From NCBI GenBank assembly GCA_944359885.1, contig CALVTC010000010.1, forward strand, positions 1-33,034: 33,034 nt of DNA. Direction: 5' to 3'. Each line of letters opens with the position of its first letter. Within the stretch, counting starts at the first letter, position 1. This DNA is from an uncultured Bacilli bacterium (GTDB taxonomy: Bacteria > Bacillota_I > Bacilli_A > RF39 > UBA660). Of the stretch, positions 1 through 33,034 are shown one piece after another. Under the pieces are notes generated by a model that was not told the DNA's origin, searched no databases, and was given only the letters and a program-made list of their open reading frames with translations. A program made the translations under genes and the position numbers.

Positions 1-95
1 ATAAAGGCATAAATTGCATTATACCTTTAAATACCAACATTTTTATAAAACTTGCATTTAATTATTTAACTAACTAAAACTTAGGATTTGCCTTG

Positions 96-962
96 CTATT
101 TCTCTAGTGTCTCACTAAGTAGATTTTCTAATGTTGTCAGTGTATATCCTTTTGACTTAATATAGTCAATTACAGTTTTTAATTCTATTTGTGTGGTCGT
201 ATTAATAGGAAAAGAGATGATGGCTCCATTTTGTAATTTTTGTTTTATATCTTGAAATGGTGTGTTTGTTATTTTTATAGTAGGAGTTATTGTATGTAGC
301 TGCAGTTTACTACAAAGTTCAATCACTTCTTTATTGTCATAGTCAGCATAGCAATAATTTGTTACTTTACCGGTTACATTTTTTAAATATTGTATTGCTG
401 ATTGAAAATAAATTTCTTCGTATCGATTGTTATAACTTAGTATTTCTATTTCATGATTTGTCATGTTTTTTAGTTGGGAAAGATTATTTTCTAACCATAG
501 GCCATCTATAAAGAAAGTAGCTACTACTCCATTTTCATTTATTATTTTAATAATTTCTGTTGGATCTTTGGTGTTATCAATAGGAAATACTAGAGCTACT
601 TCTTTTTTAGAATCATTTCCTCCAATCACATATTTATCATAGGTATCTTCTATAGATATAGCTGGAGTTGTCTCTTTAAATACAGTTAAACTTTCATTAT
701 AGGTACCATATCGTTTCATTTTTTCATAAGACTGTTCATAATCTACTTCTTTTCCGTTTTTACCAGGAGTGATTTTATTTCCTTCCATTTTGGCATTTTC
801 AGCTGGGATTTGGTACTTTTTACTTTGTTCTTTGATTTGTTTCATTAAGGGATCTGTACTTCTAATAATATCGATTGTTTTGTTTGTATAATAAAAACTA
901 AATAATACTAGGACTAAGACAATTGCAACTTGAACTAGCTTTTGCTTGTTGTTTTTTAACAT
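96..962 (-). CDS. ylxY: YlxY-like polysaccharide deacetylase homologue, probably inactive
   Basis: A 288-residue membrane-anchored protein. Residues about 9-25 form one N-terminal hydrophobic segment, and a NodB-like (polysaccharide deacetylase) fold follows from about residue 120, recognisable by ATFFIDG at 148-154. The usual catalytic motifs are eroded. The TFDD motif position reads VALVFPIDN (122-130), and the HxxxH metal motif position reads NHEIEILSYNNR (169-180), with one His instead of two. A metal-dependent deacetylase reaction is therefore unlikely; a structural or carbohydrate-binding role is possible. It lies directly downstream of pnp, the position of ylxY in Bacillus, where it is a sporulation-associated gene. 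An AGGTGAT ribosome binding site precedes the ATG. A terminator separates it from pnp, so it may depend on read-through or its own promoter. The NodB-fold call rests on motif spacing and synteny. Confidence 0.7.
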   Translation of the reverse strand: MLKNNKQKLVQVAIVLVLVLFSFYYTNKTIDIIRSTDPLMKQIKEQSKKYQIPAENAKMEGNKITPGKNGKEVDYEQSYEKMKRYGTYNESLTVFKETTPAISIEDTYDKYVIGGNDSKKEVALVFPIDNTKDPTEIIKIINENGVVATFFIDGLWLENNLSQLKNMTNHEIEILSYNNRYEEIYFQSAIQYLKNVTGKVTNYCYADYDNKEVIELCSKLQLHTITPTIKITNTPFQDIKQKLQNGAIISFPINTTTQIELKTVIDYIKSKGYTLTTLENLLSETLEK

Positions 963-984
963 TCTATCACCTAGAACAGTATAT

Positions 985-1014
985 GAAAAAAAAGTTCGTG
1001 AATGAACTTTTTTA
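985..1014 (-). terminator. Intrinsic terminator after pnp
   Basis: A 10-bp perfect stem (arms 988-997 and 1004-1013, loop GTGAAT) overlaps the pnp stop codon. On the minus strand it is followed by a T-rich run. The A/T-symmetric stem could also act in the opposite direction. Confidence 0.75.
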
Positions 1015-3186
1015 TTCTGTTTCTTCTGTCTTTTTTTCTTTTTTTACAGGTTTTGGTAGTGCTTCTTTTCTTGAGAAATTTTGTCTTCCTTTTTTATCTG
1101 TTCCTAATGCTTTGACAATGATTACATCGCCTAATTTCACTACATCTTCTACTTTTGCTACTCTTTCATTGGCAAGTTGAGAAATATGAACTAATCCTTC
1201 ACAACCAGGCCAAAGTTGGACAAAGCATCCAAAGTCTTCGATTTTTACTACTTTTGCTTCATAAATTTTACCAATTTCTACTTCTCGTACAACATCTTCA
1301 ATCATTTTTCTTGTCTTGTTAATGATTTCTTGGTTGCTGTGGTAGATAATGACTTGTCCATCATCTTCTAAGTCGACTTTTACTGCGTTTACGTTGTTGA
1401 CATCTTTTACGTTAGAAGCTTCGCAAATAATTTTTGTAATCATTTCTCCACCTTTACCAATTACATCTTTTATTTTCATTGGATCAATCATGAATGTTTC
1501 CATCTTTGGTGCATATTTAGATACTTCTTTTCTAGGTTCTGCAATTTGTTTTTGCATTACTTCTAACACTTGTATACGAGCTTTTTTCGCTTGCTCTAGT
1601 GCTTCTTTTAATATTTGTTTTGTAATACCTTTTATTTTAATATCCATCTGTAATGCACAAATACCATCCTTGGTTCCTGCTACTTTAAAGTCCATATCAC
1701 CTAGATGATCTTCCATTCCTTGAATGTCTGTTAAAATAGTGTAGTCATCTCCATGTGTAATTAGTCCCATGGCAATTCCTGCAACAGGAGCTTTGATTGG
1801 AACACCTGCTGCCATTAAAGACATACAACCAGCACAAATACTAGCTTGAGAAGATGATCCATTAGATTCTAGAATTTCTGATACGACACGAATGGTATAT
1901 GGGAACTCTTCTTCGCTTGGTGTTACTTGAAGCAGTGCTTTTTCTCCTAAGGCTCCGTGACCAATTTCTCTTCTGCCTGGGGCTCCATATCGTCCAGTTT
2001 CTCCTACTGAAAATTGTGGGAAGTTATAATGTAGCATAAATCTCTTTTGATCTTCTAGACCTAGACCATCTAAGATTTGATGTTCACCTAATGCACCTAG
2101 TGTTGTAACAGAAAGTGCTTGTGTTTCTCCACGTGTAAATAAGGCAGACCCATGAGTTCTTGGTAATAGGTCAATATCTGTAGATAGTGGTCTAATTTCA
2201 TCCATTTTCCTACCATCGGATCTGATATGTTCTTTTACTACGATACTTCTAAATAGATTGTATTCAATATCATTTACTACCATATTTACTTTTACAAGTA
2301 ATTCTTTTAATTCATCTTCTTTTAATTTATCTTCATTTTCACTACGATATTTTTCTTCTACTTCTTCTTTAATTGCATCAATTGCGGCATATTTTTCTAA
2401 TTTGTCCTTGATACGAAGAGCTTTATCCATCTTGTCTGATATTAGCGATGTAATTTCTTCTTTCATTGTAGCATCAATTTCTAGTTGTTCGTATTCCATT
2501 TTTTCTTCGCCAATTTCTTTAATGATTTCTTCTTCAAAAGCAATTAGTTTTTTGATTGCTTCATGGCCAAACATTAGGGCCTCTAACATAATGTCTTCAC
2601 TTACTTCTTTCGCACTAGACTCTACCATATTAATTGCATCTTTTGTTCCAGCAACCGTTAAATCTAATTCAGATACTTCTAGTTCTTCTGGCGTTGGATT
2701 TATTACAAACTCTCCATTAACACGTCCTACTTTTACTCCAGCAATAGGACCATTAAATGGAATTTTAGATATTGATACTGCCAAAGAGGAACCTAGCATC
2801 GCTGTTAATTCTGGAGAACAATCTTGATCTACTGATAATACTGTAGAAATAATTTGCACTTCGTTTTTAAAACCTTCTGGAAATAGTGGTCTCATTGGAC
2901 GATCAATCATACGAGCTGCTAGTGTTGCATTTTCACTTGGGCGACCTTCTCTTTTGATAAATCCTCCTGGAATTTTTCCTACGGAATATAACTTTTCTTG
3001 ATAGTTTACTGTTAATGGGAAAAAGTCAGATAGTAAATTTACTGTTTTTGATACTACTGTAGCTGTTAATACTACGGTATCATTATAACGAACTAAAACC
3101 GCTCCATCTGCTTGTTTTGCTAATTCACCATGTTCTACTATAATCTTTCTTCCATAAAAATCTAATTCAAATGTTTTTTTCTTCAT
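1012..3186 (-). CDS. pnp: Polyribonucleotide nucleotidyltransferase (PNPase)
   Basis: A cytoplasmic 3'-to-5' phosphorolytic exoribonuclease, part of the RNA degradation machinery, working as a ring trimer. Two RNase PH domains are separated by a helical linker. The second PH core carries the FTRGETQAL and [18 protein letters not shown] motifs. A KH domain follows ([16 protein letters not shown]), then an S1 domain ([20 protein letters not shown]) and a Lys/Glu-rich tail. Length (724 residues) is typical. I chose the ATG at 3186. Another ATG four codons upstream (3198) is embedded in the GGAGG ribosome binding site that serves the 3186 start, so it is unlikely to be used. The leader contains a 7-bp hairpin (3215-3241) of unknown meaning. 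A weak promoter, TTGTGG-N18-TAGAAT, lies at 3264-3293. The order rpsO-pnp-ylxY matches Bacillus. Confidence 0.97.
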
Positions 3187-3349
3187 AACTTCCTCCATAC
3201 TTTATCCTGTAACAAAAATGTGTGCATTCTTTTTACATTTTATCTTGTGTCGGTCTCACATTCATTCTATCATATATTTCTTTATTCCCACAAATAAAAT
3301 TATTGCATCTTTATATTTTTTCTACATCGTTTTATTTTGTTATCAATAG

Positions 3350-3374
3350 AAAAATAGTGCTTTAGCACTATTAT
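3350..3374 (-). terminator. Intrinsic terminator after rpsO
   Basis: The 8-bp perfect stem AATAGTGC/GCACTATT (3353-3360 and 3365-3372) overlaps the rpsO stop codon and is followed by TTTCTATT on the minus strand. It separates rpsO from pnp, although some read-through would be expected. Confidence 0.75.
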
Positions 3375-3640
3375 TTTCTTAAACCTAATTTTTTAATTAC
3401 TTCACGATAGCTTTGGATATCTTTCTTTGCTAAATATCCTAACATGTTACGACGTTGTCCAACTTTCTTTAAAAGTCCTCTACGTGAATGATAATCGTGT
3501 GTATGTGTTTTTAAGTGTTCTGTTAAATCGTTGATTTCCTTTGTAAGGATTGCGATTTGTACTTCTGCAGAACCAGTATCTTTTTCATTTTTTGCAAATT
3601 CTTTGATGATTTTTGATTTTTCTTCTTTTGTTAATGCCAT
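3371..3640 (-). CDS. rpsO: 30S ribosomal protein S15
   Basis: An 89-residue primary 16S rRNA-binding protein of the small subunit platform. The family signature is clear: MALTKEEK at the start, [34 protein letters not shown] and the closing IKKLGLRK. The start at 3640 gives exactly the usual family length and has an AGGAAAGGAAG ribosome binding site. A longer reading to 3670 would run into the leader hairpin. The gene has its own promoter (3722-3750) and a structured leader, which suits autoregulation by S15, a known behaviour of rpsO leaders in several bacterial groups. Confidence 0.98.
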
Positions 3641-3666
3641 ATTAACACTTCCTTTCCTTATATTTG

Positions 3667-3711
3667 CCAAGACTAAGTAAAAAGTCGGAAATTCTCTAAA
3701 CTGGGTCTTGG
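3667..3711 (-). promoter_or_regulatory. Structured rpsO leader, candidate S15 autoregulatory element
   Basis: On the minus strand CCAAGAC (3711-3705) pairs perfectly with GTCTTGG (3673-3667) around a 31-nt loop, just upstream of the rpsO ribosome binding site. S15 autoregulates through leader RNA in several bacteria using unrelated folds. The pairing is visible, but binding is inferred. Confidence 0.5.
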
Positions 3712-3721
3712 TAGCACCTAT

Positions 3722-3750
3722 AATATACTATACTTTTTTTATTTTGGCAA
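3722..3750 (-). promoter_or_regulatory. rpsO promoter
   Basis: Minus strand TTGCCA (3750-3745), a 17-bp spacer and TATATT (3727-3722). It lies immediately after the exchanger gene and places the start just ahead of the leader hairpin. Confidence 0.6.
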
Positions 3751-3753
3751 GTA

Positions 3754-4707
3754 TTATCCAAATAGTAAAAATAAATAATAAACTGCAAAAATTAAAATCA
3801 TCAAAATTCCTTCTTTTTTAGAAACGACTTTTTCACTTCTTGCGAATATATATAGCAAAAATGAAGTTAAAAATACTGTTATAATGTCTACTAAATTGAA
3901 GTTTTCTAATACTAAATCTCCGTATATTGCAATGGGAAGTCCTAGAACAATACAGATATTAAAGATGTTTGTTCCTATAATATTACCAATTGCCATATCA
4001 AATTCTTTTTTTCTAGCACTACTTATAGTCATGAACATTTCTGGAAGGGACGTTCCAATTACAATTGCAATCATAGTAATTACCTTTTCACTGATGTTTA
4101 ATTTTTCTGCCAATGCTTTCGCATTATCTACGATGACATCACTACTTAATGTAATACATAAAATGGATCCTATTAGTAAAAACAATATTAAGAATATATT
4201 TTTATAAGTTGGTTCTGGTCTTTCTTGATCATCATCTTTTCTTTTTAATAATTGTACGATATAGGCAACAAACATAGAAAATAGTAAAATTAGAATAATC
4301 CCATCAGCTCTTGAGAATGTATTAGGAGTCAGTGGATTAAAAACACTGTCTAGCATTAGTACAGTGAAACCTGTTGTGATAATTACTAAAATAGGAAGTT
4401 CTTTTTTTATCGTTGCATGCCGAACACGAATGGGGCGAATTATGGCAGCTAATCCTATGATTAAAAATGTATTTACTATGCAACTTCCTACAACATTGGC
4501 AAAGGCCATTGTCTCATTATGATTTGCCACACTCTGAAAAGATATTGCTACTTCTGGTGCACAAGTTCCGAAAGCAACAATTGTTAAAGCAATCAACATC
4601 TTTGGTACTTTACAACGAATAGCAAGAGAGGTTGCACAATCTACTAAAATATCACTTGATTTTATGATAATGATAAATCCCAATAATAAAAATATGACTT
4701 CTAACAT
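3754..4707 (-). CDS. CaCA-family Na+/Ca2+ exchanger (YrbG-like)
   Basis: A 317-residue inner-membrane cation antiporter with about ten TM segments in two inverted halves. Both alpha-repeats that form the ion-binding core are present. Alpha-1 has GTCAPE (47-52) and NVVGSCIVNTFLIIG (71-85). Alpha-2 has GTSLPE (218-223) and GNIIGTNIFNICIVLG (241-256). A charged cytoplasmic linker (about 155-168, KRKDDDQERPE) joins the halves. The family exchanges Ca2+ for Na+ (sometimes with K+); the substrate here is inferred. It sits between the truB fusion and rpsO, the place normally held by ribF/ribC in Bacillus-type genomes. A TAGGGG ribosome binding site precedes the ATG. Confidence 0.92.
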   Translation of the reverse strand: MLEVIFLLLGFIIIIKSSDILVDCATSLAIRCKVPKMLIALTIVAFGTCAPEVAISFQSVANHNETMAFANVVGSCIVNTFLIIGLAAIIRPIRVRHATIKKELPILVIITTGFTVLMLDSVFNPLTPNTFSRADGIILILLFSMFVAYIVQLLKRKDDDQERPEPTYKNIFLILFLLIGSILCITLSSDVIVDNAKALAEKLNISEKVITMIAIVIGTSLPEMFMTISSARKKEFDMAIGNIIGTNIFNICIVLGLPIAIYGDLVLENFNLVDIITVFLTSFLLYIFARSEKVVSKKEGILMILIFAVYYLFLLFG

Positions 4708-4798
4708 AGCACGCCCCTACTTTCTAGTTTATTATACTATAGTTATTTCTTCTTTCCTAGAAATAGTTTGTTACTTGACTGTAAAGAAAAAGAACTTT

Positions 4799-6169
4799 TT
4801 AGAAGTTTTTCCATACTCTTAGTTTATCCTGTTCTACTTTATAAATACCTAATATTTCATTTTTTTTGTTTTTAAAAATCACCTTATTTTTTATTTGATA
4901 TTGATTTGGTAGCTTTTGGCCATTTTTAATTTTCTTTTCCAAATCTTCATCTACTTGAATTACTGGAAAGTCTAATACTTCATCTATTGTATGGAGAGTT
5001 GCTTTTTTGTTTATAATTTCTTCTATAGTATTGGTCTTTTTTATATCTATTTTTCCTTGTTTTGTTCTAGTCAAAGTTGTCATCGTAGCGTAAGTATCTA
5101 GGGCAAGCCCGATATCTCTAATTAAACTTCTGATGTAGCAACCTTTTGTTACTAGAGTTTTTATCATAAAAGTGTCATTATCACTTGATAATAATTTGAT
5201 TTTTTTAATGGTTACTTCCTTTTTAGGTAGTTGAACTTCTTTGTTTTCTCTTGCATATTCATATAGTTTTTTTCCGTTTACTTTTACTGCAGAATAAATT
5301 GGTACTTCTTGTAGATAAGTTTTTTGAAAACTGTTGATTACTTTTTCTAAATCTTTCGATAAATCAACTGGTTTACTTTTTACTACTTGCCCTGTGATAT
5401 CTAGTGTATCCGTTTCTACTCCTAATAATACTCCAGCTACATATTCTTTATCTTCTGCTGTTAATAATTCTGCTATTTTAGTTGCTTGTCCTATTGTTAC
5501 AATTAAGACTCCTTCTGCTAGTGGATCTAGAGTACCTGTGTGTCCTACCTTACTTATACCAAAAATATTACTTATTTTATTTACTACATCAAATGATGTC
5601 ATACCTTTTTCTTTATTAATATAGATTACTGCAGAAAATTTTTTTAAATATTCTTCTAAGATCCAGTTGTTTTTTTTCATAATTAAAGCTGGTATTTCTC
5701 CTACATAACGGATGTGCCATGGTTCATAAGAATATCCTGTATACTGTTCTTTTCCCTTGGGATATCTTAAAATAAATCCAAACTGGGGTAGGCATTTTTC
5801 TATTTTTTTAAATATTTCTTCTTCATCTGAATTTTTTGTTACTAATTCTAAATCGATTGCTAGGCCTGTATGATGTTCACTCTTACCGGGAGATGCTACA
5901 TATTGTTCTGTATATTCTAATCCATATTGTTCTTTCGAATCTTCATATATTTTTTGTTGTTCTTCTATTGTTCTGTAAGCTGATGCTAGAGCAATTTCTA
6001 TATTTTTCGTCTTGAGATATTTTTTTAATTCTAAATATGCATGATAAGTTTTTTCTTCTATTTGACATGGTGTATTGTCTATTAATTTTGTATTTATTTT
6101 TGTTATATTTTTATAATAATTATCTTTTATTTTATTTTCTTTATTTACTAGTGTTAAATATTTTTTCAT
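4799..6169 (-). CDS. truB: Fusion of VanY-type M15 peptidase and TruB tRNA pseudouridine-55 synthase
   Basis: A 456-residue two-domain protein. Residues 1-177 form a complete M15B D-Ala-D-Ala carboxypeptidase-like domain. It has LVNKENK near the N-terminus, the ASAYRT motif (62-67), and zinc ligands H99 and D106 in SEHHTGLAID plus H152 in EPWHIRYVG, with E149 as the likely catalytic base. Residues about 178-456 form TruB: KGMTSFDVV (188-196), the catalytic Asp D215 in GHTGTLD, the KEYVAG strand and a C-terminal PUA-like region. TruB makes pseudouridine-55 in the tRNA T-loop. The peptidase half has no signal peptide or TM segment, so it would be cytosolic, unlike ordinary VanY enzymes. The junction (about 5638) lies at an A7 run, but removing or adding one A leaves TruB with no ATG start, so a real fusion is favoured. 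Confidence 0.9.
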   Translation of the reverse strand: MKKYLTLVNKENKIKDNYYKNITKINTKLIDNTPCQIEEKTYHAYLELKKYLKTKNIEIALASAYRTIEEQQKIYEDSKEQYGLEYTEQYVASPGKSEHHTGLAIDLELVTKNSDEEEIFKKIEKCLPQFGFILRYPKGKEQYTGYSYEPWHIRYVGEIPALIMKKNNWILEEYLKKFSAVIYINKEKGMTSFDVVNKISNIFGISKVGHTGTLDPLAEGVLIVTIGQATKIAELLTAEDKEYVAGVLLGVETDTLDITGQVVKSKPVDLSKDLEKVINSFQKTYLQEVPIYSAVKVNGKKLYEYARENKEVQLPKKEVTIKKIKLLSSDNDTFMIKTLVTKGCYIRSLIRDIGLALDTYATMTTLTRTKQGKIDIKKTNTIEEIINKKATLHTIDEVLDFPVIQVDEDLEKKIKNGQKLPNQYQIKNKVIFKNKKNEILGIYKVEQDKLRVWKNF

Positions 6170-6187
6170 CTAGATCCCTCGCTTTTT

Positions 6188-6216
6188 ATTATAGCAAAGA
6201 AAAAGAAGCATTTCTA
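6188..6216 (-). promoter_or_regulatory. Extended -10 promoter for the VanY-TruB fusion
   Basis: Minus strand TGC-TATAAT (-10 at 6193-6188) with a 4/6 -35 (TAGAAA, 6216-6211) at 17-bp spacing. It would give a short leader of about 12 nt ahead of the GAGGGAT ribosome binding site. Confidence 0.45.
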
Positions 6217-6223
6217 CTTCTTT
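6196..6223 (-). terminator. Terminator after the J-domain gene
   Basis: AAAGAAG/CTTCTTT (6202-6208 and 6217-6223) with an 8-nt loop, running across the stop codon into TTCTTT on the minus strand. The stem is only moderately strong and overlaps the next promoter. Confidence 0.45.
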
Positions 6224-7386
6224 ACTTTTTGTTTTGTGTCTGTATATTCCATTGAAAGAAAAGTTGGTGTTACTAGTGCACTACTAATTACAGAATATCC
6301 TCCAGATACTGAAATGATAGAATCAGGATTTAATTTGATTAAAGATGATAGATCTGTCTCATATAATGAGGCAAAATTTACTAAACCAGTTCCATCATAC
6401 GAACTTATTTGTGTATAGTTTTCTAATTCATCTTTTGGAATGTGATAAGGTATTTGGATTGTATCTTCTTCGGTAATGGTATCTGTTGTTAATTTATTTT
6501 TATCTTTGATTTCTTTTTCTGTACAGTTGGCAGATGCAGCAAGAGTTGATAATGTATCCCCTTCTTGAACAGTGTAAGTTCTAGTAAGCGTGATATATTC
6601 TTCTATATCTTGATTGGTTGCTAGTTGTTCTGTTTCTTCTTGTGATGTTTGTTGTCGGAAAGCTGCGTTTGTATTTTCTAAAGCTTGCGATCCACCCAGA
6701 ATACTTGCTAATATGATTGCCAAAGCAATTTTACCACGGTTACGCATTGTATATCGATAGATATTATCTTTCTTTTTTAATTTTAGTTTTCGTGTTGAGT
6801 TAATAAATTCACATTGAAAGACAACAAGGCCCTTTGTTAATATAGTATCGTCTTTATATTCTTCTTCAAAAAAAGTACGATATATTTCTAGACGTTGTTG
6901 CCAAGATTTTTCCTTTTTCTTTGTCTCCGTATATGCTTCTTCAAAAGATTCTAATATGGATGGTTTGTGTTGTTTTGAATTTTTCTTCTTTTTTGGTTTA
7001 TATGGTCTTTTCTCTCCATATTTTTGAAATGATTCAGTAGATGCATATTTTTGATAGGCAGATTCTTGTCTTAGTTTTCGCTCTAATTCTTTTTCTTTTC
7101 TTTCCTGTTCTTTTCTTTTTTGCTTTTCTCTTCTTTCTATTAGTTCTTGATAAGCATAATAGATATTATCATATTTTTCTTTTTTATTTGGATCTTTTAA
7201 AATATCATACCCTTTAGTTGCTAGTTCAAATAATTCTGTTTTTCTTTGACGCTCTTCTTCATATAAATCTTTTGTCATATCTGGATGAGCAATTTTTGCA
7301 ATTTTTCTATAAGCTTGTTTTATTTCTTTTTCACTTGCCGTTGACGCTATACCTAATATTTTATAATAATCTATAAATTCTTTCAT
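6214..7386 (-). CDS. Membrane protein with N-terminal J domain and C-terminal LysM repeats
   Basis: A 390-residue protein of unusual architecture. Residues 5-75 are a J domain (DYYKILGIA, then HPD at 34-36 in KIAHPDMTK), the part of DnaJ proteins that stimulates Hsp70 ATPase. A highly charged Lys/Glu coiled-coil-like stretch follows (about 80-165). One TM segment spans about 219-237 and is preceded by Arg/Lys (RYTMRNRGK), so the N-terminus should be cytoplasmic. Outside lies a LysM domain (271-314, YTVQEGDTLSTLA) and a second, weaker LysM-like repeat (about 330-362, GLVNFASLYETDLSSLIKLNP). It has a strong sigma-A-type promoter and its own terminator. A link between cytosolic chaperone and cell wall can be inferred from topology. 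No zinc-finger or substrate-binding DnaJ domains are present. Confidence 0.85.
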   Translation of the reverse strand: MKEFIDYYKILGIASTASEKEIKQAYRKIAKIAHPDMTKDLYEEERQRKTELFELATKGYDILKDPNKKEKYDNIYYAYQELIERREKQKRKEQERKEKELERKLRQESAYQKYASTESFQKYGEKRPYKPKKKKNSKQHKPSILESFEEAYTETKKKEKSWQQRLEIYRTFFEEEYKDDTILTKGLVVFQCEFINSTRKLKLKKKDNIYRYTMRNRGKIALAIILASILGGSQALENTNAAFRQQTSQEETEQLATNQDIEEYITLTRTYTVQEGDTLSTLAASANCTEKEIKDKNKLTTDTITEEDTIQIPYHIPKDELENYTQISSYDGTGLVNFASLYETDLSSLIKLNPDSIISVSGGYSVISSALVTPTFLSMEYTDTKQKVKK

Positions 7387-7449
7387 ATTCTTCCTCTTTT
7401 ATTATAATTTTTATCAAATTTGTATATAATCCTTGTAAAAATTAGTTGT

Positions 7450-7478
7450 ATTATAACACATCTTCTTTTATTTTTCAA
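7450..7478 (-). promoter_or_regulatory. Strong sigma-A promoter of the J/LysM gene
   Basis: Minus strand TTGAAA (7478-7473), a 17-bp spacer ending in TGT, and TATAAT (7455-7450). The -10 is perfect and extended. The leader would be about 57 nt. Confidence 0.8.
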
Positions 7479-7504
7479 TAAAATTATTATTTAAGATTAT
7501 AAAT

Positions 7505-7531
7505 AAAAATCTACTCTTAGGTAGATTTTTT
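7505..7531 (-). terminator. Terminator after the DUF1307-like lipoprotein gene
   Basis: The 9-bp stem AAAATCTAC/GTAGATTTT (7506-7514 and 7521-7529) with a 6-nt loop is flanked by A and T runs on both sides, so it can stop transcription in either direction. Confidence 0.75.
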
Positions 7532-7535
7532 GTAA

Positions 7536-8039
7536 TTATTCTTCCTCACAGGTGGCACCGGCTGCTTCATAGACCTGAATAATTGTATCTAGGTCTATTT
7601 TATCATTATCATTTAATAGTTGTTCAATAGAAGAGTCTACTGCTAGTAGCTCATCCATATTGATTTTAGTATAGTTGATGTCTGTTGTACTTGTTAGTAG
7701 ATTTCCTTCTATGGTTACGTTGTAATTATAGTTTTCTATGTCATCAAAATTACTGTAAAGAGTTTCAACCTGATCTTTAAACTGATTTAGTACCTCTTGT
7801 GAATCACTCTTTACTTTTTCTGTTGTTTGTACTCTGTTTACATTTTCTCCTTCATAATATACTTCGTAACGTAAATCCATTTCTACTCCGTTCATGTTTG
7901 TTGTTCTTGTACACACCATTTGTTTTTCTGTTGGTTCTGTGTTTTCAACACCAGTTGTATATTTATTTTCATTTTGTTGTCCACACCCTGTTAGTAGTGC
8001 AATCGATGCAATACCCAGTATTATTAATTTCTTTTTCAT
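7536..8039 (-). CDS. DUF1307-like lipoprotein
   Basis: A 167-residue lipoprotein. Residues 1-18 are a signal peptide (KKKLIILGIASIALLTG) with a lipobox LLTGC, so Cys19 should be lipidated and the mature protein anchored to the outer face of the membrane. The remainder (MVCTRTTNMNGVEMDLRYEV, then the YNFDDIENYNY region) resembles the small YehR/DUF1307 lipoprotein family, whose function is not established. The family call is from memory and approximate; the lipoprotein call is firm. It is monocistronic, with its own promoter (8060-8088) and terminator. Confidence 0.8.
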   Translation of the reverse strand: MKKKLIILGIASIALLTGCGQQNENKYTTGVENTEPTEKQMVCTRTTNMNGVEMDLRYEVYYEGENVNRVQTTEKVKSDSQEVLNQFKDQVETLYSNFDDIENYNYNVTIEGNLLTSTTDINYTKINMDELLAVDSSIEQLLNDNDKIDLDTIIQVYEAAGATCEEE

Positions 8040-8059
8040 ATACTCTCCTCTCTAACTAG

Positions 8060-8088
8060 ATTATGTCATGAAAATATTTTTTTTACAA
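8060..8088 (-). promoter_or_regulatory. Promoter of the lipoprotein gene
   Basis: Minus strand TTGTAA (8088-8083), a 17-bp spacer and CATAAT (8065-8060). It begins just past the polC terminator and is followed by a GGAGAG ribosome binding site. Confidence 0.65.
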
Positions 8089-8090
8089 GA

Positions 8091-8116
8091 AAAAAAGAAG
8101 AAAGTTTTCTTCTTTA
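8091..8116 (-). terminator. Terminator after polC
   Basis: A near-perfect AAAGAAGAA/TTCTTCTTT stem (arms within 8094-8115) overlaps the polC stop codon and runs into a T tract on the minus strand. Confidence 0.6.
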
Positions 8117-11100
8117 AAATAGCGATAATTGATTAGAGTCTGGTAAATCCTTTAATACTCCCATTTCGACCATTTTATCGATTAGTGTCTTTGACACTTT
8201 TCCTCGTTTTTGAACATCTTCTATACTTAAGAATGGTTTCTTTTCACGCTCTGCTACTATCGCTTTGGCAACTGTGTCTCCTAGACCTTCAATGGCATTG
8301 AATGGAGGGTATATTTCGTTATCATTTTTTGCCACCCAGACTGTAGCATCACTCTTATATAAATCTACATTTAGAAATTTGATTCCTCTTGCTGTTGCTT
8401 CTAGCGCTACCTTTAGGCTTTCAGCTTGTCCATTTTCTTTATTGGTTGCCTCATATCCTTTTACTTGTATATCTTCTAGTCTTGCTTTAATCGCATTATA
8501 TCCTTTGATCATAGCATCTAAATCTACATCCGTTGCTTTTGATGAATACCATGAAGAATAGAAATATACTGGCATATGTACTTTATACCATGCTATACGG
8601 AAGGCACTGATAACGTAGGCAGCGGCGTGTGCTTTAGGGAACATATATTTAATCTTGGCACATGAGTTAATAAACCAATCTGGAATATTGGCATCTTTCA
8701 TTGTTTTCTCGTGTTGACGCCATGTTTCAGGGTCTTTTGATGCTCTTCCTTTACGAACAAACTCCATGATTTTGAATGCTTTGATTGGTTCTAGTCCGTA
8801 ATACATTAAATTAACCATAATATCGTCACGACATCCAATAACATCTTTAAATGGGACGATATTATTAGCAATTAACTCCTGAGCGTTTCCTAACCAGACA
8901 TCTGTACCATGAGATAATCCTGATATTTTAATTAATTCGGCAAATGTCTTTGGTTTGGTATCTTCTACTAATTTAATTGTAAATGGAGTACCAAACTCTG
9001 GAATACCTAATGTTCCAGTATTACACATGATTTGTTCTTTTGTTACACCTAAAGCTTCTGTCGATGTAAAGATACTCATTGTTTCTTTATCATCTAATGG
9101 TACTTTCATGATGTCTGTTCCTGATTGTAGTTGAATAAGTCGTAGTTGTGTTGGGTCAGAATGCCCTAAGATATCTAGCTTTAATACATCTTGGTCAATC
9201 GCATGATAATCAAAGTGGGTAGTATGCCATTCTGCTGTTGGATCGTCTGCTGGAAATTGATATGGAGTAAAATCATAGACATCCATGTAATCTGGAATTA
9301 CGACAATTCCTCCTGGGTGTTGTCCCGTTGTTCTTTTTACTCCTGTACATCCCATGGCAAGGCGTTCTACTTCTGCTGTTCTCATATCACCCAATTCTTT
9401 TTCTTCACAATAACCTTTTACAAATCCAAAAGCTGTTTTTTCTGCTACTGTACCAATAGTTCCTGCACGAAAAACGTTATTTTCACCGAACAAAACCTTA
9501 GTATAGGCATGGGCGCTTGCTTGATTTAAATCCGAAAAGTTCAAATCAATATCTGGAACTTTATCAGCATTAAATCCAAGGAAGGTAGCAAATGGCATAT
9601 CTTGTCCATCTTTAATCATAGGAATATGACAATTTGGACATTCTTTATCTGGTAAATCAAATCCTGATGAGTAAGTTGCTCCTAGTGCTTTTCCTTCTTC
9701 ATCTTCAAAGATACTCATTTTACATTTACTACAACGATAATGGGCCGCTAGTGGATTTACTTCTGTTATTCCCATTAAAGTCGCAACGAAACTTGATCCC
9801 ACTGATCCACGGGATCCAACTAAATATCCTTCATCATTTGAGTGTTTTACTAGTCGTTGCGCAATCAAGTAAATTGGATCAAATCCTCCACCGATTACTC
9901 CTCCTAGAGATTTATCTAATTTTTTATCTAGTTCTTCTTCGGATAATTCTTCTTCGCTTTCTTCTTTAATGTGATTTCTAACTAATGTTTTTACATTATC
10001 TACCCCTTTTAGAATCTCGTCATGCAGGGTTTTATGTACTTTTACTGCGAATTCTTCCTCAGTTAAATTTTCTTTTTCTAGTTGTTCTTTAATTGTTTTA
10101 AATACGATATCTCCATATAGTTCTGTTGAAATTCGTTCTTCAATAGAATATGGAAGTGGATCTCCATACCATTCTTTTGCTTTATCATAAACCAAGTCTG
10201 TTACTACCCTAGGACAATCTAGATAACTTTTTCCATCATCACTTTTTACTCTTGGAGAAAATGGAATTCCTCCGGTATCGATAATTACTTCTACAATTTC
10301 TACCATATCAGCGATTTTATTGGTATTTTCTATTACAATTTTTTTAGCTTGATTTTCTCCTAAAAATTTAAAATCTTCTAGCATCTCATCTGTTGTTCTA
10401 AAATGGTTAGATGGAATTTCTTTGATGTTATTTCTTGCTAGTGGATGACGTCCACCTCCTGGTACTTTTTGATTTACAATAATTTCTCTATAGATTTTGT
10501 CATCTCTTGTTAGATGGTGAACATCTCCTGTTGCGACAATGATTTTTCCAGCTTCTTCTGTTACCCGTACAATTTTTTCGATATGGGCGGCAAGTTCTAC
10601 TTCTGTAGCAAAGTCACTTGTTTGAATTAGGTGATTATAACACTCTAATGGTTGTACTTCTACATAGTCATAGAATCTAATAATATTGGATAATTCATCA
10701 TCACTTTTTGATTTTGCTAGAGTAAATACTTCACTTTCGTAACATCCGCTTCCTACTAGTAATCCTTCTCTATATTTTTCTATTTCGCTACGTAATATTC
10801 TTGGTGTTTTGTATAGATAAGTTGTATTGGCAAGGGATACTAATTTAAATAGATTTTTTAGTCCAGTTTTATTCTTTACTAGTAAATTTACGTGGTATGC
10901 TCTACCATATTTATGAATTTCATCTTTACTAACTAATGTATCTAATTGATCCATCGTCTCAATATTACGGTTGGATAATTTCTTTAACATTTTATGAAAT
11001 ACTAGAGCCGTACCCTCAGCATCATAGTCTCCTCGATGATGAGCGCTTTCATCCCATGGGACTTCATATCGTTTTACTAATGCAGATAGAGAGTGTCTTG

Positions 11101-12727
11101 CGTAAGTATTGTCCATAGTTCTAGATAATTCTAAAGTATCAATGACTGGGTTAGTAAATGTTCCTAGATTATATTTTTTATAAGCCATCTCTAAGAAAGA
11201 TACATCGAACTTTGCATTGTGCGCTACCATTGGACAATCTCCAAACCATTCAATAAACCTTTTTACTGCATTTTCTTCATTATCCTTCCCTTCTAACATT
11301 TCATCTGTAATATTTGTTACATCAATAATTTTTTGAGGAAGTGATCGTCCTGGATTAATTAGTTCATCATATTTTTCTAATATTTCTCCATTTTTGATTT
11401 TAACTGCACCAATTTCAATAATGGAATCTGCTCCACCAGCATTAAATCCGGTTGTTTCAAAATCGAATACCACATAAGTTTGATCTAACATGACTTCTTT
11501 ATTTGGCCTTACTACAATATTTACGGTATCATCAATCAGTGTTAATTCTGTACCATAGATAGCTTTGAATGGAGTTTCTCCTTCTTTTAATTTCTTATTA
11601 TATCCTGTTACAAAGTTAAATACATGTGGAAAAGCTTGTACTCCATTATGATCCGTAATAGCAATCGCTTTATGTCCCCATTTGATTGCTTGTTTTAATA
11701 GAGCTTCATCATCTACTACACCATCCATTTGACTCATTTTAGTATGACAATGTAGTTCTACTCTTTTTTCTTCTGCTTTGTCTAAAATTTCTTCTTTTTC
11801 TTTTTCAATTTTTATAATATCTCTTGCATTTAATACTAATTCTTTTGCAAATTGATCTTCTTTTGTATATCCTCTGATCTTAAACCAAAGGCCTGTTTTT
11901 AATTCTTTACATAGTCTTTTATATTCGTCATTATCTCGGATGAATACCTTACAGTAAATACTATCTGTATAGTCTGTAATTTTTAAAGTTATAATTTTAA
12001 AGTCTGTTTTACTGGATTCAAAATAATCTGTACCGAAGACATATCCTTCTACTACTACGTTATTATCTTCTCCTAATAAAGTTTTGATTTTAATTGGTTC
12101 TTCTTTGATTCCTCTACCAATGATACTATTAGGATCTTTTGCTTCTCTATGATATTTTTTTTCTTTTTTTACTTCTTCCTTTGGTTCTTCTTTTTTCTTT
12201 TCTGGTATGTTTACTTTTACTACTAAATCTTTTTTTATTTCTTCTAAGATATGATCTTCATGGCGTAGTACTACTTCTATATTAAATTTATATCCTAAGT
12301 GTTTATATATTTCATTTATTTTATCAAGTACTTGTTCTAGACGTTCTTGTTCTACTTCGGAAGTTGCGATTAATACTAAAAAACCTTCTTCTACTTTTAG
12401 GGCATCAATATAGATTTCTAATACTTTTAGTTCATTTTTTACTTGTTCTAATACATAAGGATAATAACTTAGATAGGTATTCGTATCTATATTTTCAATA
12501 TCCCAGATAAATGTTATTTCTTTGGCATTTTCATCTAAGGCAGTCTTTTTTTCTTCTAGGGACTTGATTGCTTCTAGTGGCAAGGCAGATGGTGATGAAA
12601 GAAATAACTCCCAACTATTATCCTTGCGGTGAATTTTTATTTTTGTTAATTTAACACTAGAAAAATATGGATATTTTTCTGAATCCATATTTATTTTCTT
12701 TAACAATATTTCCATTTTGTCGTTCAT
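8114..12727 (-). CDS. polC: DNA polymerase III alpha subunit, Gram-positive type (PolC)
   Basis: A 1537-residue replicative polymerase with built-in proofreading. Domains in order: an N-terminal domain (1-170); an acidic/Lys linker; an OB fold (about 222-308); a PHP domain (HCHTKMSQMD 326-335, ITDHNG 357-362) split by a DEDDh exonuclease (D422/E424 in FDFETTG, with HNAKFD and HHRGDYDAEG); a four-Cys zinc site (C999, C1002, C1030, C1033); a palm with catalytic D1059 and D1061 in VPDIDLNFSD; a helix-hairpin-helix region; and a C-terminal clamp-binding motif QLSLF. It is longer than the roughly 1440-residue Bacillus enzyme, in part through an extra charged helical segment of about 70 residues (about 871-942). 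The start has an AAGGGGG ribosome binding site. It lies 20 bp downstream of an unknown gene and is probably co-transcribed with it. Confidence 0.97.
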   Translation of the reverse strand: MNDKMEILLKKINMDSEKYPYFSSVKLTKIKIHRKDNSWELFLSSPSALPLEAIKSLEEKKTALDENAKEITFIWDIENIDTNTYLSYYPYVLEQVKNELKVLEIYIDALKVEEGFLVLIATSEVEQERLEQVLDKINEIYKHLGYKFNIEVVLRHEDHILEEIKKDLVVKVNIPEKKKEEPKEEVKKEKKYHREAKDPNSIIGRGIKEEPIKIKTLLGEDNNVVVEGYVFGTDYFESSKTDFKIITLKITDYTDSIYCKVFIRDNDEYKRLCKELKTGLWFKIRGYTKEDQFAKELVLNARDIIKIEKEKEEILDKAEEKRVELHCHTKMSQMDGVVDDEALLKQAIKWGHKAIAITDHNGVQAFPHVFNFVTGYNKKLKEGETPFKAIYGTELTLIDDTVNIVVRPNKEVMLDQTYVVFDFETTGFNAGGADSIIEIGAVKIKNGEILEKYDELINPGRSLPQKIIDVTNITDEMLEGKDNEENAVKRFIEWFGDCPMVAHNAKFDVSFLEMAYKKYNLGTFTNPVIDTLELSRTMDNTYARHSLSALVKRYEVPWDESAHHRGDYDAEGTALVFHKMLKKLSNRNIETMDQLDTLVSKDEIHKYGRAYHVNLLVKNKTGLKNLFKLVSLANTTYLYKTPRILRSEIEKYREGLLVGSGCYESEVFTLAKSKSDDELSNIIRFYDYVEVQPLECYNHLIQTSDFATEVELAAHIEKIVRVTEEAGKIIVATGDVHHLTRDDKIYREIIVNQKVPGGGRHPLARNNIKEIPSNHFRTTDEMLEDFKFLGENQAKKIVIENTNKIADMVEIVEVIIDTGGIPFSPRVKSDDGKSYLDCPRVVTDLVYDKAKEWYGDPLPYSIEERISTELYGDIVFKTIKEQLEKENLTEEEFAVKVHKTLHDEILKGVDNVKTLVRNHIKEESEEELSEEELDKKLDKSLGGVIGGGFDPIYLIAQRLVKHSNDEGYLVGSRGSVGSSFVATLMGITEVNPLAAHYRCSKCKMSIFEDEEGKALGATYSSGFDLPDKECPNCHIPMIKDGQDMPFATFLGFNADKVPDIDLNFSDLNQASAHAYTKVLFGENNVFRAGTIGTVAEKTAFGFVKGYCEEKELGDMRTAEVERLAMGCTGVKRTTGQHPGGIVVIPDYMDVYDFTPYQFPADDPTAEWHTTHFDYHAIDQDVLKLDILGHSDPTQLRLIQLQSGTDIMKVPLDDKETMSIFTSTEALGVTKEQIMCNTGTLGIPEFGTPFTIKLVEDTKPKTFAELIKISGLSHGTDVWLGNAQELIANNIVPFKDVIGCRDDIMVNLMYYGLEPIKAFKIMEFVRKGRASKDPETWRQHEKTMKDANIPDWFINSCAKIKYMFPKAHAAAYVISAFRIAWYKVHMPVYFYSSWYSSKATDVDLDAMIKGYNAIKARLEDIQVKGYEATNKENGQAESLKVALEATARGIKFLNVDLYKSDATVWVAKNDNEIYPPFNAIEGLGDTVAKAIVAEREKKPFLSIEDVQKRGKVSKTLIDKMVEMGVLKDLPDSNQLSLF

Positions 12728-12747
12728 AGTAGGCCCCCTTACTTTTA

Positions 12748-13587
12748 TTATATAATTTCTAATTCATGAATTTTTACAATATATTTTTGATTTCTAATAC
12801 AGAAATCTATAAACTGTAAGATGTTTTTTTTCTTTAATTCTTTTTCATATGGGTATTTATCTATATCGAAAGCAATTTTATCACGCATCATAAAATTCAT
12901 CATTTCTTCTTTATCAGCGCCTAGATACATAAGCCAGTAAGGATAGATTTGTCTTTTTAAATAATTTAGAGTTGCTTCTCCAGTTAGATAATGACTGCGA
13001 CCAGTTAGTCTTGTTGGAAGTTCATTTAGTATAGCAAGTTCTAAGACTGCTTCTACAATTTCTTTATATTCTACTTTATAATCTGTTAGTTCTTTTTTTA
13101 ATATTTGAAATACTAACTCTACTAAGAATTTTATTGTTGTATCCATGGTAACTTTTTTCCCAAGAATAATTGTATTCACCTTTGAATCTTTTGGTGATGT
13201 TGTATCTAATATATCTAATTGATCAGTTACAACCAAAATTTGATATGGTTTCATTTCTAATTTTACAATAGAAGATAAGATTTTACTTACTTCTTTTTTA
13301 TTATCATCCCATATTTTTAATATTTGATTGCGATATTTTTCTGTACTTTTCTTTATTTTTTCATATTCTTTTGTTTCTAGCATGATGTTATATATCGTAT
13401 CATCATTTGGGATAAAGTTTTTAGGGTCCTTTAACATAAGTAGTTTGTCCCTGTATGTGTTATTATACTCTTTTTTATAATTAATCCATAATTTTTGTTT
13501 TAGTTTATGAATTTTTTCATTTATTGAAGCTTGAAACAATAAGTTCCAGATTAATACATAATCATTTACTACAAACTTTAGATTCAC
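12748..13587 (-). CDS. Hypothetical protein, co-transcribed with polC
   Basis: A 279-residue, soluble-looking, Lys-rich protein that I do not recognise. It has no signal peptide or clear TM segment. The N-terminal half is charged and likely helical (about 20-110). A mixed region follows, with IVKLEMKPYQILVVTDQLDI (about 107-126) and a hydrophobic helix TTIKFLVELVFQILKKEL (about 150-167). The C-terminal third contains the conspicuous stretch LPTRLTGRSHYLTGEATLNY. The start is GTG at 13587, chosen because TAGGAGG lies 7 nt upstream. The gap to polC is only 20 bp, so it shares a transcript with the polymerase; a replication link is possible but only positional. A candidate promoter with a palindrome lies upstream (13635-13656). 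Confidence 0.8.
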   Translation of the reverse strand: MNLKFVVNDYVLIWNLLFQASINEKIHKLKQKLWINYKKEYNNTYRDKLLMLKDPKNFIPNDDTIYNIMLETKEYEKIKKSTEKYRNQILKIWDDNKKEVSKILSSIVKLEMKPYQILVVTDQLDILDTTSPKDSKVNTIILGKKVTMDTTIKFLVELVFQILKKELTDYKVEYKEIVEAVLELAILNELPTRLTGRSHYLTGEATLNYLKRQIYPYWLMYLGADKEEMMNFMMRDKIAFDIDKYPYEKELKKKNILQFIDFCIRNQKYIVKIHELEII

Positions 13588-13642
13588 AGCTATTCCTCCT
13601 ACATCTTCTCTTTAATACTATATCATAAATTGTCATTATAAG

Positions 13643-13656
13643 GGAATAATTATTCC
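13643..13656. promoter_or_regulatory. 14-bp perfect palindrome in the candidate polC-operon promoter
   Basis: GGAATAATTATTCC is a perfect palindrome. It sits directly upstream of a TATAAT hexamer on the minus strand (13640-13635), where a -35/-10 spacer would be. The matching -35 is poor (T-rich). An operator role is inferred from position only. Confidence 0.4.
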
Positions 13657-13686
13657 GAAAAAAAATACTCAACTTTTGAGTATTAA
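13656..13686 (-). terminator. Terminator after the tail-anchored protein gene
   Basis: A 9-bp perfect stem AATACTCAA/TTGAGTATT (13664-13672 and 13676-13684) with a 3-nt loop, followed by eight T residues on the minus strand. It overlaps the stop codon. Confidence 0.8.
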
Positions 13687-14567
13687 AAGAAATTCTGATA
13701 GATAAAATATCCTGCTATTGCGATTACTGCCAAGCAGATTATAATTAGAATAATTTTAATAGCAATAGGCATTTTCTTTTCTCTAAATTCATCATCCAGT
13801 TCAAAATCTTTGTCAGATAGGTCCATACTTCTTGTATAAAAATCAGTATCTGATTCATCCATTATACTGGTTTGTCTTGGTTCATCTTTTAGTTTATTTA
13901 CTTTTTCTAATTGTTCTTTATCTAAAATTTCTTTTGATAAAGATAATTTTTCTTCTATTTCCTCTTCTTTTATTTCTTCTTTTTCTGGTTTATCTACTCT
14001 ATCCATCATATTTGTTGCCATAAGATCACTTAATAGATCTACACTTGTTTTTTGATCTAGTTCTCCAGCGAGTGTTTTTGTTGTTATGGTATCAATTAAA
14101 TCTCTTAACTCTTCTTCATCTGGACGTGTTCTTTCTACTTTTTCTTTGCGATACTTTTCTAACTCTTCTGGATTTAGACTTGCTAAAATATTGTAACTTG
14201 TATTTTTTAATTTTCTTTTTGCTTCTAACTCATCTTTTTTGGCACGATTCTTTTTTGCTTCTTCTATGACACTGTTAATATCATAAACTTTATTTTCGTG
14301 ATCTTGGTACAAGTAATTAAAATCATCTAATTCTTTTTTTACTTTAGGTTCAGGAATCCAGTTGTTATATTCTTTCATCTGGTGATATCCTTCTCTTGTC
14401 TGGTAGTTCTTTTGAGCAGTACCTAAGTCGAAAGCATTAGCGTTCGCAACATCCGTAAAATTGGTATATTTGGTATTACGTCCAATATTTTCATATAGTT
14501 CTTGATTTTTACTGGATCTAGATGCTGTCTGTTGTTCGCGTTTGTAACGTTCCATTCTACTTCTCAT
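13683..14567 (-). CDS. Hypothetical tail-anchored membrane protein
   Basis: A protein of about 294 residues that I do not recognise. Nearly all of it is hydrophilic and predicted helical, rich in Lys, Glu and Asp, with coiled-coil-like stretches (ELEAKRKLKNTSYN, KPEKEEIKEEEIEEK). A single C-terminal TM segment (IAIKIILIIICLAVIAIAGY) follows a basic patch, with only a few residues after it. This is the topology of a cytoplasmic protein anchored by its tail. I place the start at the ATG at 14567. The GTG three codons upstream (14576) lies inside the AAGGTGA ribosome binding site, so it is less likely. It is upstream of the polC operon but separated from it by a terminator. Scaffold or cell-division-type roles would suit the topology, but there is no direct evidence. 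Confidence 0.75.
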   Translation of the reverse strand: MRSRMERYKREQQTASRSSKNQELYENIGRNTKYTNFTDVANANAFDLGTAQKNYQTREGYHQMKEYNNWIPEPKVKKELDDFNYLYQDHENKVYDINSVIEEAKKNRAKKDELEAKRKLKNTSYNILASLNPEELEKYRKEKVERTRPDEEELRDLIDTITTKTLAGELDQKTSVDLLSDLMATNMMDRVDKPEKEEIKEEEIEEKLSLSKEILDKEQLEKVNKLKDEPRQTSIMDESDTDFYTRSMDLSDKDFELDDEFREKKMPIAIKIILIIICLAVIAIAGYFIYQNFF

Positions 14568-14632
14568 ACCGCTCACCTTCCTATATTTTAGTTTATCACA
14601 CCTTAGAGGAAAACAAAAGTGGTAATTAACTC

Positions 14633-14661
14633 TTTACGTCAATTGTTTTTTTCTGTATAAT
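14633..14661 (+). promoter_or_regulatory. Ferredoxin promoter
   Basis: TTTACG (14633-14638), a 17-bp spacer and TATAAT (14656-14661), followed by an AAGGAGAG ribosome binding site at 14669-14676. Confidence 0.75.
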
Positions 14662-14684
14662 GAAGATGAAGGAGAGATAAAAAA

Positions 14685-14873
14685 ATGAAAGTAAAAGTAA
14701 ATAGAGATAGTTGTATCGGTTGTGGTGCTTGTGCAGCAATTTGCGATGATGTTTTTGAAATAGATGACGAGGGCCTTTCTACTGTAAAAAAAGAAGAAGT
14801 AGAAGATGATCAAAAACAAGAAGTACAGGATGCTGCAGATAGTTGCCCAACTGGTGCAATCGAAGTTGAATAA
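14685..14873 (+). CDS. fer: [4Fe-4S] ferredoxin
   Basis: A 62-residue acidic electron carrier. The cluster motif is CIGCGACAAIC (C10, C13, C16, C20) with the remote CPTGAI (C54). C10, C13, C16 and C54 would bind one [4Fe-4S] cluster, while C20 is the extra Cys seen in many one-cluster ferredoxins. The sequence between is strongly acidic (EEVEDDQKQEVQ), as usual for these proteins. It is monocistronic, with a good sigma-A promoter, a strong ribosome binding site and a terminator. It is one of few plus-strand genes in this half of the window. Confidence 0.95.
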   Translation: MKVKVNRDSCIGCGACAAICDDVFEIDDEGLSTVKKEEVEDDQKQEVQDAADSCPTGAIEVE

Positions 14874-14875
14874 CC

Positions 14876-14917
14876 AAAAAAACAGTGGCTGATATGATAT
14901 GCACCACTGTTTTTATA
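14876..14917. terminator. Bidirectional terminator between fer and the ABC operon
   Basis: An 11-bp perfect stem AAAAACAGTGG/CCACTGTTTTT (14878-14888 and 14904-14914) with A and T runs on either side. It serves fer on the plus strand and overlaps the stop codon of the ABC ATPase on the minus strand. Confidence 0.85.
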
Positions 14918-15590
14918 TTACTTCCATTTCCTCTTCTGTCTTTATAATTTCTTCTTTTTCTTCTTTTGTTACTACTCCATCGTTAAATTTATAAATTTCG
15001 TCACATAAGAGTTCCATATCTTCTTTAATGTGCGTTGCGAGAATAATTAATTTATTCTTTTTCTTTTCTTCTAATAATAAATTTCTTATGTTTTTTGTAC
15101 TTTCTTCATCCAATCCGTTAAATGGTTCATCTAATATTATAATTTTGGGATCTTCCATTAATACTTGTGCAATCCCTAGTTTTTGCTTCATTCCAAGGGA
15201 AAACTTATAATATAATTTATCTTTATCTTCTATTAATCCTACTTTTTTTAGAGTGAGTTCAATTTCTTCTGTTCCAACTTTTTTTTCAATGTTTGCTAGA
15301 AGCTCTAGGTTTTCTTCTCCTGTAAGTTCCGAAATAAAAGTAGGCCTTTCAATTAATGCTCTTGTACTAGGTGGAAACTTATTGTTTTTTATGATATTTT
15401 CTCCATCAAATAGTATTTCACCACTACTTGGTTCTAAAAATGCACAGATTAGTTTTAATAAGACGGTTTTGCCACTTCCATTATGACCAACAAAACCATA
15501 AATAGTTCCTTCACTCAATGTCATAGAAACATTTTTTAATACTTCTGTTTTTTTAAATTTTTTTGATACATTTTTAATTTCAATTATCAT
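14913..15590 (-). CDS. ABC transporter ATPase, BcrA/lantibiotic-immunity type
   Basis: A 225-residue ATP-binding subunit of an exporter. Walker A is GHNGSGKT (35-42), the signature is SLGMKQ (131-136), Walker B is IIILDEP (150-156) and the switch His is H187. The Q-loop position reads IERP (80-83), where a Glu replaces Gln. This is typical of the BcrA/LanF branch, which moves peptides such as bacitracin or lantibiotics; the substrate here is unknown. Its start overlaps the end of the permease gene upstream by 11 bp, so the three genes are translationally coupled. Confidence 0.92.
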   Translation of the reverse strand: MIIEIKNVSKKFKKTEVLKNVSMTLSEGTIYGFVGHNGSGKTVLLKLICAFLEPSSGEILFDGENIIKNNKFPPSTRALIERPTFISELTGEENLELLANIEKKVGTEEIELTLKKVGLIEDKDKLYYKFSLGMKQKLGIAQVLMEDPKIIILDEPFNGLDEESTKNIRNLLLEEKKKNKLIILATHIKEDMELLCDEIYKFNDGVVTKEEKEEIIKTEEEMEVI

Positions 15591-16329
15591 ATGCTACACC
15601 TCTTTTTTGTCTGGTACCAATTATTCCAAGAATGCTTATAAAAGCAATACCTAGAATAATATATAACATAAAAAATATTATTTCTTGGCGAAAACTTTGA
15701 TATGGTATTAAATGATAATAATACCATGGAAGAAAAGAAAATTTGTAAGTTGGATTTGGTCCAATTAAGAAAAATCCAGATAAGTATAAAATGTTTATTA
15801 CTACCGTTTTGTTTTCCTTTATAATTACAAACAGTATTGTATTTAAAATCATATAAAGAATTGCTGATAGATAAAATTTTATTACGATAAATAGAGAATA
15901 AATATCAGTATTTATACCATAATCAAATACTGGTTTTATATCATAAGAGTCTAACATTACTAAATTGTTTAAACTTAGATAAATAATAAAATAAATTAGC
16001 AGGAGTAAACCATTTATTTGTAATGTAAGAGAAATTAGCTTTTTTATGAGATTTTTCTTATCTTTTAACCGAATAATATAAGTGTCATACTGATAAAAAC
16101 TAATACAAGTATTTAAAGTAGTTAAAAAGAAAAATGCTAAAAACAAAATAGTAAACAAAGTATCTGTATGGCAATAAATAATACCAGAGAAAAGATTTCT
16201 TTGATTTTTATCAAAATTAAATGCTGCATATAGAGCTAATATTATTAAGAAAAGTTCTAATATTTTAAAGCGGGATGTTCTTGTAATAGAATCTATCAAG
16301 GGCTTATTTTTAAACCATTTCTTTTTCAT
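15580..16329 (-). CDS. ABC transporter permease subunit
   Basis: A 249-residue integral membrane protein with six predicted TM segments and little sequence identity I can recognise. The N-terminal cytoplasmic stretch (KKKWFKNKPLIDSITRTSRFK) is basic. It lies between a second permease gene (overlap 20 bp) and the ATPase gene (overlap 11 bp), which makes it a half-permease of the same exporter, in the ABC-2 style. Its start ATG is inside the upstream coding region, with AGGTGA about 9 nt away. Confidence 0.8.
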   Translation of the reverse strand: MKKKWFKNKPLIDSITRTSRFKILELFLIILALYAAFNFDKNQRNLFSGIIYCHTDTLFTILFLAFFFLTTLNTCISFYQYDTYIIRLKDKKNLIKKLISLTLQINGLLLLIYFIIYLSLNNLVMLDSYDIKPVFDYGINTDIYSLFIVIKFYLSAILYMILNTILFVIIKENKTVVINILYLSGFFLIGPNPTYKFSFLPWYYYHLIPYQSFRQEIIFFMLYIILGIAFISILGIIGTRQKRGVAYDN

Positions 16330-17143
16330 TGGTTAAAATCACCTTTTCTTTTTTTCTATATAAGAATATATAAATTATAGTTAATAGAAGAAAAGTAAAC
16401 GAACAAATAGATAGTAAATAAAGTAAAAAATTCAGACTAGAATCGCAGTAGAGTTTTAATGTGTAAAAATTCAGATAAGTTTGATCTATTTTATAATTAA
16501 AGCAAATATCTAGAAACATATATGGTATTATCTGTAAACCAACTAAGGATATTAAAAAAGTAATGTAGGAAAATAAAATTACTAATATTTTGTTTTTGAT
16601 TCGATTTAAAAAGATAAGTGTGAAACAAGATGCTAATATTCCTTGAATATATAATAATAAAATTGTTTTTATAGCATATTGGAAAAAGTTATTATAACTC
16701 CAAATATCATAATATGCAGAATAAGTAATAATGGATGAAAAATTATTTTGACCTTTTGCTAAAATAAAACTAATTAATAAAAATATAAAAAATAGTAATG
16801 GGTATAAAAGAGAAATTTTAGCAATAGAAATAAATAGTTTTTTCTTAAAATCTTTATATGGCATTCTTATCAAATAATTTTTTATATTACCATTTTTAAA
16901 TTTATTATGCCAAAAATCTATAATTATTAACATTAAAGATAATGGTACAGAAAAAATCAAGAAACCACTTTGATAAGAAAGCATTTCAAAATATACTCCT
17001 CTAACGTCTGACATGGTGTGCCCAATTATATTAGCGGAGTCTACTAAATAATTATTTACTACTCCAGTGATAGATATGATTAATAAAACGATTGCTATAA
17101 TTGTTAAATATCTTTCCCTTATTATTCTTTTTACTCTTTTCAT
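16310..17143 (-). CDS. ABC transporter permease subunit
   Basis: A 277-residue membrane protein with six predicted TM segments, first in the three-gene exporter operon. It begins with a basic cytoplasmic segment (KRVKRIIRERY) and has an extracytoplasmic loop after TM1 (NNYLVDSANIIGHTM). It is paired with the next permease, with which it overlaps by 20 bp; together they would form the heterodimeric channel powered by the ATPase. The ribosome binding site is AAAGGATGAG. ABC-2-like peptide or drug export is the likely class. No regulator or two-component system flanks the operon, which differs from many bacitracin-type systems. Confidence 0.8.
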   Translation of the reverse strand: MKRVKRIIRERYLTIIAIVLLIISITGVVNNYLVDSANIIGHTMSDVRGVYFEMLSYQSGFLIFSVPLSLMLIIIDFWHNKFKNGNIKNYLIRMPYKDFKKKLFISIAKISLLYPLLFFIFLLISFILAKGQNNFSSIITYSAYYDIWSYNNFFQYAIKTILLLYIQGILASCFTLIFLNRIKNKILVILFSYITFLISLVGLQIIPYMFLDICFNYKIDQTYLNFYTLKLYCDSSLNFLLYLLSICSFTFLLLTIIYIFLYRKKEKVILTNEKEMV

Positions 17144-17174
17144 GTAATCTCATCCTTTACACTCTACTATAGTT

Positions 17175-17183
17175 ATTGTATCA
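17175..17183 (-). promoter_or_regulatory. Extended -10 of the ABC operon
   Basis: The minus strand reads TGATACAAT, a TGn-extended -10 without a convincing -35. The same nonamer precedes the RluB-like gene at 18562-18570. Confidence 0.5.
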
Positions 17184-17199
17184 TATATTTTATTTTCTT

Positions 17200-17228
17200 T
17201 TGCATTTTTTTCTATTATTTTTTATACT
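17200..17228 (+). promoter_or_regulatory. Promoter of the zinc-ribbon membrane protein gene
   Basis: TTGCAT (17200-17205), a 17-bp spacer and TATACT (17223-17228), divergent from the ABC operon promoter. The -35 is weak. Confidence 0.5.
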
Positions 17229-17248
17229 GATAGTAAAGAGGTGGTCTT

Positions 17249-17797
17249 GTGAAGTGTCCAAAGTGTGGTATGCCGTTGATGAAAGATAAAGTTCATAACT
17301 TTTGTCCTTATTGTGGTTATTTAGATGATGGGAAACAAATTAAGATGATAGTCGATCCAAAAGAGACAGATTTAGAGCTTCTTTTGGGTAATGATTTTCA
17401 TAAAATTACAACGAATAGTACTTGGCTTAGTTGTTTGCTGCTAGGACCATTATATTTTTGTTTACGAGGGTTTTTATTTTTAGGTGTTTTCCTTATGCCA
17501 ATCGAATGGCTATTCTGGGCCTTTATTATTAGCTTAGGAGATGTCTCTGTTTCTATTTTTTTATTTTTCTTTGCCTTTTGCTTCACAAGACTTATCTTTA
17601 TGACTTTTAGCAATATGATTTGTATTTTCTTTTATGAAAGGAAAATAAAAAAAATCAAGAAACAATTTCCTGATTGTTATCGAGAAAAATTAGAAGAGAT
17701 GGATTGTAGTGGGGATTTAGGTAATTTTATTTTAATTGTTATTATTGCCCTTATTATTATTGGCCTTTATCTATATTTATATACTTCTATTTCTTAG
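17249..17797 (+). CDS. Zinc-ribbon membrane protein, DUF2628-like
   Basis: A 182-residue protein. Residues 1-24 form a zinc ribbon with ligands C3, C6, C19 and C22 (CPKCGMPL and CPYCGY). A short cytoplasmic linker follows, then about four TM segments. The pattern WLSCLLLGPLYFCLRGF resembles the GPFYLxYRK-like core of DUF2628 proteins. The C-terminus ends in another TM segment (about 157-177). The start is GTG, preceded by GAGGTGG. The function is unknown. It is convergent with the RluB-like gene, with only 14 bp between the stops. Confidence 0.75.
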   Translation: MKCPKCGMPLMKDKVHNFCPYCGYLDDGKQIKMIVDPKETDLELLLGNDFHKITTNSTWLSCLLLGPLYFCLRGFLFLGVFLMPIEWLFWAFIISLGDVSVSIFLFFFAFCFTRLIFMTFSNMICIFFYERKIKKIKKQFPDCYREKLEEMDCSGDLGNFILIVIIALIIIGLYLYLYTSIS

Positions 17798-17811
17798 TAG
17801 CAAAGTAATAT

Positions 17812-18522
17812 TTACTTTAAAGCATATACTTTTGCTATTTCTTTTGGGGTTAGTTTTCTATATTCACCAGATTGTAGATCTTTTAAATTAAAGAAAGCAA
17901 CTTTTTCTCTTTTTAATTTTTCTACTTGAAATCCTACAGCATTAAACATTTTCTTTACTTGATGATTTTTTCCTTCATGAATGGTAATTTGAACCATAGA
18001 GGTATTTGTTTTTTCATTTATCTTTTTTAACTTTACTCTAGATGCAGATACTTTTGTTCCATCTATTTCTACTCCATCTTTTAATTGATTAATTTGTTCT
18101 CCTTTTATAATACCATTTAATTTTGCCATATATACTTTTTCTACTTTATTGCTGGGATGCATTAAAATATTAGCAAACTCCCCGTCATTGGTTAAAAGAA
18201 TTAATCCTGTTGTGTCATAGTCTAGTCTTCCTACTGGATATATTCTTGCGTTTGTAGGAATTAAATCTATTACAGTCTTTCTGTGATGCTCATCTTTTGT
18301 TGAAGTAATAACGCCTCTTGGCTTATTCAATATATAATATTCTTTCTGTTCTTTTTCAATTGGTTTGTTATTTACTTCTATTTTATCTTTGCTAGATACT
18401 TTTGTTCCTAGTTCTGTTATTATTTTTCCATTTACTTTTACTTTTCCTGAAGTTATTAATTCTTCTGCTTTTCTTCTAGATGCAATTCCACTTTCAGCAA
18501 TTACTTTTTGTAATCTTTCCAT
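17812..18522 (-). CDS. rluB: RsuA/RluB-family rRNA pseudouridine synthase
   Basis: A 236-residue RNA-modifying enzyme. Residues 1-48 form an S4 RNA-binding domain (RLQKVIAESGIASRRKAEELI), followed by the catalytic domain with YYILNKPRGVI (62-72) and the catalytic Asp D101 in GRLDYDTTGLILLT. The family isomerises specific uridines in 16S or 23S rRNA. The single-copy Gram-positive form acting on 23S rRNA is usually called RluB; RsuA cannot be excluded from sequence alone. The ribosome binding site is AGGTGAT, and an extended -10 (TGATACAAT) lies at 18570-18562. A short AAAGTAA/TTACTTT hairpin overlaps the stop, but it lacks a T run. Confidence 0.93.
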   Translation of the reverse strand: MERLQKVIAESGIASRRKAEELITSGKVKVNGKIITELGTKVSSKDKIEVNNKPIEKEQKEYYILNKPRGVITSTKDEHHRKTVIDLIPTNARIYPVGRLDYDTTGLILLTNDGEFANILMHPSNKVEKVYMAKLNGIIKGEQINQLKDGVEIDGTKVSASRVKLKKINEKTNTSMVQITIHEGKNHQVKKMFNAVGFQVEKLKREKVAFFNLKDLQSGEYRKLTPKEIAKVYALK

Positions 18523-18561
18523 ATTATCACCTGTTTCTTTCTTTTTGATGTATTTTTTATT

Positions 18562-18570
18562 ATTGTATCA
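18562..18570 (-). promoter_or_regulatory. Extended -10 of the RluB-like gene
   Basis: The minus strand reads TGATACAAT with no good -35, identical to the element of the ABC operon. Confidence 0.45.
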
Positions 18571-18625
18571 TAACTTTTGATAAATCGAGAATTTTATTCT
18601 ATGTATTTTCTTTTCTGATTTATTA

Positions 18626-18653
18626 CACCAATTTGGTCATTTTACATACATTA
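18626..18653 (+). promoter_or_regulatory. Sigma-K-like promoter of the coat-like gene
   Basis: CACC (18626-18629), a 15-bp spacer and CATACATTA (18645-18653). The -10 fits the late-mother-cell sigma-K pattern CATA-N3-TA exactly, and the -35 contains the AC core. The same arrangement precedes the cotZ-like pair. No convincing sigma-A promoter is seen here. The start would lie close to the GAGGAG site, giving a very short leader. Confidence 0.45.
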
Positions 18654-18671
18654 TCATAGAGGAGTTGAGTT

Positions 18672-18938
18672 ATGATGTATTCTAATAATTATGGTATTCC
18701 TGCTACTTATGAGACTCATGTATATGAAGGAGTTCCTTATACAACACCTGGAGTTAGTCCAACGAATGTTACAAACGATGGAGAAAGATTCTTCTTAGCG
18801 CCTTTTCTTGTAGGCGGACTTGCTGGAACTGCTTTAGGATATGGTATTGCCAATAATAATCGTCCACCTTATCCAATGTATCCACCTATGATGATTCCTA
18901 GTCCATATCCAGTTTATACAACGAACTATTATTATTAA
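18672..18938 (+). CDS. Small Tyr/Pro-rich spore-coat-like protein
   Basis: An 88-residue protein. A polar N-terminus (SNNYGIPATYETHVYEG) is followed by a Gly-rich hydrophobic segment (FFLAPFLVGGLAGTALGYGI) and a tail dominated by Pro, Tyr and Met that ends in YYY. Small proteins of this composition, with a PFLxGGLAG-like core, are common among spore coat or surface proteins in Bacilli. This is a resemblance of composition, not a family match. It has two adjacent ATG codons; the first (18672) lies 7 nt after GAGGAG. A sigma-K-like promoter is placed directly upstream and a terminator directly downstream. It neighbours the KinB-like kinase convergently. Confidence 0.7.
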   Translation: MMYSNNYGIPATYETHVYEGVPYTTPGVSPTNVTNDGERFFLAPFLVGGLAGTALGYGIANNNRPPYPMYPPMMIPSPYPVYTTNYYY

Positions 18939-18940
18939 TA

Positions 18941-18970
18941 GGCTAAGACTTATGTCTTAGTTTTATTTTA
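18941..18970. terminator. Bidirectional terminator between the coat-like gene and the kinase gene
   Basis: A 7-bp perfect stem CTAAGAC/GTCTTAG (18943-18949 and 18954-18960) with a TTAT loop and a T-rich tail on the plus strand. On the minus strand it follows the kinase stop codon, with a weaker tail. Confidence 0.75.
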
Positions 18971-20198
18971 TTGGTAAAAGAATTGTTACTTTTGTACCTC
19001 GTCCTACTTTTGACTGATAATGAATACTTCCGTGATGTTGTTCAATAATTTCTTTTGATAAAGCAACACCTAGACCTGTACCATGTTCTTTGGTTGTATA
19101 AAAGATTTTATAGATTTTTTCTAGATTTTCTTTGGAAATTCCTGTTCCCGTATCTTCGATTTTTATTTGAATTTCATCTTTTATTCTCTTTATTGTCGTA
19201 GTTATTTTTAGTGGTTTTTCTTCTTGTTTTGCTTCGATTGCATTTTTTATTAAATTGATTAAGACTTGTTTCATTCTATTATAATCTAGATTAGCGTATA
19301 ATTCTTCTTCTTTAATAATAAAGCTACTCTCTACTTCTTTTTCTTTTAACAACGGAGCTAGTGTTTCTTCTATATCTTCTAATAACATAACTAAATCTAC
19401 TTCATCTTTTTCAATTTGTAATTTACCATAATCTGAAAAATCATTAATAATTAATAGAGTACGATTAATTTCTTCTTTGATAATGGGAAGGTATCTTTCC
19501 AATTTCTTTTTATTCTTGATATCTAACATTTCTAAATATCCTTTGCATACAGCAATAGGATTTTTTATTTCGTGTGTTAATTTAAATAATGCTAGTTTTA
19601 GACCTTTTTCTTTTTCTAATTCTTTTACTGCCTTATTTTTTTCAATAATTTTATCTCCCTCACTTAATAACCATAAAATTGCACTCATCGTTAAAATAAA
19701 TAGTAATAATACAAATAATAAATAAAGTAATGTAATTAATCTTGGAGTAGAAGATGTTCCTTTTAAGCATAAAAAGCAAGCGATTAAAAAAGATTTGATA
19801 CTAATAAATCCATTTAATAACGTATGTTTCATTGACTCTTTTTTTAACATGTAGAAGTATATAATCAAATAAATACTATACTCTATCATGCCATAAATAA
19901 TAGGAGTTCCTAGCACTAGATAATAGTAATAAATTGTTATACCCGATAGTATTATTACTAGCAGACTTCTTTTCTTCATAAAAGCAATTAAAAGTGGAAA
20001 GTTAATAAAGATTAGACTTGCCAGTGAATTTTTTTCGGTAGTATATCTAATAATTAAAAACATAGAAGAAAATATAGCTGTATCAAAAACTAAATTTTCT
20101 TCCTTGATATCATTTCTATAATTGATATAGATAGCGTAGACTAAGAAGGAAAATAAAAGAAAAATTAAATTTACAATTAAAGATTCAAAAATCGACAT
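18963..20198 (-). CDS. KinB-like orphan sensor histidine kinase
   Basis: A membrane histidine kinase of 411 residues. The N-terminal half has about six TM segments without an extracellular sensor domain. The catalytic half has the H-box LTHEIKNPIAVCKGYLEML (phosphoacceptor His at residue 209 from this start), an N-box NLIKNAIEA, the G1 box DTGTGI and the G2 box GTGLG. The multi-TM input, total length and H-box sequence (HExxNPxxVxKG) resemble Bacillus KinB, which feeds the sporulation phosphorelay. No response regulator is adjacent, as for the phosphorelay kinases. I chose ATG 20198, which has GGTGA 5 nt upstream; TTG 20210 is possible but has no site. Spo0A-box-like repeats lie 34-60 bp upstream. 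The KinB assignment is by resemblance only. Confidence 0.85.
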   Translation of the reverse strand: MSIFESLIVNLIFLLFSFLVYAIYINYRNDIKEENLVFDTAIFSSMFLIIRYTTEKNSLASLIFINFPLLIAFMKKRSLLVIILSGITIYYYYLVLGTPIIYGMIEYSIYLIIYFYMLKKESMKHTLLNGFISIKSFLIACFLCLKGTSSTPRLITLLYLLFVLLLFILTMSAILWLLSEGDKIIEKNKAVKELEKEKGLKLALFKLTHEIKNPIAVCKGYLEMLDIKNKKKLERYLPIIKEEINRTLLIINDFSDYGKLQIEKDEVDLVMLLEDIEETLAPLLKEKEVESSFIIKEEELYANLDYNRMKQVLINLIKNAIEAKQEEKPLKITTTIKRIKDEIQIKIEDTGTGISKENLEKIYKIFYTTKEHGTGLGVALSKEIIEQHHGSIHYQSKVGRGTKVTILLPIK

Positions 20199-20231
20199 AA
20201 TTATCACCAAATTTAGTTTATTCTTTTTTAC

Positions 20232-20258
20232 TGTCGAATCTTGTCGATTTTTGTCTTC
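20232..20258 (+). promoter_or_regulatory. Tandem Spo0A-box-like repeats at 10-bp spacing
   Basis: TGTCGAA (20232-20238), TGTCGAT (20242-20248) and a weak TGTCTTC (20252-20258) are spaced exactly 10 bp apart on the plus strand. TGTCGAA is the 0A-box consensus bound by phosphorylated Spo0A. Boxes on one face of the helix are typical of real Spo0A sites. They lie between the kinase gene and the XRE regulator gene. I could not place a convincing promoter for either gene relative to them. Confidence 0.55.
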
Positions 20259-20338
20259 TTGTAAGCTAAAATAATGTTCACTATCTGTTTACATACTATT
20301 TTTTCACTTTGTTTCATAATGAATTTATGGTGGTTGCA

Positions 20339-20587
20339 ATGTATGAAGTAAATATTTATGAACAGGTCGCTAGAAATATTAAAAAATACCGAAAAGAAGC
20401 TGGCCTAACCCAGGCTCAATTAGCAGAAGCAATTGGTGTTTCCCATGAATTTATTAGAAGAATTGAATCAAAGAAAGGGAAAAAGACATTTTCTTTTCAA
20501 ACAATTTGGAATATTTCTAGAGCATTACATGTCAGCTTGGATAAGTTGACAGAAATTGATCCTGATGAATTTAAAAAAGAAATTTAA
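20339..20587 (+). CDS. Small XRE-family transcriptional regulator
   Basis: An 82-residue DNA-binding protein consisting of almost nothing but one HTH_3 domain: YEQVARNIKKYRKEAGLTQAQLAEAIGVSHEFIRRIES, then FSFQTIWNISRALHVSLDKLTE. The recognition helix is around VSHEFIRRIES. It has no sensor or oligomerisation domain. I chose ATG 20339 because GGTGG lies 5 nt upstream; longer starts at TTG 20309 or ATG 20327 are possible. It is divergent from the KinB-like kinase and shares its upstream region with the Spo0A-box-like repeats. Its target is unknown. Confidence 0.88.
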   Translation: MYEVNIYEQVARNIKKYRKEAGLTQAQLAEAIGVSHEFIRRIESKKGKKTFSFQTIWNISRALHVSLDKLTEIDPDEFKKEI

Positions 20588-21508
20588 TTACATCTTCGAT
20601 ATAGGAGATGTTTTTTTTGTTAAGAATTTTACTTTATCTTCTTCTACAAAATGATAGTTGGAATTTTCAATATATTCTGGGATTGGTTCTTCTACTTTTT
20701 GCCAAGATATCTTATCTTCTTTTGTTGTTAAAGAATAGTATTCCACTTCATTTTCATCTTTTGGTACTTGATACAAGAGATTTACCTTTTTATTTTCATT
20801 ATCATACAATACTAATCTTTTAAAATTTAAAGACTTCGCATCTTGATTCATTGTCTGTTTAATAGTTAATAAGAACAAGTCATTCGTTTCTTTTATACCT
20901 AGTGTTGAAAAATTTGTAGTATCTATAAAGAAATGAAATAACCTATTTGTAGTGATATTACTTTTTTCTTCTATTAATTCGTCTCTTACTAAGTGAAGAT
21001 ATTTTAAATATAAATTTTGTTTTGTATAATTTATATCATACATAGCTTTTTCTAATAAATATTCTCCATCATCTTCTCGTGTATAGATTTTTAAACCTCG
21101 AAATGGTAATCCCTTTTTTACATTTAGAAAATCATCTGTTCCATCAATAGGATCTACTTCAATTGTGGTACCATCCATTAACTGAGTGATAGAGTAACAA
21201 TGTGATAGTTCTCCATATGGCATGCTAATGTCATAATCCTCTTCTTTCGTAAGCAAACTATTTACGATATTACAATAAATATCACTAAAACTAGTACAAA
21301 CTACTTTTATATCTTCTAAATTTTCTATATCCAATTTACGTTCATATATTTCTATTTGTAATGGTTGGTCATCTATTGCCCAGTACCAACGGCAATCATA
21401 CTGAAAGACTTCACATAATTTTTTATAAATATATACTATTTTCCCTATCGTATCTAAATTTTGATAATTATTTTCTAATTTGCTTTTTAATATTTCTTTT
21501 AAATTCAT
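20588..21508 (-). CDS. Transglutaminase-fold cysteine enzyme, cytoplasmic
   Basis: A 306-residue protein without signal peptide or TM segment. A papain/transglutaminase-like triad can be read in order: C71 in VVCTSFSDIY, H103 in LSHCYSITQL and D119 in TIEVDPIDG, each followed by a plausible strand. Spacing between Cys, His and Asp fits the transglutaminase-like core, which includes proteases and amidases as well as cross-linking enzymes. The C-terminal half (about 165-306) has no recognised domain. The gene abuts the XRE gene tail to tail with no base between the stop codons. Its promoter is an extended -10 (21540-21532), and a CCCC/GGGG hairpin covers the ribosome binding site. The substrate is unknown. 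Confidence 0.65.
   Translation of the reverse strand: MNLKEILKSKLENNYQNLDTIGKIVYIYKKLCEVFQYDCRWYWAIDDQPLQIEIYERKLDIENLEDIKVVCTSFSDIYCNIVNSLLTKEEDYDISMPYGELSHCYSITQLMDGTTIEVDPIDGTDDFLNVKKGLPFRGLKIYTREDDGEYLLEKAMYDINYTKQNLYLKYLHLVRDELIEEKSNITTNRLFHFFIDTTNFSTLGIKETNDLFLLTIKQTMNQDAKSLNFKRLVLYDNENKKVNLLYQVPKDENEVEYYSLTTKEDKISWQKVEEPIPEYIENSNYHFVEEDKVKFLTKKTSPISKM
20590..20618 (+). terminator. Terminator of the XRE gene inside the convergent gene
   Basis: The stem ACATCT/AGATGT (20590-20595 and 20606-20611), followed by eight T residues, lies within the 3' coding end of the transglutaminase-fold gene. Confidence 0.65.
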
Positions 21509-21516
21509 ATAACCAT

Positions 21517-21528
21517 CCCCTTTTGGGG
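21517..21528 (-). promoter_or_regulatory. CCCC/GGGG hairpin covering the ribosome binding site
   Basis: CCCCTTTTGGGG is a perfect palindrome. On the mRNA it forms CCCC-AAAA-GGGG, with the GGGG arm being the Shine-Dalgarno region of the transglutaminase-fold gene. The predicted transcript start lies next to it. Confidence 0.5.
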
Positions 21529-21531
21529 CTT

Positions 21532-21540
21532 ATTATAACA
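21532..21540 (-). promoter_or_regulatory. Extended -10 of the transglutaminase-fold gene
   Basis: The minus strand reads TGTTATAAT, a perfect -10 with a TGn extension. The -35 (TGGTAA) is weak at 17 bp. Confidence 0.6.
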
Positions 21541-21584
21541 CAATGTTTATATTTTTACCAGAAAAAAGCACATATTACTATGCA

Positions 21585-21896
21585 CTATTTCAATCCATCA
21601 ATATATTTTTTTAGTTGTTTTGAGTCTGGTCCTAAGATAATTTTTAATTGATTATCAATTTCTACAATTCCTTTAGCACCAAGTTTTTGAATTCCTTCTT
21701 TGTTAGCTTTTGTAACATCTTTTAGTGTAACTTTAAAACGAGAAAGATTGGTTTCTGTTTCAATAATATTGTCTTTCCCACCAAGTAATTCTACTAATTT
21801 ATTAAAATCTAAGTTAGCATCTTTTTTGGTTGCTTTTAAAATTGCAAGTAAGATAATTACTAAAACAACAATAATTATTATATATTGTATATTCAT
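21585..21896 (-). CDS. Membrane-anchored PTS EIIB-like domain lacking the phosphocysteine
   Basis: A 103-residue protein. Residues 4-21 form one TM segment. Residues 29-103 match the glucose-type EIIB domain: LVELLGGKDNI, then SRFKVTLKDVTKANKEGIQKLGAKGIVEI, then LKIILGPDS. In active EIIB proteins a Cys in the CxTRLR motif carries the phosphate. Here the motif reads NLSRFK, with Asn50 at the Cys position, so phosphotransfer is not expected. It has no EIIC or EIIA partner in the window. A regulatory or structural role is inferred. The ribosome binding site is weak (GGTGA). It lies just downstream of the second type VII operon but is separated from it by a terminator. Confidence 0.75.
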   Translation of the reverse strand: MNIQYIIIIVVLVIILLAILKATKKDANLDFNKLVELLGGKDNIIETETNLSRFKVTLKDVTKANKEGIQKLGAKGIVEIDNQLKIILGPDSKQLKKYIDGLK

Positions 21897-21941
21897 ATTT
21901 ATTCACCATAATTATTATACTATATATTTATAAAAAAGAAA

Positions 21942-21973
21942 ACTAAAAAAACAGAATGATTCTCACTCTGTTT
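21942..21973 (-). terminator. Terminator of type VII operon B
   Basis: An 11-bp stem with one G-U pair (21949-21959 and 21963-21973) and a 3-nt loop is followed by seven T residues on the minus strand. It overlaps the TGA stop of the DUF4176 gene. Confidence 0.8.
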
Positions 21974-22292
21974 CTAGGGCCTCTATTTGAAATCTTGGTT
22001 CTTTTTTTTCTTGATTTTGTTCTTTTTTGCTGGTTAGTGTTACTACTCTATCTAGGAAGTTATTAGCTTCTTCATCTTGATAACCTGAGAAATATACTTC
22101 TTTTATTTGGTTATGGTTAAAGACACAGGTGATATCAGAGCGGAGAACTCCTTCAGGAAAAACACATCCGCAGTAATCATACATCTTGTTTGGATTTTCT
22201 GGTGTCTTCATGCAATATCCTATAATCATTACCTTCTTTGTACCACCATTTAAAAGTACAACACTACCTAATGGTAAAACTTTTTTATCCAT
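21963..22292 (-). CDS. DUF4176 protein, last gene of type VII operon B
   Basis: A 109-residue small soluble protein of the DUF4176 family, which occurs in type VIIb secretion (LXG/ESX) loci; some members are thought to help target substrates. The family pattern is clear: LPLGSVVLLNGGTKKVMIIGY (7-27), YDYCGCVFPEG (39-49), FNHNQIKEVYFSGYQDEE (59-76). The C-terminus is charged and variable. It starts 18 bp after the large surface protein gene and ends in TGA, which shows that TGA is a stop codon here. It is a paralogue of the DUF4176 gene at 25254-25595, in the same position of the other operon. Confidence 0.88.
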   Translation of the reverse strand: MDKKVLPLGSVVLLNGGTKKVMIIGYCMKTPENPNKMYDYCGCVFPEGVLRSDITCVFNHNQIKEVYFSGYQDEEANNFLDRVVTLTSKKEQNQEKKEPRFQIEALETE

Positions 22293-22310
22293 TTTCTAAC
22301 CTCTTTTCCT

Positions 22311-23849
22311 TTATTCTAGTTCTTCTTTTTGATTTGAAATCTCTGGCATACCTTCTTCTATCTTTAGATCTTTTGGAGCTTCATCTAATACTAACTTATT
22401 TACATTACCAGCTTTATAACTTTTATCTGGGCTAGTATCTTCTTGATAGTTTCCAAGATATGAGAATGAGTCTTCTCCTTCTGAATTTTCATCTTCGTAT
22501 GTATTTTCTTTTTGTTTTTTATCTTTTATGTATTTTGCTCCAGCTACTGCAGCAGCTCCTGCGGCACCAACTCCTAAGACAATTGGAATAACATTTCCTC
22601 CATCATCTGTTGTTGTGGTTGTATTACTTGTTTCTGTTTCTTTATCAATACTAATTACATCTAAAGTCTCTCCACTATTATCTTTGATACCAGCATCACT
22701 ATCTGGTGCAGATGGTGTCGTAGTTGCAGCATTCTCATTGTTACTTGGAGTAGATGGGGTAACACCGTTATTACTATTTTGGTTATTGTATGAAGTGTTA
22801 TATCCACCATTATTAGTGTTCGTTTGTGAAGATGGTGGTGTTTCTTGGTTCGTATTTCCAGTTGTGTTATTTCCCTGTTGATTATTTGTATCTGGATCTG
22901 GTGTTGGTTTTACTGTTTCATCTTTATCAGCGTTTGTATTATCATCACCAGTATTATTATCATCTGTATTATTATTGTTCGTGTTGTTATTACCACTAGT
23001 ATTGTTATTTTCTCCAGTATTATTTGACTCATTATTTCCAGTACTTGGTTCCTCACTTGGTGTAGGATCTTTACTTGGCGTTTGTGTTTGTGGTGGCTCT
23101 TGTTCGGTTGATGATTCTACTTTGTTCTGAGTTTGTTGCTCAGGAGTATTAGTTGTTGTATTGGATTCTGGTGTTTCTACTCTATAAGAGTAATTGTTTG
23201 TTGCTGGTTGTTGATGATTTGTAGTAGTCGTTGCTGTAGAGGGTGATGTATTCTGTTGAGGAGGATCTTGTTGTACTTGTTCTTCTTCTGGTGCCATTAT
23301 ATTTTGTACCATAGATATTAATGATACCATCGTTCCCTTCACCGCAGTACCTCCAGTTGATTTTACTAGGCCATCCATCCATTCTTTTGTTTTATCATCG
23401 TATGCTTCTCCGTTAACAGATGAGATAAATCCTTCTATTTCTTCTGCATTTGTATGGAATTCGATATCACTCTGCTTGTGACTTACGTACATTTCACTTA
23501 ATTTATTTTCACCTTCTAGTCCAAGGATCTCATCAATTTTTGTTAGACCTGATAATACTTCTCCGCCTACACCAATATCAATATTCTCCCAGGTTTCTCC
23601 AATTTTTTTAACTTGAACCATGAATTCTCTATATGCTGTATTATTTTTAGATAACGCCGCCCAGTCACGATGTTTTGCAATGATACTATCTAGATAACCG
23701 TCATGTTTTTTACTTTCTTTTTTTAAATCATCATTTACTAAGTCCTGAATAATTAACCATTCATTATCTTTTTCCGAAGGAGCACATTCTTCTAATACTG
23801 TAGCAGATTGTTTTATTCTTTCATAATCAACATTACCAATGATTGCCAT
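22311..23849 (-). CDS. Type VII-associated surface protein B with TM and conserved tail
   Basis: A 512-residue protein with no signal peptide. Residues 1-190 are a mostly helical domain (with DWAALSKNN and ETWENIDIGVGGEV) that I do not recognise. Residues 190-385 are a low-complexity Thr/Asn/Pro/Gln/Glu linker. The pre-membrane motif IKDNSGETLDVISIDK (388-403) follows, then a Gly/Ala-rich TM segment (about 419-440) and a basic stop (KDKKQK). An acidic cytoplasmic tail carries YKAGNVNKLVLD (478-489). Basic residues after the TM place the tail inside and the N-terminus outside. With no signal peptide, export by the type VII system is the obvious route. The whole C-terminal module recurs in the protein at 25606-28563. 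The TAGGAGG site overlaps the stop of the gene before it. Confidence 0.75.
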   Translation of the reverse strand: MAIIGNVDYERIKQSATVLEECAPSEKDNEWLIIQDLVNDDLKKESKKHDGYLDSIIAKHRDWAALSKNNTAYREFMVQVKKIGETWENIDIGVGGEVLSGLTKIDEILGLEGENKLSEMYVSHKQSDIEFHTNAEEIEGFISSVNGEAYDDKTKEWMDGLVKSTGGTAVKGTMVSLISMVQNIMAPEEEQVQQDPPQQNTSPSTATTTTNHQQPATNNYSYRVETPESNTTTNTPEQQTQNKVESSTEQEPPQTQTPSKDPTPSEEPSTGNNESNNTGENNNTSGNNNTNNNNTDDNNTGDDNTNADKDETVKPTPDPDTNNQQGNNTTGNTNQETPPSSQTNTNNGGYNTSYNNQNSNNGVTPSTPSNNENAATTTPSAPDSDAGIKDNSGETLDVISIDKETETSNTTTTTDDGGNVIPIVLGVGAAGAAAVAGAKYIKDKKQKENTYEDENSEGEDSFSYLGNYQEDTSPDKSYKAGNVNKLVLDEAPKDLKIEEGMPEISNQKEELE

Positions 23850-23860
23850 GTTTCTTCCTC

Positions 23861-24379
23861 CTAAACTTTTCCTAATTCAATATTTACTTGTTCTAGTTTT
23901 GGTTCTAATGCCGTAATTGATTCTTGCGTTGTTTCTGCATACTGGCGATAATCAGCAGCAGTACTATATCGATCATAATATACACCTTGATTTTCTGCCA
24001 TTTTTGCTGCTTGTTCTAGAAAGTACTCTTTGGATGCTTTTAGTGCTTCTAGTTGTGCTTTTATTGCTGATTGTAACTTTAATAATTGTTCTCTTCTTTT
24101 TTCGGTTGCGGCAGTTTCTACTTCTTTTTCAAAGTTTACAAATTCTGTTAATTTTGATTCATAGGCAGTCATAATTTCTTGTGCTTTATTATACAGTGGA
24201 CTTACTCCGTCAAATATTAAGGCTTGTTTCGATAAACCACCTAAGGTCATCTCTAACTCTAAAGCGTCAATTCTTGGTTCTAATAGATTTTTTAGTCTTG
24301 AGTTGGCATCCCGAACCATTCCGACAGCATTTTCTACATTAACAAGTTCTGATATTTCTGTTTTCCAAGTGATTTTCAT
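23861..24379 (-). CDS. Helical protein of type VII operon B
   Basis: A 172-residue protein predicted to be almost fully alpha-helical, with heptad-like stretches (VNFEKEVETAATEKRREQLL, AIKAQLEALKASKEYFLEQA). It has no signal peptide and no TM segment. I recognise no family. It lies between the two WXG100-size genes and the surface protein gene, the same slot as the 132-residue protein in operon A, although the two share little obvious sequence. A chaperone or targeting partner for the downstream surface protein is an inference from the LXG-operon plan. An 87-bp spacer with two hairpins precedes it; a GGAGG site lies upstream of the ATG. Confidence 0.75.
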   Translation of the reverse strand: MKITWKTEISELVNVENAVGMVRDANSRLKNLLEPRIDALELEMTLGGLSKQALIFDGVSPLYNKAQEIMTAYESKLTEFVNFEKEVETAATEKRREQLLKLQSAIKAQLEALKASKEYFLEQAAKMAENQGVYYDRYSTAADYRQYAETTQESITALEPKLEQVNIELGKV

Positions 24380-24418
24380 AATCGGTTATCCTCCTTTTAC
24401 TTCAATGCGTTGCAAAAG

Positions 24419-24462
24419 CAAAGACAATCTTTGACTTTGCAATACACTGAAGTAGTGTATTG
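24419..24462. promoter_or_regulatory. Double hairpin between WXG and helical genes, operon B
   Basis: CAATACACT/AGTGTATTG (24440-24448 and 24454-24462) and CAAAGA/TCTTTG (24419-24424 and 24428-24433). On the minus (sense) strand no T run follows, so it is not a standard terminator for the operon. On the plus strand the larger hairpin ends in TTTTTT. Operon A has the same arrangement at 29002-29055. Confidence 0.65.
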
Positions 24463-24466
24463 TTTT

Positions 24467-24742
24467 TTATACGTCTTCTGCTTGCGTATTTTGCAATACT
24501 GCTCTTACGTTTGCAGATTGTTTCTTAAATGTTCTTATGAATTCTGGGAATTCTTCTGCAAATGGTGCCCATTTATTCATAAAATTAGTAGCAGATTGTC
24601 CTTCCCATACTTTAGGATTATTTACATTTTCCGTAATTAATTCATTCATGGTGTTTAAAGCTTTTGTTATTTGATCTGTTAATTGTTCTATTGTATTAAT
24701 AGATGTTTCTATTTCAGAATAGACTAATTTATTTACGCTCAT
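24467..24742 (-). CDS. WXG100/ESX family protein (B2)
   Basis: A 91-residue helix-turn-helix hairpin protein of the ESAT-6/WXG100 family, the small dimeric substrates and chaperones of type VII secretion. The turn motif is W46-E-G48 in KVWEGQSA, preceded and followed by amphipathic helices of about 40 residues. The C-terminal helix (FIRTFKKQSANVRAVLQNTQ) aligns with that of the paralogue at 29061-29336. Second gene of operon B, 14 bp after B1; it probably forms a heterodimer with B1. It has an AAGGAG ribosome binding site. Confidence 0.88.
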   Translation of the reverse strand: MSVNKLVYSEIETSINTIEQLTDQITKALNTMNELITENVNNPKVWEGQSATNFMNKWAPFAEEFPEFIRTFKKQSANVRAVLQNTQAEDV

Positions 24743-24756
24743 AGGTATCTCCTTTC

Positions 24757-25056
24757 TTATTCGAACGCTGCTTTACTTCTATTTGCAGCATCTTCAAAAT
24801 CATCTGCTTTTGTGTTTACGATATTTTCAAATTCTACCATCATAGCATCGCCATCCATTAGATTTGGATATTTGCTGTCAAATAGAGCTTTGAACTCTTC
24901 GTAAGTACCAGTTTCTTCACTGGTCCATATCTCATGAATTCTTTCTGTTAGTGCTTTAATTTGTTCAACACCATCTTTAAATTGTTTTTCTTGAGTGGCA
25001 ACATCACTTGCTAATACTCTCATATCCTCTAATGAGAATGATAATCCGTCTGCCAT
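24757..25056 (-). CDS. WXG100-like protein (B1)
   Basis: A 99-residue ESX-size helical protein with the conserved Trp in the interhelical turn (HEIWTSEETGTYEEFKALFD, W44) but without the Gly two residues later. The first helix (FKDGVEQIKALTERIHEIW) and the second (KADDFEDAANRSKAAFE) fit the WXG100 fold. First gene of operon B, with an AGGAGGTGA site right after the conserved leader hairpin. It is the positional counterpart of the gene at 29355-29645. Confidence 0.82.
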   Translation of the reverse strand: MADGLSFSLEDMRVLASDVATQEKQFKDGVEQIKALTERIHEIWTSEETGTYEEFKALFDSKYPNLMDGDAMMVEFENIVNTKADDFEDAANRSKAAFE

Positions 25057-25075
25057 TCTTTCACCTCCTAAATAT

Positions 25076-25105
25076 TAAGAATATTTCTACCCTTTTATAT
25101 TCTTA
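25076..25105 (-). promoter_or_regulatory. Conserved 5'-terminal leader hairpin, operon B
   Basis: On the minus strand TAAGAATAT (25105... read to 25097 as its complement) pairs perfectly with ATATTCTTA (25084-25076) around the 12-nt loop AAAAGGGTAGAA, six nt after the -10. The same stem with loop AAAGGGTAAGG precedes operon A. It is followed closely by the AGGAGGTGA site. Confidence 0.7.
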
Positions 25106-25112
25106 TAAGTCT

Positions 25113-25142
25113 ATTATAGAGTGTTTTGACAATTTTAGTCAA
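25113..25142 (-). promoter_or_regulatory. Promoter of type VII operon B
   Basis: Minus strand TTGACT (25142-25137), an 18-bp spacer and a perfect TATAAT (25118-25113). Upstream lie an inverted repeat AAGTTTACT/AGTAAACTT (25154-25162 and 25183-25191) and the 12-mer TTTACTATTTTT (25157-25168), which is shared with operon A. Confidence 0.75.
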
Positions 25143-25227
25143 GAAAGTTTCAGAAGTTTACTATTTTTCACGTTGAAATAAAAGTAAACTTGACTCAATT
25201 TCAAGTCTTTTATAAGCGTGTATATTA

Positions 25228-25257
25228 AATAAAAGTCAAAGACGAATCTTTGACTAA
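25228..25257 (-). terminator. Terminator of type VII operon A
   Basis: A 9-bp perfect stem AGTCAAAGA/TCTTTGACT (25234-25242 and 25247-25255). On the minus strand it has a TTCG tetraloop and a T-rich tail, and it overlaps the stop codon of the DUF4176 gene. Confidence 0.8.
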
Positions 25258-25595
25258 TTTTTTTCTTGAGATATTCTTTCATTACGGATTTTTAGACCAC
25301 CATTTAATATTCTAGATAATTCTTTTTGTTTATCTGTTACATATCCCATGTATAAAACCTTATCGATTTGATCATGATTAAATCCATTTATTTTATCACT
25401 TACTAATAGACCTTCTGGATATGGACATGCACCATATTCATACATTTTTCCTTTTGCGTCTATTTTCTTTCCATTTTCATAGACTTCTCCAATTGGATAA
25501 ATACAGTAGTTTATGATCATCATAGGATGATTTCCTCCTTTTACTGTTACTACTGTACCGATGGGTAAAAATCTTTCTTCTTTTTGTTCTGGCAT
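25254..25595 (-). CDS. DUF4176 protein, last gene of type VII operon A
   Basis: A 113-residue DUF4176 protein. Visible family pattern: FLPIGTVVTVKGGNHPMMII (9-28), YEYGACPYPEGLLVSD (53-68), FNHDQIDKVLYMGYVTDKQ (72-90). It has an insertion (YENGKKIDAKGK) compared with the paralogue at 21963-22292. Its AGGAGG site overlaps the stop of the 985-residue surface protein gene (10 bp between genes), so translation is coupled. The family is associated with type VIIb secretion loci. Confidence 0.88.
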   Translation of the reverse strand: MPEQKEERFLPIGTVVTVKGGNHPMMIINYCIYPIGEVYENGKKIDAKGKMYEYGACPYPEGLLVSDKINGFNHDQIDKVLYMGYVTDKQKELSRILNGGLKIRNERISQEKN

Positions 25596-25605
25596 TTTTT
25601 ACCTC

Positions 25606-28563
25606 CTATTCTTGTTCATTGTTCTTTGGGCCAATAATATCACTATCTTCATTCATCTTTACATCAACAGTATCATCCAATATTAATTTATTTACAGTAC
25701 CAGCTTGATATTTTTCGTTCTGATAGATTGGTTCTTCTGGTATATGAGGAGCAAAATTATCTTGCTCTTGTTTTTCCTCTTCATCCTCATAGTATTCTTG
25801 TTCTTTACTTCTATCAGATTTCTTCTTAATATAATAAGCTCCTCCTGCGATAGCGGCACCAGCTGCTCCTACTCCTAAAATTGTAGGGATTGCGCTTCCA
25901 CCGTCATTAGATGAAGTAGTTGTATTAGTTGGGGGTTTATCAATACTAATTATATCTAGGGTTTCTCCACTATTATCTTTGATTTCCAAATCATTTTCTG
26001 GCATTGATGGTGATGGAGAATCTTGTGGTACTTTTATATTAGAAATTGTTGAATTTGTTGTATTATTTGGTACATAGTATCCTGAATTTGTATTGCCTGA
26101 ATTATTTGTATTTGATATAGGTGGATTATTTGTATTACCGTTACTATTACCATTATTTGTATTTCCAGGGTTATTGATTATATTGTCATTATTTGTATTT
26201 CCAGGGTTATTGATTATATTGTCATTATTTATATTGCCTGGGTTACCTTCTCCAGTATTACTTTCTCCTTGTTGTGGAGTTTCTATATTACCAGGGTTAT
26301 CTGGTGCTGGTTGTGGTGTAGTTGGATTCGTATCGGAAGGTGGAGTTATAGATGGATTTTCTCCTTCTATATCCACAGTTGGTTGTGAAGGTTGATCTTG
26401 TGTTGCAGATGGTGCTTGTGGTATTTCTTCTGGTACTATGTTATTTACTGTTGTTTCTACCTTTCCTTGAATATTTGGTGTTATAGTAGTTTGATTATTA
26501 TTAGAATTACCTGGTGAGGTAATAGTTTCTGATTGTTCTTGCTGTGGTGGTTGTATATGTTCCTCTGTTTGAGAATTACTTTTTAAAGTATTGATTGCTG
26601 TTTGCATTTCTTCTGTTTTTTCTGGATCTAAAATAACTTCTGGATTAGAATCTCTTATTTCCGTTATATCATCTCCAAGTAATTCATAGGCATAATTATT
26701 TATATTATTCTGTCTATAGATTTTGGATGCTTCTTCTTGTTGAATTTGCCAAGTACCACCTGCTAGTCCTGCCGTTACACCTACTACTGGATTGTTTAGA
26801 ATTTCTTTTCCTTTTTCTAGGCCAGTAGTTGCTACATTTTTTAAATTATTTAAAGTTTGATTAGATCCCGGGGTTAAACGTTCTGGTTCTAATTGAGATA
26901 CTAGCTGCTGAGTTGATTTTTTTCTGAGACTTTTTTCGTAATTTGATATTTGTGCTAAAAAATCATGTCCTACTCCGCCATCTTGAGTACCATATAATTT
27001 TGTAATTATTTTTTTACCTTCTGTTGCGGTTATTTTACCATCTTTTATTGCCGTAATAACTTCGTCTCCCGATTTAAATACATTGGTTCCTGTATCTAAT
27101 ACTTGATTCGTTTGACTTACTTTTAATTGAGGTTGAGAAGTAGTTGTCGTTGTGGTATTAGAGATATTTGTTGATTTTAATACATCATCACTTTTATCTA
27201 AAATCTCATCTCCTGTGTTCTTTAAATTTATATGGTCTTTTATTGTTTTTATTGGATGTTTTACTATTTCTTTTACTTTTTCAAAATTTCCTACTGCAAA
27301 GTTTTTTACACTCGTTAGCTTGGAGGTTACTTTATTTATGATACCATTGGATTGAAGAGATCGATTTACTAAATATTCGTCTCTTACTGTACTAAATTGT
27401 TTTAATTGGTCCATTGCTTTTTTATCTATTGTGCTTCCTTGTGTGGTTTTTAATGTCTTTACTCCCTCTTCTAGGAAGTCATCGCTAGTACTTTTTAAAT
27501 TTATGTGATCTTTTATTGTTTTTATTGGGTGTTTAAATATTTCCTTTGCTTTTTCTAAATTTCCTACCGCAAAGTTTTTTACACCTGTCAATTTAGAACC
27601 TACTTTATCAATAATACTATTTGATGTTGCGATATTATTTACTACTGGATCATCTACTGTTGTAAGAAGATTTAATTTATCGTCAGCATTTGTTAATAAT
27701 TTTACTCCATCATCGGCATAACTTACTCCATTTTTGAATACTTTTGTAGATAATTTGTTCATGAACTTAGAATTTGCTACTTTATCTATTACTTTTCCTC
27801 CTAGGTAAGCAGTTCCTGCTTGATACAAGGCCTCGCCTGCTCCATGTGCTGAAGCACTTTGAAATGTTTCTCCTGCTTGTAAGTGTATTTCGGTACCTTC
27901 TCCTAAACCACTTATTCCAGATACGGCAGCAGTTGATGCGGTCGCTGAAAGATTACTTAGGAATGGTAATTGAGTTGCACCGAGTCCAACTACAATGTAT
28001 CCTACAATTTCTCCGCCGACTTTGATATAGCTTGCGGTCGTACTATCATGTTTAAAAATACTATTTTGGTTAATTCCTTGAAGGAACCCTGTTTCGTATT
28101 GTTCATAAAAAAAGTCTCCTACATGATCCTTTTCTATAAAAGCAGCTACATCATTTTGAAAGTCATTCGCTCCCACTAGACCTGCTCCCCATCCTAGGAG
28201 AGTTGCACCTCCGTCAATAATAGATTCTCCTGTTGCAAATATTCCTTCTACTGCTTTTGCACTAATCATACCCGCAGTTCCCCAGAATTTATCCCAGTCA
28301 CTAGCGTTATTGTAGGCATCAATTTCTTCTTGTTTACTAGTCACTAGTTCAATTAATTCATCAATAGCACTTAGACTATCCGTTACTAGTGAGGAAAAAA
28401 CATCTGATGATAGTGTTCCTACATACGTGGTAAACCCTTTGGCACTCATTATTTTGTTTACCCCAGCAGCTAATGCTTCTTCTGTTCCAGATAGACGTGT
28501 TTTGGCAAAGTTTAATTCATCTATGCCATCAAACACACCAACTTCATCCATCATTACTTGCAT
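25606..28563 (-). CDS. Large type VII-associated surface protein A with TM and conserved tail
   Basis: A 985-residue protein with no signal peptide. Residues 1-95 are a helical, WXG-like N-terminal domain. Residues 95-260 form a Gly/Ala-rich hydrophobic region that could insert into membranes. Two tandem repeats follow (317-372 and 408-466, core VKNFAVGN-EK-KEI-KHPIKTIKDHINL) and a degenerate third copy (571-597). Residues 660-855 are an Asn/Pro/Thr linker with a 12-residue repeat. The end is the shared module: IKDNSGETLDIISIDK (861-876), TM (about 889-912), KKK stop and an acidic tail with KYQAGTVNKLILD (951-963). Positive-inside topology puts the long N-terminal part outside. No toxin domain or LXG motif is recognised. 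The TAGGAGG site overlaps the stop of the gene before it. It is the largest product of operon A. Confidence 0.78.
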   Translation of the reverse strand: MQVMMDEVGVFDGIDELNFAKTRLSGTEEALAAGVNKIMSAKGFTTYVGTLSSDVFSSLVTDSLSAIDELIELVTSKQEEIDAYNNASDWDKFWGTAGMISAKAVEGIFATGESIIDGGATLLGWGAGLVGANDFQNDVAAFIEKDHVGDFFYEQYETGFLQGINQNSIFKHDSTTASYIKVGGEIVGYIVVGLGATQLPFLSNLSATASTAAVSGISGLGEGTEIHLQAGETFQSASAHGAGEALYQAGTAYLGGKVIDKVANSKFMNKLSTKVFKNGVSYADDGVKLLTNADDKLNLLTTVDDPVVNNIATSNSIIDKVGSKLTGVKNFAVGNLEKAKEIFKHPIKTIKDHINLKSTSDDFLEEGVKTLKTTQGSTIDKKAMDQLKQFSTVRDEYLVNRSLQSNGIINKVTSKLTSVKNFAVGNFEKVKEIVKHPIKTIKDHINLKNTGDEILDKSDDVLKSTNISNTTTTTTSQPQLKVSQTNQVLDTGTNVFKSGDEVITAIKDGKITATEGKKIITKLYGTQDGGVGHDFLAQISNYEKSLRKKSTQQLVSQLEPERLTPGSNQTLNNLKNVATTGLEKGKEILNNPVVGVTAGLAGGTWQIQQEEASKIYRQNNINNYAYELLGDDITEIRDSNPEVILDPEKTEEMQTAINTLKSNSQTEEHIQPPQQEQSETITSPGNSNNNQTTITPNIQGKVETTVNNIVPEEIPQAPSATQDQPSQPTVDIEGENPSITPPSDTNPTTPQPAPDNPGNIETPQQGESNTGEGNPGNINNDNIINNPGNTNNDNIINNPGNTNNGNSNGNTNNPPISNTNNSGNTNSGYYVPNNTTNSTISNIKVPQDSPSPSMPENDLEIKDNSGETLDIISIDKPPTNTTTSSNDGGSAIPTILGVGAAGAAIAGGAYYIKKKSDRSKEQEYYEDEEEKQEQDNFAPHIPEEPIYQNEKYQAGTVNKLILDDTVDVKMNEDSDIIGPKNNEQE
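26161..26232. repeat. 36-bp tandem repeat in the linker of surface protein A
   Basis: Two adjacent copies of a 36-bp unit (26161-26196 and 26197-26232, one difference at the end) plus partial copies on both sides. They encode a 12-residue Asn/Pro-rich repeat (NPGNTNNDNIIN). Such repeats change in number by slippage. Confidence 0.85.
27166..27615. repeat. Imperfect 273-bp-offset duplication in surface protein A
   Basis: Segments 27448-27615 and 27166-27342 encode the two tandem repeats of the surface protein, each about 56-59 residues long with a 91-residue period. They remain clearly similar at DNA level (for example around the codons for HPIKTIKDHINLK). Confidence 0.75.
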
Positions 28564-28574
28564 TTTTATTCCTC

Positions 28575-28973
28575 CTATTGACTAGTTTCTTTTTCCTTTG
28601 CTTTAGCTACTGCTTGATTAAATTCATCCTGAGCAATATTGTTTAGTTGTACTTGCAAACGATTGTATGCATCGATTGCTGATGCTCGAATACTATCTGT
28701 AATTTCTGTTATAGATTGTTTTACCCCTAAGATAGCGTCTCCATAACTTTCTATTGTTGGTTGTAATGTTGCTCCGTCTATTTGGAGAACTTGTGCATCT
28801 AAATTGCTAGCGGCACTATTTACGACTTCTCCTGCTCTGGTAAAATCTTCTGCTGCCTCATCAATTTCATCACATCCCGCATTTACTGTTGTAATATCGA
28901 TATAGTTAGCAGCGGACTCTGCAGTTACGCGAATTCCGTAAGTGGCATTGGTTAGTGTAATTGCTTCTGTCAT
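28575..28973 (-). CDS. Helical protein of type VII operon A
   Basis: A 132-residue Ala-rich helical protein (MTEAITLTNATYGIRVT start, then AAEDFTRAGEVVNSAASNLD and IRASAIDAYNRLQVQLNNIA). It has no signal peptide or TM segment. The size and composition resemble small helical LXG-associated proteins that help target type VIIb substrates, but I cannot name the family with confidence. The start is ATG 28973, preceded by AGAGGTGAGA; an upstream ATG at 29003 lies within a hairpin arm and would cross the ribosome binding site. The stop overlaps the ribosome binding site of the 985-residue protein gene. It is the positional counterpart of the gene at 23861-24379. Confidence 0.78.
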   Translation of the reverse strand: MTEAITLTNATYGIRVTAESAANYIDITTVNAGCDEIDEAAEDFTRAGEVVNSAASNLDAQVLQIDGATLQPTIESYGDAILGVKQSITEITDSIRASAIDAYNRLQVQLNNIAQDEFNQAVAKAKEKETSQ

Positions 28974-29001
28974 CTTCTCACCTCTTTTTAATATACAGTG
29001 C

Positions 29002-29055
29002 ATAGTAAATAGAGAAAGACTCTCTACTTACTATACATTGCATAGTGCAATGTAT
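29002..29055. promoter_or_regulatory. Double hairpin between WXG and helical genes, operon A
   Basis: A 14-bp stem with one wobble (29002-29015 and 29021-29034) and a perfect 10-bp stem ATACATTGCA/TGCAATGTAT (29033-29042 and 29046-29055). On the sense strand no T run follows. It matches the arrangement at 24419-24462 in operon B by position but not by sequence. Confidence 0.65.
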
Positions 29056-29060
29056 TATTT

Positions 29061-29336
29061 TTAGTTTTCTTGATCATATCTTAGTGCTTGTTCTACAGCT
29101 AATCTTAAATTGGCAGCAGATAATTTCATATCTTCCATAGCAGCTGGTACGTCAGCACTATAATATGTTTGCCAATTTTCTCTTACTACTTCTGACCAGC
29201 TTGTTTGAATTCCTTCTGGAATGTTTCTTTTAATAGCAGCATCTAAGACTTGCATATCATTTTCAATTTGTGAAACGATGCTATCAATTTGCGCGGCATC
29301 ATCTGTTGCGGCACCTGGATTGATTGTAATATTCAT
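29061..29336 (-). CDS. WXG100-like protein (A2)
   Basis: A 91-residue ESX-size helical hairpin protein. The turn holds W47 (IQTSWSEVVRENWQTYY), with Glu where Gly normally stands (WxE). The second helix (DMKLSAANLRLAVEQAL) resembles that of the paralogue at 24467-24742 (KKQSANVRAVLQN). Second gene of operon A, 18 bp after A1, with an AGGAGGG ribosome binding site. It is presumably a heterodimer partner of A1. Confidence 0.82.
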   Translation of the reverse strand: MNITINPGAATDDAAQIDSIVSQIENDMQVLDAAIKRNIPEGIQTSWSEVVRENWQTYYSADVPAAMEDMKLSAANLRLAVEQALRYDQEN

Positions 29337-29354
29337 ATGTTACCCTCCTTTATA

Positions 29355-29645
29355 TTAATGCATTCCTGCTTTTGTACTTGATATTAAATCTCCAAATTTT
29401 GTAGTTTGAAGTCCCATATATTCTGCAGCTTCATCAATGGTATTTGCTAAACCATTAAGAATGCTTTCTTTTGCTTGGAATTTTGTTAGTAATTCCACTG
29501 CTAGGTCTCCTTGAATATCTCCACTTGTAATTTCATTAATTAAATTTGTTAATCTAGCTAAATTTTCCTTATAAGACTCTCCAGCTGTTTCTAATGCTTT
29601 TCTTAAATCATTTAGTGCAGCTTCATCTACATGAATCATTGCCAT
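29355..29645 (-). CDS. WXG100-like protein (A1)
   Basis: A 96-residue ESX-size helical protein. The interhelical motif reads I44-Q-G46 (SGDIQGDLAVELLTKF), keeping the Gly but not the Trp, so A1 and A2 each hold one half of the WXG motif. Both flanking helices are amphipathic. First gene of operon A, with the AGGAGGTGA site right after the conserved leader hairpin. It is the positional counterpart of the gene at 24757-25056. Confidence 0.8.
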   Translation of the reverse strand: MAMIHVDEAALNDLRKALETAGESYKENLARLTNLINEITSGDIQGDLAVELLTKFQAKESILNGLANTIDEAAEYMGLQTTKFGDLISSTKAGMH

Positions 29646-29662
29646 ATTTTCACCTCCTAATG

Positions 29663-29691
29663 TAAGAATATCCTTACCCTTTATATTCTTA
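29663..29691 (-). promoter_or_regulatory. Conserved 5'-terminal leader hairpin, operon A
   Basis: TAAGAATAT pairs perfectly with ATATTCTTA around the 11-nt loop AAAGGGTAAGG. It begins six nt after the -10, just as in operon B (25076-25105), with the same stem and the same loop core AAAGGGTA. Confidence 0.7.
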
Positions 29692-29698
29692 TAAATTT

Positions 29699-29728
29699 AT
29701 CATATCAATCTGGTAACGTTATCGTCAA
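29699..29728 (-). promoter_or_regulatory. Promoter of type VII operon A
   Basis: Minus strand TTGACG (29728-29723), an 18-bp spacer and TATGAT (29704-29699). Same spacing and same distance to the leader hairpin as in operon B. Confidence 0.7.
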
Positions 29729-29793
29729 GATTGTTTACAAATTTTAACATCTTTTACTATTTTTTGACATATTATTTTATGGGTATATATAAA

Positions 29794-29821
29794 CACCATT
29801 TATTATTTTTGGAATACCTTA
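29794..29821 (+). promoter_or_regulatory. Sigma-K-like promoter of the cotZ-like pair
   Basis: CACC (29794-29797), a 15-bp spacer and AATACCTTA (29813-29821), one mismatch from the CATA-N3-TA pattern. It has the same spacing as the element before the coat-like gene at 18672. Confidence 0.4.
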
Positions 29822-29849
29822 TATTAGATAAAGATTAAGAGGTGGTTAC

Positions 29850-30206
29850 ATGAGAAATAATAATTGTATTCTGAATCTACTTAAAGTAATTGATTTACTT
29901 CAAAAGAATTCTACTACTGGTTGCTCTTTAGAACTTGGTTGTGATAGGCCATATCTTGGGCCTAGTAGTACAATGATTTGTTATAATACTCGTCCTATTT
30001 CTCTATACAAAAAAGATGGTAGTCTTTTCCAAGTTGCGAATTATAGTGTGTTTCGTGTAGAAAAAGTCGAAAATGATTGTGTTGTTTTACAAGCTTTATC
30101 TGGTACAAGCCCTAATTTTGTCGCAACTGGAGAGATGGTTACTATTTCTGCTAATTGTTTTTGTGTTATTCGATGTTTTCCTGATACTTCTATCACCTGT
30201 TTATAG
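29850..30206 (+). CDS. CotY/CotZ-family spore coat protein
   Basis: A 118-residue Cys-rich protein (nine Cys). The family core is visible: SVFRVEKVENDCVVLQAL (66-83), then VTISANCFCVIRCFPDTSI (97-115). Bacillus CotZ has the same pattern (FRVERVxxxCATL, then VDLDCFCAINC). CotY and CotZ build the outer crust or exosporium base layer of endospores through disulphide-linked lattices. The N-terminal part (ILNLLKVIDLLQKN, then CDRPYLGP and CYNTRPISLY) is shared with the gene downstream. First of two genes, with an AAGAGGTGG site and a sigma-K-like promoter. It diverges from type VII operon A. Confidence 0.85.
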   Translation: MRNNNCILNLLKVIDLLQKNSTTGCSLELGCDRPYLGPSSTMICYNTRPISLYKKDGSLFQVANYSVFRVEKVENDCVVLQALSGTSPNFVATGEMVTISANCFCVIRCFPDTSITCL

Positions 30207-30221
30207 AAAGGAGGAGATGAT

Positions 30222-30626
30222 ATGAGTTGTGGAGATGTAAAAAAAGATTGTGGTTGTCTTGCGGATATTTTGAAAAAAATATTATTGCTTCAAAGACAGG
30301 ACTACGATAATGAAAGTTATAATGGATGTGATAAACCTTACTTAGGACCTATCTGTAATACTATTTGTTATAATACTCGTCCTATCATGTTATATAATTG
30401 TTGTACTGGTACTCCTTGGACTTTCTCTTATACTGTAGGTAATCAAACTTCTACTTCTGATGTATTCCGTATTGAAGCTATTGATGATTGTTGCTGCACA
30501 TGTCGTATTCTATATTTAGACACTACTACTAATCGATATCTTGGTACTTCAGAATTTTTCACTATTAACTTAGATTGTGTTGGTGCTCTTCGCTGTCTTC
30601 CAGATACATTTATTGATTTATGTTAA
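30222..30626 (+). CDS. CotY/CotZ-family spore coat protein
   Basis: A 134-residue paralogue of the gene before it, with 15 Cys including a CCC cluster (90-92). Shared motifs are CDKPYLGP (36-43), ICYNTRPIMLY (48-58), VFRIEAIDDC (81-90) and the C-terminal FTINLDCVGALRCLPDTFI (113-131). It starts 15 bp after the first gene with an AAAGGAGGAG site, so the two are one operon and probably co-assemble in the spore's outer layer. It is followed by a strong terminator. Confidence 0.85.
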   Translation: MSCGDVKKDCGCLADILKKILLLQRQDYDNESYNGCDKPYLGPICNTICYNTRPIMLYNCCTGTPWTFSYTVGNQTSTSDVFRIEAIDDCCCTCRILYLDTTTNRYLGTSEFFTINLDCVGALRCLPDTFIDLC

Positions 30627-30632
30627 TGATAA

Positions 30633-30662
30633 ATAAAAAGTCAGATTGCTGACTTTTTATTT
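30633..30662. terminator. Bidirectional terminator after the cotZ-like pair
   Basis: A 10-bp perfect stem AAAAAGTCAG/CTGACTTTTT (30635-30644 and 30649-30658) with an ATTG loop and a T-rich tail on both sides. It serves the cot pair and the convergent small gene. Confidence 0.85.
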
Positions 30663-30952
30663 TACTTACGACTAATTTGTATTATATCTTTTAGTGGTAT
30701 TGTTATATTATCAATCGTTAATACATTCTCTTTCGTTCGTGCTACTAAACTTGTATGATAAGTATTTGTTCTCGTTATAATCTCTACTGGTATATTATAG
30801 GAATATCCTAGACTATGAAAGATATTATCTAACTCTTCTTCAATAGAATTTGGTAAATTTTGTCTTACATCTTCTTTCATATAATATACTTTCTTATTAT
30901 TATCTATTGGTTTTGTATTTAAGTTTTTGTATAGCTCTGGTAATTTTTTCAT
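30662..30952 (-). CDS. Hypothetical small protein, possible coat or beta-barrel domain
   Basis: A 96-residue protein that I do not recognise. The N-terminal half is polar (KLPELYKNLNTKPIDNN). The C-terminal half reads as a small beta-barrel-like series of strands (VEIITRTNTYHTSLVARTK, then ENVLTIDNITIPLKDIIQI), similar in shape to Sm-like or SH3-like domains. It has no signal peptide or TM segment. Its AAGGAGA ribosome binding site lies in the loop of an AAATATC/GATATTT hairpin. CATAAAATA upstream matches a sigma-K -10, but no -35 AC is at the right distance. It neighbours the cotZ-like genes convergently, so a spore role is possible but not shown. Confidence 0.6.
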   Translation of the reverse strand: MKKLPELYKNLNTKPIDNNKKVYYMKEDVRQNLPNSIEEELDNIFHSLGYSYNIPVEIITRTNTYHTSLVARTKENVLTIDNITIPLKDIIQISRK

Positions 30953-31009
30953 GAAATATCTCTCCTTCGTGATATTTTATGTTTTTTAGATATAAAAATT
31001 GCTTATTTT

Positions 31010-31018
31010 TGGTATAAT
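31010..31018 (+). promoter_or_regulatory. Extended -10 promoter of the SEDS gene
   Basis: TGGTATAAT (31010-31018) is a perfect -10 with a TGn extension. No good -35 is seen. Confidence 0.6.
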
Positions 31019-31036
31019 ATTAGCGAGGAGATAATT

Positions 31037-32164
31037 ATGACCATAAAAAAATTAAACAAGAAGATTTTAATTCCTATTTGTATTATGGCAGTTATTAGTA
31101 TTATTACCATCTATAGTGCTCTTACTTATACTTCGAGTGAATTAGGTAATTTAGCATTAAAACAAGGCTTGTGGTATCTGATTGGAGCAATACTTGTTTT
31201 CTTTTTGCTTCGTATGAAAAACGAGTATTTATATCGACATACTATATTTCTTTATATTCTGGGAAATATTTTATTGCTGGGACTTTTGTTATTCGCAGAA
31301 CCAGTTAATAATAGTAAGTGTTGGTTTACTATACCTGGAATTGGTAGTATTCAACCAAGTGAGTTTATGAAAATATTTCTTATGTTGATGTTAGCTACTA
31401 TGATACATAATTTCCGAAGTGATTATAAAAATCCCACTTTGATGCAGGAATTTATTTTTATTTTAAAAACATTTGTCATTGTATTGATTCCATCTGTTCT
31501 TACCTTTTTACAACCAGATACTGGAGCTGTCATTATTTATTTTATTATTTATTTCTGTATGATGTTTGTATCAGGTATTCGGATACGATGGTTCTTAGTT
31601 GCGTTTGGTATTGTTGCTTTAGCTGTTTTTGGTATCTTCTTTTTGTTCTTCTTTCAGCAAAACTTATTTATTGATTTATTTGGTACAGATTTATTTTATC
31701 GATTTGAACGTATTTTTAATTGGCAAAGTGGTACAGGATTGCAGCTAGAGAATGCTTTAGCAGCGATTGGGTCTGCAGGATTTTTCGGACATGGTTTTAA
31801 TCAAACTCCAATTTATTTTCCTGAATCTTCTACCGATTTTATTTTTGCAGTGTATGCTTCTAATTTTGGACTTTTTGGTGTCATTCTTCTTTTAGGAGTT
31901 ATTATTTATTTTGATGTTCAAATTGTGTTACTGGCAAAAAGAAAGTTATTAGATACTGATAAATATATTTTGGCGGGTATTCTTGGTATGCTTTTATTTC
32001 AACAAATACAAAATATTGGTATGACTGTAGGATTACTTCCTATTACTGGTATTACTTTACCTTTTATTTCTTACGGAGGATCTAGTTTACTTTCCTATAT
32101 GATATTGGTTGGTATTATTTTAAATATTTCTATGGAAAAGTCTAAAAATTATAAATATAAATAA
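31037..32164 (+). CDS. SEDS-family peptidoglycan glycosyltransferase (RodA/FtsW/SpoVE type)
   Basis: A 375-residue polytopic membrane protein with about ten TM segments that polymerises lipid II into glycan strands together with a class B PBP, or acts in its transport context. Family motifs: QPSEFMKIF (106-114), LQPDTGAVI (158-166), PESSTDFIFAV (262-272) with the essential Asp D267, and PITGITLPFISYGGSSL (335-351). Two positions differ from the usual family sequence. The PESHTDFIF His is Ser here, and the conserved AxxEE after it reads YASNFG. It has an extended -10 promoter and a GCGAGGAG site. Which SEDS role it plays (elongation, division or spore cortex) cannot be told from this window; no PBP gene is adjacent. 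Confidence 0.9.
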   Translation: MTIKKLNKKILIPICIMAVISIITIYSALTYTSSELGNLALKQGLWYLIGAILVFFLLRMKNEYLYRHTIFLYILGNILLLGLLLFAEPVNNSKCWFTIPGIGSIQPSEFMKIFLMLMLATMIHNFRSDYKNPTLMQEFIFILKTFVIVLIPSVLTFLQPDTGAVIIYFIIYFCMMFVSGIRIRWFLVAFGIVALAVFGIFFLFFFQQNLFIDLFGTDLFYRFERIFNWQSGTGLQLENALAAIGSAGFFGHGFNQTPIYFPESSTDFIFAVYASNFGLFGVILLLGVIIYFDVQIVLLAKRKLLDTDKYILAGILGMLLFQQIQNIGMTVGLLPITGITLPFISYGGSSLLSYMILVGIILNISMEKSKNYKYK

Positions 32165-32192
32165 AAACGTAAGAAATGTCTCTTACGTTTTT
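32163..32192. terminator. Bidirectional terminator between the SEDS and glucosaminidase genes
   Basis: A 12-bp perfect stem AAAAACGTAAGA/TCTTACGTTTTT (32163-32174 and 32181-32192) with a 6-nt loop. Both genes converge on it. Confidence 0.88.
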
Positions 32193-32868
32193 AACTTGCT
32201 CTTATTTGTTCAACATAGCTTCTTATTTTAGCAGGCCAAGCAGAGCTAGCGGCATATTTAGGAGCTATTTTTTCTATCGTATTTAATCCTTTTGAATAGT
32301 AATTCTTTTGTAGGTTATTAATAAAACCAATAATTCCATCATCTAAAGTGGCAAAAGCTTTGTATGATCCACCATTGCATCCAGGAGATCCTTTTTGTCC
32401 ACCAACGTTGTTACAGCTTCTAACTAAGTTTGAGCAATTATAACTACATCCTGTTTCGTGTAACATAATCGCAACCGCAACATAAGGATCTACCCCTTTT
32501 TCGATACATTGACTAGCAATTAAATAACCTTTTCCAGCAATATATCCATTTCCTAAATTACGATTTAGTTTTTCTGCTAATTCATCGATTGTCATTCCTT
32601 CATAAACTTCAATTCTGGGTGGAATGATAACTGATGCTGGTGCGATTTCCATTTTAATTGGAATTACTTCTACTTGTTTTTTACTTTCTTCTGTATTTAT
32701 AATTTGATTGGCAGATGTTGCCATATTTTTTAATTGAATTGTTGTATTCTTGGTTTCTATTTTTTCTTCTTTTAATGTTACTTCGTCTTGTTCTATTACA
32801 AAGGCAATAGAAATCATAATTATTCCAAGAGTTGCTAGAACTGAGCTGATTAATTTACCTCTTTTCAA
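32191..32868 (-). CDS. Membrane-anchored glucosaminidase-domain peptidoglycan hydrolase
   Basis: A protein of about 225 residues. One N-terminal TM segment (about 10-28) preceded by basic residues is followed by a polar stalk. A glucosaminidase/lysozyme-like domain follows (about 93-228 in the longer numbering), with the likely catalytic Glu E141 in IMLHETGC, NNVGGQKG (156-163), SYKAFATLDDGIIGFINNL and the closing KYAASSAWPAKIRSYVEQI. The family cleaves N-acetylglucosaminyl bonds in peptidoglycan. Four Cys (C144, C148, C155, C167) near the active site could form disulphides. I prefer the TTG at 32868, five nt after GAGGTGA; the GTG at 32877 overlaps that site. The promoter is perfect in spacing and holds a palindrome. 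Confidence 0.88.
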   Translation of the reverse strand: MKRGKLISSVLATLGIIMISIAFVIEQDEVTLKEEKIETKNTTIQLKNMATSANQIINTEESKKQVEVIPIKMEIAPASVIIPPRIEVYEGMTIDELAEKLNRNLGNGYIAGKGYLIASQCIEKGVDPYVAVAIMLHETGCSYNCSNLVRSCNNVGGQKGSPGCNGGSYKAFATLDDGIIGFINNLQKNYYSKGLNTIEKIAPKYAASSAWPAKIRSYVEQIRAS

Positions 32869-32901
32869 ATTCGTCACCTCATTGTTTTTTGTAACAATTT
32901 C

Positions 32902-32930
32902 ATTGTAACTTATTTCACATAAGTTGTCAA
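32902..32930 (-). promoter_or_regulatory. Glucosaminidase promoter with palindromic spacer
   Basis: Minus strand TTGACA (32930-32925), a 17-bp spacer and TACAAT (32907-32902). A perfect inverted repeat AACTTAT/ATAAGTT (32907-32913 and 32919-32925, 5-bp centre) fills the spacer, which is where a repressor would block RNA polymerase. Confidence 0.75.
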
Positions 32931-33034
32931 TTTTCTACCTATTTTATCTTAAATGTTTTATGATTAATTTATGATAATGTCTTAAGTGTTAACTTGCGAA
33001 AATGTCCCAACGCTAATATTATATGTCACCGAGG

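What the first reader, a model, noticed from the sequence alone, without database searches (positions are those of the whole stretch)
21963..29645. Twin five-gene type VII operons with identical layout and no secretion machinery
Two back-to-back operons on the minus strand have the same order: WXG-like 1, WXG-like 2, double-hairpin spacer, helical protein, large TM-anchored surface protein, DUF4176, terminator. Operon A is 29645-25254 and operon B is 25056-21963. The small proteins and the DUF4176 proteins are paralogous in matching slots; the helical proteins and the N-terminal domains of the surface proteins have diverged strongly. This looks like a duplicated cassette in which an effector or surface domain was exchanged while the export kit was kept. 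It differs from usual LXG operons because the large product has no LXG motif and ends in a TM segment plus a cytoplasmic tail. WXG100 and DUF4176 families are known from type VIIb loci; the cassette as a unit is, to my knowledge, not described.
Basis: partly seen in the sequence, partly recalled or inferred. Interest (0 to 1): 0.8.

Follow-up and report, generated by a model that had tools for sequence, protein, structure and literature searches.

The report
Membrane-anchored type VII export cassettes
These gut bacteria carry two old, side-by-side gene cassettes that look built to push a long protein out through a stripped-down type VII secretion system and leave it anchored in the cell membrane, a variant of the known toxin-export modules in which the toxin is replaced by a membrane anchor.

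Summary
Operons A (29645-25254) and B (25056-21963) share gene order, promoter, a 5' leader hairpin, an intercistronic hairpin and a terminator. Matching slots are paralogous by profile comparison. B1 and B2 match EsxA/EsxB structures, DUF4176 is certain, and the large proteins share an anchor and tail (45% over 190 residues) but have unrelated N-terminal modules.

Three corrections. (1) Machinery exists: a full EssC lies on contig C21 of the same genome. No EssB was found over cut-off in 16 genomes of the genus or in 145 sampled from the family. (2) This is no recent duplication: the A and B DUF4176 proteins form separate groups across several genera, and the same twin sits in the same chromosomal slot in another genus. 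(3) The layout resembles known LXG modules (Lap1, Lap2, cargo, DUF4176/Ltc), with the toxin replaced by a disordered linker, membrane segment and conserved tail.

Best reading: EssC exports each large protein N-terminus first; its membrane segment stops transfer, leaving it displayed on the surface. Export and topology are inferred; structure prediction was uninformative. The leader hairpin tracks the cassettes and the intercistronic element covaries strongly. New variant of a known kind.

The parts
29699..29728 (-). operon A promoter-like site (TTGACG-18-TATGAT)
   Evidence: aligned with the sites before the other cassettes
29664..29690 (-). operon A 5' leader hairpin AAGAATAT-AAAGGGTAAGG-ATATTCTT, at the presumed transcript start
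29355..29645 (-). A1, 96 aa helical small protein, paralogue of the WXG100 protein B1
29061..29336 (-). A2, 91 aa helical small protein (W-S-D/E in place of W-x-G), paralogue of B2
28974..29060 (-). intercistronic element A: short hairpin and long hairpin that share one strand
28575..28973 (-). A3, 132 aa helical partner protein (ATG with ribosome site; the 142-aa ORF starts further up)
25606..28563 (-). A4, 985 aa large protein: helical N-terminal module, Gly/Ala-rich region, N/T/P-rich linker, membrane segment, acidic tail
25837..25899 (-). A4 predicted membrane segment (about residues 889-909), followed by Lys-rich flank and 69-residue acidic tail
25254..25595 (-). A5, DUF4176 (Ltc-type chaperone family) protein
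   Evidence: Pfam 1.1e-19
25234..25255 (-). operon A terminator-like hairpin
25113..25142 (-). operon B promoter-like site (TTGACT-18-TATAAT)
25077..25104 (-). operon B 5' leader hairpin
24757..25056 (-). B1, 99 aa WXG100-family protein (profile matches S. aureus EsxA 2.7e-7)
24467..24742 (-). B2, 91 aa WXG100-family protein with W-E-G hinge
24380..24466 (-). intercistronic element B
23861..24379 (-). B3, 172 aa helical partner protein, one of a family that precedes each large protein or cell-wall hydrolase in slot variants
22311..23849 (-). B4, 512 aa large protein: N-terminal module homologous to that of NlpC/P60 hydrolases, T/N-rich linker, membrane segment, acidic tail ending EELE
22536..22592 (-). 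B4 predicted membrane segment (about residues 420-438)
21963..22292 (-). B5, DUF4176 protein
   Evidence: Pfam 2.5e-28
21947..21975 (-). operon B terminator-like hairpin

Best explanation
Each operon is a self-contained export cassette of a stripped-down type VII system. Two WXG100-type small proteins and the helical partner (A3/B3) bind the helical N-terminal module of the large protein and deliver it to EssC, encoded elsewhere in the genome. DUF4176 (Ltc type) holds the disordered part of the large protein in the cytoplasm until export. EssC pushes the N-terminus out; the long Asn/Thr/Pro-rich linker spans the wall; the single membrane segment acts as a stop-transfer. The product ends N-out/C-in, displaying its N-terminal module on the surface and keeping a conserved acidic tail inside. 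A and B display different N-terminal modules. A 5' leader hairpin and an intercistronic hairpin probably set transcript stability and the ratio of small proteins to cargo. Shown here: gene content, homologies, presence of EssC, lack of a detectable EssB, conserved tail, synteny, the co-occurrence statistics and RNA pairing. Inferred: complex formation, export route, topology, surface display and the RNA roles.
For: Full-length EssC in the same genome (C21:6894-10742, 1012 bits) and in 15 of 16 genus members. In the family, DUF4176 occurs in 35 of 57 EssC-positive and 3 of 88 EssC-negative genomes (Fisher p 3e-15), and the anchor tail in 13 of 57 and 4 of 88 (p 0.001); these tests ignore phylogeny. 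The B4 N-terminal module is homologous (97%, 5e-11) to that of NlpC/P60 cell-wall hydrolases in the same slot, each preceded by a B3-type partner. B1 and B2 profiles match EsxA and EsxB structures. Published LXG modules have the same parts: Lap1 and Lap2 bind the N-terminal domain and are needed for export (PMC9600955), and DUF4176/Ltc binds a disordered region and stays in the cytoplasm (summarised in PMC13355648). No Sec signal was seen at the N-terminus by inspection and no LPxTG was found. Lys/Arg follow the membrane segment, which by the positive-inside rule favours N-out. The tail has invariant residues across A and B.
Against: No experiment shows export or topology. AlphaFold models of the A4 and B4 N-termini were weak (mean pLDDT 60 and 70) with no significant PDB match. 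The A4 N-terminal module resembles WXG100 only faintly (72%, 3e-5). Two genomes with convincing cassettes, G122 and G502 (both 95% complete), show no EssC at E 1e-100. The Lap1-type export motif is seen in some B1 orthologues (YTxAE) but not in the window's B1. The A4 membrane segment is only moderately hydrophobic.
Confidence: 0.55

Rival explanations
1. The large proteins are parts of the secretion apparatus itself: wall-spanning components that do the job of EsaA or TsdI in a type VII system that has no detectable EssB, rather than cargo.
For: EssB is not found in the genus or in the family sample and no EssA/EsaA-like gene was recognised beside the core EssC; 15 of 16 genus members carry at least one large protein, and the one without it (G005) also lacks a full EssC. 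Published T7SSd/e/j have a large protein with a C-terminal membrane helix proposed to span the envelope (PMC11217815).
Against: TsdI has a Sec signal peptide, none is seen here. N-terminal modules differ between A and B, genomes use A, B or both, and most EssC-positive genomes of the family have no tail by this profile. The B4 N-terminal module is the one carried by NlpC/P60 hydrolases, as expected of cargo.
Confidence: 0.23
2. Ordinary LXG-type toxin modules: the large protein is an antibacterial toxin, for instance the Gly/Ala-rich part of A4 as a membrane-active domain, and the anchor is incidental.
For: Gene order and DUF4176 match LXG modules; A4 has a Gly/Ala-rich region after the N-terminal module; second EssC loci in sister genomes carry toxin-like cargo, e.g. 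an ADP-ribosyltransferase.
Against: No immunity gene in either operon, no toxin domain, strongly conserved anchor and tail, cassettes nearly fixed in the genus at one slot, unlike polymorphic toxins.
Confidence: 0.1
3. The large proteins stay inside (N-in), inserted by their C-terminal membrane segment without type VII export, and the WXG-like proteins are only cytoplasmic partners.
For: No export has been shown; cassettes occur in two near-complete genomes without detected EssC.
Against: Lys-rich flank lies on the C-terminal side of the segment, favouring C-in; Asn/Thr/Pro-rich linkers are typical of wall-spanning surface proteins; strong DUF4176-EssC association.
Confidence: 0.1

Closest known systems
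LXG effector modules of T7SSb (S. intermedius telC/telD, S. aureus tspA, GBS bltA)
   Same: Small helical proteins, then a large cargo with a helical N-terminal module, then DUF4176/Ltc; one operon; dependence on EssC in trans is possible.
   Different: No LXG domain, no toxin or immunity gene; three small helical proteins; cargo ends in linker, membrane segment and conserved acidic tail; two RNA elements; twin arrangement in a fixed slot.
T7SSb core (EssC, EssB, EssA, EsaA, EsaB, EsxA)
   Same: EssC with TIGR03928 score over cut-off.
   Different: EssB/YukC not detected in genus or family sample; core EssC gene is followed only by an 85-aa candidate EsaB and two small helical proteins.
T7SSd/e/j with TsxI proteins (Garrett et al. 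2024, PMC11217815)
   Same: Large protein with C-terminal membrane helix linked to an EssC of the FHA type; no EssB.
   Different: TsdI has a Sec signal peptide and Ig-like domains and sits with a kinase in the EssC locus; here no Sec signal, and the cassettes sit apart from EssC.
LPXTG sortase-anchored surface proteins
   Same: Disordered wall-spanning linker and C-terminal hydrophobic segment.
   Different: No LPxTG, long conserved cytoplasmic tail, no signal peptide.

Membership tests
WXG100 (PF06013) | profile match over curated cut-off | tested here: not met
   B2 25.6 bits against 27.3; B1 16.3; A1, A2 no call. 12 of 13 B1 relatives match at E<=0.1, best 8.5e-11.
WXG100 (PF06013) | homology to solved WXG100 proteins | tested here: met
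   B1 profile to EsxA 2.7e-7; B2 profile to EsxA/EsxB 5e-4. A1/A2 only indirectly, through B1/B2.
WXG100 (PF06013) | W-x-G hinge | tested here: inconclusive
   B2 has WEG; A2 WSE, B1 WTS, A1 no W.
LXG effector module | LXG domain (PF04740) on the large protein | tested here: not met
   No match to A4 or B4.
LXG effector module | DUF4176/Ltc gene in the operon (in many modules) | tested here: met
LXG effector module | Lap1 FxxxD export motif | tested here: inconclusive
   YTxAE near the end of some B1 relatives, not in the window's B1.
LXG effector module | C-terminal toxin domain and immunity gene | tested here: not met
   None in either operon by Pfam or by gene content.
T7SSb | EssC ATPase | tested here: met
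T7SSb | EssB/YukC (PF10140) | tested here: not met
   0 of 16 genus genomes; 0 of 145 family genomes over cut-off
T7SSb | EssA, EsaA | not tested
   Only the neighbourhood of EssC was read; no profile search was left.
T7SSb | EsaB/YukD | tested here: inconclusive
   85-aa gene after EssC; only weak ubiquitin-like hits (0.0076) and no PDB match
T7SSd/e/j TsxI protein | Sec signal peptide plus C-terminal membrane helix | tested here: not met
   Membrane segment present, N-terminus lacks a hydrophobic signal by inspection; no signal-peptide program was run.
Known RNA families (Rfam 15) | match over gathering score for leader or spacer hairpin | tested here: not met

The most novel reading that the evidence does not exclude
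A family-wide type VII system without EssB uses the system to install, rather than release, large proteins: membrane-anchored, wall-spanning products that stay attached through a conserved cytoplasmic tail and act as its surface arm, with expression set by a dedicated 5' leader and a strand-sharing intercistronic RNA element found with these cassettes.
Probability: 0.3. Interest if true: 0.75.

Novelty: new variant of a known kind. Interest (0 to 1): 0.55.

Why it matters
Characterised LXG cargo of type VII systems is released from the cell. A cassette that pairs the LXG export kit with a stop-transfer anchor would show the system can also build the cell surface, and an EssC that works without a detectable EssB would bear directly on which parts are essential. 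The conserved tail gives a concrete candidate binding site for the DUF4176 chaperone. The two RNA elements give a handle for finding such cassettes in uncultured gut Bacilli.

Tried and rejected
Recent duplication was rejected: the DUF4176 tree separates A and B across several genera. Assembly artefact was rejected: the twin recurs in G002, G007 and in G455 of another genus. No type VII machinery was rejected. Sortase anchoring was rejected: no LPxTG. Led nowhere: Pfam and NCBIfam on A1-A3 and B3; PDB profile searches for A1, A2 and B3; AlphaFold of A4 and B4 N-termini and fold search; tail scan of the GTDB 220 contigs, which found nothing, although a second scan with the slot gene c11 shows that sister genomes are held there, so that scan missed known members; Rfam. 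My first pair count on the leader was off by one column and was redone.
Full report
What is there. The window is the whole of contig C10 of a 1.37 Mb, 98-contig metagenome-assembled genome estimated 73% complete. Records of its sister genomes are titled uncultured Bacilli, Erysipelotrichaceae, Bacillales and Tenericutes bacteria; where a host is named it is mostly a gut sample of goat, sheep, deer, cattle or yak. Both operons are present exactly as described. DUF4176 is certain in both. B1 and B2 are WXG100 proteins by profile: B1 matches S. aureus EsxA at 2.7e-7 and B2 matches EsxA/EsxB at about 5e-4; B2 has a true W-E-G hinge. A1 and A2 are assigned only by profile comparison to B1 and B2 (94% each), with the crossed comparisons much weaker. 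A3 and B3 are remote relatives (78%).

The large proteins. A4 (985 aa) and B4 (512 aa) align only at the C-terminus (45% over 190 aa). The shared part is an Asn/Thr/Pro-rich linker, the motif LDVISIDK, a Gly/Ala-rich membrane segment followed by Lys or Arg, and an acidic tail of nearly 70 residues with YxAGxxNxLxLD and a terminal EELE or similar; 23 columns are invariant over 14 sequences. In other genera the membrane segment, a Tyr and a few acidic positions persist. The N-terminal modules of A4 and B4 show no relation. The B4 module is homologous to the one on NlpC/P60 cell-wall hydrolases that sit in the same slot in sister genomes (NlpC/P60 3.4e-5), and each of these is preceded by a B3-type partner. 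I read this as evidence that the module plus partner is an export signal. AlphaFold did not settle the fold.

The machinery. A full EssC lies on another contig (C21:6894-10742), followed by an 85-aa gene that may be EsaB (not confirmed) and two small helical proteins. This core locus is syntenic through the genus. EssB/YukC was not detected in any of 16 genus genomes and not over cut-off in 145 family genomes. EssA and EsaA were not searched by profile. Some genus members have a second EssC locus with large LXG-like cargo. G005 lacks a full EssC, the anchor tail and the leader together, but it is 89% complete.

Distribution and history. In the genus, 15 of 16 genomes have the anchor tail. The cassettes sit in one slot, between a divergent pair of CotZ-like spore-coat genes and a conserved 103-aa gene next to a histidine kinase. 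G004, G006, G012 and, as far as its contig shows, G015 have A; G003, G008, G010 and G011 have B; G001, G009 and G013 have B variants with extra genes; G000, G002, G007 and probably G014 (small contigs) have both. G455 of another genus has the same twin in the same slot, and several family members have an empty slot. DUF4176 proteins of A and B form separate groups across several genera (support 97/84 and 90/78). So the pair is old, and the slots have been kept or lost since.

Co-occurrence. In 145 family genomes DUF4176 is present in 35 of 57 with EssC and 3 of 88 without (p 3e-15). The tail is present in 13 of 57 and 4 of 88 (p 0.001). These tests ignore phylogeny. G122 and G502 have cassettes without detected EssC, which counts against the model or reflects incomplete assemblies.

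RNA elements. All cassettes of the genus share a promoter and a leader hairpin AAGAATAT...ATATTCTT placed at the presumed transcript start. The pattern occurs 18 times in 16 genomes, with none from the reversed control pattern. Sixteen of the 18 places lie at cassette starts in loci I read; the other two, in G013 and G015, were not read through and those cassettes are broken by contig ends. With a looser pattern, 25 of 27 first genes of cassettes in several genera have it, against 9 of 1968 other genes, four of which are first genes of variant cassettes. Stem pairing is 97.6%, but with little covariation, so its structure rests on conservation. The intercistronic element between genes 2 and 3 is stronger: the long helix is 96.3% paired with both-sided changes in 13 of 22 pairs, against at most 7 when the partner is slid; the short helix, which uses the same middle strand, is 97.9% paired with both-sided changes in 4 of 9 pairs. 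The two cannot form together. No Rfam family reached its gathering score. Their roles, stability of the message and the ratio of small proteins to cargo, are inference.

Comparison with what is known. LXG modules have Lap1, Lap2, an LXG toxin and often DUF4176 (PMC9600955, PMC11481500, PMC11322744). A 2026 paper summarises DUF4176 (Ltc) proteins as chaperones that bind a disordered region and remain in the cytoplasm (PMC13355648); the primary paper was not held. The present cassettes meet the layout but not the LXG domain, toxin or immunity features, so I do not file them as LXG modules; they plausibly work like them. T7SSd/e/j have envelope-spanning proteins with a C-terminal helix but with a Sec signal (PMC11217815). 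I found no description of this cassette in the papers searched, which cover only open-licence papers.

Verdict. The most likely function is type VII export of a membrane-anchored surface protein by EssC encoded in trans. It is a new variant of a known kind; the unusual points are the anchored cargo, the lack of a detectable EssB across a family, and the two RNA elements.

Noticed in passing
window 4799-6169 (-): One 456-aa reading frame joins a VanY D-Ala-D-Ala carboxypeptidase domain (3.9e-35) to a TruB pseudouridine synthase (8.1e-48), an odd fusion.
   Followed up: partly
[quoted passage not shown]
   Followed up: partly
window 29850-30626 (+): Two CotZ-like spore-coat genes (1.7e-11 and 6e-12) diverge from the cassette and mark its slot in many family genomes.
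   Followed up: yes
window 20588-21508 (-): A 306-aa protein with Cys/His/Asp motifs like transglutaminase-type proteases (by eye, no Pfam match); weakly similar to the C-terminal part of large proteins encoded near EssC in L050 and L080.
   Followed up: partly
L053 2123-4444 (G008): Second EssC locus with a 773-aa protein carrying an ADP-ribosyltransferase domain (2e-26) next to DUF4176.
   Followed up: no
L112 (G122) and L226 (G502): Complete-looking cassettes in 95%-complete genomes in which no EssC was found.
   Followed up: partly
L222, L223, L232: B3-like partner domain in proteins of 542-551 aa next to a large protein with a C-terminal membrane segment, at other places in family genomes.
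   Followed up: no
L048, L054, L056, L061: Slot variants with NlpC/P60 hydrolases and a 425-aa protein sharing the B4-type N-terminal module, each with its own B3-type partner.
   Followed up: partly
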